Below are positions 1-64,000 of a stretch of 64,000 bases of DNA, in pieces. The notes under the pieces are model-generated. The model saw only the letters and a program-made list of their open reading frames with translations. It was not told the DNA's origin and ran no database searches. This DNA comes from Pseudomonadota bacterium (GTDB taxonomy: Bacteria; Pseudomonadota; Gammaproteobacteria; Pseudomonadales; Azotimanducaceae): assembly GCA_022571415.1 (NCBI GenBank), contig JACZXW010000002.1, positions 1-64,000 on the forward strand, written 5' to 3'. The translations under genes and the position numbers were made by a program. Numbering within the stretch: position 1 is the first letter of the stretch; every line of letters begins with the position of its first letter.

Positions 1-1
1 T

Positions 2-1027
2 TATCAGATCAGGGTTTACACCTTGCTCTGGCAAGGTCCGGTACCACCTGGGTTTGAGGTCATCATCGTCCCGGTCACTGCAATTACAAACCATTCCAGA
101 TACCGGCGATTTTCACAGTGGGTGGGTCATCATCTCCTGCTAGAGCCGGTAGACGGTGTCATTGGTTTTAACAAAATGCCCGGTCTCGATGTCTACTACG
201 CGGCGGATTCCTGCTATGAAGACAAGGCACAAACCCAGAGGGGTAGACTGTACCGTTCCATACCCCGCTATAGACACTTTTCTCGATTCGAAAGGGCTGT
301 ATTTGAACCAACAGCTGAAACAGAGATCCTGATGATTTCTGAAGTGCAAAAACCTGTTTTTCTTAAATACTACAATACACCGTTATCCCGTTTTCATCTG
401 TTGCCTCCTGGTATAGGCAGGGACAGAGTGGCACCGGATGACAGTGATGAAATTCGCGCAGGATTGCGCAAGGAATTTGCGATTGCAGAGGACGAAAATC
501 TGTTGCTGATGGTCGGCTCCGGGTTCATCACCAAGGGATTGGATCGAATTCTGCTTGGGATGCATGCGTTACCGGAATCGGTAAAACAGAAAACCAGGCT
601 GATTGCAATAGGTCAGGATGCCCCGGGAACCTTCCAACGCATCGCCACTCGACTCCATCTTAAAAATCACGTTGAAATATTGAGAGGCCGGGATGACATC
701 CCAAGATTCCTGTTGGCTGCGGATTTGCTGGTACATCCGGCCTATGTGGAAAATACAGGTACAGTGATCCTTGAGGCAATCGTCTCAGGCCTGCCTGTTC
801 TGGCGACGGATGTATGTGGTTATGCAAACCATGTTACCGATGCACGGGCCGGGGAGCTGGTTGCGTCGCCGTTTCGGCAAGGTACTTTTAACAAACTGCT
901 TCTCGACATGATAACTTCGGAAAAGAGGGAAGCGTGGAAGAAGAATGGACTCTATTACGCCAGAGTAGCGGACATCTACAGCATGCCGCAGAAAGCAGCA
1001 GATTTTATCTCCTCTAACATAAACTAG
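2..1027 (+). CDS. waaG: LPS core heptose glucosyltransferase WaaG, 5' end outside window
   Basis: Family 4 glycosyltransferase of WaaG/RfaG type, which transfers the first outer-core hexose to heptose II of the LPS inner core at the cytoplasmic face of the inner membrane. The frame is open from base 2, and YQIRVYTLLWQG before the first possible TTG (position 23) matches the WaaG N-terminal Rossmann region, so roughly 30-40 residues lie off the left edge. GSGFITKGLDRILLGM is the WaaG nucleotide-sugar loop, and NTGTVILEAIVSGLPVLATD is the C-terminal E-x7-E motif that binds the donor. The next gene, waaP, begins 41 bp after the stop, as in other waa operons. The family is certain; the exact sugar donor is inferred. 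Confidence 0.93.
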   Translation, partial: YQIRVYTLLWQGPVPPGFEVIIVPVTAITNHSRYRRFSQWVGHHLLLEPVDGVIGFNKMPGLDVYYAADSCYEDKAQTQRGRLYRSIPRYRHFSRFERAVFEPTAETEILMISEVQKPVFLKYYNTPLSRFHLLPPGIGRDRVAPDDSDEIRAGLRKEFAIAEDENLLLMVGSGFITKGLDRILLGMHALPESVKQKTRLIAIGQDAPGTFQRIATRLHLKNHVEILRGRDDIPRFLLAADLLVHPAYVENTGTVILEAIVSGLPVLATDVCGYANHVTDARAGELVASPFRQGTFNKLLLDMITSEKREAWKKNGLYYARVADIYSMPQKAADFISSNIN

Positions 1028-1068
1028 AACCAGTTCGAACGGTTGAACGATACTTAACGGTTTTATTT

Positions 1069-1911
1069 ATGCAATATCTGGTTGATGATCTTAAAGACTG
1101 TGTTGATTCCGAAAATCTTTTTCAATCTGTAATCGCGCTCGAGGGAGAGATTTACCGTGAAGTGGAGAACCGGAAAACTTTCCGATTCGAATGGAAAGGA
1201 AAAGGCTATTTTGCAAAGACTCATTTTGGTGTCGGATGGCGTGAAATACTTAAAAACCTGGTGCAGTTCAGATTGCCGGTACTCGATGCTTCAAATGAAT
1301 GGCATGCCCTTGGAAAGCTGATCGATCTGGGGGTCGACACCCTGCACCCGGTAGCCTATGTCAGCGAAGGGTGGAACCCGGCAAAAATGCGTTCGTGCAT
1401 CGTCACCCGTGAACTTGAAAACACCATGAGCCTTGAGGATTTATGCGCCGGGGATATGTCCTTGGTGTTAAAACGCAAACTCGTAAAAAAGTTGGCTGCC
1501 GTTTCGAAATTACTGCATGACAATGGCATTAATCATAGGGACTATTACATTTGCCACTTCCTCCTGGATCTGGATTCGAGTCATCAGAAAGTGCCGGTGG
1601 TGTATCTCATTGACCTCCATCGTGCACAGATCAGGCGCAATACACCTTTTCGCTGGAAGGTAAAGGATATTGGTGGGCTCTTTTTCTCGACCTTTGACCT
1701 CGAGCTGACAAATCGTGATCTGTTTCGCTTTATGAAGATCTATACCGGACGTCCTTTGCGTGAAATTTTGCAAAAAGACGGGGATTTCTGGCGTGCAGTA
1801 CTCAGGCGAGCAATGCGCTTGTATCTGCAAGACAATGCCGGGCTGCCTGATTGGGTTATTCATCTGCAGGAACGAGACAGTTACGCGCAGGGTAAAACGC
1901 ATGGTAAGTAA
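1069..1911 (+). CDS. waaP: LPS core heptose I kinase WaaP (RfaP)
   Basis: Protein of 280 aa (E. coli WaaP has about 265). WaaP phosphorylates heptose I of the inner core with ATP. This supports outer-membrane integrity, and the gene is essential in Pseudomonas aeruginosa (known for the family). The kinase motifs are visible: Lys50 in YFAKTHF, the catalytic loop NHRDYYICHFLL with Asp158, and the metal-binding Asp182 in LIDLH. HRDxYICHF is the WaaP-specific form of the catalytic loop. The gene follows waaG, and its stop overlaps the ATG of the next kinase gene at 1901, so the two are translationally coupled. Confidence 0.95.
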   Translation: MQYLVDDLKDCVDSENLFQSVIALEGEIYREVENRKTFRFEWKGKGYFAKTHFGVGWREILKNLVQFRLPVLDASNEWHALGKLIDLGVDTLHPVAYVSEGWNPAKMRSCIVTRELENTMSLEDLCAGDMSLVLKRKLVKKLAAVSKLLHDNGINHRDYYICHFLLDLDSSHQKVPVVYLIDLHRAQIRRNTPFRWKVKDIGGLFFSTFDLELTNRDLFRFMKIYTGRPLREILQKDGDFWRAVLRRAMRLYLQDNAGLPDWVIHLQERDSYAQGKTHGK

Positions 1912-2662
1912 AGTGCGGTGGCAGCTTTGTGATGTATCAGCCGCTGAGTCCCGAGCCTTCCCCTCATTTTCAGGAACCTGGGATGCCGCCGGAGAAAAAG
2001 TTGATGGCAACCGGATGAGCGGTCTGGTGACCATCAGCGTTGGATCCCGAAAATATTACGTCAAAAAGTATGAAAAGCGCGGTAAATTCTTAAGGCGTCT
2101 CATGGGGCGAAGCCGTGTGCGAGCAGAGTGGGAAAATGTACAACGACTGAATCAGTTGGGCATACCGACGGTGAGGTTGGTCGCCTATGGGGAAGAAACG
2201 CGTTTTATCGGCAGGAGAAAGGGAATGCTGGTCACAGAAGAAATAACCGGCGTCACGGACCTGGCCAGCCTGCTGCAGAGCGAAGCCACTTGCTTTACAC
2301 GCAGGAGTTGGGTAAATCATGTCATTGATCGGCTATCGGGCTACGTTCGTGCCATGCATGAGCAGGGATTTGTGCACAATGATCTAAAGTGGCGCAACAT
2401 TCTGGCTGATTTTCGTGATAATACGGAAGTCTATATAATCGATTGCCCGGCGGGTCGGCAATTGAGCGGATTCTTGTGGAGCCCACTGTTAAGAAGAGGT
2501 GTGATCAAAGATCTGGCTTGCCTGGACAAGATCGCACGCCATGTGCTTTCCCGAACCCGGCGGTTGAAGTTTTACCTGCGCTATGCGGGCCTGAACAAGC
2601 TGGATGTTGTGCATAAGAAACGGGTTAGAAAGATCCTGTCATTTTTTGATGGCAGGCAGTGA
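1901..2662 (+). CDS. LPS kinase, InaA/WaaP-related family
   Basis: Protein of 253 aa starting at the ATG at 1901, which overlaps the waaP stop. The frame is open further upstream to 1760, but that part lies inside waaP and does not look like kinase. Motifs of the Kdo/WaaP kinase family: Lys55 in KYYVKKY, FVHNDLKWRNIL with Asp161 and Asn166, and Asp181 in YIIDCP. All catalytic positions are present, so it should be active, presumably on a second core heptose or another core sugar. It matches by position and type the InaA-family genes that follow waaP in Pseudomonas (from memory). The substrate is not shown by the sequence. Confidence 0.85.
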   Translation: MVSKVRWQLCDVSAAESRAFPSFSGTWDAAGEKVDGNRMSGLVTISVGSRKYYVKKYEKRGKFLRRLMGRSRVRAEWENVQRLNQLGIPTVRLVAYGEETRFIGRRKGMLVTEEITGVTDLASLLQSEATCFTRRSWVNHVIDRLSGYVRAMHEQGFVHNDLKWRNILADFRDNTEVYIIDCPAGRQLSGFLWSPLLRRGVIKDLACLDKIARHVLSRTRRLKFYLRYAGLNKLDVVHKKRVRKILSFFDGRQ

Positions 2663-2705
2663 ACAGTGGATGGATAAAGAGTGAGGCAGAGTTTCAGGAA
2701 CAATC

Positions 2706-4151
2706 ATGAAAACGCTTGATGCCAGTGACCTCATCAATGCAAGGCGTGATGTTCAGGTGCCTTTTCGCCTTCTGGTTAATAAACCTGGTGGGGGTCAGGT
2801 CGCATTATTATTTTTATCCGTTCTGCGGTTGTTGCCGGCCAAAAGAATCGTCGCGCTGGCAGAACATGAAGGACAGCAAGTGCTGGTCAAGACGTTCCTC
2901 GGTAGAACTGCTGACAAGCATGCTTTTCGCGAGCGGACTGGCGTCCTGGCTTTTGCCCAGGCAGACGTCAGTACACCGGACTTGTTATGGGAAGGAGAGA
3001 TTGAAAACGGCCGTCTGCTGGTTTTCCGCTATCTGTCGGGTGCTGTCAGTTTTGCGCAGCAGTGGAATTTATCCCATGATTCCCGAGCACGGATCGAAAT
3101 CCTTGCAGGGGTAATGAAGATTCTGGCGAAACTACATGACCATGGTGTTGTTCAAAATGATATTCACCTGGCCAACTTTCTTCTCAGTGAAGGGAAAATC
3201 AGCACCATTGATGGTGGCGCAGTAGAGCGAAAAGGCGAGGGTCCGCTTCCGGAACGATCCAGTATGAAGAATCTGGCTATGTTTTTTGCGCAATTTTATC
3301 CGCGGTTTGATTTACTGATAGACGATGTGTTCCGCCAGTACGAAGAGTATCGAGGGTGGAGGCCCGATGAAGTCCGATTGCGGCGATTTCGAAGTGAAGT
3401 TTTACGATGCAGGGAAACCCGAAAACGAAACTACATCAGCAAGACATTTCGTGATTGCACCCGGTTTTTATGCTGGTCGAAGTTCACCAGGTTTGAAGTG
3501 TGTGAGAGAGAAGCCTACTGCAATGAACTTGCAGAAATCATGGAAGATCCCGACAGGTTTATCGAGGCGGGCCTGATGTTAAAGGATGGCAATTCTTCAA
3601 CAGTAGCGCTTATACGACTGGTCGATCGTACCCTGGTGATAAAGAGATACAACATTAAAAGTCCCTGGCATGGTCTGCGGCGGGCGTTCCGAAAAAGCCG
3701 CGCCTGGCAATCCTGGAGCAATGCGCACCGTATGGAATTCCTCGGTATTCCGGCGCTGAAGCCAGTCGCCATGATTGAGAACCGGATGGGACCGATAAGG
3801 ACGACGGCGTACCTGATCACGGAATTTATCGAAGGCCCTGACGCATTGGAAAGTTTGCTGGCTGATCCAAATGGCGATTTGGAAGCCATTACCCGTATTC
3901 TTCAGGATTTATCAGATGTACAGATTTCCCATGGCGATTTGAAGGCGACGAATTTTGTCATGACGGATGAGGGGCCGGTCATGGTGGACCTGGATGGTAT
4001 GAAGGAACACAGAAGCCGGCAGAGTTTTGAGCAGGCGTTTAGCCGCGACCTTGAGCGATTCATGGAAAACTGGCAGGACAGTCCCCAACTTAAATCCAGA
4101 TTTTCCGGTCTGCTCCGGGATTTGTCTTCACAGTATGGGTTAAGTCTTTAA
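2706..4151 (+). CDS. tandem protein with two kinase-like (LPS kinase family) domains
   Basis: Protein of 481 aa with two kinase-like folds in series. N-terminal copy, about 1-235: Lys62 in VLVKTF, VVQNDIHLANFLL with Asp152 and Asn157, and Asp169 in STIDGG. C-terminal copy, about 265-481: Lys313 in LVIKRYN, ISHGDLKATNFVM with Asp411 and Asn416, and Asp428/Asp430 in MVDLDGM. Both copies keep the ATP- and metal-binding residues, so neither is plainly dead. The gene lies 43 bp after the InaA-like kinase on the same strand and is probably the last gene of the waaG operon, since a terminator-like hairpin follows at 4293. Two-domain kinases occur at this place in Pseudomonas LPS loci (memory). Substrates are unknown. 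Confidence 0.82.
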   Translation: MKTLDASDLINARRDVQVPFRLLVNKPGGGQVALLFLSVLRLLPAKRIVALAEHEGQQVLVKTFLGRTADKHAFRERTGVLAFAQADVSTPDLLWEGEIENGRLLVFRYLSGAVSFAQQWNLSHDSRARIEILAGVMKILAKLHDHGVVQNDIHLANFLLSEGKISTIDGGAVERKGEGPLPERSSMKNLAMFFAQFYPRFDLLIDDVFRQYEEYRGWRPDEVRLRRFRSEVLRCRETRKRNYISKTFRDCTRFLCWSKFTRFEVCEREAYCNELAEIMEDPDRFIEAGLMLKDGNSSTVALIRLVDRTLVIKRYNIKSPWHGLRRAFRKSRAWQSWSNAHRMEFLGIPALKPVAMIENRMGPIRTTAYLITEFIEGPDALESLLADPNGDLEAITRILQDLSDVQISHGDLKATNFVMTDEGPVMVDLDGMKEHRSRQSFEQAFSRDLERFMENWQDSPQLKSRFSGLLRDLSSQYGLSL

Positions 4152-4360
4152 CGCGTGTCGGATAGAGTTTGAGCGTCCTCGAGGAAAGTTGCCGCCGGGG
4201 AGGAATCGCTATTGTTGAGTTGACCCCGGGGGTCGTCCTGGGACAACTTGTATTCTGACCAAGCGGGTGCTGTTTTTGTTGGTTGGGTTGACAGCCGGGT
4301 GTGAACCCGGTTTTGCAGGTATTATGGGATTTTGCAATACTTCGCCCTGAGGAGGGGACC
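4152..4360 (+). other. structured intergenic region after the LPS kinase operon
   Basis: This 209-bp stretch carries no convincing ORF. It contains an imperfect stem at 4218-4226/4240-4248 (one A-A mismatch) and, overlapping its left arm, a near-palindrome GACCCC-G-GGGGTC at 4222-4234, so the two folds exclude each other. A GC-rich hairpin followed by four T lies at 4293-4314. The simplest reading is the end of the LPS kinase transcript. A leader with alternative structures for the DUF4242 gene at 4361 is possible but unproven. Confidence 0.5.
4293..4314 (+). terminator. probable rho-independent terminator
   Basis: Stem CCGGGT-GTGA-ACCCGG (4295-4310) is extended by A-T and G-T pairs outside and followed by TTTT. 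It lies 140 bp after the tandem kinase and 46 bp before the DUF4242 start, so it could end the LPS kinase operon. The T-run is short. Confidence 0.5.
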
Positions 4361-4636
4361 ATGAAGAAATACCTTATCGAAAGAGCCTTACCAGGCTTTG
4401 AAAACTCGAGTGCGGATGAATTCCGGGCAGCCGCGAAGACTTCGAATGCTGTGTTGCAAGAGTTGGGGCCCGACATTCAGTGGATTGAGTCCTATGTTGT
4501 CAATGACATGACGCTCTGCGTCTATATGGCCAGGGACGAGGACATCATAAGGGAACATGCGCAAAAGAGTGGATTCCCGATCACCCGTATTACAGAAGTA
4601 AAAACCATGATCGGGCCCAGTACGGCCGAATCTTAG
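4361..4636 (+). CDS. DUF4242 family small protein
   Basis: Protein of 91 aa starting at the ATG at 4361, chosen because a near-perfect Shine-Dalgarno (GAGGAGGGG) sits just upstream; the frame continues upstream to 4301 without coding character. MKKYLIERALPG, then the S(N)AVLQELGPDIQWIESYVV and KTMIGPST elements, are the pattern of DUF4242 (ferredoxin-like alpha/beta, one domain). Some relatives, such as Streptomyces SCO4226, are described as nickel binding, but that cannot be read from this sequence. No signal peptide or membrane segment. It precedes the TIR gene by 114 bp on the same strand. Function unknown. Confidence 0.72.
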   Translation: MKKYLIERALPGFENSSADEFRAAAKTSNAVLQELGPDIQWIESYVVNDMTLCVYMARDEDIIREHAQKSGFPITRITEVKTMIGPSTAES

Positions 4637-4750
4637 TTTCATAAACTAGCGTTAGACACACTACTGTCCCTGGAGGTAGTTTCTTGACGATGGACCGCGG
4701 TTTGCAGAATCAGTGGATGGCCGCATTTACCCGGGTCTCGAGGAGCGCCA

Positions 4751-6376
4751 GTGGCTGATATTTTTTTCAGTTATGCAAGCAAGGACCGGGACCGGATTGC
4801 CCCGCTTGTTGAGACCTTCAAGGCACAGGGCTGGTCCGTATGGTGGGACCAGCATATTGTCCCCGGGAGCAGCTTCGACGACATGATTGAGCAGGCGATT
4901 GCAGAGGCAGCTTGCGTCGTCGTCGCCTGGACCAAAACATCTGTCAATGCAGACTGGGTCCGGCGGGAAGCTCTTTTTGGTCTCGAGAAGGACATCCTCA
5001 TTCCCGTTCTTCTGGACGACATTGAATTACCCTTCGCCTTTCGCCGCACACAAGCGGCAAAGCTCATCGGTTGGCCGCAACAAGAACAGACCAATGGTGA
5101 TCTGGAACGCCTCCTTCAAGGTATCCGGCAAACACTCGGGTCGATCCGGGAGGTCAAGGAGGAGCTTGTCCCAAGGGGGGATGAGCGCCCCTCCATCGCG
5201 GTTCTTCCCCTGGATGATCTGACCAACGATACCACGCTGTTAGGTCTTGCGGACGGTATGACGGAAGACATCATTACTCATCTTGCGCAGAACCCGACCT
5301 TTTTTGTGGCTGCCAGAAACTCAAGCTACCAGTTCAAAGGAGGCGCATCTGATGTACGCGAAGTAGGCCGCGCCCTGACCGTGCGCTATGTGTTGGAAGG
5401 CAGCGTCAGGAAGGTGGGCAATAATCTCAGAGTGGTTGCACAGCTCATTGAAGTGGAGACAGGCGGCCATATCTGGACGGACATCTTCAATGAATCCGTT
5501 GAGGATATTGGTGCGGCACAGGATATTCTCACGGAGAAGATCAGTAATGCGGTTGCTTCTGCTGCGGGCAACGATAATTTCCAGCGCATCCTGCGTACCC
5601 CTCGGGAAGAACTTGGTCCTTGGGGCTTGCTGGCGCTTGCTGCGGCGAGTCCAGTGAATAACCGGGAAGGTCGGGAGCGACGGCAAACCTTGATTCGAAG
5701 TGCCATCGCGCTTGATCCCTCATCGGGTGTCGCGCATGTGCGCCTTGCTGACGTACTCGCGCAGGACGTCGTAGCAGATCTCAGTGAAGATCCTGACGCT
5801 GATCGCAAGCTGTCACTTAGCGAAATCGAATCCGCCCTGAGGCTCGCACCTGGAAACGCTGCCGTACTTGCTATTGCCGCGACCGCCTATATGAACCTCG
5901 GTGAAAAGCGTCGTTCTATTTCACTAGCGCGAAGAACCCTCGTTCTGGCACCTATTCCACCTTCACATATGACCCTGGCAAATGTCCTTCTTCGCGCCGA
6001 TGAAGCAGAAGAAGCCAAGTCCATTTTCGAAGCGCTGGCAGAAAAGGCACCTAAAGGACTAGGTCTCAATCACAGGGGTCTCACGATTGCCTGTTGTATT
6101 CTCGGCGATTATGAAAGGGCGCTTTCCCATGCGGAAGAGTGGGAGCTCTGGTCTCCAGGCGAATATAGTGCCTGTCTGATTCAGGCCAACCTGCTTTCCG
6201 CTCTTGGAGAGAATGACGCAGCACTGGTGGCCATCGAGAAATTACGGGAGAAGGTACCCAGATTTCGTCTGGAAGAAGGGATCGAGTCCCTTGAAAAAGG
6301 TAACACCGGAACGGCGAGAGAACGGCTCACAGGGGGATTGAAAATAATGCTGGAAAGAGAGCGCTCTACCGATTGA
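4751..6376 (+). CDS. TIR domain - TolB-like domain - TPR protein
   Basis: Protein of 541 aa with a GTG start (AGGAG six bases upstream). Residues 1-112 form a TIR domain: ADIFFSYASKDRDR, WWDQHIVPG, and WVRREA at 69-74. Glu73 falls where the catalytic Glu of NAD-cleaving TIR domains sits (WxxxE). Residues 147-267 (PSIAVLPLDDLTND, GLADGMTEDIITHLA, RYVLEGSVRKVGNNLRVVAQL, GGHIWTDIF) form the TolB-like module often fused to class III adenylate cyclases. Residues about 290-530 are TPR-like helical repeats. No cyclase catalytic domain is present, although homologous architectures are often labelled adenylate cyclase. No signal peptide or transmembrane segment, so it is probably cytoplasmic. It sits between a DUF4242 gene and an EamA gene inside an LPS locus. 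Signalling or a TIR NADase role is inference only. Confidence 0.82.
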   Translation: MADIFFSYASKDRDRIAPLVETFKAQGWSVWWDQHIVPGSSFDDMIEQAIAEAACVVVAWTKTSVNADWVRREALFGLEKDILIPVLLDDIELPFAFRRTQAAKLIGWPQQEQTNGDLERLLQGIRQTLGSIREVKEELVPRGDERPSIAVLPLDDLTNDTTLLGLADGMTEDIITHLAQNPTFFVAARNSSYQFKGGASDVREVGRALTVRYVLEGSVRKVGNNLRVVAQLIEVETGGHIWTDIFNESVEDIGAAQDILTEKISNAVASAAGNDNFQRILRTPREELGPWGLLALAAASPVNNREGRERRQTLIRSAIALDPSSGVAHVRLADVLAQDVVADLSEDPDADRKLSLSEIESALRLAPGNAAVLAIAATAYMNLGEKRRSISLARRTLVLAPIPPSHMTLANVLLRADEAEEAKSIFEALAEKAPKGLGLNHRGLTIACCILGDYERALSHAEEWELWSPGEYSACLIQANLLSALGENDAALVAIEKLREKVPRFRLEEGIESLEKGNTGTARERLTGGLKIMLERERSTD

Positions 6377-6499
6377 TCAGAGGCTCCCAAGACTTCCGGG
6401 GCAGCTTCAGATGCATGACGCCATTGCCGATTAACCTTGATGCGTCCGTTCAAGCGCCTTTCTTTCCTTGCGGCTGAGTTATCTTGAGGTGCTGGGGTC

Positions 6500-7390
6500 A
6501 TGTCCGAAATAAAAATACAAACGATCGCGCGCACTGTGTCATTGACGGCTGTTGCCATGCTGGCCTTTGCTGCCAACTCTTTGCTGTGCCGGTTGGCTTT
6601 AGCGCAGGGGCTGATTGATGCGGCGACCTTTACCTCTGTCAGGATCATCGCCGGGGCGGTAACGCTGGGTTTGATGGTGTTATTTCGGACAGGGCCGAGG
6701 AAGCGTCAGCGGACCCGCTGGCGTAGCGTGGCGATGCTTTTTACTTACATGGCGACCTTTTCTTTCGCCTATCTTTCCCTCAGCGCTGGCACCGGCGCAT
6801 TGCTGCTCTTTGGCTCAGTACAGCTCACAATGTTTGCGGTCGCGCTGCGTGAAGGAGAACGATTCCCGCTGCCTTCATGGGGAGGATTTTCTCTGGCGAT
6901 TTTTGGATTGATCTATCTGGTACTACCGGGTGTAGCCGCGCCCGATCCACTCGGCGCAGTCCTCATGACTGTGGCAGGCGTCGCCTGGGGATTTTATTCG
7001 TTGCTGGGCAGGGACGTTGTGGACTCCCTTGAGGCGACGGCCAGAAACTTCATCTACTCAGTGCCCCTTGTACTCCTTGTCAGTCTTTTCTTTTTGCCAA
7101 TATTTAATGCCTCGACCAGTGGCCTGGCTCTCGCAATCACGTCAGGCGCACTCACCTCCGGTTGTGGCTATGTTATCTGGTATGCGGCGCTCCCAGGACT
7201 GACGGCGATGCGAGCGGCGACCGTCCAGCTCTCAGTACCGCTGATTGCGGCTTTCGGGGGCGTCTTCTTGCTGTCAGAGCTGATCACTTTGCGTCTGTTG
7301 CTGGCGTCTGCCGCAACGCTGGGAGGTGTCGCAATCGTACTGGCGCAGCGTGCGGAAATTGCAACGGGCGCTGGAAGACAGCCCCGATAG
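6500..7390 (+). CDS. EamA/DMT family transporter
   Basis: Protein of 296 aa made of about ten hydrophobic helices in two EamA repeats, for example LTAVAMLAFAANSLLCRLA at the N-terminus and PLIAAFGGVFLLSELITLRL in the second repeat. It is an inner-membrane drug/metabolite exporter-type permease; the substrate cannot be told. The N-terminal AxxFxxNSLLCRLAL and the C-terminal E in LLSELITL are standard for the family. ATG at 6500. It lies 123 bp after the TIR gene on the same strand and may have its own promoter. Confidence 0.88.
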   Translation: MSEIKIQTIARTVSLTAVAMLAFAANSLLCRLALAQGLIDAATFTSVRIIAGAVTLGLMVLFRTGPRKRQRTRWRSVAMLFTYMATFSFAYLSLSAGTGALLLFGSVQLTMFAVALREGERFPLPSWGGFSLAIFGLIYLVLPGVAAPDPLGAVLMTVAGVAWGFYSLLGRDVVDSLEATARNFIYSVPLVLLVSLFFLPIFNASTSGLALAITSGALTSGCGYVIWYAALPGLTAMRAATVQLSVPLIAAFGGVFLLSELITLRLLLASAATLGGVAIVLAQRAEIATGAGRQPR

Positions 7391-7647
7391 ATCCTGATTC
7401 CGGGTCTGGATAGACCCTAATAAGAGGACCCTTGGAGCTTGTCAAACATGGGTTCCGCTTGATTCAACGCTTTTAGAAATCCGGAGTTGAGCAATGACTG
7501 AAGGTAACTTGCGATAGTGATGAAGTATCGCGTGGTGGCTGCGAAAGTTTCCTTTATCCCTATTATTTCCAGTCCTATAGAATTTTCAGAAGGGGAGCTT
7601 TCATTCGGTTAGAATACGCAACTTTGTAGTTTTATAGAGTTGTTCAC
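7391..7647. other. 257-bp intergenic region without a gene
   Basis: Between the EamA gene and the carbamoyltransferase gene. I see no ORF with coding character. AT-rich stretches near 7565-7640 (TAGAAT at 7610-7615) could be a promoter for the carbamoyltransferase gene, but no matching -35 is evident. Confidence 0.4.
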
Positions 7648-9384
7648 TTGTCTTTAAAAATACTTGGCTTGTCGGGTGCATTGACCCACGACCCATCTGC
7701 GGCGATATATATTGATGGAAAACTGGTTGCGGCAGCCGAGGAAGAACGGTTTACCCGCGATAAGCATGCGAAAAACAAAATGCCCTTTGAGGCTGCAAAA
7801 TTCTGTCTGCAATATGCAGGCCTGAAACCGAATGATATCGATGTTGTTGCCTTTCCTTTCGCCAAAGTCAGCCTTCTCTCCGGTGCACGTTGGCACTATG
7901 CGAGGCGTTACTGGTATGCGCCAGAGAGATCGCTGGATGCAATTTTCAACGGCAATCGCCACTACCGCAGAAACGTAAGGAGAGTGCGCAAGCTCCTTGA
8001 TGACCTGGGCATTAACTGGGATAACATTGAATTTGATGCAGTTGAGCATCACCTGGCACACGCCAGCAGTGCCTATCATTTGAGTGGCTTCAAGGAAAAA
8101 ACGGCGATACTCGGCATAGATGGTAAAGGCGAATATGTCACGACCTTTTTTGGATACGGCGAAAATGGGGAAATTCATAAAATAAAGGAATTTTATGACC
8201 CCGATTCCCTGGGGCAGTTATATGCATCGGTGACCGAATACCTGGGATTTGAAATGCTCGACGGTGAATACAAGGTAATGGGGATGGCGCCCTATGGGGA
8301 TCCAAATCTGTACGATTTGTCCCGCCTGATTGAATTCGATGGCAAAAACATCAAGGTCAACACTGAACTTGTCAATACAGTTGGCCTTCGACGATACAAG
8401 GAAGGCCGTAAGGGATTCTTTTTCAGCCAGAAGCTGATCGATTGGCTTGGTCCCAGGCGTAAAGGTGATATCGCAGATGATCCTTATATTCATTACGCGG
8501 CTTCAATCCAGAAGTTATATGAAGATATTTCATTGCAACTTATCGACACCTATCTGGGGGACATACTGAAGGAAACCGGCAAACTGGTATTTGCCGGTGG
8601 CGGGGCGCTCAACGTCAAACTCAATCAGAAGATCCTGGAGCTGCCTTATGTGAAGGAACTCTTCGTCCAACCCGCCGCAAGTGATGCTGGTACTGCTGTT
8701 GGCGCTGCAGCTTATGCAAGCTGGAAGCGATCAGTCCCGCCTGAAACAATGAAACACGTTTATCTCGGACCGCGGTACACGACTGAGGAATGTATAGATG
8801 CGTGCAAGTCGCATCAGGAAAAGCCGGTTTTTGAAAGAATTGATGATGTTCCCGGTAGAGCCGCGCAGATACTGGCTGATGGAGATCCTCTCGCCTGGTG
8901 TCAGGGTCGGATGGAGTTTGGGCCCCGGGCGCTTGGCGGCAGGAGCATCCTGGGTTGTCCGAGTCACAAAGGCATCGCGGACAAGATCAATGAGCAGATC
9001 AAATTTCGTGAACGCTGGCGGCCATTTTGTCCGAGCATTCTAGATACGATTGCAGCGGATGTGATCGGTACTGACCATGCGGCTCCCTATATGACCATTA
9101 CATTTAATGTCTCTGCAGAGTGGAAACAACGAATTCCTGAGGTCATTCATGAAGATGGAACTTCACGGGTACAGATAGTCAGCGAAGAAACGAATCCAAG
9201 GTACTATACTTTACTCAAAGAAATGGAGAGGCTGACGGGGAACGGGGTGGTACTGAATACGTCGATGAATCGCCGCGGTGAACCCATGGTATGTTCGCCA
9301 ACGGATGCGCTCAATATGTTCTTTGGATCCGACCTCCAATTTCTGATGCTTGAAGACCTGTTGGTGACGAAGCAGGCCACCTGA
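7648..9384 (+). CDS. carbamoyltransferase (NodU/CmcH family), LPS core
   Basis: Protein of 578 aa. The start is TTG at 7648: an in-frame stop lies at 7627-7629 and no other start codon lies between. The N-terminal half is a Kae1-like adenylation/carbamoyl domain with the metal-binding motif HHLAHASSAYHLSGF; the C-terminal half carries MEFGPRALGGRSILG and RERWRPFCPSIL, both diagnostic of NodU/CmcH carbamoyltransferases. These enzymes use carbamoyl phosphate and ATP to O-carbamoylate sugars. In Pseudomonas a similar gene (PA5005, memory) sits between the core kinases and a core glycosyltransferase and is linked to carbamoylated core heptose. The same neighbours flank it here, so a core-sugar substrate is likely. 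Confidence 0.92.
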   Translation: MSLKILGLSGALTHDPSAAIYIDGKLVAAAEEERFTRDKHAKNKMPFEAAKFCLQYAGLKPNDIDVVAFPFAKVSLLSGARWHYARRYWYAPERSLDAIFNGNRHYRRNVRRVRKLLDDLGINWDNIEFDAVEHHLAHASSAYHLSGFKEKTAILGIDGKGEYVTTFFGYGENGEIHKIKEFYDPDSLGQLYASVTEYLGFEMLDGEYKVMGMAPYGDPNLYDLSRLIEFDGKNIKVNTELVNTVGLRRYKEGRKGFFFSQKLIDWLGPRRKGDIADDPYIHYAASIQKLYEDISLQLIDTYLGDILKETGKLVFAGGGALNVKLNQKILELPYVKELFVQPAASDAGTAVGAAAYASWKRSVPPETMKHVYLGPRYTTEECIDACKSHQEKPVFERIDDVPGRAAQILADGDPLAWCQGRMEFGPRALGGRSILGCPSHKGIADKINEQIKFRERWRPFCPSILDTIAADVIGTDHAAPYMTITFNVSAEWKQRIPEVIHEDGTSRVQIVSEETNPRYYTLLKEMERLTGNGVVLNTSMNRRGEPMVCSPTDALNMFFGSDLQFLMLEDLLVTKQAT

Positions 9385-9396
9385 TGCTGTCCCTCA

Positions 9397-10542
9397 ATGT
9401 CTAAATCCGGACAGGAACAGGTTAAATCACTAAGGGTGCTGCAGGTATGTCATGACTATCAGGGTCCGTTTCAGAATGTCTGTCGTCTCTACTGCGAAGC
9501 ATTCTCTAGTTCCCACGTAACGACCCTCTATTTACGAGGTTCCGAAGACGCGTCCGTGGTCGAGGCAACCGGTGGTGACAGGGTGCTGTTCTTTGAGCAG
9601 CGGGAAGGATCACTCAGGGGATTCAAGCTGGCATTAATTTTTCGCCTGGCGGGGATATTCAGGAAAAATCGCTACGACATCGTGATTGCCCATCGGTACA
9701 AGGCAATATACCTGACGGGTATCATGAGTTACTTTTTCCCCATTGCTGTATTGTTAGGGGTTGCTCACGAACACAGCGTATTCAAACGTGTAACGCGAGC
9801 GCTGTTCGTCACCTTCTGGCGCCGCAATATTCATCTTCTGGCAGTTTCGGATTCTGTTCGCCAGGATGTGCTGCGTTACTGCCCGTCTCTTGCCGAGCAG
9901 CACCGAATCCATACACTGGAAAATGCGCTTGATTCTCAATTGGCGACTGAACTGCTGAGTCCGGAAGAGGCGAGGCGTGAATTGGGAATCCCCGATCATG
10001 TGTATTGTTATGCCGCAGTAGGCCGACTTGTTGCAAAGAAGAATCATGATGTTCTGCTTAGGGCCTATGCTGAAATAGTCTCTCCAGATAATTGCCTTGT
10101 GATAGTAGGCGGCGGGCCAAGATACGCGAGCCTGTTATCCCTGTCGCGGGATCTTGGCATCGAGCCGAACGTTATTTTCACGGGTAACGTACCCGGTGCC
10201 TACCGTATCTATCGAGCTTTCGATGGGTTTGTCTTTACGTCTGGCGTCGAAGAGGCATTTGGGATTGTCCTGCTGGAAGCGATGCTGGCTGAAATTCCGA
10301 TCATTTGTAGCGATGCGGCCGGTCCCAGAGAAGTTGTTGGTGATGCCGGGTTATTATTCGAGGCAGGTAATGCAAAAATCCTGGCGAAACAAATGAAAGT
10401 CCTGGAAGAAATGGATTTAAATGAACGCCAGGAACTGCAATTCAGGGGGAAGTCCAGATTTTTTGCCGAGTACACGATGGAGCAATTTGTGCGAAGGCTT
10501 AACTCGCTTCCGGTATTCAACGACTACAGGGAGTTGTATTGA
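9397..10542 (+). CDS. LPS core glycosyltransferase, GT4 family
   Basis: Protein of 381 aa with two Rossmann domains. HDYQGPFQNVCRLYCEAF is the acceptor-domain start; GRLVAKKNHDVLLRAYAEI and SGVEEAFGIVLLEAMLAEIP are the C-terminal donor motifs, with the E-x7-E pair. It starts 12 bp after the carbamoyltransferase stop. It occupies the place of wapH (PA5004) of the Pseudomonas core locus, a putative core glucosyltransferase (memory). Its stop TGA overlaps the TTG of the methyltransferase. Sugar and linkage are not visible. Confidence 0.88.
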   Translation: MSKSGQEQVKSLRVLQVCHDYQGPFQNVCRLYCEAFSSSHVTTLYLRGSEDASVVEATGGDRVLFFEQREGSLRGFKLALIFRLAGIFRKNRYDIVIAHRYKAIYLTGIMSYFFPIAVLLGVAHEHSVFKRVTRALFVTFWRRNIHLLAVSDSVRQDVLRYCPSLAEQHRIHTLENALDSQLATELLSPEEARRELGIPDHVYCYAAVGRLVAKKNHDVLLRAYAEIVSPDNCLVIVGGGPRYASLLSLSRDLGIEPNVIFTGNVPGAYRIYRAFDGFVFTSGVEEAFGIVLLEAMLAEIPIICSDAAGPREVVGDAGLLFEAGNAKILAKQMKVLEEMDLNERQELQFRGKSRFFAEYTMEQFVRRLNSLPVFNDYRELY

Positions 10543-11213
10543 ATCATATCGACTGGAGTCAGTTGTTCGAGCAACGCAAAATGATCGCGAGCCGTTTCGG
10601 GGATATTTGGAAAATACCGATTGCCCGCCGGTATTATGATGTGCTCCGTAAATTGGGGAGAGAGTCGGTCACTGTCCTGGAAATTGGCGCAGGTGATCGA
10701 GGACTCGAAAAAAAGATGGCAGGTTATTGGGGTAAGTTCGATTATCGATCTTGCGACATAGATACTCGCTACGAGCACGACTTTAATGAAATCGATTCGG
10801 TTACAGGCGAATTTGATCTCATTTGTGCATTTGAAATGATTGAACACGTGACCCTGGAAGAAGCCCAGCACCTTCTAAGTAAATGCTTTGAGTTGAATGT
10901 GCCGGGGGGGCAAATAGCAATAACGACCCCCAACATTTATTATCCACCTGATTTTCTTCGTGATGCAACTCATCGTACGCCGTTTTGTTACGATGAACTT
11001 GGTGGCCTCCTGCAGTTGTGTGGCTATGAAACCACAGCAATTTACAGGTTGTACCACGATTCGATAGTAAAAAAGTTCATCAAACGGGTGCTGATGTACC
11101 CGATATTCAGGGTGCTCGGGATCGACTTTGCGCACCAGATTATGGTGGTAGGCAGGAAGCCTTCCTATACCGACGAAGCGTCTGCGGCTGTTTTTCTGAA
11201 ACAAGACCAATGA
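10539..11213 (+). CDS. SAM-dependent class I methyltransferase
   Basis: Protein of 224 aa. The TTG start overlaps the upstream stop (TTGA), with GGGAG about seven bases upstream. TVLEIGAGDRGLEKKMA is SAM motif I, YRSCDID the acidic end of strand 2, and FDLICAFEMIEHVTLEEAQ motif II/III, as in the Methyltransf_11/23 group. Embedded between two glycosyltransferase genes with overlapping ends on both sides, it probably methylates a core or surface glycan, or a lipid precursor. The substrate is unknown. Confidence 0.85.
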   Translation: MNHIDWSQLFEQRKMIASRFGDIWKIPIARRYYDVLRKLGRESVTVLEIGAGDRGLEKKMAGYWGKFDYRSCDIDTRYEHDFNEIDSVTGEFDLICAFEMIEHVTLEEAQHLLSKCFELNVPGGQIAITTPNIYYPPDFLRDATHRTPFCYDELGGLLQLCGYETTAIYRLYHDSIVKKFIKRVLMYPIFRVLGIDFAHQIMVVGRKPSYTDEASAAVFLKQDQ

Positions 11214-12190
11214 AAGTTCTTTTCATCGCCAAGGGAAACGATGATCCCGCAACTCGATACAGGGTAATGCCGGTATTGTCACGTCTGCATCAACTGAAGA
11301 TAGAAACGGGCTTGTGTGATGACTCAGATGGAATAAAAGGCAAACTGAGATTGCTATGCCTGGCTAAGGACGCGCAATTGCTGTTTATCCAGAGAAAGCT
11401 GTTTACCCCCTGGTTTATCCGGCTGCTGAAAAGTCGCTGTAACAACATAGTTTTCGATTTTGACGACGCCATCTTCTGCAGAAGCAACGGCGAGGTTTCC
11501 GCCAGCAGGATGCGAAAATTCAAAGGCATGCTTGGATCGTCGACCCTGGTTTTTGCCGGTAATGAGTATCTTGCAGAACAATGCACCAGTGTCGAGACGC
11601 TGGTTGTGCCGACATCGGTAGACGAGGCACGATACAGTCGAAACGTTGAAAAAGAATCCGGATGTGTTCTGGTCTGGATTGGCAGCAGTTCTACCAGAAA
11701 GTACCTGGAACACCATCGTAGCGTTCTTGAGGAAGTGGGTGATCGGTTTCCCAATGTCAGCCTCAAGGTGATCGCAGATTTTGATTTTCATCTGGTTAAT
11801 ATGAAAGTATCCAATGTTCCCTGGTCCATTGAATCTGAAGCAAGCCAACTCGCAAGTGCGCATATTGGAATTGCACCCATGATCGACAATCCATGGACTA
11901 ATGGGAAGTGCGCCTTGAAAATCGTCCAGTATATGGCGGCGGGATTGCCGGTGATTAGTTCCAGGATAGGTGCCAATCGGGAAGTTGTCGTGCCTGGTGA
12001 AACAGGTCTGCTGGCAGATACGGTTGACGAATGGATGCTGGCAGTTGAATCGCTTGCCGGCAATCAGGGTGAACGGGATCGGATGGGTTTAGCTGGGTAC
12101 AATCGGATGTCGCAGAAATACTCCCAGGAGGTGGTATTGGACTCGATCATCGGTAACCTTACTGCGCGTCAACTCATTCCTGCTGATTAA
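11210..12190 (+). CDS. glycosyltransferase, GT4/GT1 type
   Basis: Protein of 326 aa; the ATG overlaps the methyltransferase stop by four bases. MKVLFIAKGNDDPATRYRV is an N-terminal Rossmann start; VFDFDDAIF and the C-terminal KCALKIVQYMAAGLPVISS and GETGLLA motifs are standard for GT4-like enzymes. Its last 17 bp overlap the convergent kinase-like gene ending at 12174. It is probably the last gene of the 7648-12190 operon. Acceptor and donor unknown. Confidence 0.87.
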   Translation: MKVLFIAKGNDDPATRYRVMPVLSRLHQLKIETGLCDDSDGIKGKLRLLCLAKDAQLLFIQRKLFTPWFIRLLKSRCNNIVFDFDDAIFCRSNGEVSASRMRKFKGMLGSSTLVFAGNEYLAEQCTSVETLVVPTSVDEARYSRNVEKESGCVLVWIGSSSTRKYLEHHRSVLEEVGDRFPNVSLKVIADFDFHLVNMKVSNVPWSIESEASQLASAHIGIAPMIDNPWTNGKCALKIVQYMAAGLPVISSRIGANREVVVPGETGLLADTVDEWMLAVESLAGNQGERDRMGLAGYNRMSQKYSQEVVLDSIIGNLTARQLIPAD

Positions 12191-12857
12191 GCAGGGCTCG
12201 AAGCATGTCATCATCCAATGCGAAATGCAGTCGCTTCAAAAATAACCATGTGCAGATCGTGGGAAACTGACAAGCCGCAAGATATTCTTGCACAAATTTG
12301 TGCGGACCATAGGTGATAAAATATGCCTTGTCAGGTTCGGCGTTAAAAAGATGAGCAAGATTTCGAGCCCGTTGAAATACGCCAAGGGATGAACCCTGGG
12401 TGGACAGGTCGGAGATGTCTACCAGGGAAATTTTATCGGCGTTAACAAGGATGTTGCCGAGATGCACCGCACGGAAAAAAATGCCTGTTTTATGCAGGTG
12501 GGCAAAGTGTACTGGCAGCCGGGCAAGATTGGCTACCCCATCAGATTGGCACAACTCACGCACATCTTTCCCCTCTATACGATCGTAAACGACCATATGT
12601 ACCGGTACCTCCTCGCAATACATGATGTCTTTGACAACAGGTGCCGGAATATCACGCGCCAGTAATTTTCGAGAGTTAGCCGTGAAACGCTTGGCCTGGG
12701 GCAGGAAAGTTGCGGTGGATATTTTTTTTCGCCGGTAGAAAAATTTCACTATCTCGTTGGTCGGAGTCAACATCAGTCCGGGACGCTCTGTCGTGCCGTG
12801 CAGGACCCGACTTGTTTCGATGTAATTCAGCAGCTGTTGATGATCAAGCTTTAGCAT
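12174..12857 (-). CDS. kinase-like LPS protein lacking the catalytic Asp
   Basis: Protein of 227 aa, ATG at 12857, four bases after the acyltransferase stop; the frame extends upstream only inside that gene. It has the InaA/RfaP-like kinase pattern: a core region around IVKFFYRRKK, MVVYDRIEGKDVRELC, GIFFRAVHLGNIL, and LVDISDL with Asp147. The HRD-equivalent is FRA, so the catalytic Asp is Ala130, while Asn135 and Asp147 remain. Relatives in Pseudomonas (PA4998-like, memory) sit near hldE and msbA. It is either a pseudokinase or uses an altered mechanism. Cotranscribed with the acyltransferase at 12862. Confidence 0.75.
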   Translation of the reverse strand: MLKLDHQQLLNYIETSRVLHGTTERPGLMLTPTNEIVKFFYRRKKISTATFLPQAKRFTANSRKLLARDIPAPVVKDIMYCEEVPVHMVVYDRIEGKDVRELCQSDGVANLARLPVHFAHLHKTGIFFRAVHLGNILVNADKISLVDISDLSTQGSSLGVFQRARNLAHLFNAEPDKAYFITYGPHKFVQEYLAACQFPTICTWLFLKRLHFALDDDMLRALLNQQE

Positions 12858-12861
12858 TTTG

Positions 12862-13782
12862 TTAGTAGGGCCTGGGTTGTCCCGGGGGCCGCGTCTTGAA
12901 TCGCCGATGTAACCACCAGTACTGTTCAGGACTCCTGATGATTGCCTCTTCCACGATGCGATTGATACGAGTTGCGTTTTCCCGTTCGTCCTCACCAGGG
13001 TAGTTATCCAAAGGTTTGCTGAGGAAAATCTCGTAACCCGAGTCGTCGGCCTTGCGATAATGGGTAAAGATTACGACGGGTGAACCGGTCATTCGAGCTA
13101 TTCTCGAAGTTGCAGTAATAGAGGCTGCCTCGACATCAAAAAATGGCGCGAAGATGGAGTGTTTTCTACCATAGTCCTGGTCGGGGCCGTACCACACAAT
13201 TTTCCCCTGCTTTAAACTCTTCACTACTGCACGCACATCATCTCTTTGAATTGCTCTTGGATAGTTGCGTGCTCGTCCGCGGGTCATAATTGCATCCAAC
13301 AATTTGTTTTTATTCTTGCGGTACATGACATCGAAGCCAATGTAGGAGGCTAGAATGGCGCCACAGAAGTCCAGTGTTGAAAGATGCATTCCTAACAGAA
13401 TTACGCCCCTTCCTTCATCGCGCGCACTCGTTAGGTTTTCAAGTCCATAAATTGTCACCATAGGACGAAACTGGGCAGGGTTTCGTAACCAGACCAGTGC
13501 GGTTTCGATAATGCTTATACCGGTAGACCGAAAATTTTTGCGTATCAGTTGCCTGCGTTCTTCTTCCTGCATTTCAGGAAAGCAAAGGCGCAAATTTACA
13601 TCCACGATGTGCTTGCGACGAACAGCAAAATAATAGCCTAACGAACCGATGAAGGAACCAGCGGCGATCCTCACCTTGTGAGGCATATGCGTCACAGTCC
13701 ACATGACGCCAATACCCAGCCAGGTTGGCAAGTATCTCGGATGAAGGAAATGCAACTGGAGAATGCTTGGTGGGTTAATCAC
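12862..13782 (-). CDS. lipid A acyltransferase, LpxL/HtrB family
   Basis: Protein of 306 aa, typical length for the LpxL/LpxM family. These inner-membrane enzymes add a secondary acyl chain to Kdo2-lipid IVA or a related lipid A precursor. GMHLSTLDF carries the H-x4-D catalytic dyad; GPDQDYG and PEQYWWLHRRFKTRPPG are the other family blocks. A hydrophobic N-terminal segment (about 20-55) fits the membrane anchor. It is divergent from hldE with 127 bp between the starts and co-directional with the pseudokinase gene. Which acyl position is served is unknown. Confidence 0.9.
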   Translation of the reverse strand: MINPPSILQLHFLHPRYLPTWLGIGVMWTVTHMPHKVRIAAGSFIGSLGYYFAVRRKHIVDVNLRLCFPEMQEEERRQLIRKNFRSTGISIIETALVWLRNPAQFRPMVTIYGLENLTSARDEGRGVILLGMHLSTLDFCGAILASYIGFDVMYRKNKNKLLDAIMTRGRARNYPRAIQRDDVRAVVKSLKQGKIVWYGPDQDYGRKHSIFAPFFDVEAASITATSRIARMTGSPVVIFTHYRKADDSGYEIFLSKPLDNYPGEDERENATRINRIVEEAIIRSPEQYWWLHRRFKTRPPGQPRPY

Positions 13783-13909
13783 TGTAATGAAATTTATTAC
13801 GGGCTTGGATATTACATCGTTTTGCCTGGTCGGCGTGAAGACTTCTTTGGCTTTAACCAGAGGAATCGGTGGCTATGATATTATTGACACAACTGGAAAA
13901 GGTAAGTAC

Positions 13910-15325
13910 ATGAAAGTCCCACGATTTGATGAAGCCCGCGTTCTTGTCATTGGCGATGCAATGTTGGACAGATACTGGCATGGCGATGCTCGCAGGATGT
14001 CAGCGGAAGCGCCCATCCCTGTCATTGAAATTAATGAAATAGAAGACCGTCCTGGTGCGGCGGCAAACGTGGCTTTGAATATTACGACCCTGGGTGCGCA
14101 GGCCACATTGATTGCTGTGATTGGGGACGATGAGGCAGGCGGCATATTGAAATCAAAATTGGGGGCAGCAGGAATTACCTGTCAACTGATAGAGATTGAA
14201 AAATTCACGACGACGACGAAGCTCAGGATTGTAAGTAGAAATCAGCAGCTAATCCGGGCCGATTTTGAGGACATTACTGACATCGACAGTGCCAGGATTA
14301 TCCCGCGCGTCATCAAGAGCCTGGGTGATGTTGATTGCGTTGTACTGTCAGACTATGACAAGGGTGTGTTATCTGACGTGCAGCCAATCATCAAGGCGGC
14401 CGTCGCTGAAAATAGGCCGGTGATGGTAGATCCCAAATTCAAGGAACTCAAGGTCTATCAGGGTGCGACGATTATCAAGCCGAATCTTGGCGAGTTGGAA
14501 CACGCAATCGGACTATGGTCATCCGAGGCGGAAATGGTACGCAGGTGCCAACAACTCATTGCGGATCTTGGACTAGAGGCGATGCTGGTTACGCGCTCCG
14601 CGGAAGGTATGACCCTGATCCGTAAGGACTCGGAAGAAGTGCATTTCCCGGCCAGAAAGAGAGAAGTTTTCGATGTCTCGGGTGCCGGCGATACGGTGAT
14701 TTCAACGCTGGCAGCAGCATTGGCAGCTGGAGAAACATTATTGGATGCGACAGGTTTGGCGAATGTTGCGGCGGGATTGGTGGTTGGCCATTTTGGAATA
14801 ACCAGCATCAGTGGCCCTGAACTCAGGCTGGAAGTTGCAAACGAACTAGGTTTTGACAAGGGTATCATGTCGGCAGAGCAACTGGAGATAGCAGCAGAGG
14901 AGGCGAGATCCCGGGGTCAAAAAATTGTTTTTACCAACGGATGTTTCGATATCCTGCATGCCGGACATGTTGATTACCTGATTGAGGCAAAAGCCCAGGG
15001 CGATCTGCTGATTGTTGCGGTCAACGGTGACAATTCGGTCCGCCGGCTCAAGGGCGAGGGAAGGCCTATCAATCCAATCGAACGGCGCATGACTATGCTG
15101 GCAGGGCTTGAAGTCGTGGATTGGGTCGTCGCTTTTGAAGAAGATACCCCGTCTAGCCTGCTTGCGCAGTTGAAACCCGATGTGCTGGTAAAAGGCGGTG
15201 ACTATTCGGTTGAACAGGTAGTGGGTGCAGACATCGTGCAGGCCTATGGCGGAGAGGTTAAGGTGCTGAAGCTGATCGAGGATTGCTCCACCAGTGCACT
15301 GGTGCAGAAAATCAGGGAACTATAG
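13910..15325 (+). CDS. hldE: bifunctional heptose 7-phosphate kinase / heptose 1-phosphate adenylyltransferase HldE
   Basis: Protein of 472 aa (E. coli HldE 477). Start ATG at 13910 with AAGGTAAG upstream; the frame extends to 13763 but the first 49 residues there are not HldE-like. N-terminal ribokinase-type domain (about 1-320: VIGDAMLDRYWHG, DVSGAGDTV) and C-terminal nucleotidyltransferase (about 340-472: FTNGCFDILHAGHVDYL). It makes ADP-glycero-manno-heptose, the donor for the inner-core heptoses phosphorylated by waaP upstream. A TATGAT -10 candidate lies at 13874-13879 with a poor -35. Confidence 0.97.
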   Translation: MKVPRFDEARVLVIGDAMLDRYWHGDARRMSAEAPIPVIEINEIEDRPGAAANVALNITTLGAQATLIAVIGDDEAGGILKSKLGAAGITCQLIEIEKFTTTTKLRIVSRNQQLIRADFEDITDIDSARIIPRVIKSLGDVDCVVLSDYDKGVLSDVQPIIKAAVAENRPVMVDPKFKELKVYQGATIIKPNLGELEHAIGLWSSEAEMVRRCQQLIADLGLEAMLVTRSAEGMTLIRKDSEEVHFPARKREVFDVSGAGDTVISTLAAALAAGETLLDATGLANVAAGLVVGHFGITSISGPELRLEVANELGFDKGIMSAEQLEIAAEEARSRGQKIVFTNGCFDILHAGHVDYLIEAKAQGDLLIVAVNGDNSVRRLKGEGRPINPIERRMTMLAGLEVVDWVVAFEEDTPSSLLAQLKPDVLVKGGDYSVEQVVGADIVQAYGGEVKVLKLIEDCSTSALVQKIREL

Positions 15326-15347
15326 ACGCGGTCGACCGTGATAAGAA

Positions 15348-16148
15348 TTATCGAACAGCGGCGACAGCGTAGTCGACGTCTTGTCTGAGGTGGTCTGGAT
15401 TGATCGTTCCGACTACCGCTGAGCTGACGATTTTACTGCGCAAAATGAATTCAAGATTTCCCTGAACATTCTTCGCATGGCCACTTTGCAGTGCTTTCTT
15501 GACAAGCACACCCTTGTTTCGCTGCCTGGCTTCTTGCAGTAGCACTTCTTGTGATGTGTCGTCCGGATGGTAGACGATCATGACAAGATCCATCATCTCC
15601 AGCGCCAGCAAGCCTCCCTTGATGGTTTTGGTAGACGCGCCGATACATCGAATAGTACCCAGGTCGCGAAGGCGAACCAATTCTCTGACGACGTCAGTTT
15701 GTTGCAGGACCTGTTCGTCTTTTCCGTTGCAATGGATCAGGACAATATCGAGATAGTCGGTGTCGAGCCGCAACAGGCTGGATTCAATGCTTTGTCGTAT
15801 TGAATGGGCGGAAAAGTCGAAACTGGACCTGCCATCGACATACTGTTCGCCAACCTTGGTGCAGATAATCCAGTCTTGCCGCCTGCCTCGCAATAGCTGA
15901 CCCAACTTCGCCTCACTGTCGCCGTAGGCAGGGGCAGTGTCCAGCAGGTTGATACCGAGTTCGGCTGTTAAATCAAGCAACGACTCGAGTTGTGTTTTAT
16001 CCGGGATATCGAAAGGCTGGGGGTATTTCACGTCCATATTTCTGCCAAATTTGACCGTGCCAAGACCGAGCGGGGAGACGTGGATATCCGTGTCTCCCAG
16101 CTGGCGCCTATCGGTTGAGGAAAAACCCGTCAAAATGCCGTTTCCCAT
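15348..16148 (-). CDS. aldo/keto reductase
   Basis: Protein of 266 aa from the ATG at 16148, which lies inside the 3' end of the FAD oxidoreductase gene (19-bp overlap); the longer frame to 16298 is that gene read out of frame. TIM-barrel AKR with the full catalytic tetrad: Asp70 and Tyr75 in LLDTAPAYG, Lys98 in ICTKVG, His139 in LIHCNG. NAD(P)H-dependent oxidoreductase of unknown substrate. Translational coupling to the FAD oxidoreductase implies a shared pathway. A similar adjacent pair exists in Pseudomonas (PA4992/PA4991, memory). Confidence 0.88.
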   Translation of the reverse strand: MGNGILTGFSSTDRRQLGDTDIHVSPLGLGTVKFGRNMDVKYPQPFDIPDKTQLESLLDLTAELGINLLDTAPAYGDSEAKLGQLLRGRRQDWIICTKVGEQYVDGRSSFDFSAHSIRQSIESSLLRLDTDYLDIVLIHCNGKDEQVLQQTDVVRELVRLRDLGTIRCIGASTKTIKGGLLALEMMDLVMIVYHPDDTSQEVLLQEARQRNKGVLVKKALQSGHAKNVQGNLEFILRSKIVSSAVVGTINPDHLRQDVDYAVAAVR

Positions 16149-17323
16149 GGCGCGGGGGAGACCTCGGCTATTGGCAAATCGGGCAGGGCCAGGTGATTTT
16201 TTCCTCCCGGTTGAGCCGGCAGGGTATGTTCTCGGGTCAAGGTAGCGCAGATCGACTCCGCCATCATGGGAACCAGGGTCAGTTTTGTGGGCCAGCACAC
16301 CAGCAGGTTTTGAGTTGATTTGTGATACGGGTGATCAGGTCTGTTGCGTTCGGCCTGCGCGGGTTCCGCCCTGTCGATTCGATGAGTTGCCCATTGTGCC
16401 TTGCTTGGCGTCATCCAGGGAAACAGCGAAGAGAGTTCCTTTTGAGCGAAGTCAATTTGTTCTCCTTCACTGCGACGGACTCCGGTTTCGGCGAGATCTC
16501 CGCCGAGATACCAGACAGGTACGCCGTTCTTTGTTTTGTGAGTAGTAATGGTGATCCTTGGTTTATCGGCGGAACCCAGGCTCACTGCATGAGCAAAGAC
16601 AGATGGAAGGTCCTCACTACACAGCATCACCTGATGCAAGGGGCGCCTTTGCATCTTGATGGAGCCAATGTTGCAAGCGGCGAGTAAATCTGCGTTTCCA
16701 GCCCCGGCTGCCAGTACGTAGAGACTCGCCTTGAGACTGAGACCGTTTTCGAGCTGTACACATTCCACCTGGTTGTGTGTGTTGCAGACAAGCCGAACAC
16801 TAGTGCGAAAAGTATGTTTTTCTGCGAGGTTCTGTAAAGTTGTCAGTAACGAAGATGTATTGATAACCAGATCCTGCAATTGATACAACCAGCCTTTAAA
16901 CTGTGCATTGGAAAAAGGCTTCGGATACTCCTGCCTAGGGAGTGAAGAAACCCGCGATCGAATCGATTTGCTACCGAGAAACGCGGTCAACTTTGAACTG
17001 ATTGAGCCATCAGAGAACAGGTAATAATCGTTGGAAAGAACATCCACTTGTCTCAAATCCATGGTCCCGGCACCGGAAAGGCAATTACGCCAGGTCTCAG
17101 GCATGGAGGCGATACTTATCGACGCTGGTGTGCTGAACCCGCCAAGCGTATATTTTATCCCGCCGTGGATCATGCCCTGTGACGCGATGGTCTGATCACC
17201 ACCGAGAGTGTTTTTTTCCAATAGCAAAGAATTGAAACCAAGCTGTTTGAAAGCGTTAAGTAACCAGAGCCCTGAAATACCACCACCGATAACGACGATG
17301 TCTGTTTTTAAGGTGTCAGCCAT
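16130..17323 (-). CDS. FAD-dependent oxidoreductase, DAO/glycine oxidase-like
   Basis: Protein of 397 aa. DIVVIGGGISGLWLLNAF at the N-terminus is the dinucleotide-binding GxGxxG, with LLLEKNTLGGDQT following, as in the DAO fold (glycine oxidase and glycerol-3-phosphate dehydrogenase relatives). LYVLAAGAGN is the second FAD contact. It resembles PA4991 of P. aeruginosa, an FAD enzyme I recall as structurally characterised with unknown substrate. The start is fixed because the Rossmann strand begins at residue 8. A perfect TATAAT on this strand ends only eight bases before the ATG and no Shine-Dalgarno is present, so the message may be leaderless. Confidence 0.87.
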   Translation of the reverse strand: MADTLKTDIVVIGGGISGLWLLNAFKQLGFNSLLLEKNTLGGDQTIASQGMIHGGIKYTLGGFSTPASISIASMPETWRNCLSGAGTMDLRQVDVLSNDYYLFSDGSISSKLTAFLGSKSIRSRVSSLPRQEYPKPFSNAQFKGWLYQLQDLVINTSSLLTTLQNLAEKHTFRTSVRLVCNTHNQVECVQLENGLSLKASLYVLAAGAGNADLLAACNIGSIKMQRRPLHQVMLCSEDLPSVFAHAVSLGSADKPRITITTHKTKNGVPVWYLGGDLAETGVRRSEGEQIDFAQKELSSLFPWMTPSKAQWATHRIDRAEPAQAERNRPDHPYHKSTQNLLVCWPTKLTLVPMMAESICATLTREHTLPAQPGGKNHLALPDLPIAEVSPAPWETAF

Positions 17324-17331
17324 GTCTTTTT

Positions 17332-17337
17332 ATTATA
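17332..17337 (-). promoter_or_regulatory. -10 element (TATAAT) of the FAD oxidoreductase-AKR operon
   Basis: Reads GCGCTATAAT on the minus strand. Transcription would start at or within a base or two of the ATG at 17323, giving a leaderless or nearly leaderless mRNA. No good -35 at 16-18 bp. Confidence 0.5.
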
Positions 17338-17375
17338 GCGCTGATGGGCAGTAGCGACGAGACTGGCTATAGAAA

Positions 17376-18707
17376 GTGATGTGGTTGATCGTTATGCTGG
17401 AAACCCTGGGCACAAACTCCCCAGGGAGCCTGCTGAGGAATGTCTTGCTAAGAATATTGTACAGTTTCTTGTTCTACCTGGTGATACCTGCTGTATTGGC
17501 CAGGTTATTCTGGCGTTCCCTCAAAGAGCCGCTGTACAGACAAAACCTGTTACAGCGATTTGGATTTGTGAATATTGAAAAAGAGGTTGGATCAGAGCTC
17601 ATCTGGGTCCACTCAGTCTCAGCAGGAGAAACCATTGCTGCCGCACCATTGGTCAGGAGGCTGGTTACCCGGGGCTTCACTGTCCTCATGACGACCATGA
17701 CACCCACTGGACGGGAACGAGTGCTTGATTTGCTTGGAGATAGCGTTTTGCATAGTTATGCGCCTTATGATTTGCCTGACGCAGTCGGTCGGTTCCTGGA
17801 ACGAAGCAAACCGAAATGCCTGGTGATTATTGATACTGAGCTATGGCCAAATATCATCCACCAGTGTTCCCTGCGGAATGTGAAAACGATTCTTGTCAAT
17901 GGTCGTTTGTCAGCCCGATCAGCGGCTGGTTACAAAAAGATTTCCGGTCTTGCCAAGCCAATGTTGCAGGAAATTGATTATCTAGCTGTGCAGACATTTT
18001 CTCACGGAAGGAGGTTTATTGATTTGGGCCTTGGTGAAGAAAAACTCGTGGTTGCAGGAAGCATCAAGTTTGATCAGGAACTGCCTGCTGATTTCAATGA
18101 AAAGGTATCGCAGCTTAGGGGAAAAGTTGGGGATCGTCTAATCGTAATTGGTGCGAGCACTCACCGTGGTGAGGAGGAAATGATTCTTAACGCTTTCAGA
18201 TCGATTCGAAGTTCCCATAAGGAACTTCTACTGATACTTGCGCCCAGGCATCCTCATAGGAGCAACGAGGTCGCAGAGTTAGTCGAAAAAGCGGGAGAAA
18301 TATTGCAACTTCATAGCGATAATAGAAATTGTAATGATAGCACCACCGTATTATTGTTAGATGTAATGGGGGAACTGATCTATTTTTATGGTATCTCTGA
18401 TATTGCCATTGTCGGCGGCAGTTTTGTGCCTGTTGGCGGGCATAATTTAATGGAGGCTGTGCATGCCCAGGTCCCGGTTATCATGGGCCCGCACCTTGAA
18501 AACATTGAAGACATTGCGTCAATGTTTGTCGATAATGGAGGCATGCGAATTGCCCGGGATGCGGCTGAACTCAACGTGGCGCTTGGTTCCCTGGTATCTT
18601 CCGCAGACGAGCGCCGTCATTTGGTCGCGCAAGCTAACGACGTGCTCAAGATAAATCAGGGCGCGCTAGACAAGGTTGAAAATCTAATCATTCAATCCAT
18701 CACTTGA
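17376..18707 (+). CDS. waaA: Kdo transferase WaaA
   Basis: Protein of 443 aa (E. coli WaaA 425), GT30 family. It transfers Kdo from CMP-Kdo to lipid IVA. N-terminal membrane anchor (about 20-45), then IWVHSVSAGETIAAAPLV, VLMTTMTPTGRERV, VIIDTELWPNII (GT30 motifs), and the C-terminal GASTHRGEEEMIL and FVPVGGHNLMEAV. ATGs also exist at 17379 and 17394, so the start is uncertain by a few codons; most of the extra length is N-terminal. Divergent from the FAD oxidoreductase gene. Confidence 0.96.
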   Translation: MMWLIVMLETLGTNSPGSLLRNVLLRILYSFLFYLVIPAVLARLFWRSLKEPLYRQNLLQRFGFVNIEKEVGSELIWVHSVSAGETIAAAPLVRRLVTRGFTVLMTTMTPTGRERVLDLLGDSVLHSYAPYDLPDAVGRFLERSKPKCLVIIDTELWPNIIHQCSLRNVKTILVNGRLSARSAAGYKKISGLAKPMLQEIDYLAVQTFSHGRRFIDLGLGEEKLVVAGSIKFDQELPADFNEKVSQLRGKVGDRLIVIGASTHRGEEEMILNAFRSIRSSHKELLLILAPRHPHRSNEVAELVEKAGEILQLHSDNRNCNDSTTVLLLDVMGELIYFYGISDIAIVGGSFVPVGGHNLMEAVHAQVPVIMGPHLENIEDIASMFVDNGGMRIARDAAELNVALGSLVSSADERRHLVAQANDVLKINQGALDKVENLIIQSIT

Positions 18708-18826
18708 CCAGACCTGTCGATTATTTTCAAGTCCCGTAAGCAATATTTTTGTAAATTTTTCCAACACTTATCCTTTTGAATCTGTGTTAATCTAGAAGTC
18801 AACAAAGTACTTCATGACTAGCTTAT

Positions 18827-19303
18827 ATGGAGCAGGAAATAAACATACCGGGAAGACGACGTTATGTCCCTGATCTGATCTCGGATATGGCAGAGTGTGA
18901 TGCCAATTACATTCGCTTGCTTCGTTTGTTTCCTAATATGCGGGATGAGGATAATCTTGAGTTCGGCGTGCACGGAACCACAGAAGATGGTGCTATCGTT
19001 AATATCAGGATCATTGAACGTTGTCCATATACAACGATGTTAGTCGTTGAGGTCAGAGGTGAACAAGACCAGCCGTGGATCAGGTGGCCCAGTCTTGAGG
19101 TTCGGGTCTATCATGACGTGAACTCCGCCGAAGTGGTGTGTTTTGAACGGCATCGCAACTTTAAGTACCGTTACAACACACCTAATCCCAAGATGTTTCA
19201 GCCTGACGAGAAGTCACAGATCAATCGATTCTTCGGTGAACTGCTGACATTTTGTCTGCAGCATGGTCATGCGCTAACCCTGGTTGATTTTAGCGCCAGT
19301 TAG
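18827..19303 (+). CDS. DUF1249 family protein (YqiB-like)
   Basis: Protein of 158 aa (E. coli YqiB 140). Conserved blocks: PDLISDMAECDANYIRLLRLFP, VRVYHDVNSAEVVCFE and the C-terminal KSQINRFFGELLTFCLQHG. Cytosolic, no known enzymatic activity. In E. coli the gene lies in the nudF-yqiB-cpdA-yqiA-parE cluster; here nudF, cpdA and yqiA are absent and parE follows after 337 bp, consistent with a reduced version of that cluster. Confidence 0.9.
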   Translation: MEQEINIPGRRRYVPDLISDMAECDANYIRLLRLFPNMRDEDNLEFGVHGTTEDGAIVNIRIIERCPYTTMLVVEVRGEQDQPWIRWPSLEVRVYHDVNSAEVVCFERHRNFKYRYNTPNPKMFQPDEKSQINRFFGELLTFCLQHGHALTLVDFSAS

Positions 19304-19310
19304 TTGGCGC
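19293..19310 (+). other. short inverted repeat at the end of the DUF1249 gene
   Basis: GCGCCA-GTTAGT-TGGCGC, a perfect 6-bp stem with the DUF1249 stop codon in the loop. No T-run follows on the plus strand (an A-run at 19318-19324 follows), so it is a weak terminator candidate at best. Confidence 0.35.
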
Positions 19311-19640
19311 CGCCCTTAAAAAAACAAACTCTTCGTTTAACTTGCGGCCTTTCTAAGCAGGAACTGTTTACTTGTTAATTTAGGAAGGATTTCCGAGGAA
19401 TTCAGACTGGCTTCGCGCTATAATTTTTATTCAATTGTCAGGACGAGTCTGACCGTTGAAATCCACAGGCCAGGTAGTCAATTTTGCGGGACTTGATAAA
19501 ACGTCGCGAGGAATTTTTGCCTTGCGTCGGGTACCTGCGGGTTCTGCAAAAAAGGGAATCTTTTGAGCGTTGTTCACCAGTGCTGCGGAAATACCCTCTG
19601 AAATATTTACAATACTATTTACAAGAGAAAGCGGGAAAAT
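19304..19640 (+). other. 337-bp intergenic region before parE
   Basis: No ORF with coding character; the open frames on both strands lack family features. It contains the end of a hairpin (19293-19310), an A-run, a perfect -10 hexamer TATAAT at 19419-19424 and an unusually long stretch of about 215 bp between that hexamer and the parE start, whose function is not evident. Confidence 0.5.
19419..19424 (+). promoter_or_regulatory. parE: -10 element TATAAT, probable parE promoter
   Basis: GCGCTATAAT in AT-rich downstream context (TTTTTATTC). No recognisable -35 at 16-18 bp. A transcript from here would have a 5' leader of roughly 210 bases before parE. Confidence 0.45.
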
Positions 19641-21542
19641 ATGGCGAGTTCCTATAGAGCAGATTCCATAGAAGTATTGAAAGGATTGGATCCGGTTCGT
19701 AAGCGACCAGGAATGTACACGGATACAACAAGACCTAATCATCTGGTACAGGAAGTCGTGGACAACAGTGTCGATGAAGCTTTGGAAGGTTTTGCCACCG
19801 AAATCCGGGTCACCCTCAGGAAAGATGGGTCTGTTTCAGTCAGTGATAACGGTCGCGGTATGCCGGTAGACATCCACAAGAAAGAAAAGTTATCGGGGGT
19901 GGAACTTATCCTTACCAGGTTGCACTCCGGCGCAAAATTTAACAGCGAACACTACAAGTTCTCGGGAGGCCTGCACGGGGTTGGCGTGTCAGTAGTCAAT
20001 GCCCTGTCGGAGCAGTTTGAAGTGTTCATCAAGCGTGATGGAAAGCTTCACCACATGGCGTTTAAGGGCGGTAAAAGGACGACGAAGCTGACAGTCAGGG
20101 ACAAGGTCGGTAAGCGCAATACCGGAACGCTGGTAAATTTCAAACCGGACCCGAAGTACTTTGATTCCCCGAAGTTTTCCGTTCCCAGGTTAAAACATCT
20201 GCTTAAGGCTAAAGCAGTGCTGTGTCCTGGATTGAGAGTTTGCTTCACCGATGAGACTGCGTCAAAGAAGGGAGAAAAATCGTTTGAGTGGTTTTATGAA
20301 GACGGGCTTAAAGATTATCTGGCTGTAGAACTGGAAGGATTTGAGGTGTTACCTGCTGAGCCATTTATGGGTTCAATGAAGGGTAATGACGAGATGGTTG
20401 ATTGGGCCGTGCAGTGGCTTCCGGAAGGCGGCGATCTGATTACCGAAAGTTACGTTAACCTGATTCCCACTACTCAGGGGGGTACCCACGTTAGCGGTCT
20501 GCGCAGCGGGCTGCTGGAAGCTTTGAGGGAGTTCTGTGAGTTCAGGAATCTGATGCCCCGGGGTCTCAAGATCTCCGCCGATGATATCTGGGACAAGTGT
20601 AGTTTTGTGCTGTCGATGAAAATGCTGGATCCACAGTTTTCAGGACAAACCAAGGAGCGGCTGAACTCGCGGCAAGCCGTCACGTTCATCTCTGGAGTGG
20701 TCAAGGACAGCTTTAGTCTCTGGTTAAATCAACATATCGAGGAAGCGCAAGCCATTGCTGAGCTTGCCATCAGCAATGCACAAGCTCGACTTCGGGCGGG
20801 TAGGCAGGTTGCCCGTAAAAAAGTGACAACAGGCCCTGCCCTTCCCGGCAAGCTCACTGACTGTTCCTGCCAGGATGCGATGGCAGGGGAACTGTTTCTG
20901 GTGGAGGGGGATTCTGCCGGGGGTTCGGCGAAGCAGGCCCGTGACAGGGAAACTCAGGCGATCATGCCGTTGCGGGGGAAAATACTGAATACCTGGGAGG
21001 TTGATTCCAGTGAAATTCTTGCTTCCCAGGAGGTTCATGACATTTCGGTTGCCCTCGGTATCGATCCGGGGTCCAGCGATTTATCGGGTCTGCGCTACGG
21101 CAAGATTTGCATTCTGGCTGATGCTGATTCGGATGGCCTGCACATATCGAGCTTACTCATTGCACTGTTTGTCAGACACTTCACTGCCCTGGTCGAAAAC
21201 GGCCACGTATTTGTCGCCATGCCTCCTCTTTACCGTATTGACGTGGGCAAAGAAGTATTTTATGCGCTGGATGAATCTGAGCGACAAGGCATTCTCGATC
21301 TTATCGTGGCAGAAAAAAAGAAGGGCAAGGTCTCGGTGCAGCGTTTTAAAGGCCTCGGCGAAATGAATCCAATCCAGCTTCGTGAAACAGCCATGGCGGA
21401 AGACACCCGGCGACTGGTGCAGCTCAAGATGGGTAATCCCCGGGAGGTATTTGAGCTGCTGGATATGCTGTTGTCGAAGAAGCGCGCCGCCGATAGAAAA
21501 ATCTGGCTCGAAAAAAAGGGCGGCCTTGCCGATCCGGCTTAG
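19641..21542 (+). CDS. parE: DNA topoisomerase IV subunit B ParE
   Basis: Protein of 633 aa (E. coli 630). Subunit of topoisomerase IV, which decatenates sister chromosomes. GHKL ATPase domain: EVVDNSVDEAL, DNGRGMPVDIHKKEK, FSGGLHGVGVSVVNAL. Transducer, then Toprim: EGDSAGGSAKQARDRETQA and LADADSDGLHI with the metal-binding DxD. ParE rather than GyrB because it lacks the long GyrB insertion and is followed by parC 37 bp downstream. ATG at 19641 with GAGAAAGCGGG upstream. Confidence 0.98.
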   Translation: MASSYRADSIEVLKGLDPVRKRPGMYTDTTRPNHLVQEVVDNSVDEALEGFATEIRVTLRKDGSVSVSDNGRGMPVDIHKKEKLSGVELILTRLHSGAKFNSEHYKFSGGLHGVGVSVVNALSEQFEVFIKRDGKLHHMAFKGGKRTTKLTVRDKVGKRNTGTLVNFKPDPKYFDSPKFSVPRLKHLLKAKAVLCPGLRVCFTDETASKKGEKSFEWFYEDGLKDYLAVELEGFEVLPAEPFMGSMKGNDEMVDWAVQWLPEGGDLITESYVNLIPTTQGGTHVSGLRSGLLEALREFCEFRNLMPRGLKISADDIWDKCSFVLSMKMLDPQFSGQTKERLNSRQAVTFISGVVKDSFSLWLNQHIEEAQAIAELAISNAQARLRAGRQVARKKVTTGPALPGKLTDCSCQDAMAGELFLVEGDSAGGSAKQARDRETQAIMPLRGKILNTWEVDSSEILASQEVHDISVALGIDPGSSDLSGLRYGKICILADADSDGLHISSLLIALFVRHFTALVENGHVFVAMPPLYRIDVGKEVFYALDESERQGILDLIVAEKKKGKVSVQRFKGLGEMNPIQLRETAMAEDTRRLVQLKMGNPREVFELLDMLLSKKRAADRKIWLEKKGGLADPA

Positions 21543-21579
21543 TGGTCATCAACAAGTTATCTATATCTGGTAATTCTCT

Positions 21580-23841
21580 ATGAGCGAATCATTCGATTCT
21601 GGCGTTTCAGAAACTGTTTCACTGGCACAATATACAGAGGCCGCGTACCTCAACTACGCGATGTATGTCATCAATGACCGGGCACTGCCGCATATTGGAG
21701 ATGGGTTGAAGCCAGTGCAGAGGCGTATTATCTACGCCATGTCGGAGCTGAGGTTAAATGCCGATGCCAAGTTCACCAAGTCGGCGCGGACCATCGGGGA
21801 CGTTCTCGGTAAGTTTCATCCCCATGGCGATGCAGCCTGTTACGAAGCGATGGTTCTGATGGCGCAATCCTTTAGTTATCGTTATCCGCTTATCGACGGT
21901 CAGGGCAACTGGGGTTCCCCTGATGATCCAAAGTCATATGCCGCCATGCGCTACACGGAGTCCCGCTTGACCCGATATGCGGAGTTGCTGTTAAAAGAAC
22001 TCGGTCAGGGTACCGTAGATTGGGCGCCGAATTTTGACGGTACGCTCGACGAACCCGTTAATCTACCAGCGAGGTTGCCTAATATTTTATTGAACGGAGG
22101 CACAGGCATTGCTGTTGGGATGGCAACGGATATCCTGCCCCATAACCTTCGAGAAGTGGCCAGTGCCTGTATCAGGCTGCTGGATAAACCGAAGTCCACG
22201 CTGAGAGATATATGTGAACATATTAAAGGACCGGATTTTCCTACGGGCGCTGAAATCATTTCTGCCAGGGAAGATATCCTGCAGATTTATGAAACAGGAC
22301 GGGGTGGAATCCGGGCTCGAGCAGTCTACCAGGAGGAATCCGGCGAGATTGTTCTTACCGCCTTGCCTTACCAGGTATCCGGTTCCAGGATTCTGGAGCA
22401 GATAGCTTCCCAGATGCAGGCAAAGAAGCTACCGATGGTGGTGGACCTGCGCGATGAATCAGATCACGAGAATCCCACCCGCATCGTTATTGTTCCTAAA
22501 TCCAACCGGGTCAATATTGAGGAGCTGATGAGGCACCTGTTTGCGACGACGGATCTAGAGAGAACTTACCGGGTCAATTTCAATGTTATTGGTATCGATG
22601 GTAGACCCCGGGTTAAACCGCTGCTTGAGGTGCTCAAAGAATGGCTGAAATTTCGATCCGACACGGTACTCCGGAAATTGAAATTCAGGCTGGAAAAGAT
22701 ACTGGATCGCCTCCATCTCCTTGAAGGCCTGATGATCGTCTATCTGAATATTGATGAAGTGATCAGAATTGTCCGCACTGAAGATAGGCCGAAACAAGCC
22801 CTGATTAAAAAGTTCAAACTTTCTGAGTGTCAGGCGGATGCAATCCTGGATTTACGATTACGACAGTTGGCCAAACTTGAAGAAGTGAGAATTCTCACGG
22901 AGCAGAGCGAGCTGAATATGGAACGGGTTGATATTGAAAAAACAATCAATTCCAAAGCAAGACTCAAAACACTGATCAAGAAAGAACTCGCGGAAGATGC
23001 AGAGACTTATGGTGATGAAAGGCTTTCAATTATAACCGAGAGGCCAGAGGCGCAGGCTTTCAAAGAGAAAGACCTCATTTCCACGGAACCCGTTACTATC
23101 GTGCTGTCTGAAAAGGGTTGGGTTCGTGCAGGCAAAGGGCACGAAATTGAGCCCAGGGAGTTAAATTACAGGTCCGGGGACAAATTTCTGCAGGCGATGC
23201 AAGGCAGGTCGAATCAGGATGCGGTATTCCTTGATTCAACTGGCCGGGCCTATACGATTGCGGCACACACCCTGGTTTCTGCGCGGGGGCAGGGAGAACC
23301 CCTTACAGGTCGGGTCAATCCCCTGTCAGGTGCCTTCTTTACGGGTCTTCTCATTGGCGATAAAGAGCAGAAATTTGTGGTTGCAAGCGATGCCGGGTAT
23401 GGTTTTATTGCTCGTATCGAAGACATGTTGACTAAAAACAAGGCTGGCAAGTCGTTGATCACGGTTCCCGCAGGAGGTGTGGTGATCCAGCCTGCTGTCA
23501 TTACAGATAGCAAGCATGAGTTTGTCGCTGCGTTTAGCAATGAGGGCAGGTTGCTGATTTTTCCTGTAGAAGATTTACCGCAGATGGCCAGGGGTAAGGG
23601 GAACAAGATCATGAACATACCCAAGGCTCGTGTAGCTGATCGTCTTGAGATGATGACTTATATCGTTGTATTTTCCGAGGTTGACACCCTGGTGGTTCAT
23701 TCCGGCAAGCGGCATATCAAACTGAATATCGATGAACTCGAGCATTATCGCGGCGAGCGGGCAAGGCGTGGGTTGAAACTACCGAGAGGCTTCCAGAAAA
23801 TCGATGATGTCAATCTGATCCGCGGCGACCGATCGTCCTGA
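21580..23841 (+). CDS. parC: DNA topoisomerase IV subunit A ParC
   Basis: Protein of 753 aa (E. coli 752). Winged-helix domain with active-site Tyr125 in [10 protein letters not shown], which forms the covalent DNA bond; tower and coiled coil; then a C-terminal beta-propeller-like domain (about 500-740). The residue matching E. coli ParC Ser80, the main quinolone-resistance position, is Ala85 here ([12 protein letters not shown]), while the following Glu is kept (Glu89). Same operon as parE. Confidence 0.98.
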
Positions 23842-23866
23842 ATTCCAAACGGAGGAACTCTCAAGA

Positions 23867-24937
23867 TCAGCTTTGATCCTGAATTTGCCTTGCCTGCTGC
23901 TGCAAAAGCGAATCCTGGCTGTCCACAATATAGACCTCGCCGTCAGCAGTGAGGGAACTGTGCAACCGGTGCAGCACAATTTTTCCGGGAATTGGTTCAG
24001 CGGATTTGTCGTGGATTTCCTTATTCACCCGTTGGCTAACGACAAGATTCTGGTCGCTGACGGAGGCGAGATAGCTCGCTTGCTTGCGCAGCATAGATAG
24101 TTCATCGACAGATGCTGAATCAATAGCCGCTTTGAAATGTAGCTTCCCGCTCCGCATCGCGAGCTCCTTGATTAGCAGCCCGCAGCAAAGACTGCGTGAC
24201 AATTGCTCGTTTGTATCAAATGTTATCAGCCATTCTTCTTCGCTGGCTGTTTCGAGTCGACCACCATAGAGCGCACACGCCTTGTTTATTCCGTCCAGCG
24301 GTACCAGTCGGGCGGGTTTGATTTTCAAGACAAGCAAAGTGCAACGGCCCGTCGCCGGTTCATCTTGATGAAGCGTTTCCTCATCAACTGGTTTGGCCGG
24401 GCCATTCTTGACATTGCTGCTGAGCCAGAGGTAAGCAAGATCTCCGTAAAACCAGATGAAGCCCATCGTAAGTAGAGCAACGAGGCAATGGAGAAGAAGC
24501 GAAATGAACAGGATTTGCTGCAATCTCTGTTGAAGTAAACCGGAATCGAGTTCTATCACCAGGTATCCCAGGTTTGCGTCCTGGAAATTGATATCTCTGG
24601 TAAACGATGGTTGCGAACGAGTGGATTTTCCGGATTGGGCCAATAGCTGGCTGTCAGGGTTGTATACGGCGGCAAAATCAAAGTTGTGACGGGCCAACAG
24701 TTGATCCAGGACGACATTGAGGGATAGGACGTCATTTGAAACGAGATAATAAATAGATGTGTTTGCGAGCTGATCGGCGATTGCCTGACCATACTGGTCG
24801 GCCTGTTCTTCAAGTTGGTAGCGAGAAAATGTGGAGATCAACCAGGTGGATGCGACAGCACTTAATAACAATGGCGTCAGGACGGCTATAATAATCCGCA
24901 CCCTTATTGTTCTGGAATTCATGTCTGGACTGACCAA
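23867..24937 (-). CDS. YtjB/AhpA-like inner-membrane protein
   Basis: Protein of 356 aa; Met1 or Met6 may be the start. N-terminal transmembrane helix (about 10-35), a periplasmic stretch of about 110 residues, a second helix (about 140-170), then a cytoplasmic C-terminal part. This is the two-helix sensor-like layout of YtjB/Smp (AhpA). It is divergent from serB, the same arrangement as ytjB-serB in E. coli and Pseudomonas. No enzymatic motif. Role unknown. Confidence 0.78.
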   Translation of the reverse strand: MVSPDMNSRTIRVRIIIAVLTPLLLSAVASTWLISTFSRYQLEEQADQYGQAIADQLANTSIYYLVSNDVLSLNVVLDQLLARHNFDFAAVYNPDSQLLAQSGKSTRSQPSFTRDINFQDANLGYLVIELDSGLLQQRLQQILFISLLLHCLVALLTMGFIWFYGDLAYLWLSSNVKNGPAKPVDEETLHQDEPATGRCTLLVLKIKPARLVPLDGINKACALYGGRLETASEEEWLITFDTNEQLSRSLCCGLLIKELAMRSGKLHFKAAIDSASVDELSMLRKQASYLASVSDQNLVVSQRVNKEIHDKSAEPIPGKIVLHRLHSSLTADGEVYIVDSQDSLLQQQARQIQDQS

Positions 24938-24960
24938 CCTGGCGGCATGTGCGAAAAGGC

Positions 24961-24966
24961 ATTATA
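24961..24966 (-). promoter_or_regulatory. -10 element TATAAT upstream of the ytjB-like gene
   Basis: CCGCTATAAT on the minus strand, ending 23 bases before the ATG at 24937. No clear -35. Confidence 0.4.
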
Positions 24967-25133
24967 GCGGATTGAATTTCGCCTAAGGGAACCCTGGTTA
25001 TGTTTTCTGGGGAATGGATCATCGACCCTTTGATTCTCGGATCCAGAATATCGGCGAACGAAGAAAAGGGTGCTTAATCCGGATGATTCCCTCAAAATCC
25101 ACTTCTTCATCGATCGTGCAGGTACAAACTCCC

Positions 25134-26330
25134 ATGTCAGAACTGGTCTTAATCAACATCACCGGCGAAGACAAACCTGGATTAACTGCTGCCATTACTG
25201 CATTGTTGGGAGAGTTTAATGTTGACATTCTGGATGTCGGGCAGGCGGTTATTCATAATTACCTGACTCTGGGTATTCTGTCTAACGTGCATGGAGATTC
25301 AGAATCTTTGTACAAGGAAATCCTTTTCCGTGCACATGAACTAGGAGTGACGGTCAAGTTTTCACCGGTGGATGTAGCCAGTTACGACGAATGGGTAAGT
25401 TTGCAGGGGCGCCCGAGATTTATTCTGACCTTGCTTGCCAGAAAAATTCGAGCAACTCATCTGGCCAAGGTGTCTCGGGTCATAGCGGATAACGATCTTA
25501 ATATTGACAATATTACGAGGTTGTCCGGTCGCGTCGCACTTGGAGCGACGAGCCACGATTCGAAAGCGTGTGTAGAGTTTTCACTGAGAGGAGACCCGGG
25601 GGATAGCTTTCGCCGGGAGCTAATGACAATTGGTACGGAAATGGACATTGACATAGCTCTTCAGGAAGACAGTATTTTTCGTCGTCATCGTCGCCTGGTT
25701 GCTTTCGATATGGATTCGACATTGATAGATACCGAGGTTATTGACGAACTTGCAGAACATGCCGGCGTGGGCGAACAGGTGAAATTTGTCACTGAACGCG
25801 CCATGCGTGGTGAGCTGGATTTCGCTTCCAGTCTCAGGGAAAGAGTCAGTTTACTTGCAGGGCTTGACGAGTCCTTCCTGGAAAAAACAGCGGGTGCGTT
25901 ACCGTTGATGGAAGGTGCGGAACATCTGTTCTCGACTTTAAATATGCTGGGTTACAAGACAGCGATTCTGTCCGGTGGGTTTGACTACTTTGGAAAGGTA
26001 TTACAGGAGAAGCTGGGTATCGATTATCTGTTTGCCAATAAATTGGAAATAGCAGACGGTAAATTAACCGGGAAAGTAAAAGAGCCGATTATTGATGCCG
26101 ACAGTAAGGCGGCACTATTAGAACAACTGGCGAAAAAAGAAAACATTTCACTTGAGCAGACCATAGCGGTTGGTGATGGTGCCAACGATCTAGCCATGTT
26201 GGGTATCGCTGGGCTTGGTATCGCATTCCATGCGAAGCCGACGGTCAAAGCAAGCGCGGAACATTCCATTTCCACTCTTGGGTTGGATAGTATTTTGTAC
26301 TTGATGGGAATAAGGGACCGTGAAAGGTAA
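25134..26330 (+). CDS. serB: phosphoserine phosphatase SerB
   Basis: Protein of 398 aa from the ATG at 25134 (MSELVLINITGEDKPGLTAA, the conserved start of the long Pseudomonas-type SerB); the frame extends to 25014 without homology. Tandem ACT-like domains at about 1-175, then a HAD phosphatase: VAFDMDSTLIDTEV (nucleophile Asp near residue 192), SGGFDYF, and GDGANDLAML. It hydrolyses O-phospho-L-serine to serine, the last step of serine synthesis. Longer than E. coli SerB (322 aa) because of the second ACT domain. Confidence 0.96.
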   Translation: MSELVLINITGEDKPGLTAAITALLGEFNVDILDVGQAVIHNYLTLGILSNVHGDSESLYKEILFRAHELGVTVKFSPVDVASYDEWVSLQGRPRFILTLLARKIRATHLAKVSRVIADNDLNIDNITRLSGRVALGATSHDSKACVEFSLRGDPGDSFRRELMTIGTEMDIDIALQEDSIFRRHRRLVAFDMDSTLIDTEVIDELAEHAGVGEQVKFVTERAMRGELDFASSLRERVSLLAGLDESFLEKTAGALPLMEGAEHLFSTLNMLGYKTAILSGGFDYFGKVLQEKLGIDYLFANKLEIADGKLTGKVKEPIIDADSKAALLEQLAKKENISLEQTIAVGDGANDLAMLGIAGLGIAFHAKPTVKASAEHSISTLGLDSILYLMGIRDRER

Positions 26331-26334
26331 TTCC

Positions 26335-26348
26335 CTAGCCCGGGCTAG
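26335..26348. other. 14-bp perfect palindrome between convergent serB and fimX
   Basis: CTAGCCC/GGGCTAG, no loop, overlapping the fimX stop. It may act in bidirectional termination or be a protein site; no T-run. Confidence 0.4.
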
Positions 26349-28420
26349 AGATCCTCGTCTGAAAAATCGTAATCCAGGTTATCCAGGGGAGGAGAGATGT
26401 AATAGCCCTGGATAAAGTTGACTCCCGCTTCCCAGAGTGTCGGCAATATTGCCGGAGACTCCACCCCTGATATTACTGTTAATACACCGGAGGATTGCAG
26501 CGAACTCACCATTTCCATTAGTTCGGTTCGCTTATCCTCGCTCTCTTCAAGTTGTTCCGCAAAAGAGTCATCCAGTTTAACGAAGTCCGGCGACAGGTGT
26601 TTGAGCAGATTAAGCGGATTCAGCGAACATCCGAAGTGATTAATTGAAGTCTTGCAGTGTATCTTTGCAAGTTGCTTGGTAAACAAGGTTGCCTGCTTGA
26701 TATAAGAGGTCGCATCGTTCTCATGTATCTGAAATACGATAGCGTCGCTGGTTAGTTTTGCGGCCTTGAGAGCGACTCCCATCCACGGAAGGAATGAATC
26801 GTCGACGATAGACTTATGGGTGATATTGATGAATAGCCTGGCTTTCCCGCCGCCTTCCCGTTGTTCTGAGAGGAACTTGATGGATTGCAAGATAATCCAT
26901 CGATCAATTTTTTCGAGTAATCCTGCATCTCCGGCGGGGCCGAGGAACTGTTTAGGATAGAGCTCATTTTCATCGTCGTCCAACAGCCGTAGCAGCACTT
27001 CAAATTGTTCGTCACCTTCGCCATGCAGGCTGATAATCGGCTGGAACGCCAGCTTCAATGAATTGTTTTCAAGTGCATCACGCAGCATATCCTTGATTTG
27101 TTCTGAAGTGAGCGCCTTACCGTCTTCACCAATGGTAACCCGCTGTGCCTGATAGAAATTAACAGCGTTGCCGTCTTCAATGGTATCTGCGGCTTGATGG
27201 GCCCGGGAAATTACTTCTTCGAAGGAGGGAACATTATCTGAGATCAGGGATAAACCGATGCTTATGGTGAGTTGATAGGATTTACCGGATACCTCCGATA
27301 GGTGACCTTCTACCTTCGCCCGGATTGCTTCTGCCAATTCAGAGGCTTTTTCCTTGTCGCCGTCTTTGAACAGCAAACTGAAGACGTCATCGCCAAAGCG
27401 TGCTATCAGGTGTTGATCATCGACCATTCCCCTGATCAACGAGGCGATCTGACCCAGGACAAGATCGGCGTTAGAAATTCCTGCTGCTGTACGTATACGT
27501 GCAAAATCGTCGATAGAGATATAGAACAGCACCCAGGATTGCTCGCCCTTGCTGGCCTGATCGACGGCCGCTTCAAGCTGATCATTAAAGTACTGACGAT
27601 TGAATAACCCGGTTAAAAGGTCCTGGCTCGAGATTTCCTTGATGCGAGCTTCGAGTGCTTTTTCATCGACGAGGGTGCGAAAAATTACCTGGGTACAGTG
27701 CTCGCCGTCGTAGGTCGCCGGGGACAAGGTACAGACGATAGTTGAACCGCCGCTGTTGATACCGCTAAATTCTTCTGATTCGACATTATCGTCCGAATAG
27801 GATTTGAGAAAGTTTTTGAATTTATTCTGGTCCTGTTCTGCAATGAGGTCGATGATCGGAATGCCGGTAAATTCATCCGGGTCTTCGAAACCGAACAGTT
27901 CAGCGTACGCCGGGTTCGTGTAGATATGCATACCCTCATGGACGTACGCGATAGCGGAGCTGGAACCATCCAGTAACAATTGATTGCGACGTTCTGTTTC
28001 CCGAAGCTGCACTTCCGCCTTGCGTTTCTGGCGCCTGGTGTCAAGATTGTTAAGTTCTCGTTCGATGATAAACATCAGCCTCTCGTCGTCATCATCAAGG
28101 GCAACATCCAGCGCACCCATTTTCATACCTTCTACAATTGAATTGGGGTCACGGTTGTCTGCGATGAGAATGACAGGAACGTCTTTTTCCAGAGAGTTGA
28201 TTTTCTTGATCACATTTTCAGCAGTTAAGTTGTATGCTTCACTCGCGGCAAGAAGTAAATCCCAGGATTGTTCCTGGAGCTTTGAAGTAAGGTCTGCCTC
28301 GGACTCGATCTGATGGGCTCGAGTCGCTCGCCCTGCTGATCTTAGCAAGACAATAAGCTCCTCTGCCCTGTTCTGGGATTCCTCCAGAATCAAGAGCTTT
28401 ACAGGTTCTGATTTGCTCAT
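26345..28420 (-). CDS. fimX: FimX-like protein: REC - PAS - degenerate GGDEF - degenerate EAL
   Basis: Protein of 691 aa, the length and four-domain order of Pseudomonas FimX. REC-like domain 1-125 (no clear phospho-acceptor motif), PAS about 140-255, GGDEF-like about 262-425 with FGDDV at 342-346 instead of GGDEF, EAL-like about 445-680 with EVL at 474-476 instead of EAL. The DDFG loop of active phosphodiesterases is NHFG (594-597). Both enzymes should be inactive, leaving a c-di-GMP receptor, as in FimX, which promotes type IV pilus assembly from the cell pole. No pil genes are in the window. Next to serB as in Pseudomonas (memory). Confidence 0.88.
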   Translation of the reverse strand: MSKSEPVKLLILEESQNRAEELIVLLRSAGRATRAHQIESEADLTSKLQEQSWDLLLAASEAYNLTAENVIKKINSLEKDVPVILIADNRDPNSIVEGMKMGALDVALDDDDERLMFIIERELNNLDTRRQKRKAEVQLRETERRNQLLLDGSSSAIAYVHEGMHIYTNPAYAELFGFEDPDEFTGIPIIDLIAEQDQNKFKNFLKSYSDDNVESEEFSGINSGGSTIVCTLSPATYDGEHCTQVIFRTLVDEKALEARIKEISSQDLLTGLFNRQYFNDQLEAAVDQASKGEQSWVLFYISIDDFARIRTAAGISNADLVLGQIASLIRGMVDDQHLIARFGDDVFSLLFKDGDKEKASELAEAIRAKVEGHLSEVSGKSYQLTISIGLSLISDNVPSFEEVISRAHQAADTIEDGNAVNFYQAQRVTIGEDGKALTSEQIKDMLRDALENNSLKLAFQPIISLHGEGDEQFEVLLRLLDDDENELYPKQFLGPAGDAGLLEKIDRWIILQSIKFLSEQREGGGKARLFINITHKSIVDDSFLPWMGVALKAAKLTSDAIVFQIHENDATSYIKQATLFTKQLAKIHCKTSINHFGCSLNPLNLLKHLSPDFVKLDDSFAEQLEESEDKRTELMEMVSSLQSSGVLTVISGVESPAILPTLWEAGVNFIQGYYISPPLDNLDYDFSDEDL

Positions 28421-28535
28421 AGATCAATCCGAATTTTCAGCCGTACTATAACAGATATCACTTTTTCCATGGATTATTCAGAATCTGTCCGGAAACGTTA
28501 TCATTAACCTTGTAAAACCACAGTAGAGAAATGTG

Positions 28536-29108
28536 ATGGCGACTTATTCGACTAACGAATTCAAATCCGGTCTGAAAGTATTGTTGGAAGGAGATCCCTG
28601 CAACATTGTGGAAAATGAATTTGTAAAGCCGGGCAAAGGACAGGCATTCAATCGAGTGAAGCTGAAGAACCTAAAGACGGGTCGAGTCTGGGAAAGAACT
28701 TTCAAGTCAGGTGAGACTATCGAAGCTGCTGACGTCATGGAGTATGAAATGGAGTATCTCTATGCGGATGGTGAGTATTGGCATTTTATGAAAACTGATG
28801 GAAGTTATGAACAACTTGCGGCCGACAAGGCAGCAGTTGAAGATTGTGTGCAATGGTTGAAGGAGACAGATCGCTGTACTGTTATCTTATGGAATGACAC
28901 ACCGATTTCCGTGTCCCCGCAGAATTTTGTGGAACTCGAAGTAACTGGGACCGATCCCGGGCTCAAGGGGGACACCGCAAGTGGCGGTTCGAAACCCGCA
29001 ACCTTGAGTACCGGTGCCATTGTCAAAGTTCCGTTGTTTATTAACGTGGGTGAAGTCGTCAGGGTCGATACCCGCTCAGGAGAGTACCAGAACAGGGTCA
29101 GAACCTGA
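28536..29108 (+). CDS. efp: translation elongation factor P
   Basis: Protein of 190 aa; ATG at 28536 (a GTG three bases earlier is less likely). Three beta-barrel domains. KPGKGQAF carries Lys34, the residue beta-lysylated by EpmA, whose gene follows 3 bp downstream. EF-P rescues ribosomes stalled at polyproline. C-terminal [12 protein letters not shown] is the EF-P signature. Divergent from fimX with a 115-bp gap. Confidence 0.98.
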
Positions 29109-29111
29109 CCC

Positions 29112-30092
29112 ATGGAGAGCGGGAAAGCGGGGCCAGACAGGAGTGTATTGTTAGTCCGGGGAGAATTGTTACACGCCATTCGCGAGTACTTTTATGAGCA
29201 GGAGGTTCTGGAAGTAACCACCCCGACGCTCGGCTCACGGGGAGTGACCGACAGCCAGATTCAGAACCTGAAATTACAGCAAGAGAATCGATGCTACTAC
29301 CTGCAAACTTCACCGGAATATGCGATGAAGCGGGTGCTGGCATTGTCAAGCGGCAGCATATACCAGATATGTCCTGCCTACCGCGGCAATGAGCAGGGGC
29401 GATACCACAGTGTGGAGTTCATGATGCTGGAATGGTATCGAGTCGGATTTCCCCTGGCTGAATTAATGTCAGACGTTGAGCAGATGCTTTGTTCCGTCAC
29501 AGCCAGTCTGGGACTTGAGGAATATGATTTTCACCAGCTGCCTCGAATAGCATATAAAGATCTGTTTCTTACGCACTTTGATATTGATCCTCACGGTGCG
29601 TCCACGGCAGAGCTCAGGGCGTTGACAGAGATAATGAACATTGATCACAAGCATATTGTTCAACAGGATGATGAAGGCACCTTGTCTGACTACCTGGACT
29701 TGCTGTTTTCGTTTGTCATCGAACCAACCCTTCTGCAGCCAACCATCGTGTACGACTACCCGGCTTGCCAGGTGGCGCTTGCTCAACTCGGCGAAGTCGA
29801 TGGGAAAAGAGTAGCCAAACGATTTGAAGTTTTTGTAAATGCCATGGAACTGGCAAACGGATATCTGGAGCTTGGCGATGCTGATGAACTTGAAACCCGG
29901 ATGAAGCGAAATAACGAATTACGCGCTGTGCGCGGACTGGAAATGGTGGAACCGGATGAACAGTTACTCGGCGCGCTCGGCGATATGCCAGAATGCTCCG
30001 GTATAGCACTCGGGTTAGATCGTCTGTTGATGATTCTACTGGGCAAGAACAGTTTGTCACAGGTGATGACGTTCACCGGTGATCGAATTTAG
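29112..30092 (+). CDS. epmA: EF-P--(R)-beta-lysine ligase EpmA
   Basis: Protein of 326 aa (E. coli EpmA 325). Class II lysyl-tRNA synthetase catalytic core without the anticodon-binding domain; YQICPAYRGNE, HSVEFMMLEWYR and GIALGLDRLLMILLG are class II motifs 2 and 3. It adds (R)-beta-lysine to Lys34 of EF-P and is cotranscribed with efp here. EpmB, the lysine 2,3-aminomutase that makes the substrate, is not in the window. Confidence 0.96.
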   Translation: MESGKAGPDRSVLLVRGELLHAIREYFYEQEVLEVTTPTLGSRGVTDSQIQNLKLQQENRCYYLQTSPEYAMKRVLALSSGSIYQICPAYRGNEQGRYHSVEFMMLEWYRVGFPLAELMSDVEQMLCSVTASLGLEEYDFHQLPRIAYKDLFLTHFDIDPHGASTAELRALTEIMNIDHKHIVQQDDEGTLSDYLDLLFSFVIEPTLLQPTIVYDYPACQVALAQLGEVDGKRVAKRFEVFVNAMELANGYLELGDADELETRMKRNNELRAVRGLEMVEPDEQLLGALGDMPECSGIALGLDRLLMILLGKNSLSQVMTFTGDRI

Positions 30093-30187
30093 TCCCGATT
30101 CAGAAAGTATTGCATTCATTATTTCTTGTTCCGAATCTACCAGCTGCGACAAAACTAATTCGTTCCGTCGCAGGAATCTCGCGAAGA

Positions 30188-30219
30188 ATCACTTGTGCCC
30201 GCCCGAGGGCACAAGTGAT
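30188..30219. terminator. bidirectional terminator hairpin between epmA and psd
   Basis: Perfect 13-bp stem ATCACTTGTGCCC with loop GCCCGA and GGGCACAAGTGAT, in the gap between the convergent genes epmA and psd. A strict U-run is missing, but the stem is the strongest inverted repeat I found in the window. Confidence 0.7.
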
Positions 30220-30239
30220 GGAGTTTGATATTTAAGCTT

Positions 30240-31046
30240 TTAAGCCAGAGTGTCGCCGAAGCGGACTGTGTCACCGGCGTGCACTTGCCAGTCAACATGT
30301 CCCTGGAACAGCAGGATCACGGTTGAACCAAGGTGAAACTGACCCAGCTCGTCACCCTTTTTAAACTGCCTAGGAGTGTCGAACGTCTCGGAATGAAATT
30401 TATTGGCGGGGTATGCCTTCGCTTGCCAGGTTGTCTTGATGCCGGCAACGATCATTGCGCCAATCATGATAATGGATACGGATTTATCGTTGGTCGTCGT
30501 ATCGCAAATGAGACGTTCATTGTCTGTAAACAGATCGGGTATGTTATCGGCAGTCAGTTGGTTGACCGAGAACAATTTTCCGGGCACATACCTTGCCGAC
30601 TGTAAACTTGCCTCAGTTGGGAAGTGCACCCGATGATAATTATTGGGGGCGAGATAGATGGTAATAAAGCTGCCATCAATAAAGCTGGACACATTTTCCG
30701 AGGCGAGCAATTTTTCTAGTGAATAGGTCAAATCCTTTGCCTGAAAAATCTGGTTGTGTTCTATCTTTCCTACCGCGGAAACCGTTCCATCGGCGGGACA
30801 GGTAATATTGCCATTGATGGTTCTGGCGCCTGCAGATAACTCTCGTGTGAAAAAGTCGTTAAAGTTTTCAAAGTCAGCTGACTTCTTCCGGGTCGATTCG
30901 CGCATGTCCACGTTGTACACCTTGATGAAGGTATCGATAAGAAGATTTTTTAACCATGGCACGCCGGAGTCGGCGAAGCGTCCAACGAGCCTGCTGAGTG
31001 CGTGGTGGGGAACGATGCGCTGTAGGTGGATGAAGAGCTTGCCCAT
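30240..31046 (-). CDS. psd: phosphatidylserine decarboxylase proenzyme
   Basis: Protein of 268 aa, shorter than E. coli Psd (322). It makes phosphatidylethanolamine at the inner membrane. FHLGSTVILLF holds the LGST self-cleavage site; Ser241 becomes the pyruvoyl cofactor of the alpha chain. FNDFFTREL, ADGTVSAVG and NNYHRVHFP are conserved blocks of the beta chain. Its ATG overlaps the TGA of rhdA (TGATG). Confidence 0.96.
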   Translation of the reverse strand: MGKLFIHLQRIVPHHALSRLVGRFADSGVPWLKNLLIDTFIKVYNVDMRESTRKKSADFENFNDFFTRELSAGARTINGNITCPADGTVSAVGKIEHNQIFQAKDLTYSLEKLLASENVSSFIDGSFITIYLAPNNYHRVHFPTEASLQSARYVPGKLFSVNQLTADNIPDLFTDNERLICDTTTNDKSVSIIMIGAMIVAGIKTTWQAKAYPANKFHSETFDTPRQFKKGDELGQFHLGSTVILLFQGHVDWQVHAGDTVRFGDTLA

Positions 31047-31843
31047 CAGGTTTCGATGGGTGTATCCGGATCATTACCCCATTCCGACCAGGAGCCGTGG
31101 TATGCGCGAATGTTGTATCCCAGCATTTTGCCAATCAGGTAGGTCAGACCGGATCTGTGATGGGTCTGGCAGTGGGTGATAATGGATTTGTCCCGGGTAA
31201 TGCCGTGTGAATCCAGCAGTGTTTGCATTTGCGGCTTCAGCTTCAGACTATTCTGGCGGTCCATGGTTTCCAACCAGTCTAGGTTGATGGCGCCGGGAAT
31301 GTGACCTCCTCGATCGGCGAATACCCTGGTGCCTCGATATTCTTCAGCCGACCTGGCGTCCCAAATCAGGATGTCAGGATCTGCGATGGCTGCAAGCACA
31401 TCTTTTTTTTCAGCGATGAACCTGTGATCTTTCTGCAGATCGACGTTGGTGGGACTGATCGTCGGTCGTTCAGGGGTAACAGGTAGTTTCGCCGCCCTCC
31501 AGGCGAGCAGTCCGCCATTGATGTAGCTGCTCCTCGAATGGCCAATCACATCCAGGGTCCAGATGAACCGACCTGCCCAGCCGCCGCCCTCATCATCGTA
31601 AACCACAACCTGCTTGTTTTTGTCGTAGCCGATGGCGGAAAAGAGTGAATTCAGTCGCTCTATATCAGGCAATTTGCCTGTCGCAGGCTTAATGCCTGAG
31701 ATCAGGTCGCCAGGGGACACATGAATAGCCCCGGGAAGGTGTCCGGTTGAATAGTTTTCCAATATGCACAGATCTATGAGGAGCAGGTTTTCATCATCGA
31801 GATGACTCTCGAGTTCTTCGGGTTCAACAATCAGGGGGAGCAT
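31046..31843 (-). CDS. rhdA: thiosulfate sulfurtransferase (rhodanese) RhdA
   Basis: Protein of 265 aa: two rhodanese domains, the second active with Cys225 in HCQTHHRSG. CQTHHR is the active-site loop known from Azotobacter RhdA; the basic residues favour thiosulfate rather than mercaptopyruvate. The inactive N-terminal domain lacks the Cys. It is coupled to psd, as in Pseudomonas (PA4956-PA4957, memory). Cytoplasmic sulfur transfer. Confidence 0.93.
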   Translation of the reverse strand: MLPLIVEPEELESHLDDENLLLIDLCILENYSTGHLPGAIHVSPGDLISGIKPATGKLPDIERLNSLFSAIGYDKNKQVVVYDDEGGGWAGRFIWTLDVIGHSRSSYINGGLLAWRAAKLPVTPERPTISPTNVDLQKDHRFIAEKKDVLAAIADPDILIWDARSAEEYRGTRVFADRGGHIPGAINLDWLETMDRQNSLKLKPQMQTLLDSHGITRDKSIITHCQTHHRSGLTYLIGKMLGYNIRAYHGSWSEWGNDPDTPIET

Positions 31844-32010
31844 GAATGGGCTTGGCGTGCGATTAGATGATTCGATTGTACACCATTTACAGTGAAAGCT
31901 GATTGCGAGAGCTCACTTTTCAATCTGCAAGTCATCGTTGTCTGAATTTTCTCTCTTATGATTTTAAGTTAACATAAGTGCTTTCATCATCCGCGCAAGA
32001 AATTGTCATC

Positions 32011-32556
32011 ATGGGAAATTATTCCGAAAACCTGATCTGGATGGATTTGGAAATGACAGGCCTCGATCCTGAATCCGAAAGGATTCTGGAGATAGCCACG
32101 ATCATTACTGATTCAAACCTGACTATAGTTGCGGAAGGGCCGGTTCTGACAGTGAAGCAAAGCGAAACGCTGTTAGAGAATATGGATGAGTGGAATACTC
32201 AGCACCATTCAAACTCCGGACTATTGGAAAGGGTCCGTAGGGAAGGCGTAACAGAATCGGAGGCGGAGCAGATGACGATCGAGTTTATCGAGAGGTATGT
32301 CAATGAAGGGGAATCTCCCCTATGTGGTAACAGCATTGCGCACGATCGTCGTTTCCTCGTCAAGTACATGCCTAAGCTGGAGCAGTTTTTACATTATCGA
32401 AACCTTGACGTGAGCACGGTGAAAGAATTAGCCGCAAGGTGGCGTCCCGATCTTGCGGCCAAAGTACGCAAGAAAGGTGTACATCGGGCGCTTGATGACA
32501 TAATGGAATCGATTGAGGAGCTAGGATACTACAGGGAACATTTCTTCAAATCGTGA
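32011..32556 (+). CDS. orn: oligoribonuclease
   Basis: Protein of 181 aa, exactly the length of E. coli Orn; ATG at 32011 (the GTG at 31978 would add 11 unrelated residues). DEDDh 3'-5' exoribonuclease of the RNase T family: [14 protein letters not shown] with Asp12 and Glu14, then SIAHDRRFL and VHRALDDI. It degrades 2-5 nt RNA, including pGpG from c-di-GMP turnover. The 3' end overlaps the convergent queG by 28 bp. Confidence 0.98.
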
Positions 32557-33635
32557 GGCATCGACTTGGCGCGTTGCTGCCGGATCGCCCAGTCTATGTG
32601 ACCAGCGACCATCTCGTTGACTTTATCGAGTTTTTGTTTGAGTGCAGTTACTATTGACGCATCATAGTTCGCATTACCCAGCGCTACGCTGATGTTACGC
32701 AGCCATCCAGAATAGCCCGTCCTGCGAATAGCTGACCCTTCGGTCTTCCTAAGAAACTCTTCTTCGCTCCAGGCGAAAAGCTCAAGCAGCTCGCTGTCTT
32801 CGAGCCCATGTCGCGGTTTGAAATCCCCTTCGCTGGTTGTACGTGCATAGCGATTCCATGGGCAGACAGCCTGGCAATCGTCACATCCGAATATTCTGTT
32901 ACCCATGAGCGAACGAAGCCGCTCTGGAATCTCACCCCTGTTTTCAATGGTCTGGTATGAAATACACAACCGGGCGTCCAGTTGGTAGGGGGCCACTATG
33001 GCATGGGTCGGGCAGATATCTATACAGGCTGTACATGAACCACAGAGATTGGCAACTTGGTGCTGATTGATTGGCAGTGGAATGTTGGTAAAAATTTCTC
33101 CAAGAAAAAACCAGGAACCCGCGTCCTTGTTCAAGAGCAGAGTATTCTTGCCGATCCACCCTAGCCCTGATTTCTCCGCCAGGGCTTTTTCCAGTACCGG
33201 GGCGCTATCAGTAAATACCCTGGCCGTGAACTCCTCGATCTTGTGATCGACGAGAAATGATCCGATTTTATCCGCCAGTTTCTTCAGTCGGGAACGCAAC
33301 ACCTTATGGTAGTCGCGACCCAGAGCGTACCTCGAAACATAGCCAATTTCCCGGGCACCCAGTGTTTCTGGAATCCTGCTGTCCGCAGGGAGATAGTCCA
33401 TGCGTACGCTGATGATACGAAGGGTACCCGGAATAAGCTCGGCGGGTCTGCTGCGCTTGCTTCCGTGTCGCGACATATATTCCATTTCACCCTGGAAACC
33501 CTGTTCCAGCCAGCGCTTCAGATGATGCTCATGGTCACCCGGCTCTGTATCGGTAATACCAATCTGCTGAAAGCCCAGCTCAACGCCCCAGGTGTGAATG
33601 AGTTTTGCAAGTTCTGTGTAGAGATGATCTGTCAT
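32529..33635 (-). CDS. queG: epoxyqueuosine reductase QueG
   Basis: Protein of 368 aa. Last step of queuosine synthesis in tRNA: reduces epoxyqueuosine using cobalamin and two [4Fe-4S] clusters. [16 protein letters not shown] is the first ferredoxin cluster; [11 protein letters not shown] the second; [25 protein letters not shown] is the QueG core. Divergent from nnr. Confidence 0.95.
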
Positions 33636-33698
33636 AACCGGCCAGTGTCGTTGAGGCGAGTTTATAAAGAGCCGCTGTGGCGTGTGCGAGCTATACCT

Positions 33699-33704
33699 TA
33701 TAAT
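33699..33704 (+). promoter_or_regulatory. nnr: -10 element TATAAT upstream of nnr
   Basis: ACCTTATAATTC, 31 bases before the GTG start of nnr. No clear -35. It may drive the nnr-tsaE-ami-mutL-miaA run. Confidence 0.45.
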
Positions 33705-33735
33705 TCAGCATAACCTTCTGCAATTGAGGTAGCGA

Positions 33736-35187
33736 GTGAAGGAACTGTATCTGTATTCGGCCGCTCAGGTAAGAGAGCTGGATCGTATTGCTATTGAGGA
33801 CTTCAAAATCTCAGGCTTAACGCTTATGCGTCGAGCAGCGGATGCCTGCGTAAAACAGATTATTGCCAGTTATCCTGAAATTGGCGAGGTCACCATATTT
33901 TGCGGTAGTGGCAACAATGCCGGTGATGGATACATTATTGCGGGGATGCTGGCTGAAAAAGGCCATCAGGTGCAGGTCATTGCGATTGGTGATCCCGGTA
34001 AGCTGGGGGCGGACGCCAGAGCATCTTATGACTATTGTCAGGCGAGCGCAGCGAGGCTCGAATCCGAAAACTTTCAAATTCAGGGAAAGCTCGTCGTCGA
34101 TGCCTTGTTGGGCACGGGGTTATCCGGTGCTGTGCGTGAAAATTATGCCCATGCCGTTGCACTCATTAACAGCAGTAACAGGCCTGTGTTGTCAGTGGAT
34201 ATTCCTTCAGGATTGTGTGCCGATACCGGTAGTGTTTTAGGCTGCGCGGTCATGGCTGATATAACGGTGACATTTATCGGAAAGAAAAGGGGCCTTTTCA
34301 CCAATGATGGTCCCGATCATTCGGGCAGGGTCGTTTTTTGTTCGCTTGATGTCCCCGAAGATCTATATGGCGGCCGCAAGCTTAAACCAGTCATGATGCT
34401 GACAGCCCCTGCTTTTCCCAAAAGGCGCAGGAATTCCCATAAAACGACTCATGGACATGTACTTGTGATCGGTGGTGACCGTGGTATGGGTGGCGCGGTC
34501 ATCCTGAGTGGCGAGGCTGCCTTGCGCAGCGGGGCAGGGATGGTCAGTGTCGCCACGAGACATGAGAACGTCACCGCACTGCTGGCGCGACGGCCTGAAA
34601 TTATGGTGAGCGGGGTGGACAACAAGGATCAGCTGCAATCGTTACTGGAGAAAGCAACATCTCTGGTGGTTGGACCGGGCCTCGGCCAGAGTGATTGGTC
34701 CAGGGAATTGCTGAATGCAGCGCTGGATTCAGGATTACCAGTGGTGGTCGATGCGGACGGGCTGAACATCCTGGCAACACAGGGAATAAAAAGAGAACAG
34801 TGGATACTCACGCCTCATCCGGGAGAGGCATCCACCCTGTTAGCTGGAGCAGGTATTCAGGAAGACCGTTTCGCTGCGACCCAGGCAATACAGCAAAAAT
34901 ATGGGGGCGTCGTTCTGTTAAAAGGTGTCGGCACTCTTGTAGGCAATGGAAGTGAGCTTTCCCTTTGTCCGTTCGGTAATCCCGGTATGGCAACGGCAGG
35001 CATGGGGGACGTATTGAGTGGAGTCATTGGCGCGTTGCTGGCGCAGGGGTACGGTAGCTATGAGGCGGCGACCTATGGTGCGACGCTGCATGCCAGGGCA
35101 GGTGATATCGCTGCGGAGCATGGGGGGCAAAGAGGACTCATTGCGACTGATGTTATTTCTGCCATTCGCCTGTTAGTCAATGCCTGA
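33736..35187 (+). CDS. nnr: bifunctional NAD(P)H-hydrate epimerase/dehydratase
   Basis: Protein of 483 aa, GTG start at 33736 with GAGGTAG upstream. N-terminal YjeF epimerase domain (about 1-215: LMRRAADACV, GSGNNAGDGYIIAGML, LLGTGLSG) and C-terminal ribokinase-like dehydratase (about 225-483: VIGGDRGMGGAVILSG, DADGLNIL, GMGDVLSGVIGALLAQG). Repairs hydrated NAD(P)H. Followed by tsaE nine bp later, as in many Proteobacteria. Confidence 0.96.
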   Translation: MKELYLYSAAQVRELDRIAIEDFKISGLTLMRRAADACVKQIIASYPEIGEVTIFCGSGNNAGDGYIIAGMLAEKGHQVQVIAIGDPGKLGADARASYDYCQASAARLESENFQIQGKLVVDALLGTGLSGAVRENYAHAVALINSSNRPVLSVDIPSGLCADTGSVLGCAVMADITVTFIGKKRGLFTNDGPDHSGRVVFCSLDVPEDLYGGRKLKPVMMLTAPAFPKRRRNSHKTTHGHVLVIGGDRGMGGAVILSGEAALRSGAGMVSVATRHENVTALLARRPEIMVSGVDNKDQLQSLLEKATSLVVGPGLGQSDWSRELLNAALDSGLPVVVDADGLNILATQGIKREQWILTPHPGEASTLLAGAGIQEDRFAATQAIQQKYGGVVLLKGVGTLVGNGSELSLCPFGNPGMATAGMGDVLSGVIGALLAQGYGSYEAATYGATLHARAGDIAAEHGGQRGLIATDVISAIRLLVNA

Positions 35188-35196
35188 TTACCACCC

Positions 35197-35673
35197 ATGA
35201 AAGATTGGTTAGATGTCGCGCTGGAGACTGAAGGAGACACGATTCGCCTTGGTGAAATGCTTTCCCATTGTCTTCAGGGCAGGGGTCGGGTCTATCTGCA
35301 GGGGGGTCTCGGTGCCGGTAAAACAACATTGTGCAGGGGTATCTTGCGCGCCATGGGCTACACGGGTGCCGTTAAAAGCCCGACGTTTACACTGGTGGAA
35401 CCTTATAGCTTCGAAGGGGGTCAGGTTTTTCATTTTGATCTATACAGACTAAATGACCCTGACGAGTTAGAATATATTGGCGTTGAAGACTATTTTGCTG
35501 GTCAAGACCTTTGTCTGGTGGAGTGGCCAGAGAAAGCCAGGGACATTTTACCGGCAAGCGATCTCGACTTGGAATTGTTGATAGAAGGCAAATCCCGGCG
35601 TGCCGGGATTACGGCCAGATCCGTTTTTGGCAGTGAGGTGTTAGAGAATCTAAAACAGAGGCTCTCTGGATAA
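35197..35673 (+). CDS. tsaE: tRNA t6A synthesis ATPase TsaE
   Basis: Protein of 158 aa. P-loop ATPase; GGLGAGKTTLC (Walker A, about 36-46) and the switch-like KSPTFTLVEPY. Partner of TsaB/TsaD in making N6-threonylcarbamoyladenosine at tRNA position 37. LCLVEWPEKA is the family's conserved W. Confidence 0.96.
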   Translation: MKDWLDVALETEGDTIRLGEMLSHCLQGRGRVYLQGGLGAGKTTLCRGILRAMGYTGAVKSPTFTLVEPYSFEGGQVFHFDLYRLNDPDELEYIGVEDYFAGQDLCLVEWPEKARDILPASDLDLELLIEGKSRRAGITARSVFGSEVLENLKQRLSG

Positions 35674-35682
35674 CGATCTTAG

Positions 35683-37056
35683 ATGATACTGGTTCATCAG
35701 TTGTTTGCAGTTAATAAACCGTTTCGATGGGCGTTGGCATCGCTCCCCCTGATTTTCCCGCTGCTGGTCGCGTTTCCAGTCTCTGCCGGGTTGACCACGA
35801 TTGAAAGTGTCAGGGTTCGGCCGTCCCCGGAGCGAACGCGCATCGTATTTGATCTTACGCAACCGGTTGAACATAAAATCTTTGCTCTGTCGAACCCACA
35901 AAGACTGGTTATCGATATTAGTGATGCAAAGCTGACAAAATCCTTAAGCAAGATGGATTTAGAAGGTACACCGATCCTGGCCATGAGGAGTTCCAGCCGT
36001 AACGAACATGATCTGCGCGTCGTGTTGGATCTTTCCACCCCGGTAAAACCCAGAAGCTTCGTGTTAAAACCCATCATGCAGTACGGTGATCGGCTGGTGA
36101 TAGATCTTTACACTAACGATCAGCAACTGGCGGCGGTAGTGCAAAAAGCAGATCGAATCACAAGACAGATGCGTGATGTTGTAGTTGCCATTGATGCGGG
36201 TCACGGGGGGGATGATCCTGGTGCGATTGGCTATGGCAGGTTGCTGGAAAAGAAGGTCGTGCTTTCCATCGCCAACAGACTAGACAAATTGTTCGAAAAA
36301 GAAACAGGATATAAGAGTATTCTGATCCGTAAAGGTGATTATTACATTGCTCATCGTAAACGGACCGAAATTGCCCGTAAAAACCAGGCGGATATTTTTC
36401 TGTCCATTCACGCAGATGCCTTCGAGACGTCAGAGGCGAGCGGTGCCTCGATATATGCAATATCCCAGCAAGGCGCAACCAGCGAAGCTGCAAGGTGGTT
36501 AGCGGAAAAGGAAAATCGGGCTGACCTCATTGGTGGTGTCGGTGGAGTGAGTCTGGACGATAAAGATGATCTGCTGGCTGGGGTGCTGTTGGATCTATCC
36601 ATGACCGCCAGTCTGAGCGCCAGCCTGGAAATGGGTGAAAGTGTACTGGCTGCTATTTCCAAGGTGAACAAGTTGCACAAAAAACATGTGGAACAGGCTT
36701 CCTTCCTGGTGTTGAAGTCGCCTGACATTCCGTCTTTGCTGATCGAAACCGGTTTTATTTCCAATCCCAGTGAAGCGAGGAAACTGAAATCCAGTTCCCA
36801 CCAGCAGAAGATGGCGAAAGCTATTTTTAGTGGTGTGATTTCCTATATGCAGGATAATCCTCCCGATGGTTCTTTCCTGGCGTGGAAAAAACAGGGCGGC
36901 GATGACAAACTGGGGACCTATATAATCATTCGCGGTGACACCCTGTCAGAAATTGCTTCCAGGTATCGAGTCAGTTTTTCGAACCTGAAAAAAGTCAATG
37001 GATTGCGCAGTAACACCATCAGGATAGGGCAGATTCTAAAAATTCCGGCATCTTAG
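35683..37056 (+). CDS. amiB: N-acetylmuramoyl-L-alanine amidase (AmiB/AmiC type) with LysM
   Basis: Protein of 457 aa exported by an N-terminal signal peptide (hydrophobic stretch about 15-36, cleavage near VSAG). AMIN domain about 38-130 (septal peptidoglycan binding), Amidase_3 zinc domain about 168-385 (VVAIDAGHGGDDPGAIG, HADAF, ETGFISNPSEARKL), and a C-terminal LysM (about 410-456: IIRGDTLSEIASRYRVS). Cleaves septal peptidoglycan during division. A LysM is present at the end, as in Pseudomonas AmiB. Confidence 0.93.
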   Translation: MILVHQLFAVNKPFRWALASLPLIFPLLVAFPVSAGLTTIESVRVRPSPERTRIVFDLTQPVEHKIFALSNPQRLVIDISDAKLTKSLSKMDLEGTPILAMRSSSRNEHDLRVVLDLSTPVKPRSFVLKPIMQYGDRLVIDLYTNDQQLAAVVQKADRITRQMRDVVVAIDAGHGGDDPGAIGYGRLLEKKVVLSIANRLDKLFEKETGYKSILIRKGDYYIAHRKRTEIARKNQADIFLSIHADAFETSEASGASIYAISQQGATSEAARWLAEKENRADLIGGVGGVSLDDKDDLLAGVLLDLSMTASLSASLEMGESVLAAISKVNKLHKKHVEQASFLVLKSPDIPSLLIETGFISNPSEARKLKSSSHQQKMAKAIFSGVISYMQDNPPDGSFLAWKKQGGDDKLGTYIIIRGDTLSEIASRYRVSFSNLKKVNGLRSNTIRIGQILKIPAS

Positions 37057-37070
37057 CGACAGAAAAATTC

Positions 37071-38876
37071 ATGAAACGAATAAAACAATTGAACAACAGG
37101 TTGGCAAACCAGATTGCCGCTGGTGAGGTCGTTGAACGACCTGCCTCGGTGGTGAAGGAGCTGCTTGAAAATTCGCTTGATTCAGAGTGCCGGCGGATTG
37201 ATATCACGCTCGAGGCTGGGGGGACCCGGTTGATCAGGGTGCGTGATGACGGGATTGGGATAGTCAAGGATGACCTGCAATTGGCATTGAGCCGTCATGC
37301 GACCAGTAAGATTGAGGAAATCGCCGATCTCAACGCTGTGTCCACATTGGGATTCCGCGGTGAAGCGCTGGCCAGCATTGCTTCAGTTTCCAGGCTTTAC
37401 CTGACAAGCAATGCCTCCGATGACCATCAGAATGGCTGGAAAGTCACTGTGGCGGGAGAAGGTTTGTCGGCAGAATTGTCACCTGCACCCCACCCCAGGG
37501 GCACAACCCTTGAGGTGAAAGACCTCTTCTTCAACACACCCGCAAGGCGGAAGTTTTTACGCACGGAAAGAACCGAGTTCCAGCGGATTGAAGATATTGT
37601 TCGCAAGATGGCCCTGAGTCATCCGAAAGTCGGGTTTTACCTGACTCATGATGGCAAAATCGTAAGACAGTACCCTGCCTGCCAATCCGAAGCAGAAATG
37701 GATCGCAGGATTTCTTCGGTATTTGGCAAGACTTTTATTGAGAACGCCCTTTACTTCGAAGAAGAAAAGCACGGTATACAGCTAAAGGGCTGGATCGGTC
37801 TGCCGACTTATTCCCGGAGCCAGGCAGACCAGCAATACTTTTTTGTCAATGGCCGTACCATCAGGGATAAATTGGTGACCCACGCGGTAAAACAAGGCTA
37901 TTCGGATGTGCTCTATCACGGACGTAATCCCGTATTTGCCTTGTTTTTGTCCTTGCATCCGTCCATGGTCGATGTAAATGTTCACCCCACCAAGCATGAA
38001 GTTCGTTTTCGTGAAAGTCGCGAGGTCCATGACTTTATCTTCCGCACTATCCACCATGTGCTGGCCGATACCCGGCCGCAAGACCAGGTGGAAGCTGCAG
38101 CTTCAACCATTGATCTGGGTGCGCTTCCTGCTCAAAGTAACATCGTGTTTCAGAGACCTGGAACGGGAAGTGCCGCTGTGGGCGGCGGCGCAATTTCAGA
38201 ACTGCCTCGACACTATGGACACATTCTTGCGCAGGAACCATCGGCCGATGAAGCGGCGAGATCCTTTCAAAGTTTGCCTGACGATGGAACGGTACCTCCG
38301 TTAGGCTATGCGCTGGCACAGCTTCATGGCATCTATATCCTGGCTGAAAATGCCCGGGGGTTGGTGCTGGTAGATATGCATGCTGCCCATGAAAGGATTA
38401 CCTATGAGCGAATGAAGCATGCGAGTGCCGCCGAAGGCGTGAAGACACAACCCCTGCTGGTCCCCATATCGATAGCCATCAGCTCGCAGGAAGGTAGCCT
38501 GGTGGAAGAGTACGCTGCACATTTCGAGGAGCTGGGGTTCGATATCCAGCTTGCTTCTGAAGAATCGCTCCTGGTGAGAGGGATCCCGGCACTGTTAAGC
38601 AGAAGTAACACAGAGCAGCTGCTGCGAGATGTGTTGTCTGACTTTCTCGAATATGGCTCAACCTTGCGTATTCAGGAACATAAAGACGAAATTCTATCGA
38701 CCATGGCTTGCCACGGTTCGGTGCGAGCGAATCGGAGGCTCACGATCCCCGAAATGAATGCCCTGTTGCGTGATATGGAAGACACCGAGCGCAGCGGCCA
38801 GTGCAACCACGGACGACCCACCTGGACTGAATTATCTGTTGCGGAGTTGGACAGCCTGTTCCTGCGGGGAAGATAA
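37071..38876 (+). CDS. mutL: DNA mismatch repair protein MutL, endonuclease-type
   Basis: Protein of 601 aa. GHKL ATPase N-terminal domain (AAGEVVERPASVVKELLENSLD, RDDGIGI, TLGFRGEALASIASV) and C-terminal dimerisation domain. Residues 435-446 read DMHAAHERITYE, which fits the endonuclease motif DQHA(X)2E(X)4E with Met for Gln, and the companion motifs ACHGSVRANRRL and CNHGRPT are present. E. coli MutL lacks this motif and depends on MutH; Pseudomonas MutL has it and cuts DNA itself. No mutH is in the window. Confidence 0.97.
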   Translation: MKRIKQLNNRLANQIAAGEVVERPASVVKELLENSLDSECRRIDITLEAGGTRLIRVRDDGIGIVKDDLQLALSRHATSKIEEIADLNAVSTLGFRGEALASIASVSRLYLTSNASDDHQNGWKVTVAGEGLSAELSPAPHPRGTTLEVKDLFFNTPARRKFLRTERTEFQRIEDIVRKMALSHPKVGFYLTHDGKIVRQYPACQSEAEMDRRISSVFGKTFIENALYFEEEKHGIQLKGWIGLPTYSRSQADQQYFFVNGRTIRDKLVTHAVKQGYSDVLYHGRNPVFALFLSLHPSMVDVNVHPTKHEVRFRESREVHDFIFRTIHHVLADTRPQDQVEAAASTIDLGALPAQSNIVFQRPGTGSAAVGGGAISELPRHYGHILAQEPSADEAARSFQSLPDDGTVPPLGYALAQLHGIYILAENARGLVLVDMHAAHERITYERMKHASAAEGVKTQPLLVPISIAISSQEGSLVEEYAAHFEELGFDIQLASEESLLVRGIPALLSRSNTEQLLRDVLSDFLEYGSTLRIQEHKDEILSTMACHGSVRANRRLTIPEMNALLRDMEDTERSGQCNHGRPTWTELSVAELDSLFLRGR

Positions 38877-38883
38877 ATGATCC

Positions 38884-39813
38884 ATGAAACCTAACGCCAT
38901 TGTTATCACTGGCCCAACAGCCTGTGGTAAATCTGACCTGGCAATTGAGATAGCACGAACCTATTCCATGGAGATTGTCAGTGTCGATTCAGCACTTGTA
39001 TATCGCACCATGGATATCGGTACCGCAAAACCCGGGGCGAAAGTGCGCCAGGAAATTGTGCATCACTTGATTGATATTCGGGACCCTGCAGATCCGTATT
39101 CCGCGGCGGAATTTCGAACCGATGCCATAAAGGTAATCGAGGAGATCCACAATCGAGGCAAACTTCCCCTGCTGGTAGGTGGGACCATGCTGTACCTGAA
39201 GGCGCTAAAGGACGGTATTGCCGATTTACCCCCGGCGGATGCACAAGTCAGGACGCGCATACTCGAACAAGCAGAAAGCGAGGGTTGGCCGGCTCTCCAT
39301 AAAAAACTCCAGCGAGTCGATCCGGAAGCCGCGTTAAGGATCAGCTGCAACGATCCGCAGCGACTGCAGCGGGCCCTGGAGGTCTATGAAATCACGGGTG
39401 AGACCATCACCGCTTTGCACCGGTTGCAGAGATCAGAATGTCCGTTTCACCTCATTGAAGTTGCCGTCATGCCAGCCGACAGGAAAGCGTTGCATCAACG
39501 CATTGTGGTACGTTTCGATGAGATGTTGGCACGGGGGTTTATAGCGGAAGTACAGGAATTGTATGAGCGAGGGGACCTGAACCCGGAGTTGCCATCCATC
39601 AAGGCAGTCGGTTATCGTCAGGCGTGGGCCTACCTGGAGGGACATATTGACTATGAAACAATGCGGGAAAAAGCCGTTATTGCCACCAGACAATTGGCCA
39701 AACGGCAGTACACATGGCTTCGCAGATGGAAAAATCTCCACCTGGTGGACTCTCCAAATCCGGCACAGGTCTTGAAAATTCTGGAACGTGCCAGCATATT
39801 ACCACTATCCTGA
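38884..39813 (+). CDS. miaA: tRNA dimethylallyltransferase MiaA
   Basis: Protein of 309 aa. Transfers a dimethylallyl group to A37 of UNN-reading tRNAs. P-loop TGPTACGKSDLA at 9-20, DSALVYRTMDIGTAKP, and the C-terminal TRQLAKRQYTWLRRW. mutL-miaA-hfq-hflX-hflK-hflC is the classic gammaproteobacterial order. Confidence 0.97.
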   Translation: MKPNAIVITGPTACGKSDLAIEIARTYSMEIVSVDSALVYRTMDIGTAKPGAKVRQEIVHHLIDIRDPADPYSAAEFRTDAIKVIEEIHNRGKLPLLVGGTMLYLKALKDGIADLPPADAQVRTRILEQAESEGWPALHKKLQRVDPEAALRISCNDPQRLQRALEVYEITGETITALHRLQRSECPFHLIEVAVMPADRKALHQRIVVRFDEMLARGFIAEVQELYERGDLNPELPSIKAVGYRQAWAYLEGHIDYETMREKAVIATRQLAKRQYTWLRRWKNLHLVDSPNPAQVLKILERASILPLS

Positions 39814-39887
39814 CGTATACTCGTTTACTTCAGGAGGTTGTTGCTGATTTTGAGCCAGATCGGTTGACCGCCGTATCCGCATCCCGG

Positions 39888-40010
39888 ATGCAACTGCTGT
39901 TTAAAAAACGCGCCCGGCGTTTTACAAGCAAGCAACAGGCGTTAGTAGCCCGCTACCAGAACGCACCAGCTCACGTGGTTCGCAATTGTTTGTTAGCGAA
40001 CGTTACCTAA
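39888..40010 (+). CDS. small ORF between miaA and hfq, coding status doubtful
   Basis: The frame is open across the 210-bp miaA-hfq gap. From ATG 39888 it gives 40 aa beginning [20 protein letters not shown], rich in basic residues; from TTG 39864 it would give 48 aa. A perfect AGGAGG lies at 39832-39837 but is too far from either start and too close to the nearest TTG. No family recognised. It may be a chance ORF or leader peptide. Confidence 0.25.
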
Positions 40011-40023
40011 GCAGGAGAGCAAA

Positions 40024-40266
40024 ATGTCAAAAGGGCAGTCACTACAAGACCCTTTCCTAAATGCCTTAAGGAAAGACCGAATACCGGTATCGATATACCT
40101 GGTGAGCGGTATCAAGTTACAAGGACAGATAGAATCATTCGATCAATTCGTCATCTTGCTGCGAAATACCGTAAATCAGATGATTTACAAGTCAGCGATC
40201 TCCACCGTTGTGCCGTCACGGAACGTGAAAATTCCGACCGAAGATGGCGATGAAGATGAAACCTAG
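40024..40266 (+). CDS. hfq: RNA chaperone Hfq
   Basis: Protein of 80 aa, shorter C-terminal tail than E. coli (102 aa). Sm1 motif [21 protein letters not shown] and Sm2 [12 protein letters not shown]. Hexameric, pairs small RNAs with mRNAs. SD AGGAGAG eight bases upstream; hflX follows 14 bp later. Confidence 0.99.
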
Positions 40267-40280
40267 GGAGATCATTTAGG

Positions 40281-41564
40281 TTGTTTTTTGAGCGCCCGGA
40301 ATCTGGCACAAAAGCGTTGCTGGTGCATATTCAGCAAAATGACTCAGAATTGTCATCCGCGTCCGAGCTGCGGGAATTGGTGGTATCTGCAGGGCTTGCA
40401 CCCGTTGCCTGTATCAACAGTCGCCGCAGGGACCCGCATCCTGGCACCTATGTTGGTGCGGGCAAACTGGAGGAAATAGGGCAGCTGGCGAGCCAGGTGG
40501 CCGCGGCGCTTATTGTGTTTGATGAAGATCTTTCGCCTACCCAGGAGCGCAATATTGAAAAAAAACTGGGCAGGCGAGTGTTAAGCCGTACCGGCCTAAT
40601 CCTGGAGATATTTGCACTCAGGGCAAGGACCCACGAGGGTAAGCTGCAGGTGGAACTGGCACAGCTGCGGCATGCATCGACACGGCTGGTCAAGGGATGG
40701 ACACACCTGGATCGGCAACGGGGTGGTTCCGGAAGAGGTCAGGGTTCATCTGCAGGGTTAGGCGGCGCTGGCGAGAAACAGCTGGAAGCTGACCAGCGCC
40801 TGCTGGGTGATCGGATCAAGAAGATTAGCCAGAGGCTTGGCAAGGTCCATAAGCAACGCAGCCAGAACCGCAGAGCGAGAAGAAGATCAGATGTTAAATC
40901 GGTGTCCCTGGCGGGGTATACCAATGCCGGAAAGTCCACTTTGTTTAATCGCCTGGTCGAAGCCAATGTGCATGTGGCGGATCAATTGTTCGCCACCCTT
41001 GATCCGACGTTGCGGGCCCTGGAGATACCACTTGCCGGTAAGGTCGTACTGTCGGATACGGTCGGGTTCATTCGAAAATTGCCACATACGCTCATCGAGG
41101 CATTCAGTGCCACCCTGGAAGAATTGACCCAGGCCAATCTTATATTGCACGTGGTCGATGCGTCAGCCCCCGAGCGACAGGAAAGGATTGAAGAAGTGAA
41201 CAGGGTGCTCGCGGAAATAGGTGCACAGCGAGTGCCGCAGTTGCTTGTTTACAACAAATCGGACCTGGTTTCGAGAGTCCCCGCCGTTGAGCGAGATCGC
41301 GACGGCAAGCCTGTGCGGGTGTGGGTATCAGCCCTGGCGGGCGAGGGCATGAAGATACTCAGCGCTTGCCTGGCTGAACTGCTGGCGGAAGACGTTGTTG
41401 AAACCGTCGTTACGCTGGCTCCTGATCAGGGGCGGTTGCGGGCGCAATTATTTGAATCGGGAAGGGTTATTCGTGAGACCACAGACCGGGAAGGGAAGAT
41501 TAATCTGGAACTGCGCATAGAACAGCGCAACCTGGACAGGCTTGTTGGCTCAATTGAACATTAG
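40281..41564 (+). CDS. hflX: ribosome-splitting GTPase HflX
   Basis: Protein of 427 aa, TTG start (MFFERPESGTKALLVHI aligns with the E. coli N-terminus). N-terminal HflX domain, GYTNAGKSTLFN at 212-223 (G1), then DTVGFIRKLPHTL and NKSDLV. The glycine-rich linker GSGRGQGSSAGLGGAGEKQL is typical. Dissociates stalled 70S ribosomes. Confidence 0.97.
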   Translation: MFFERPESGTKALLVHIQQNDSELSSASELRELVVSAGLAPVACINSRRRDPHPGTYVGAGKLEEIGQLASQVAAALIVFDEDLSPTQERNIEKKLGRRVLSRTGLILEIFALRARTHEGKLQVELAQLRHASTRLVKGWTHLDRQRGGSGRGQGSSAGLGGAGEKQLEADQRLLGDRIKKISQRLGKVHKQRSQNRRARRRSDVKSVSLAGYTNAGKSTLFNRLVEANVHVADQLFATLDPTLRALEIPLAGKVVLSDTVGFIRKLPHTLIEAFSATLEELTQANLILHVVDASAPERQERIEEVNRVLAEIGAQRVPQLLVYNKSDLVSRVPAVERDRDGKPVRVWVSALAGEGMKILSACLAELLAEDVVETVVTLAPDQGRLRAQLFESGRVIRETTDREGKINLELRIEQRNLDRLVGSIEH

Positions 41565-41710
41565 AGGTAGTTGGGCGATGCCTCAGGGATTGAACTGTAC
41601 AATCCGCCCGGACAATACATATGCGGGACGTTTTTGATTTGATATGACTAATGACGATAAAAATGTGAAAATGTCAGCTTGTTTTATGGGAAGTTTGATT
41701 GGAGTTAATG

Positions 41711-42844
41711 ATGGCGTGGAATGAGCCTAACGGCGGTAAGGGTGATAAGGATCCCTGGGGAAATAGGAAGGACCAGGGACCACCTGATTTGGATGAAGCG
41801 TTTCGCAAGTTGCAGAATAGCTTGTCGGGAATGTTTCGCGGTAAGGGCTCCACGGGCGAAGGGTCCGGTGGCGGGGGGGCCAAGCTGATAAGCGCTAAGA
41901 TTATCTCTATCGCCGGGGCTGGCTTACTGCTTCTTTATTTCGTCATGGGTGTATACCAGGTTGACCAACAGGAAAGAGGAGTGGTGCTTCGTTTCGGTAA
42001 GGCGCAGGAGGCGATTATATTGCCCGGGTTGCACTGGAATCCACCGCTGATTGACCGGGTGCTGATTGAGAATGTGACTCAAGTCAGGTCGCGTCCCCAT
42101 GATTCTGAAATGCTGACCGAAGACGAAAACATCGTTAAAGTGAAAATAACTGTGCAATATGTCATCAGCGATGTCAGAAAATACAAGTTGCAGGTACGTG
42201 ATCCGGATGAGAGTCTGTACCAGGCGACGGAAAGTGCGATTCGCCATGTCGTCGGCAGCACCGAAATGCATGAAGTGTTAACTGAAGGTCGAGCCGCGCT
42301 GGGCGAGGAAGTCAGGATACGTACGCAACGGTATATGGACGCCTACGGCACGGGTATCCAGGTGACCACGATTAATATAGATGAAACTGCGCCACCTGAT
42401 GCGGTGCGGGCAGCCTTCGACGATGTGATCCGGGCAAGAGAGGACGAGGTGCGTGTGCGCAATGAAGCTGATGCCTACGCAAACCAGATCGTGCCTGAAG
42501 CTCGCGGTGAGGCGCAACGGTATTTAGAGGAAGCGCAAGGTTACAAGCAAAGAGTGATGTCGGAGTCTACCGGTGAGGCAGAGAGGTTTAATAAGCTCTA
42601 TACCGAATATCGCCTGGCGCCCGAGGTCACTCGAGACAGGATGTATATCGATATGATGGAGGCGGTGATGTCTAACAGCACCAAGGTGATGATAGATGTT
42701 GAAGGAGGTAACAACATTTTGTACCTGCCCTTGGATAAAATTATGCAGAGGCCGCAAGATTCAAACGAGATTGTCAACCCGCGAATCAGGCGTAGCAGTA
42801 ACAGTGTGAATCTTCCTCCCAACACCAGGAGGGATCGCAGATGA
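41711..42844 (+). CDS. hflK: FtsH modulator HflK
   Basis: Protein of 377 aa. The ATG at 41711 (MAWNEPNGG) is chosen because E. coli HflK begins MAWNQP and GGAG lies six bases upstream. Gly-rich cytoplasmic N-terminus, one transmembrane helix (about 60-80: IISIAGAGLLLLYFVMGVY), then the periplasmic band-7/SPFH domain (RGVVLRFG, NPPLIDRV). With HflC forms the large complex that encloses FtsH. Confidence 0.97.
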   Translation: MAWNEPNGGKGDKDPWGNRKDQGPPDLDEAFRKLQNSLSGMFRGKGSTGEGSGGGGAKLISAKIISIAGAGLLLLYFVMGVYQVDQQERGVVLRFGKAQEAIILPGLHWNPPLIDRVLIENVTQVRSRPHDSEMLTEDENIVKVKITVQYVISDVRKYKLQVRDPDESLYQATESAIRHVVGSTEMHEVLTEGRAALGEEVRIRTQRYMDAYGTGIQVTTINIDETAPPDAVRAAFDDVIRAREDEVRVRNEADAYANQIVPEARGEAQRYLEEAQGYKQRVMSESTGEAERFNKLYTEYRLAPEVTRDRMYIDMMEAVMSNSTKVMIDVEGGNNILYLPLDKIMQRPQDSNEIVNPRIRRSSNSVNLPPNTRRDRR

Positions 42845-42884
42845 TCACTATCAGGTTAACGTACATGAGCGGAGGGGTTAAGTG

Positions 42885-43754
42885 ATGTCAACGAAATTAT
42901 TTGTATTGGGTTTTGTCGTTTTGGCAGCAGCTGTTCTGGGCATGAATTCGGTATTTGTTGTGACCGAGATGGAGCGTGCAGTACTGCTGGAGTTTGGCAA
43001 GGTAGTTCGCGCCGACATCTCTCCGGGATTGCATTTCAAATTACCCTTCATTAATGATGTTCGGAAATTCGATAGCCGTGTCATGACGTTGGATGCGCCT
43101 GCAGAAAGATATCTCACCCTGGAGAAGAAGGCGCTAATCGTCGATTCGTTTGCCAAATATCGGGTGTCTGATGTTCAAAAATACTATACGTCAACTTCGG
43201 GGGACGAACGGCGCGCAAAAGAATTGCTGAAGCAGCGCATCAACGAGGGTCTGCGAAATGAAATCAGTAAAAGAACCCTGCATGAAGTCGTTTCAGGGGA
43301 GAGAGACGAGTTGATGGAGGTGCTCATGCAGAACCTCAATGAAGTGGCCGAGCGTGAATTGGGAGTCACCATCGTTGACGTCAGGGTAAAGCGTATCGAT
43401 TTGCCGCCGGAAGTGAGCCAGTCTGTATATGATCGGATGAATACCGAACGTGACATTGAAGCGCGGGAACATCGTGCCAAGGGTCAGGAATTGGCGGTGG
43501 GCATCCGTGCGGATGCGGACAGGCAGAAGGAAGTTGTACTTGCGTCAGCTTACAGCGAGGCGGAGCAGATTCGAGGTGAAGGTGACGCGCAGGCTGCCGC
43601 CACCTACGCTGCTGCCTATAACAAGGACAAGGAGTTCTACCGGTTTTATCGCAGCATGTCGGCTTACCAGCGAACCTTCTCCAATAAAAGCGATATTCTG
43701 CTGGTTAATCCCAACAGCGACTTTTTCAGGTACCTGAACAAGAGTAACCCTTAG
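42885..43754 (+). CDS. hflC: FtsH modulator HflC
   Basis: Protein of 289 aa from the ATG at 42885 (a GTG three bases before is an alternative). N-terminal transmembrane helix (5-25), SPFH domain (MERAVLLEFGKVVRADISPGLHFK), and the C-terminal FYRFYRSMSAYQRTFSNKSDILLVNPNSDFF typical of HflC. 40 bp after hflK; followed by a terminator. Confidence 0.97.
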   Translation: MSTKLFVLGFVVLAAAVLGMNSVFVVTEMERAVLLEFGKVVRADISPGLHFKLPFINDVRKFDSRVMTLDAPAERYLTLEKKALIVDSFAKYRVSDVQKYYTSTSGDERRAKELLKQRINEGLRNEISKRTLHEVVSGERDELMEVLMQNLNEVAERELGVTIVDVRVKRIDLPPEVSQSVYDRMNTERDIEAREHRAKGQELAVGIRADADRQKEVVLASAYSEAEQIRGEGDAQAAATYAAAYNKDKEFYRFYRSMSAYQRTFSNKSDILLVNPNSDFFRYLNKSNP

Positions 43755-43785
43755 CAGGTGATCGAGAAACCCTATAATATGACTT

Positions 43786-43816
43786 AAACCGGCGTCAGAA
43801 CGCCGGTTTCTTTTTT
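43786..43816 (+). terminator. rho-independent terminator after hflC
   Basis: Perfect 10-bp stem AAACCGGCGT-CAGA-ACGCCGGTTT (43786-43809) followed by CTTTTTT. It ends the hfq-hflX-hflK-hflC run. The short DUF2065 gene begins 14 bp later. Confidence 0.85.
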
Positions 43817-43830
43817 GGACTGACCTGCAT

Positions 43831-44016
43831 ATGTGGCATGAACTTGGAATAGCATTGTGCCTGGTATTGGTTATAGAAGGTATTATCCCTTTTCTCTACC
43901 CGCGCCGCTGGAAGGAAATGGTCGCTATGCTGGCACAGGTTGATGACAGGGTTATGCGAGCCGTAGGTTTGCTCAGCATGCTGTTGGGAACTGGCTTGCT
44001 GTATCTTATCAATTAG
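43831..44016 (+). CDS. DUF2065 small membrane protein
   Basis: Protein of 61 aa with two hydrophobic helices (LGIALCLVLVIEGIIPFLYP and LLSMLLGTGLLYLIN). Standard small gene between hflC and hisZ/purA in Pseudomonas-like genomes. No known function; inner membrane. Confidence 0.85.
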   Translation: MWHELGIALCLVLVIEGIIPFLYPRRWKEMVAMLAQVDDRVMRAVGLLSMLLGTGLLYLIN

Positions 44017-44039
44017 CTTCCCACCCAAGGGATTCACAA

Positions 44040-45227
44040 ATGAATATAGTCGACCGTTGGTTGCTGCCTGACGGTGTTGAAGATATCTTGCCAGCCCAAG
44101 CGCAGGAATTGGAGTCAATCCGCAGGCGCTTGCTTGATCTTTATGCATCATGGGGCTACGAGTATGTGATTCCGCCAATGGTGGAATTCCTGGAATCCTT
44201 GCTGACGGGTACCGGTCATGACCTCGATCTGAAAACATTCAAGGTGACTGATCTCGTATCCGGTCGGACCATGGGCATACGCGCCGACATGACGCCCCAG
44301 GTGGCGAGGATTGATGCCCATAGTCTCAATCGCACCGGTCCGGTTCGGCTCTGTTACGCCGGGACGGTCCTGCACAGCCAGGCCGATAATATGTTGGCCT
44401 CAAGAACGCCCATCAAGGTTGGCGCAGAGCTTTTTGGCGATTCAGACCGCGAGGGTGATCTCGAGATTGTCAGTCTCATGATCGAATCCCTGAAAGTACT
44501 CGGGATGGATGCCGTCCATGTGGAGTTGGGAGATGTCTCAATTTATCGACAGCTGGTTGAGGCAGCAGGTCTCGAGGAAAGTGCAACCGAGGAGATGTTT
44601 TCTCTTGTGCAGCGAAAATCGTTTGCCGAACTCGCCAGGCTGGTTGAAAAACTCGCAATCGATCCCCAGATGGGGGACCTCCTGCAACAGCTGCCGTCTC
44701 TGTGTGGAGATCGCACCCTACTCGCGCGGAGCAAGGAAATATTCGTGGCATATCCCGTTATCCTGGACCGCCTGGAAAATCTGGAATGGATCACTCAAGG
44801 TGTGTGCGAGCGATTTGCCAATGTCGAAATCTACTACGACTTAAGCGAACTTCGCGGTTACAACTACCACACGGGTATAGTATTTGCCGCATACTCTGGA
44901 CGATCGGGTCAGGCCGTTGCCATGGGCGGCCGGTATGATCATATCGGAGAGGTATTTGGCAGACGCCGGGGGGCGACTGGATTTGATGTCCACTTGAAAG
45001 GGTTGTCGGGGAAGGTCACTTGTTTAGTAGACAAGAAGCAAATAGTTCTTGCGACGGAATCAGTCGGGGCGACTGCGGGATCCCGCTGGCAAAAGATACA
45101 GGCTTTGCGTGAAGAAGGATTTATCGTGATTGAATCCGGGGAACCAGCGTCAAATTTTGACTTTGAACTGACTGATGAAGCGGGTGAATGGCAGTTGAGG
45201 CCGCTTTCACATACCAGGAAAAGCTAA
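44040..45227 (+). CDS. hisZ: ATP phosphoribosyltransferase regulatory subunit HisZ
   Basis: Protein of 395 aa. Paralogue of histidyl-tRNA synthetase without the anticodon domain; partner and regulator of the short HisG at the first step of histidine synthesis. LLPDGVEDILPAQAQELESIRRRLLDLYASWGYEYV and IRADMTPQVARIDAH are diagnostic. hisG is not in the window; hisZ upstream of purA is the Pseudomonas arrangement. Confidence 0.95.
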   Translation: MNIVDRWLLPDGVEDILPAQAQELESIRRRLLDLYASWGYEYVIPPMVEFLESLLTGTGHDLDLKTFKVTDLVSGRTMGIRADMTPQVARIDAHSLNRTGPVRLCYAGTVLHSQADNMLASRTPIKVGAELFGDSDREGDLEIVSLMIESLKVLGMDAVHVELGDVSIYRQLVEAAGLEESATEEMFSLVQRKSFAELARLVEKLAIDPQMGDLLQQLPSLCGDRTLLARSKEIFVAYPVILDRLENLEWITQGVCERFANVEIYYDLSELRGYNYHTGIVFAAYSGRSGQAVAMGGRYDHIGEVFGRRRGATGFDVHLKGLSGKVTCLVDKKQIVLATESVGATAGSRWQKIQALREEGFIVIESGEPASNFDFELTDEAGEWQLRPLSHTRKS

Positions 45228-46493
<1,266 letters not shown>

Positions 46494-46764
46494 GGAGCGC
46501 CCGATTCGGGTCGATATGCCACACCATTATTCCCGCCATCATCGCTTCAGAGCCCTACTCAAAAATCTGTGTGTTTGCTTCATACTTCGTATGATTTGAT
46601 TATTTTTGTGGCTTTGGGTAGTAAGATTGACCTGCCTTTTGCGATTTTCAGCGAAGCTGAAAATGCTGTCGGGGTTGAGGTTTTGCTCGGCGAAACTTGT
46701 CTCTCGCAATTTTCTGCTCCGCAGAAAATGCTGCCGACGGTCGTGTTTGGCCAAGCCACGAACC
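46494..46764. other. intergenic region between purA and tRNA-Leu, with hairpin repeats
   Basis: No gene seen. It holds three triloop hairpins, 46580-46594 (TCATAC-TTC-GTATGA), 46644-46664 and 46709-46729. The last two are copies of one element and lie downstream of tRNA-Leu on the minus strand. A weak inverted repeat follows the purA stop near 46505. Confidence 0.6.
46641..46739. repeat. two direct copies of a hairpin element
   Basis: Copy 1 at 46641-46674 and copy 2 at 46706-46739, 65 bp apart. Each is GC(G/A)ATTTTC-N-GC-NNN-GC-N'-GAAAATGCTG(T/C)CG. Stems are ATTTTCAGC/GCTGAAAAT and ATTTTCTGC/GCAGAAAAT, so the variable pair is A-T in one and T-A in the other. Loops differ (GAA, TCC). Confidence 0.75.
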
Positions 46765-46851
46765 TGGTACCGAGGAGAGGACTTGAACCTCCACGGGGTT
46801 GCCCCCACTAGCACCTGAAGCTAGCGTGTCTACCAATTTCACCACCTCGGC
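46765..46851 (-). tRNA. tRNA-Leu (CAG anticodon)
   Basis: 87 nt including the encoded CCA. Acceptor GCCGAGG pairs with CCTCGGT plus A-CCA; D-arm GGTGAAATTGGTAGACAC; anticodon loop TTCAGGT in stem GCTAG/CTAGT, anticodon CAG; long variable arm TGGGGGCAACCCCG (class II, as expected for Leu); T-arm GGTTCAAGTCC. It reads CUG. Same location as the tRNA-Leu between purA and rnr in Pseudomonas (memory), but on the opposite strand to both genes here. Confidence 0.95.
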
Positions 46852-46864
46852 AAGAGGACGCGGA

Positions 46865-46893
46865 AGGTTACTAGGGAGGCTCCGTTCTGTCAA
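46865..46893 (-). promoter_or_regulatory. sigma-70 promoter of tRNA-Leu
   Basis: Minus strand: perfect -35 TTGACA (46888-46893), 17-bp spacer, -10 TAACCT (46865-46870), then a GC-rich discriminator (TCCGCGTC) as seen at stringently controlled stable-RNA promoters. The tRNA begins 13 bases after the -10. Confidence 0.7.
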
Positions 46894-46943
46894 TTAGGAG
46901 GTTCAATGGGCAAGCCGGTAGAGGACAGTAAGCCAAGGGCGTG

Positions 46944-46971
46944 TTCATCAAGGCAATGTTGAGGTTACAAT
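46944..46971 (+). promoter_or_regulatory. rnr: candidate promoter of rnr
   Basis: TTCATC (46944-46949), 16-bp spacer, TACAAT (46966-46971), about 27 bases before the TTG start of rnr. The -35 is weak. Confidence 0.4.
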
Positions 46972-46998
46972 TTACTGCATGGCTCAGAAGGTAATGAA

Positions 46999-49314
46999 TT
47001 GAGGAAAGACCCACATCAGAAACGTGAAGCGGCAAGGTATGAAAACCCGATTGCAAGTCGCAAACACATCCTGTCGACTATGGCGGATATCGATGCGCCG
47101 GTCGCTTTCAAGCGCCTCGCAAAGGAATTGGGGCTTGAAGAAAGGGGGCAGCGTGAAGCATTGAAAAACCGGTTGAGGGCGATGGTACGCGACGGTCAAT
47201 TAGTGGTGGATCGACGCAATGTCTATGCCATTGCCAGCCGGATGGAACTGGTTACCGGAAAGGTCCTGGCCCATGCGGACGGATTTGGTTTTCTCTCCAG
47301 TGAATCCAGGGAAGAAGATATCTTTCTCTCGAACCGCCAGATGCGGGCTGTGTTTCACGGAGATATTGCCCAGGTGAGGATTCTCGGCAGGGACCGGCGG
47401 GGCCGAAGTGAAGGTGAAATTGTTGAAGTCCTTGAACGAAATACACAACAGGTCGTGGCACGTCTCTACTATGAGGGCGAACTCAACCTGCTGGAGTCTT
47501 TAAACAGTCGGATTGTCCATGAAATCCTGGTGCAGCATCTCGACAGAAATAAAAGCAAGGCAGGGCAAATAGTCGTCGCGCAAATCATAGAGCAACCATC
47601 CCTTCATGGTATCCCCACGGCTGAAGTCATCGAAACCCTCGGCGATCACCTGACGCCCGATATGGAAGTCGAGGTAGCGTTACGCAATCATGACATTCCA
47701 TTTACCTTTGAAGATGAGGTCCTTGCGCAGGTTGACCTGATGCCCATCGAGGTGGCGGAGGAGGATAAGAGAAACAGGAAGGATCTCCGGGCCTTACCCT
47801 TCGTCACCATTGATGGCGAGGATGCCCGGGATTTTGACGATGCAGTCTACTGTGAGAGTAGGACACGTGGTGGTTGGCGCCTGTTTGTCGCTATTGCTGA
47901 TGTGGCTCACTATGTAGAAGCTGGTTCTCCTCTTGATAATTCTGCCTTTGGCCGGGGGACTTCAGTATATTTTCCGCAGTACGTCGTCCCCATGTTGCCG
48001 GAGAAGCTGAGTAATGGACTTTGTTCACTGAAGCCCGGGGTTGATCGTCTGGTGCTTGTTTGTGAGATGACGATTTCCGTCAAAGGACGGGTCAGCGGTT
48101 TACAGTTTTATGAAGGCGTGATCCGTTCACATGGGAGGCTAACCTATGAAGAGGTAACGTCTATATTAAGGGGAGACGACAAGGTTCGAGGTCAATACCG
48201 GAATCTGTGTGATCATATTGACGAACTGAACAATCTCTATCTGGTGCTGCAAAAGAGACGGAGTGAGCGGGGTGCCCTGGACTTTGATTCAAGGGAGCTG
48301 GGATTCGAGTTCGATGCTGACGGCAGAGTGACGGTTATTGCACCCAGGGTCCGCAATGACGCGCACCGGCTGATAGAAGAGTGCATGTTGTGTGCGAATG
48401 TATGTGCCGCCAGATTTATCGATAAACACGGGAAGCCAGGGCTGTATAGGGTGCACGAGCCGCCTGAAGAAGAAAAAGTGGAAGGTCTTGCTCAATTCCT
48501 CTCACATCTGGGTATTTCGTTCAGCGGCCAGGACAGAATTTCTGCAGAAGACTATTCCGTTGTGCTTGATCAATTGAGAAAAAGAAAGAATGGTCACGTA
48601 TTGCAGATGGCGTTGCTCCGTTCTCTAAACCAGGCGGTTTATCAGGTCGAAAACAAGGGTCACTTTGGGCTGAATTATCCTGAGTATGCGCATTTTACTT
48701 CTCCCATTCGACGGTTTCCTGACCTGATGATGCATCGCCTTATAAAATCGGTGATTCACAGTAAAAATGAAAGTCGAATGGTGAAGCGCTTTGGCCGGGT
48801 CAAAGGGAATCCCTGGTACCCTTATAACCTGGAAGACGTTTTGAAGTGTGGTGAAAGATCAAGCTTCACCGAACGTCGTGCCGAAACGGCAGTGTATGAC
48901 GTGCTCGACTGGATGAAATGTGACTACATCAGCGATCATGTAGGTGATACTTGCGCTGGAGTGATAACCGGGGTCACAAAATTCGGCCTATTTGTGGAAC
49001 TTGATGATGTATTTGTTGAAGGCCTTGTTCACATCAGCACCCTTGCTGGCGATTACTTTCACTATGATCAGGCGAGCATGAGTCTGACAGGCGGCAGAAC
49101 CGGGACCAGCTATTCGTTGGGTGACGTTGTCAGTGTGCAGGTCGTCAGGGTGGATGTAGATGAGAGAAAAGTGGATTTTGAATTGGTCGCTCATTCTCCA
49201 CTGCGCAGTCGTCGTCCAGGTGCAAGGGACAAACGCGCTGGTAAAAAAGGGAAATCGCATCGAAGAGACGCTTTACAGAGCCAGAACCGGCAAAAGAAGC
49301 GAAGACGACGATAG
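46999..49314 (+). CDS. rnr: ribonuclease R
   Basis: Protein of 771 aa (E. coli 813). 3'-5' exoribonuclease of the RNB family that degrades structured RNA. Start TTG at 46999 with AGAAGG seven bases upstream. N-terminal winged-helix and cold-shock domains, RNB core around 270 (VTIDGEDARDFDDAVY with the metal-binding Asp residues), S1 domain about 650-735 (GVITGVTKFGLFVELDD), then a basic tail (RRPGARDKRAGKKGKSHRRD). Its stop abuts the ATG of rlmB. Confidence 0.97.
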   Translation: MRKDPHQKREAARYENPIASRKHILSTMADIDAPVAFKRLAKELGLEERGQREALKNRLRAMVRDGQLVVDRRNVYAIASRMELVTGKVLAHADGFGFLSSESREEDIFLSNRQMRAVFHGDIAQVRILGRDRRGRSEGEIVEVLERNTQQVVARLYYEGELNLLESLNSRIVHEILVQHLDRNKSKAGQIVVAQIIEQPSLHGIPTAEVIETLGDHLTPDMEVEVALRNHDIPFTFEDEVLAQVDLMPIEVAEEDKRNRKDLRALPFVTIDGEDARDFDDAVYCESRTRGGWRLFVAIADVAHYVEAGSPLDNSAFGRGTSVYFPQYVVPMLPEKLSNGLCSLKPGVDRLVLVCEMTISVKGRVSGLQFYEGVIRSHGRLTYEEVTSILRGDDKVRGQYRNLCDHIDELNNLYLVLQKRRSERGALDFDSRELGFEFDADGRVTVIAPRVRNDAHRLIEECMLCANVCAARFIDKHGKPGLYRVHEPPEEEKVEGLAQFLSHLGISFSGQDRISAEDYSVVLDQLRKRKNGHVLQMALLRSLNQAVYQVENKGHFGLNYPEYAHFTSPIRRFPDLMMHRLIKSVIHSKNESRMVKRFGRVKGNPWYPYNLEDVLKCGERSSFTERRAETAVYDVLDWMKCDYISDHVGDTCAGVITGVTKFGLFVELDDVFVEGLVHISTLAGDYFHYDQASMSLTGGRTGTSYSLGDVVSVQVVRVDVDERKVDFELVAHSPLRSRRPGARDKRAGKKGKSHRRDALQSQNRQKKRRRR

Positions 49315-50055
49315 ATGGCAGACAGCAGACGAGTTTATGGTATCCACGCGGTAGAGCATTGTTTACGTTCTGCATCGCCCGAGTGTATGTTCATCAGGCA
49401 GGGCAGAGACACGGAGCGCTTGAAAGCGCTTCTTGAACTGGCCAGACAAGTGGGTTGCCCCATTGAACGGGTCTCCAGGGAAAGGCTGTCTGAACTGGCC
49501 GAAGGCCAGAAATCTCATCAAGGCGTGGTATTGGTAGTGGCACCAGGCCTGGAGCCGCAAGTCAGTGTTGAACAGCTGCTGCAGAAATCAAAAAACAAAA
49601 GGTTGTTCCTCATGCTTGATGGCGTAACTGATCCGGGTAATCTGGGCGCTTGTTTGCGTAGCGCCGCGACTTTAGGGGTTGATGCAGTGATCGCACCCAA
49701 AGATGCCAGTGCGCCCCTCAATGCCGATGCGATAAAGAGATCGAGCGGCGGTGCAGATCAGGTGCCCTATATTCAGGTAGTTAATCTGGCCAGGTGTATG
49801 AAGCAGCTCCAGTCCGCGGGGGTCTGGATAGTCGGCACGGTGCTGGAAGCAAAGCAATCGATATCAGACATTGACCTTAATGACCACATTGCGATTGTAA
49901 TGGGTTCAGAGGGTAAGGGGTTGCGGGACAAAACACGACAATATTGTGATTTTCTTGCCAGGATTCCTATGGTCAATGATAGGTTGGGATTCAACGTCAG
50001 CGTTGCTGCGGGCATCTGTTTGTACGAGGTGAACAGGCAACGCCAGAATTCATAG
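49315..50055 (+). CDS. rlmB: 23S rRNA (guanosine-2'-O-)-methyltransferase RlmB
   Basis: Protein of 246 aa (E. coli 243). SpoU/TrmH-type knotted methyltransferase; modifies G2251. Motif 1 GNLGACLRSAATLGVDAV, motif 2 IVMGSEGKGL, motif 3 IPMVNDRLGFNVSVAAGICLYE. Starts directly after the rnr stop. Confidence 0.96.
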   Translation: MADSRRVYGIHAVEHCLRSASPECMFIRQGRDTERLKALLELARQVGCPIERVSRERLSELAEGQKSHQGVVLVVAPGLEPQVSVEQLLQKSKNKRLFLMLDGVTDPGNLGACLRSAATLGVDAVIAPKDASAPLNADAIKRSSGGADQVPYIQVVNLARCMKQLQSAGVWIVGTVLEAKQSISDIDLNDHIAIVMGSEGKGLRDKTRQYCDFLARIPMVNDRLGFNVSVAAGICLYEVNRQRQNS

Positions 50056-50066
50056 TTTCCCTGGGG

Positions 50067-50095
50067 TTGCATACTTCCCCTGGTTTGCCTACAAT
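50067..50095 (+). promoter_or_regulatory. rpsF: sigma-70 promoter of the rpsF operon
   Basis: -35 TTGCAT at 50067-50072, 17-bp spacer, -10 TACAAT at 50090-50095; start expected near 50102, 64 bases before rpsF. Confidence 0.55.
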
Positions 50096-50120
50096 CCGCC
50101 ACCCAAATTCTCCTTGCTTC

Positions 50121-50140
50121 ACCGGACCATAGGATCCGGG
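50121..50140 (+). promoter_or_regulatory. rpsF leader hairpin, possible S6:S18 autoregulatory site
   Basis: 5-bp stem CCGGA...TCCGG with an 8-base loop, preceded by A (ACCGG). S6:S18 binding motifs in rpsF leaders are known from many bacteria and contain CCG and ACCG elements, but I cannot confirm the full consensus. Confidence 0.3.
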
Positions 50141-50165
50141 AGGCATTAACCCGAAAGGAGCCGCA

Positions 50166-50705
50166 ATGAGGCATTACGAAATAGTGTTTCTGGTACATCC
50201 TGATCAGAGTGAGCAGGTACCAGGAATGATTGAGCGATATTCAAACCTGATTACTAAAGGTGGAGGGAATATCCACCGCGTAGAAGATTGGGGCCGAAGG
50301 CAACTCGCTTATCCCATTAATAAAATCCACAAGGCACACTACATTTTGCTGAATATCGAATGCAGCAAAGAGGTGCTGGAAGAAATCAATACTGCTTTCC
50401 GCTTCAATGATGCAGTTTTGCGCAATCTGGTGATGAGCCGCAAGAGTGCCGACACCGACGAATCCCCGATCATGAAGATCGAAAAAGAAGCACGGGAGAA
50501 GAAAGGCAGAGATGATTCGCCCCGTACTCAAAGCAGGAATTCGAGCCCCGAAGCCCCGACAGCGCAAGAGAAAGAAGCAGATGCCGGGAAGGCAGAAGCT
50601 GACGAGGTGAAGGAAGAAGAGGTCACGCAAACAGCTGAGGCGATTGAGGAAGAAAGCGCGCAGACAGATGCGAAGGAAGATGAGAAAACGGAAACGGAGG
50701 TATAA
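50166..50705 (+). CDS. rpsF: 30S ribosomal protein S6 with long acidic tail
   Basis: Protein of 179 aa; typical S6 is 100-135. Residues 1-93 are canonical S6 ([43 protein letters not shown]). Residues 94-179 form a low-complexity tail rich in Glu, Asp, Lys, Ala, Ser and Thr, strongly acidic from about residue 128 on. The S6-S18-DUF2232-L9 operon follows. Confidence 0.97.
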
Positions 50706-50708
50706 GCC

Positions 50709-50936
50709 ATGTCCCGATTTTATCGAAGAAGAAAATACTGCCGTTTTACCGCTGAAGGTGTCAAGGAAATCGACTACAAAGACCTTGAAACGCTCAAGGC
50801 CTATATATCTGAAACCGGGAAGATTGTACCCAGCAGGATTACCGGAACCAAGGCGAAGTATCAGCGTCAGTTGGCCAAGGCGATAAAGCGAGCCAGATAC
50901 CTGGCGCTGATTCCCTACACCGACGCTCACAAATAG
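50709..50936 (+). CDS. rpsR: 30S ribosomal protein S18
   Basis: Protein of 75 aa, same length as E. coli. [10 protein letters not shown] at the start and [33 protein letters not shown] are the S18 signature. Binds S6; three bp after rpsF. Confidence 0.99.
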
Positions 50937-50965
50937 ATTCCGCGCTGAGCGGTTCTTATTAAAGC

Positions 50966-51823
50966 ATGCGAGCCATAGCAGAGTTCGTTATGCGTGGCAG
51001 ACCCCACGCAGTGGGCGCCACGCTCATCAGTACCTCGCTACCGTTGTTGAACTGGCTGGGTAGCGCCATTGTAGGTCTGGTCATTTTGAGGAAGGGTCCC
51101 GTCGAAGGACTGATGGTGCTCATGTGGGCGCTAATGCCTTTAGGCATTACGCTCTACCTCATAGGAGATCCGAGTTCGGTGATCGCTCTGCTGGGGACAG
51201 CCATTCTCGCCTATGTATTGCGGGTCACTGTTTCATGGGAGATAACGCTTGCGATAGCCGTGCTGGTGTCGGCGTTTGGCAGTCTGGTCTTTGAGCTGAC
51301 TGCGACTGACGTGCTGGCGGTGATCGTGGAATGGTATATGGAGTACATGCGCCAGCTGGCAGGGCAATTGCAGCAGACGGGTGAGCTTTCTGTCGCGGAG
51401 GCAAAAAATAGCATTTTAGGGTTTTTTGCAATAGGTCAGGCATACGCTATGTTGGCGTTTTTAGTTCTGGCTAGGTGGTGGCAAAGTGAGCTCTACAATC
51501 CGGGCGCTTTTGGGAAGGAATTCCACCAGATACGAATATCCCCTGTGTTGAGCACTACACTGGTCGTCATGATGCTGTTTTGCTTTGTGTTTAGTGAGCA
51601 GTTAGGTCGCTGGATTCCGCTATTAACCGTGCCACTGATAGTGTCTGCGTTAGCTTTTGTTCACTGGGTCATGGGGACCAGAAAGTTGTCCGGCAACTGG
51701 GTATTTGGTTTCTACCTGTTATTGCTGCTTTTGTTTCAGGTGGTGTATCCGCTGTTGGCATCTCTGGCGCTGGTGGATAGTTGGTTTAATTTAAGAACTC
51801 GAATTCAATCGAAAGAGGTTTAA
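50966..51823 (+). CDS. DUF2232 integral membrane protein
   Basis: Protein of 285 aa with about seven to eight hydrophobic helices across its length (for example [44 protein letters not shown]). The DUF2232 gene between rpsR and rplI is a constant feature of Pseudomonas-like genomes. Function unknown; inner membrane. Confidence 0.88.
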
Positions 51824-51828
51824 GGAAA

Positions 51829-52284
51829 ATGGAAGTAATTCTGCTCGAAAATATCTCCAAGCTGGGAGACTTGGGGGACAAAGTTTCCGTAAAGTCCGGC
51901 TATGGAAGGAACTATCTGATCCCGCAGCACAAGGCCGTTCCAGCCACCCGAGAGAATGTCGAGGCCTTCGAAGCGCGCAAGGCAGAGCTCCAACACCAGG
52001 CGGAAGACAAGCTGGCGCTCGCCTCGGACCGGGCTGAGAAGATTGGTGCGTTGAGTCTTTCACTCACCTCAAAGGCGGGTGAGGAAGGCAAGTTGTTCGG
52101 CTCCGTCACGGTTCGCGATATTGCCGAAGCTGCGGCGTCCGCGGGCGTTGAAATTGAAAAGAGTGAAGTTCGGTTGCCCAAGGGTCCGCTGCGTGAACTG
52201 GGCGATTACGAGGTCGAAGTGCATCTGCATAGTGAAGTCAATGTCGTGCTAAAAGTTTCAGTCGTCCCAGAGGAAGAGGCCTAG
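51829..52284 (+). CDS. rplI: 50S ribosomal protein L9
   Basis: Protein of 151 aa (E. coli 149). [32 protein letters not shown] is the N-terminal L9 domain; a long helix and C-terminal domain follow. Last ribosomal gene of the operon. Confidence 0.99.
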
Positions 52285-52302
52285 TCGTTTCAAAGGCCCG
52301 CC

Positions 52303-52361
52303 GGCTGTTTTTTAAGGACTCGCTCAGGGCTGTTTTTAAAGAGCCGCTCAGGGCTGTTGCT
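52303..52361 (+). repeat. short tandem repeat after rplI
   Basis: Two imperfect copies plus part of a third of a 24-25 bp unit, GGCTGTTTTT(T/A)AAGGA(C)TCGCTCAG-like: 52303-52327, 52328-52351, then GGCTGTTGCTTG. Lies in the 206-bp rplI-dnaB gap. It does not make a strong terminator. Confidence 0.65.
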
Positions 52362-52490
52362 TGAATGAAGTCGATAATTGGATATTGATCGAAGCTTGAG
52401 TAATTTCTTGGGTTAATTAACCGGCATCCATTTTCATCCTTGCCGCATTGCTTTACTCTAGTCATCCCCGGGGAAACCTACGAGTAATTT

Positions 52491-53864
52491 TTGGCAACTG
52501 CTCCCGACGATACCACTGCAACATTATTAAAAGTTCCTCCCCACTCCATTGAGGCGGAACGCTCGGTTCTGGGCGGCTTAATGTTGGATGACGATGCCTG
52601 GGACACCATCGCTGGCAGACTTGTCGCTGAAGATTTTTATCGCGGTGATCACCGTACGATATACCGCTGCATGTATCAGCTTGTCGAGCAGAACAATCCG
52701 CTGGATATCATTACTATTTCCGAGTCTCTGGAAGAGGTCAACGAGTTGGAAAACGTCGGCGGACTAGCCTACATTTCTGAGCTTGCTGACGGCACACCAA
52801 CAGCTTCGAACATCAAGGCCTACGCTGACATCGTGCAGGAGCGGGCTACAGTACGCAAATTGATTGCGGCGGCTCACGACATTGCAGATAGTGGCTTCAA
52901 CCCACAGGGGCGGGACAGTGCCACCTTAATCGATCAGGCAGAATCCAGGGTATTTAAAATAGGCGATGAACGCCCCAACCGGGGTGGTCCTCAGTCAATT
53001 CGCCCATTACTGGCCAAGGCCGTAGAAAGGATAGATGAACTTTTTCAGACTAAAGGTGCATTAACCGGCGTTAGCACCGGGTTTCGTGATATTGATGACA
53101 TCACCTCGGGGCTACAGGCTTCCGACCTCGTGATCGTCGCAGGTCGACCATCTATGGGTAAAACTTCGTTTATGATGAACATGGCGGAGAGTGCTGTGAT
53201 TTCAGAAGGCAAGCCGGTGCTGATATTTAGCCTGGAGATGCCGGCCGATTCTCTTATCCTGAGAATGCTGTCATCACTTGGACGAATTGATCAGAGCAAA
53301 ATACGCAGCGGGCAGCTGAGTGATGATGATTGGCCGCGTTTAACCTCTGCGGTTACCTTGCTCAACGACAAGCCACTGTTTGTTGATGACACTGCGGCGC
53401 TCACTCCTAATGAGATTCGCTCCAGGGCTCGCCGGGTTGCCAGGGAATTTGGTCCGCTCGGGATGATCGTGGTGGACTATATACAACTAATGCAGGTGTC
53501 CGGAACCCCAGAAAACAGGGCGGGTGAAATATCGGAAATTTCAAGATCATTGAAAGCGATTGCCAAGGAGTTTAATTGTCCACTGGTGGCAGGTTCGCAG
53601 CTTAACCGGAGTCTTGAACAGCGCCCGGACAAACGCCCGATCATGTCTGATCTGCGTGAATCCGGTGCGATTGAACAAGATGCGGATGTGATAATGGCTA
53701 TCTACCGGGATGAGGTGTATCACGAGGAGGCCGAGAAAGGCGTGGCCGAGATTATTATCCTGAAACAGCGGAACGGACCGATTGGCAAGAAGCGGCTCAC
53801 TTTTGAAGGGCGGTACACAAAGTTCGAGGACCGGGAAGCCCAGAACTACGATGGCGAATTTTAG
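52491..53864 (+). CDS. dnaB: replicative DNA helicase DnaB
   Basis: Protein of 457 aa (E. coli 471). Start TTG at 52491: TAA lies in frame two codons upstream and the conserved PPHSIEAERSVLGGLML block begins at residue 16, so no later start fits. N-terminal primase-binding domain, linker, RecA-like ATPase with GRPSMGKTSFMMN (Walker A) and LGMIVVDYIQLM (Walker B). Loaded at oriC by DnaC or an equivalent loader. Confidence 0.97.
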   Translation: MATAPDDTTATLLKVPPHSIEAERSVLGGLMLDDDAWDTIAGRLVAEDFYRGDHRTIYRCMYQLVEQNNPLDIITISESLEEVNELENVGGLAYISELADGTPTASNIKAYADIVQERATVRKLIAAAHDIADSGFNPQGRDSATLIDQAESRVFKIGDERPNRGGPQSIRPLLAKAVERIDELFQTKGALTGVSTGFRDIDDITSGLQASDLVIVAGRPSMGKTSFMMNMAESAVISEGKPVLIFSLEMPADSLILRMLSSLGRIDQSKIRSGQLSDDDWPRLTSAVTLLNDKPLFVDDTAALTPNEIRSRARRVAREFGPLGMIVVDYIQLMQVSGTPENRAGEISEISRSLKAIAKEFNCPLVAGSQLNRSLEQRPDKRPIMSDLRESGAIEQDADVIMAIYRDEVYHEEAEKGVAEIIILKQRNGPIGKKRLTFEGRYTKFEDREAQNYDGEF

Positions 53865-53951
53865 CAGTACACTGAGAAGCAACCCGGTGTCTTATCGGAG
53901 ACCCCCTGTGCCTCCTGGGACTTTATTTCGTCACGAAGCGGTCGGCGTCGG

Positions 53952-55034
53952 ATGCAGGGATTATCAAAGTCGTCGATGCCGGTAAACTCTTCCCTCGCTG
54001 AAATAGATCTAACAGCGATCGCCAACAACTTTGCTAAGGCCAGAGATGCTTCACCTCACAGTAAAATCATGGCTGTGATCAAGGCGGATGCGTATGGGCA
54101 CGGTATGGTACCGGTCGCAAGATGTCTTGAAGCTGCCGATGCTTTTGCGGTCGCGCGGCTTGATGAAGCGGTTATTTTGCGCGAATCCGGTATCAAAACC
54201 CCCATTACCTTATTGGAAGGTATCCTTGATCCCGCGGAATTGGGAGTCGCCAGGCGACATCAGCTTGATCTGGTGGTGCATTCTGACTATCAGCTGGCGA
54301 TCCTTAGCCGTGAGTCGGGATTTCGAATTTGGCTGAAACTGGAAACGGGGATGCATCGTCTCGGCCTGCCCGGGTCAGAACTGGAGCAGAGTCTTGGGCA
54401 GCTTAAGGGTCACAAAATCCTGGGCCTGATGAGTCACCTGGCGGATGCCGACAAAGGGGATACATCAGCTACGGACAGGCAGTTGCAGGTGTTCCGTGAA
54501 GCGACAAAATCGCTGCCCTATGACAAGAGCCTGGCCAATTCTGCAGGCCTGTTAGGGCATCCTGGCACCCGGGCGCAGTGGAACAGGCCCGGGGTCATGC
54601 TTTATGGGGCAACGCCTTTCGCAGACCTGGAGCCAATAGCTTCCCTTCAGGCCGCGATGACGCTCACGGCTCCTGTGATCTCTATCAATCAAATCCGCAA
54701 GGGTGATACCGTGGGATATGGGGGCAATTGGACGGCGCCATCGGATTGCCGGATTGCGGTCTTGGCGATAGGTTATGCGGATGGATATCCACAGCAAGCG
54801 CCAATGAATACACCGGTGCTGGTCAATGGGGAAAGACGAATGCTAGCTGGCAGGGTGTCGATGGATATGCTCACCATTGAGTTGGCGCCGGAAGATGAAG
54901 TCGCGGTAGGCGACAGGGTAGTGCTCTGGGGCAAGGGCTTGCCGATTGAGGAGATATCAAGGCGTGCCGGTACCATCCCCTATGCGCTCATGTGCGGCGT
55001 AAGTAAGCGCGTACCGCGAAGCTACATCCATTGA
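53952..55034 (+). CDS. alr: alanine racemase
   Basis: Protein of 360 aa from 53952, or 352 from the ATG at 53976, which fits the E. coli start better. PLP enzyme; Lys44 (numbered from 53952) in AVIKADAYGHG binds PLP, and Tyr in TVGYGGNW is the other catalytic base. Supplies D-alanine for peptidoglycan. Next to dnaB, as in E. coli and Pseudomonas. Confidence 0.96.
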   Translation: MQGLSKSSMPVNSSLAEIDLTAIANNFAKARDASPHSKIMAVIKADAYGHGMVPVARCLEAADAFAVARLDEAVILRESGIKTPITLLEGILDPAELGVARRHQLDLVVHSDYQLAILSRESGFRIWLKLETGMHRLGLPGSELEQSLGQLKGHKILGLMSHLADADKGDTSATDRQLQVFREATKSLPYDKSLANSAGLLGHPGTRAQWNRPGVMLYGATPFADLEPIASLQAAMTLTAPVISINQIRKGDTVGYGGNWTAPSDCRIAVLAIGYADGYPQQAPMNTPVLVNGERRMLAGRVSMDMLTIELAPEDEVAVGDRVVLWGKGLPIEEISRRAGTIPYALMCGVSKRVPRSYIH

Positions 55035-55070
55035 ACATGCGGCGGTCACTTGGTATAAACCGGAAGAGCA

Positions 55071-56432
55071 ATGGCTAAATCCAAAACAGTTTATGTCTGT
55101 TCAGACTGCGGCTCGGATCATGCCAAGTGGCAAGGTCAGTGTAGCCACTGCGGCGAGTGGAATACGCTTTCCCGGTTGTCCATTGGTCATTCGGTGGCAC
55201 AGAAACGACCTGCTGGTTTTGCTGGAATACCGGCTCAGCCAAAGACACTAGGCGAAGTTTCAACGGAAGATGCGCCCAGGGTCAGGACCGGTCTTGAGGA
55301 GTTGGATCGAGTGCTCGGCGGCGGCCTGGTTCCGGGGTCAGTCATCCTGGTGAGTGGAAATCCCGGCGCAGGGAAAAGTACACTGCTGCTGCAGGTGCTC
55401 TGCGTACTGGCGGACTCACAATCATCGCTGTATATCACAGGAGAGGAAAGCCTGGCGCAAATTGGCATGCGGGCCAGGAGGTTAAAATTACCAGTCGACA
55501 AATTAAAGGTGATGTCAGAAACCAGCGTTGAAGCGATTTGCGCCGCCTGGGATGAACTGAAACCTTCCCTGATCGTAATCGATTCCATCCAGGTGATGCA
55601 CACCGAAAATGTCGAATCCGCGCCTGGCGGTGTGGCGCAGGTAAGAGAATCTGCCGCTGTATTGATCCAGCAGGCGAAGCGCACCGATACAGTTTTGTTC
55701 CTCGTGGGGCATGTCACCAAGGAAGGCAATCTAGCCGGACCCAGAGTCCTCGAACATATGATTGACACATTCATTATGCTCGAGGGTGACGCCGACGGCA
55801 GATTCCGGACATTACGCTGCAGCAAGAACCGCTATGGCGCCGTCAACGAGCTGGGTGTCTTTGCCATGACGGAAAGGGGGCTGGTGGAAGTATCCAACCC
55901 GTCAGCAATATTCCTCTCCCAGGATACTGAGCCTGCGCCGGGAAGTGTCGTCATGGTGGTATGGGAGGGTACAAGGCCTTTGCTCGTGGAGGCACAGGCC
56001 CTGGTTGACGAAAGCGAGCTCGGCAACCCCAGGCGGGTTGTGGTCGGTTTTGAACAGAACAGGCTGGCCATGCTGCTCGCCGTGTTACATCGCCATGGCG
56101 GACTACAGGTTGGTGACCAGGACGTCTTCGTCAACGCCGTTGGAGGCATACGAGTCGTTGAAACGAGCAGCGACCTTGCACTGCTCCTGGCGATTGTTTC
56201 CAGCTTTCGTAATAAACCTCTGGCCACCGACATGGTCTGTTTTGGCGAAGTTGGCCTGTCCGGTGAAATCCGCCCGGTCCCCAATGGTCAGGAAAGGCTG
56301 CGTGAAGCGGCCAAGCATGGCTTCAAGAAAGCGATAGTGCCGAAAGCCAACATGCCGAGGAAACCGATCCCCAATATGGAGGTGATTGGCGTTGGGAAGC
56401 TAATTGATGCACTGGCCGCGTTGGATGATTGA
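55071..56432 (+). CDS. radA: DNA repair protein RadA (Sms)
   Basis: Protein of 453 aa. C4 zinc finger at Cys10, Cys13, Cys24, Cys27; RecA-like ATPase with GNPGAGKST at 96-104; KNRYG motif near 252; C-terminal Lon-like domain (about 275-450). Branch migration in recombination. Convergent with ettA. Confidence 0.97.
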   Translation: MAKSKTVYVCSDCGSDHAKWQGQCSHCGEWNTLSRLSIGHSVAQKRPAGFAGIPAQPKTLGEVSTEDAPRVRTGLEELDRVLGGGLVPGSVILVSGNPGAGKSTLLLQVLCVLADSQSSLYITGEESLAQIGMRARRLKLPVDKLKVMSETSVEAICAAWDELKPSLIVIDSIQVMHTENVESAPGGVAQVRESAAVLIQQAKRTDTVLFLVGHVTKEGNLAGPRVLEHMIDTFIMLEGDADGRFRTLRCSKNRYGAVNELGVFAMTERGLVEVSNPSAIFLSQDTEPAPGSVVMVVWEGTRPLLVEAQALVDESELGNPRRVVVGFEQNRLAMLLAVLHRHGGLQVGDQDVFVNAVGGIRVVETSSDLALLLAIVSSFRNKPLATDMVCFGEVGLSGEIRPVPNGQERLREAAKHGFKKAIVPKANMPRKPIPNMEVIGVGKLIDALAALDD

Positions 56433-56477
56433 ACTTTTCTCGATGCTGGCCTGTTATCGGGCTGCATCAGTTAGCTG

Positions 56478-58148
56478 CTAAGCCAGCTTCTTGTACCTGA
56501 CGCGAGTTGGCGTAATTTCATTTTGTCCCATTCGCTTCATCCGGTCCTCTTCGTACTCGGTGTAGTTCCCCTCAAACCAGACGGCTTTGCTTTCGCCCTC
56601 AAAGGCGAGTATGTGCGTGGCGATGCGGTCCAGGAACCAGCGATCGTGGGAAATCACCATGACTGTTCCAGGAAAAGATTCCAGGGCACTCTCCAGGGCA
56701 CGCAGGGTTTCCACATCCAGATCATTGGTTGGTTCGTCGAGCAGCAGGAAGTTCGCGCCCTTTTTTAGTAACTTGGCCAGGTGGACCCGGTTGCGTTCTC
56801 CGCCAGAGAGATTTTTAACCAGCTTTTGCTGATCCGAGCCCTTAAAGTTGAAACGGCTGACGTAACTCCTTGAATGTGTTTCATATTTGCCGATCTTGAT
56901 GATCTCGTGATTGCCGGAAATTTCTTCCCAAACCGTCTTGTCGCCCGCCAGTGATTCACGGCTCTGATCGACGAACCCCAGTTCTACCGTTTCACCCAGA
57001 CGGAGTTTGCCGCTGTCGATACTTGTAGTGCCGCAAATCATCCTGAACAGCGTGGATTTGCCGGTACCGTTCCCGCCAATAATGCCGACGATGGCGCCTT
57101 TAGGCACCGTAAAGCTCAAGTCTTCGATTAACACCTTTTCTTCAAAGCGCTTGTAGATATTGTTGACTTCCAGGACAAGGTCACCCAGGCGGGGTCCGGG
57201 CGGGATGTACAGTTCCAGGGTCTCTGCGCGAGTCTGAAATTCCTGCGAATTCATTTCTTCAAACCGGGCTAACCTGGCCCGGTTTTTCGCGTGGCGGGCT
57301 TTTGGCTGGGTGCGAACCCATTCCAGTTCAGCCTTAATTGATTTTTGCCGGGATTGCTCCTGCCTGCCTTCGACTTGCAGACGCTTTTCTTTCGCTTGCA
57401 GCCAGGCGCTGTAGTTACCTTCGTAGGGAATGCCATATCCCCGGTCCAGTTCCAGTATCCAGCCGGCGGCATTGTCGAGAAAATACCTGTCGTGGGTGAT
57501 GGCGACCACGGTGCCGGGGAATTCCTTGAGGAACCGCTCCAGCCAGGCGACACTTTCCGCATCCAGGTGGTTCGTGGGCTCATCCAGGAGCAACATATCG
57601 GGGTTGGCCAATAACAAACGGCACAGGGCGACTCGACGTTTCTCCCCACCAGACAGGGTCGTCACGTCTGCGTCAAATGGTGGCAGGCGCAGTGCATCCG
57701 CCGCTATCTCCAGTTTTCGTTCCAGATCCCATCCGTCACAGGCGTCTATTTTTAATTGAAGTTCTCCCTGGGCTTCCAGCAGCTCATTCATTTCATCGTC
57801 GGACATGGGTTCTGCGAACTTGTCGCTGATGGCGTTAAACTCATCGATAAGATCCTTTGTTTCCCGGACACCATCTTCGACATTACCCCGTACGTCCTTT
57901 TTCGGATCCAATTCTGGTTCTTGCTGCAGGTAGCCAATTTTTATATCCGGTTGAGGGCTTGCTTCCCCCAGAAAATCAGTATCCACCCCGGCCATGATCC
58001 TTAGCAGGCAGGATTTTCCAGCGCCATTCAAACCAAGGACGCCGATCTTTGCGCCAGGAAAAAAGGAAAGAGAAATATCTTTGAGAATCGTGCGGTTCGG
58101 GGGGACGACTTTTCCCACCCGGGACATTGTGTATACGTACTGGGTCAT
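56478..58148 (-). CDS. ettA: energy-dependent translational throttle ABC-F protein EttA
   Basis: Protein of 556 aa, same size as E. coli EttA (555). Two ABC ATPase domains: Walker A GLNGAGKSCLLR and GGNGTGKSTLFR, signatures LSGGEKRRVALCRLLL and LSGGERNRVHLAKLL, with the linker ARLARFEEMNSQ between. Soluble; binds the ribosomal E site and regulates translation by the ATP/ADP ratio. Divergent from nrdR over 166 bp. Confidence 0.96.
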   Translation of the reverse strand: MTQYVYTMSRVGKVVPPNRTILKDISLSFFPGAKIGVLGLNGAGKSCLLRIMAGVDTDFLGEASPQPDIKIGYLQQEPELDPKKDVRGNVEDGVRETKDLIDEFNAISDKFAEPMSDDEMNELLEAQGELQLKIDACDGWDLERKLEIAADALRLPPFDADVTTLSGGEKRRVALCRLLLANPDMLLLDEPTNHLDAESVAWLERFLKEFPGTVVAITHDRYFLDNAAGWILELDRGYGIPYEGNYSAWLQAKEKRLQVEGRQEQSRQKSIKAELEWVRTQPKARHAKNRARLARFEEMNSQEFQTRAETLELYIPPGPRLGDLVLEVNNIYKRFEEKVLIEDLSFTVPKGAIVGIIGGNGTGKSTLFRMICGTTSIDSGKLRLGETVELGFVDQSRESLAGDKTVWEEISGNHEIIKIGKYETHSRSYVSRFNFKGSDQQKLVKNLSGGERNRVHLAKLLKKGANFLLLDEPTNDLDVETLRALESALESFPGTVMVISHDRWFLDRIATHILAFEGESKAVWFEGNYTEYEEDRMKRMGQNEITPTRVRYKKLA

Positions 58149-58252
58149 GTTTTTTTGAGAAGGTTGGTAGATTCCTTAAGGTCACGCATTCTATCATCTT
58201 CCATGGCGGCAGGAGCCTCGATACACAGCGCGTGGTTAATTCAGTCAAGGGT

Positions 58253-58280
58253 GTGACAACACCTGACGGATGAATAGAGT
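58253..58280 (+). promoter_or_regulatory. nrdR: candidate promoter of the nrdR-rib operon
   Basis: GTGACA (58253-58258), 16-bp spacer, TAGAGT (58275-58280), 34 bases before the ATG of nrdR. Confidence 0.4.
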
Positions 58281-58314
58281 AAAATGTCAATCCATCTAAC
58301 AAGAAGTGTCAGAA

Positions 58315-58779
58315 ATGCATTGTCCATTTTGCGCAGACCAGGAAACCAAGGTCATTGATTCACGACTGGTTGCTGATGGCGACCAGGTGCGGCGACGACG
58401 GGAGTGCCTGAAATGTGGGGAACGGTTCACCACGTTTGAAACCGCCGAACTGGTTCTGCCCCGGGTGATCAAACGCAACGGCAACCGTCAGCCGTTCGAT
58501 GAAGACAAACTACGCAGTGGCTTGAACCGCGCCCTGGAAAAAAGACCGGTGAGCCTAGAGGTCGTTGAATCGACCATCAATCGAATTAAGCACAAACTTC
58601 GCGCAACCGGGGAAAGGGAAGTGAAAACCAGGGACGTGGGGGAAATTGTGATGGAAGAACTGCGCAATCTGGATGAAGTCGCCTATGTCAGGTTTGCATC
58701 GGTGTACCGGAGTTTCCAGGACGTTAAGGAGTTTAGAGAGGAGATTGAGCGAATGGACAAGGATGCAAAGAAGGATTAG
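58315..58779 (+). CDS. nrdR: transcriptional repressor NrdR
   Basis: Protein of 154 aa; ATG at 58315, MHCPFC start. Zinc ribbon with Cys3, Cys6, Cys31, Cys34, then an ATP-cone domain ([16 protein letters not shown]). Represses ribonucleotide reductase genes when dATP is high. First gene of the riboflavin-type operon; glyA is not upstream here. Confidence 0.98.
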
Positions 58780-58782
58780 TCA

Positions 58783-59898
58783 ATGACGGATGACAGCGAC
58801 TTCATGGCCAGGGCCATTCGTCTGGCGGAAAAGGGATTGTATACGACCGATCCAAACCCGAGAGTCGGCTGTATCATCGTTAAAGACAATCATGTTGTCG
58901 GCCAGGGCTATCATCTGACCGCAGGAGAAGGCCATGCGGAAGCAATCGCTATCGCGCAGGCCGGGGATGCGGCTCAGGGAGCCACGGCTTATGTCACGCT
59001 GGAGCCATGCAGTTTTCATGGAAGGACGCCGTCTTGCGCCAGAGCCCTGATTGAAGCGGGTGTGAATCGTGTGGTCGCGGCCATGATGGATCCTCACGAA
59101 AAGAACGCAGGAGCAGGTTTCCAGATCCTGACGGAAGCAGGAGTTGAGGTCTCCACCCCCTTATTGGAATCGTCGGCAAGACTGCTGAATCCGGGGCACG
59201 TAAAACGCCATGAAACTGGTTTGCCGTACGTTCGGCTCAAGCTTGCGATGAGCCTTGACGGCAAAACCGCACTGGCTAACGGTGATAGTCAATGGATAAC
59301 CGGCGAGGAGGCGCGTCGCGATGTACAAAAGCTTCGTGCGCGAAGTTCGGCCATTGTCACCGGTGTGCAGACAGTGATTGATGACGATCCAAATATGACC
59401 GTGCGACAAAATGAATTGGATGCTGAGCATAGTGAGCTCGCTGCAGCAAGGAAGCGACCGGTCTATATCCTTGATCCGGCACTGCGAGTCAATGCCGAAG
59501 CCTCGGTGGTGAACAATCCGGACAATGTGCTGGTCTGTATTCCCGGCATGGCGGCGGATAAATCCTTTAATTGCCGATTGCTTGAGATAGAAGGCGATGA
59601 CCGGAAACGAATCTGTCTGCGCAGTCTCCTGCAACAACTTGCGCTTGAAAATTGCAATGAGGTTCTCTTTGAGTGCGGCGGGACCCTTGGGGGAAAGCTG
59701 ATAGAGCAAGGTTTGTGCGATGAGCTGGTTATTTATATGGCGCCCAGAATTATGGGTTCTAACGCAAGGTCATTACTCAATCTGCCAGAAATTGATACTA
59801 TGGGCGACCTTTTTGATATGAAGATTACAGATTTTCGATTCATCGGTGATGATATCAGGATCACCGCTGTTCCAAACCAGACCAGGATAGAGTCATGA
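58783..59898 (+). CDS. ribD: bifunctional pyrimidine deaminase/reductase RibD
   Basis: Protein of 371 aa. N-terminal zinc deaminase (His51 and Glu53 in [10 protein letters not shown], Cys76 and Cys85 in [12 protein letters not shown]) and C-terminal reductase domain from about residue 148. Steps 2 and 3 of riboflavin synthesis. Overlaps ribH by four bases (ATGA). Confidence 0.97.
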
Positions 59899-60362
59899 CC
59901 AGGGTAATTGAAGGCGACTTTTCTGCCAATACGGCAAGATTTACGATTCTAGTCGCACGCTTTAACGGTTTCGTCGTTGAGGGGTTGCTGTCCGGCGCCA
60001 CAGACACGCTCAAACGACATGGCGTTTCAGCTAACAATATAACAGTGGTGCGTGTTCCGGGCGCATTCGAATTACCACTCATCGCGAAAAAAGTAGCGTT
60101 GAAGAAAGACTGTGACGTGATAATAGCGCTCGGTGCGGTCATCCGTGGTGCGACGCCACATTTTGACTATGTTGCAGGTGAATGTGCCAGTGGCTTGTCC
60201 CGTGTGTCAATTGATACCCTGATACCCATCGCTTTTGGCGTACTGACTACTGACACCATTGATCAGGCCATTGAACGATCGGGGACCAAGGCTGGCAACA
60301 AGGGTTCGGATGCTGCCATGACAGCCTTGGAAATGGCCAGCTTGATTAGAAACCTTGAATGA
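59895..60362 (+). CDS. ribH: 6,7-dimethyl-8-ribityllumazine synthase
   Basis: Protein of 155 aa. [24 protein letters not shown] and [14 protein letters not shown] are the lumazine synthase motifs. Penultimate step of riboflavin synthesis. In Pseudomonas ribE (riboflavin synthase) and ribB lie between ribD and ribH (memory); both are missing here. Confidence 0.97.
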
Positions 60363-60790
60363 AATCTGTTGCTGCAGCGAGAAGGAAAGCACGAAGATTT
60401 ACACTCCAGGCGCTTTATCAAATGCAATTCACCGGAGATTCAGCCTCTGTAGTTGAACAGCAATTCCTGTGTGATCATGATATGAAGCGTGTTGACACCA
60501 CTTATTTTCATGAACTCCTGTCGGGAATCGCGTCTCAACAGGAAATTTTGCTGGAAGCTATCAAACCAAAACTTGATCGTGATCTAAAGGAAATAGATCC
60601 GGTGGAGAAAGCGATTTTGCTCATCGGTGGTTTCGAGCTGATGGAAAGAATCGATGTTCCCTATAAGGTAGTGATTGATGAAGGGGTTGAACTGGCGAAG
60701 TTGTTTGGTGCGAGCGGTAGCTTCAAGTATGTGAATTCAATATTGGATCAACTGGCAAAACAGTACCGCCAGATTGACTCTCCAGACTAG
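60359..60790 (+). CDS. nusB: transcription antitermination factor NusB
   Basis: Protein of 143 aa. All-helical RNA-binding NusB fold; [16 protein letters not shown] at the N-terminus and [17 protein letters not shown] at the C-terminus. Acts with NusE (S10) at boxA of rRNA operons. Overlaps ribH by four bases. Confidence 0.98.
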
Positions 60791-60814
60791 ATCTAACTCA
60801 TCAGGGGATCCCCC

Positions 60815-61768
60815 ATGGCTGATGACGAGTTTTCGATTATCGATAAATATTTTGCCAGGATTGGTTGGCAATCTGATTCGATTGTCCTGGGGCCAGGTGA
60901 TGATTGTGCGGTCCTATCGGTTCCCGCTGGCTTTGAGTTATGTCTGTCCACGGACACCCTGGTTTCAGGGATTCATTTCCCTGCAGGCGCTGACGGCGAC
61001 GTCGTCGCCAGGCGTGCTTTTACCGCCGCGCTCAGTGACCTCGCCGCGATGGGTGCCACACCCTATACATTTACTGGCGCACTGACGATGCCAAGGGTTG
61101 ATCACACCTGGCTCTCTGCCTTTTCGGAAGAACTTTCGAGGCTGTCAATTGAGTTCGAAATTCCCCTGGTTGGCGGCGATCTAACCCGGGGCTCCATGTC
61201 CCTGACGATAACGGTCATGGGATTAACGCGCCCTGGGCAGGCGATCAGGCGCAGTGGTGCGAGTGTTGGCGACGATGTGTATGTCACGGGTTATCCGGGA
61301 GAAGCTGGCGCCGGATTGATGCTGTTGGGTAGGGCGGATAAAAGGTTTGGTTCGTTGCTCAAAGCTTATCAGTCGCCGCAGCCTAGAATCGGATTGGGTG
61401 AAGGCCTGCGTACGCTCGCCAGTGCCGCCATCGATGTCTCTGACGGCCTGTTCGCTGATCTTGCTCATATGCTGGAAAGCAGTGCTGTGGGGGCAGAAAT
61501 TGACATTGGGAAAATACCCATTTCATCCGAAATGCTTGAATTTACCACTCGCGACAAGGCATTATCGTTGGCGTTAACGGCAGGGGATGACTACGAGTTG
61601 TGTTTTTGTGCTTGTACTTCAAACCAGGGTAAAGTTGAAAACCTTGCGCAGTCCACAGGCGTTATTATCACGAGAATTGGTTGTATCGTAAAGAAGAAAG
61701 GGATCCGGTTACTGGGTGATGGTGTCGATACACTGGACCTGGTAAAAAAGGGATACCAGCACTTTTGA
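60815..61768 (+). CDS. thiL: thiamine-monophosphate kinase
   Basis: Protein of 317 aa. GPGDDCAVLSVPAG, ARRAFTAALSDLAAMGA, GGDLTRG and AIDVSDGLFADLAHM are the PurM-like ThiL motifs. Last step to thiamine pyrophosphate. nusB-thiL-pgpA is the standard order. Confidence 0.96.
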   Translation: MADDEFSIIDKYFARIGWQSDSIVLGPGDDCAVLSVPAGFELCLSTDTLVSGIHFPAGADGDVVARRAFTAALSDLAAMGATPYTFTGALTMPRVDHTWLSAFSEELSRLSIEFEIPLVGGDLTRGSMSLTITVMGLTRPGQAIRRSGASVGDDVYVTGYPGEAGAGLMLLGRADKRFGSLLKAYQSPQPRIGLGEGLRTLASAAIDVSDGLFADLAHMLESSAVGAEIDIGKIPISSEMLEFTTRDKALSLALTAGDDYELCFCACTSNQGKVENLAQSTGVIITRIGCIVKKKGIRLLGDGVDTLDLVKKGYQHF

Positions 61769-61808
61769 TTTTCAGGAACCGCTGAAGGCTTTTTACTCTT
61801 CAAAATGA

Positions 61809-62303
61809 ATGCATAGGATGCGAACGCCGAATAAGAAGGTTTTTACTCACCCGCTTTACTTTATTGCTTTTGGGTTCGGCAGTGGGTTATCTCCAAAAGC
61901 ACCAGGGACGGCTGGTACGGTTGCTGCCATTCCGTTATATTTTATATTGGCCGGTCTACAGCCATGGATTTACGCAGGAATTGTTATGGCTGCACTCGGT
62001 ATCGGGGTGCTGTTATGTGGCTGGGTTGCCCGGGACATGGAGGTTAAGGATCCGGCTGCTATCGTCTGGGATGAATTTGTCGGACTTATGATCGCACTTT
62101 TTATGTTACCGGACGGTTGGTATTGGCTGATCGCCGGGTTTCTGCTCTTTCGGATTTTTGATATTCTGAAGCCCTGGCCGGTCAGCTTTCTCGATCGAGA
62201 ATTGACGGGCGGATTGGGAATAATGATGGATGATGTCGCAGCAGGTTTATATAGTTTGCTGGTGTTGCAGGCGACGGCTTACCTGATAGGGGTTGCACTA
62301 TGA
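61809..62303 (+). CDS. pgpA: phosphatidylglycerophosphatase A
   Basis: Protein of 164 aa from 61809 (or 161 from the ATG at 61818; neither has a clear ribosome site). Membrane phosphatase making phosphatidylglycerol. GFGSGLSPKAPGTAGT and AAIVWDEFVGLMIALF are the PgpA motifs; four hydrophobic helices. Confidence 0.95.
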   Translation: MHRMRTPNKKVFTHPLYFIAFGFGSGLSPKAPGTAGTVAAIPLYFILAGLQPWIYAGIVMAALGIGVLLCGWVARDMEVKDPAAIVWDEFVGLMIALFMLPDGWYWLIAGFLLFRIFDILKPWPVSFLDRELTGGLGIMMDDVAAGLYSLLVLQATAYLIGVAL

Positions 62304-62953
62304 CAGGATCGGTGCCGGGCGGATTGGTTTTGTTGATAATGTTATTGGTGTCTCAGTTTTCCGTGGCTGAAAAATTGGACATTGAAGTGGTCGCACTATT
62401 TTCCAAAGCCGCCATGTTGCGCATCGATGGTAAAGCGCTGCTCCTGAAAAACGGGCAGACTTCTCCTGAAGGAGTTCTGCTTGTTAACGCCAGCAGTCGC
62501 GACGCAACAATAGAATATCAGGGAATTCGTACCATCATGCTCCTCAGTGATCGAATCAGCTCTAGTTTTCAAAAACCTGATGTTGTCACCCTATCAGTTC
62601 AGATCAATAACCAGGGACAATTTATTGCGATGGGTAGTATCAATGGCAGACCCGCGCGCTTTCTTATTGATACTGGTGCAAATATTGTTGCAATGAATTC
62701 AGCGGTGGCAAAAAGCCTCGGGATTGATTTCTCCGGCGGTAAAAAAATGACTGCCACCACCGCGGGTGGCACGGTCGTTTCCAGGGAAGTCATCCTGGAC
62801 GTGGTTCAGGTGGGAGAAATCAAAGTAACTAATGTGCAGGGAGCGGTGCTTGAGGGTGAATTTCCAAAAGAGATTCTTCTTGGCATGTCTTTTTTAAAGA
62901 ATATCGAGATCCAGAAAAATGCGGGTCTTATGGTACTGACCAGCCAATTTTAG
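62300..62953 (+). CDS. retropepsin-like aspartic protease, exported
   Basis: Protein of 217 aa with an N-terminal signal or anchor segment (about 6-24). FLIDTGANIV (Asp124-Thr-Gly) is the single DTG of retroviral-like (clan AA) bacterial proteases, and LLGMSFLKNI is the second conserved block. It presumably acts as a dimer on the periplasmic side; substrate unknown. Overlaps pgpA by four bases. The family is common in Gammaproteobacteria as TIGR02281-type proteins. Confidence 0.85.
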   Translation: MTGSVPGGLVLLIMLLVSQFSVAEKLDIEVVALFSKAAMLRIDGKALLLKNGQTSPEGVLLVNASSRDATIEYQGIRTIMLLSDRISSSFQKPDVVTLSVQINNQGQFIAMGSINGRPARFLIDTGANIVAMNSAVAKSLGIDFSGGKKMTATTAGGTVVSREVILDVVQVGEIKVTNVQGAVLEGEFPKEILLGMSFLKNIEIQKNAGLMVLTSQF

Positions 62954-63033
62954 CGGTAATACAAGTCAGGCCTGAGTCCTGATAAAATACGTCCTCTTCT
63001 TGGAACACAGTAAATGTCTGGTATGGAGCGGTA

Positions 63034-63627
63034 ATGACAGTCCAATATGTCGCCTCGTGTCGACTACCCACCCCATTCGGCGAGTTCGGCCTGCATGGAT
63101 TCGAAGACCCTGATACGGGCCAGGAGCATGTTGCGCTCGTACTTGGCGATGTTGCCGTTATCGATAGTGTACTTTGCCGGGTCCATTCTGAATGTCTTAC
63201 CGGGGACTGCCTGTTCAGCATTCGCTGTGACTGTGGCGCACAACTACAGACAGCGATGCAGAGAATTGCAGATGAAGGAAACGGCGTGATTTTGTATTTG
63301 CGGCAAGAAGGAAGAGGCATCGGTCTCATTAATAAAGTGCGGGCATATGAACTGCAGGACCAGGGAGCGGATACGGTAGAAGCAAATGAGAGATTGGGCT
63401 TCGATGCAGATCTGCGTGACTATACGATGTGCAAGAATATGTTTGCGCATCTGCAAATTTCCAAAATTCGCCTGATGACCAATAATCCGGTAAAGGTGAA
63501 TGCCCTGACTAAACTGGGAATTGAGATAGTCGAAAGAATACCCCTGGAAACTGGAAGAAATGATCACAATGCACGTTATCTTGCGACCAAAGCCGGTAAA
63601 TTAGGACACCTCTTTAGCAAGGACTAA
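63034..63627 (+). CDS. ribA: GTP cyclohydrolase II
   Basis: Protein of 197 aa (E. coli RibA 196). First step of riboflavin synthesis. Zinc ligands Cys54, Cys65 and Cys67 in [47 protein letters not shown], and MTNNPVKV. Stand-alone RibA without a RibB domain. Convergent with dxs. Confidence 0.97.
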
Positions 63628-63639
63628 CGGGGGAGTTAG
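63624..63639. terminator. weak hairpin between convergent ribA and dxs
   Basis: CTAAC-GGGGGA-GTTAG spans both stop codons; TTTTT follows six bases later on the plus strand. Possibly a shared weak terminator. Confidence 0.35.
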
Positions 63640-64000
63640 AGGTTAATTTTTGCTACGGCGCTGACAATGTTCAGCCGGGTTTTGATGGACTGCAAGATTC
63701 CAACGCTGTCCAACCCGCAAAATGCAAGCATATTGTCAGGTTTGTCCTGGTGAATGAAGTTATCGGGAACGCCGAGGTTCAACGTCGGGGTACTTAAATC
63801 CGCACGGGCAAGATATTCGTTGATGGCAGAACCGGCACCTGCCATCACTGAATTTTCCTCGACCGTTACCAGCAAATCGTGGTTGATGGCCATTTTTCTG
63901 ATCATATCTTCGTCCATCGGTTTGACAAAACGCATGTCAACCAGGCTCGCGTCGAGGCTGTCTGCAACAATGGCCGCCGCACCGAGCACGGAACCGAAGG
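63636..64000 (-). CDS. dxs: 1-deoxy-D-xylulose-5-phosphate synthase, C-terminal part, cut by window edge
   Basis: Only the last 121 residues are in the window; the frame is open to the right edge. LDASLVDMRFVKPMDEDMI, LLVTVEENSVMAGAGSAINEYL and LNLGVPDNFIHQ match the C-terminal transketolase domain of Dxs. First step of the non-mevalonate isoprenoid pathway. In Pseudomonas dxs lies close to ribA and pgpA (memory). Confidence 0.95.
   Translation of the reverse strand, partial: FGSVLGAAAIVADSLDASLVDMRFVKPMDEDMIRKMAINHDLLVTVEENSVMAGAGSAINEYLARADLSTPTLNLGVPDNFIHQDKPDNMLAFCGLDSVGILQSIKTRLNIVSAVAKINL

Follow-up and report, generated by a model that had tools for sequence, protein, structure and literature searches.

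The window, i.e., the whole stretch of 64,000 nucleotides that was analysed, carries a block of three genes inserted between two genes of the lipopolysaccharide (LPS) core locus. The genes encode a DUF4242 protein, a TIR - TolB-like - TPR protein and an exporter of the EamA family. The explanation that we prefer, with slightly less than even confidence, is that the three genes form a small and transferable cassette for signalling, with a probably cytosolic TIR enzyme and a DUF4242 partner, which was inserted among the LPS genes by chance. Many TIR and TolB-like/TPR proteins are encoded in genomes of the family (Azotimanducaceae). DUF4242 repeatedly occurs with TIR, cyclase and STAND/TolB regulators, and even fused to a cyclase, which provides a concrete two-protein hypothesis.

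The original prediction described about 3.5 kb with a TIR protein of 541 aa, a DUF4242 protein and an exporter between the kinase and carbamoyltransferase genes. The open reading frames and their domains agree with this description (Table 1), and the two LPS genes are separated by 3,496 bases. The dN/dS ratio in pairs of cassette orthologues is 0.12-0.22 for the TIR gene, 0.06-0.12 for the DUF4242 gene (one pair saturated) and 0.13-0.20 for the EamA gene, i.e., purifying selection acts on each of the three. Internal stops are absent from the TIR and DUF4242 orthologues. The three open reading frames are thus real genes, judging by their domain content and by a conservation in which synonymous changes exceed replacement changes. 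Promoter-like sites show no excess over shuffled sequence, and no tRNA gene lies near the cassette (the single tRNA of the window is located elsewhere).

Table 1. Features of the window locus and DUF4242-cyclase fusions in other loci
Feature	Position	Strand	Details
Two-domain LPS kinase, left flank, outside cassette	2706-4151	+	Kdo/WaaP-type, PF06293
Inserted segment	4155-7581	n/a	blastn homology break vs same-genus relatives
DUF4242 / SCO4226-like protein, 91 aa, cassette gene 1	4361-4636	+	PF14026, E 2.6e-22
TIR - TolB-like - TPR protein, 541 aa	4751-6376	+	GTG start; PF13676 TIR_2, E 2.1e-21, and TPR families
Parts of the 541-aa protein	residues 4-111; about 145-270; about 285-540		TIR (with Glu73); TolB-like; TPR
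EamA-family (DMT) exporter, 296 aa, cassette gene 3	6500-7390	+	PF00892, E 1.7e-15
Carbamoyltransferase of LPS core locus, right flank, outside cassette	7648-9384	+	PF02543/PF16861
DUF4242-Guanylate_cyc fusion	L165 4414-5232	-	
DUF4242-Guanylate_cyc fusion	L166 4370-5206	-	
DUF4242-Guanylate_cyc fusion	L167 4467-5339	-	
DUF4242-Guanylate_cyc fusion	L169 4885-5874	+	
DUF4242-Guanylate_cyc fusion	L177 332-1183	+	
DUF4242-Guanylate_cyc fusion	L178 5030-5887	+	

According to the original prediction, the kinase gene is followed by the carbamoyltransferase gene in Pseudomonas. The same order holds in 19 relatives, where the two genes lie about 20-210 bp apart on one contig. The cassette is absent from the junction in all 19 and hence is not conserved there; therefore the block in the window is an insertion, as was originally proposed. 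The exceptions to the adjacency of the two genes are the window genome, the same-genus genome G001, which has another gene in the gap, and the rearranged genome G012. DNA homology to same-genus genomes (blastn) ends at position 4154 and restarts at 7582 (G002) or 7602 (G001). The G+C content is 54.8% in the inserted genes versus about 49% on both sides, and the window carbamoyltransferase is 84-91% identical to its same-genus counterparts. A search of the insert's surroundings for the ends of mobile elements or for target repeats gave nothing convincing. The junction is variable within the genus, since the arrangements in three genomes differ: besides G001, different genes follow the kinase in G003, and the kinases do not adjoin the carbamoyltransferase in G002. 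The gene at the G001 junction (L093, 751-2304, + strand) encodes an unrelated TPR protein of 517 aa with a weak TonB_C match and lies on the opposite strand.

The TIR protein has close orthologues (74-81% identity) in genomes G007, G020 and G071 (locus L091) and in a MAG contig (L090). Together with the window genome, the first three make four cassette carriers among 206 genomes of the family; a further genome of this set, G091, encodes a 40% identical relative of the TIR protein. In G007, G020 and G071 a DUF4242 orthologue of 82-85% identity immediately precedes the TIR gene, and every locus that is long enough to show both genes (four in all) has them together. The L090 contig starts at the TIR gene and was left out of this count. 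The EamA gene follows the TIR gene in four of five loci (the window, G020, L090 and L091; orthologues 76-80% identical). It is absent at the G007 locus, where a divergent MFS transporter gene lies beside DUF4242.

The outer neighbours differ in every orthologous locus. They are a GNAT-type gene (GNAT/GST) and the MFS transporter in G007, a TonB receptor and TolB-like ORFs in G020, a PhyH-like gene and glucose dehydrogenase in G071, and a fumarase gene in L090. LPS genes are found beside none of these four loci. The LPS association is therefore restricted to the window genome, and it is most simply regarded as accidental. Across relatives the block is variable, rare and patchy. The cassette genes have unrelated neighbours in relatives, but their rare and patchy occurrence is not that of single-copy core genes.

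The TIR part matches PF13676 (TIR_2) with 77 bits against a curated cut-off of 28. In HMMER alignments Glu73, the E of the WVRRE motif, aligns with Glu residues of AbTIR and PdTIR that are known to be catalytic in these enzymes. The original assignment of a Glu to the NADase position is thereby upheld. The residue in this column is E in all 23 distinct TIR sequences of the loci examined, so Glu73 is conserved. The best Foldseek matches of the TIR-domain model are PdTIR and AbTIR; the single-domain model is weak (mean pLDDT 60), and for this reason the fold matches support the domain assignment only. A full-length AlphaFold model built from 4-5 sequences is confident for the TPR part alone; the TIR and TolB-like parts are poorly modelled. 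The window protein thus resembles the bacterial TIR NADases AbTIR, PdTIR and BtTir in TIR sequence, in fold and in the Glu at the catalytic position. It differs from them in the fusion of the TIR domain to the TolB-like/TPR half, and its NADase activity is a prediction.

The TolB-like region has no Pfam match above threshold and no sequence relative among solved structures. The label is based on homology to rhizobial cyclases and to a wHTH-TolB-like-TPR protein. Residues 145-515 are homologous to the C-terminal half of rhizobial adenylate/guanylate cyclases (about 33% identity), and the TolB-like/TPR half is 25% identical to the wHTH-TolB-like-TPR protein (E 1e-20); overall, this half is common to the window protein, the rhizobial class III cyclases and the wHTH regulators at 25-34% identity over 270-400 residues. 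The N-terminal domain of the latter two is an output cyclase or a DNA-binding domain, whereas that of the window protein is a TIR domain. These matches support the original view of the TolB-like and TPR parts as a sensor without a cyclase. Proteins with the TIR-AAA_16 (STAND)-TPR(-LuxR) architecture also have a TIR domain N-terminal to a sensor with TPRs and also occur beside DUF4242, but a STAND ATPase replaces the TolB-like domain in them. A literature search (open-licence full text) for TIR combined with TolB-like/TPR domains found nothing.

No transmembrane segment, defined as 19 residues with a mean hydropathy of at least 1.6, was found in the window TIR protein, including the 37-residue linker between the TIR and TolB-like parts. 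The protein is therefore probably cytosolic and unlikely to be a direct envelope sensor.

The window DUF4242 protein matches PF14026 with 79 bits against a cut-off of 28.5. We analysed 71 DUF4242-centred loci of the family and phylum, leaving out the loci with all three genes. TIR, TolB-like or AAA_16 genes number 15 within 1 kb of DUF4242 (140 kb of flank) and 5 in the more distant 615 kb, an enrichment of about 13-fold (binomial p 6.5e-8, an optimistic value because the genomes are related and kinship is ignored). The nearby proteins form about ten clusters below 40% identity. Their architectures include TIR-AAA_16-TPR with and without a LuxR HTH, wHTH-TolB-TPR, BTAD-AAA_16 and SAM-cyclase-AAA_16-TPR. 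In six genomes of the phylum DUF4242 forms the N-terminal part of a fusion with a class III cyclase (Guanylate_cyc) domain, in one protein of 270-330 aa (Table 1), which argues for a direct role of DUF4242 at the output enzyme. In open-licence full text we found no report of DUF4242 with signalling proteins, which is not proof of novelty.

The same Pfam family includes SCO4226, a nickel-binding protein of Streptomyces (PDB 4oi3) that is induced by nickel (PMC4186839). A Cys of SCO4226 has its counterpart in Cys53 of the window protein and is invariant in 18 aligned DUF4242 members. A low-scoring profile alignment places Thr77 of the window protein at His76 of SCO4226, a ligand of Ni-1; because of this substitution nickel binding is not transferable to the window protein. 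A further difference from SCO4226 is the linkage of the window DUF4242 gene with a TIR gene. In view of the repeated association of DUF4242 with signalling regulators, the name "nickel responsive" for the family could be misleading.

According to our preferred explanation of a transferable cassette, its core would be the probably cytosolic TIR protein, with the TolB-like/TPR half as the regulatory part, which in other proteins follows class III cyclase or winged-helix DNA-binding domains. A cue reaching this half would cause the TIR domains to oligomerise, and the oligomerised TIR would use Glu73 to cleave NAD+ or to make a nucleotide signal. DUF4242 would act as a small, dimeric partner passing the cue (a metabolite, a metal or the redox state) on to the TIR protein. 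EamA may export some metabolite that is connected with the response. The lack of EamA at the G007 locus and the frequent location of DUF4242 beside genes of other kinds (listed below) count against this explanation. A wider proposal sees in DUF4242 a subunit specialised in sensing or allosteric control, which serves signalling enzymes (TIR, class III cyclase) as well as STAND/TolB-TPR regulators. The cassette would then be a TIR system that is gated by DUF4242 and equipped with an exporter, i.e., an undescribed TIR pathway. We regard this proposal as possible, although doubtful.

The cassette could instead serve ordinary stress or metabolic regulation, the TIR domain being a mere protein-protein adaptor, DUF4242 a co-regulated stress or metabolic protein and EamA an exporter of some compound. 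Many DUF4242 genes adjoin genes of LysR- or AraC-like regulators (often divergent), GST, OsmC or acyl-CoA dehydrogenase-like proteins, so DUF4242 may be a regulated protein of this kind; the names LysR, AraC, GST and acyl-CoA dehydrogenase-like were assigned by eye from sequence, without a profile search. The induction of SCO4226 by nickel and the exporter gene downstream fit this possibility as well. However, the retention of Glu73 in all 23 distinct TIRs speaks against a mere adaptor, and the idea that DUF4242 is merely a regulated gene is weakened by its fusions to a cyclase domain. On balance, such a purely regulatory cassette seems rather improbable to us.

Anti-phage defence is another possibility: the TIR protein would sense infection through its TolB-like/TPR half and deplete NAD+ or emit a signal, leading to abortive infection, with DUF4242 as a cofactor or regulator. 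The conserved Glu is compatible with this, as are the rarity, patchy distribution, insertion and higher G+C content of the cassette. The TIR part alone is weakly similar to the SAVED_TIR, ThsB and retron-TIR models, but far below the NCBIfam cut-offs, and PADLOC gives partial matches confined to the same part. Neither a full-length match to a protein of the Thoeris, SAVED-TIR or TIR-retron systems nor their partner genes were found. What the window protein shares with Thoeris ThsB and other defence TIRs is thus the TIR domain, and the partner genes of those systems are not near the window cassette. PADLOC detected nothing among ten genes that were checked around the orthologues and at the G001 junction. 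The search in defence collections, proposed at the outset, therefore yielded partial TIR matches but neither complete systems nor neighbouring defence genes. No match was obtained in 50,697 phage records. Among viral contigs a search with the orthologue alignment found no relative, and one with a broader alignment found one 40% identical TIR. Mean pN/pS is similar across the TIR, TolB-like and TPR parts, i.e., there is no fast-evolving sensor. Besides, TolB-TPR halves otherwise bear cyclases or DNA-binding domains, as in ordinary regulation. We consider a defence role possible but unlikely.

The original prediction also tied the TIR protein to envelope genes and supposed that, as a member of the LPS locus, it could report envelope damage or phage adsorption. 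In the window genome, and only there, the cassette is co-directional with LPS genes. The contiguity of the LPS genes in 19 relatives, the location of orthologous cassettes elsewhere and the missing transmembrane segment between the TIR and TolB-like parts contradict such a role and make it highly improbable. Of the original interpretation as a whole, the insertion, the variability, Glu73 and the cyclase-type half stand, and the tie to the envelope does not.

Several loci have tandem DUF4242 genes beside BTAD-AAA_16 or AAA_16 proteins (L138, L140, L143 and L182). One gene family recurs near the tandem genes in L138, L140 and L182, and its member in L138 is OsmC-like. An acyl-CoA dehydrogenase-like gene adjoins DUF4242 in L136 and L179 and is two genes away in L170, with AAA_16 signalling proteins nearby.

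TIR-TolB-TPR proteins form a large paralogous expansion in G006, G008, G029 and other genomes, where the TIR-TolB-TPR query matched at as many as 29 places in one genome (26, 29 and 21 in the three genomes named). Four paralogues (L006, L011, L015 and L024) have a transmembrane segment between the TIR and TolB-like parts. They probably span the membrane, which would make them candidates for envelope sensors whose TIR domain is cytosolic.
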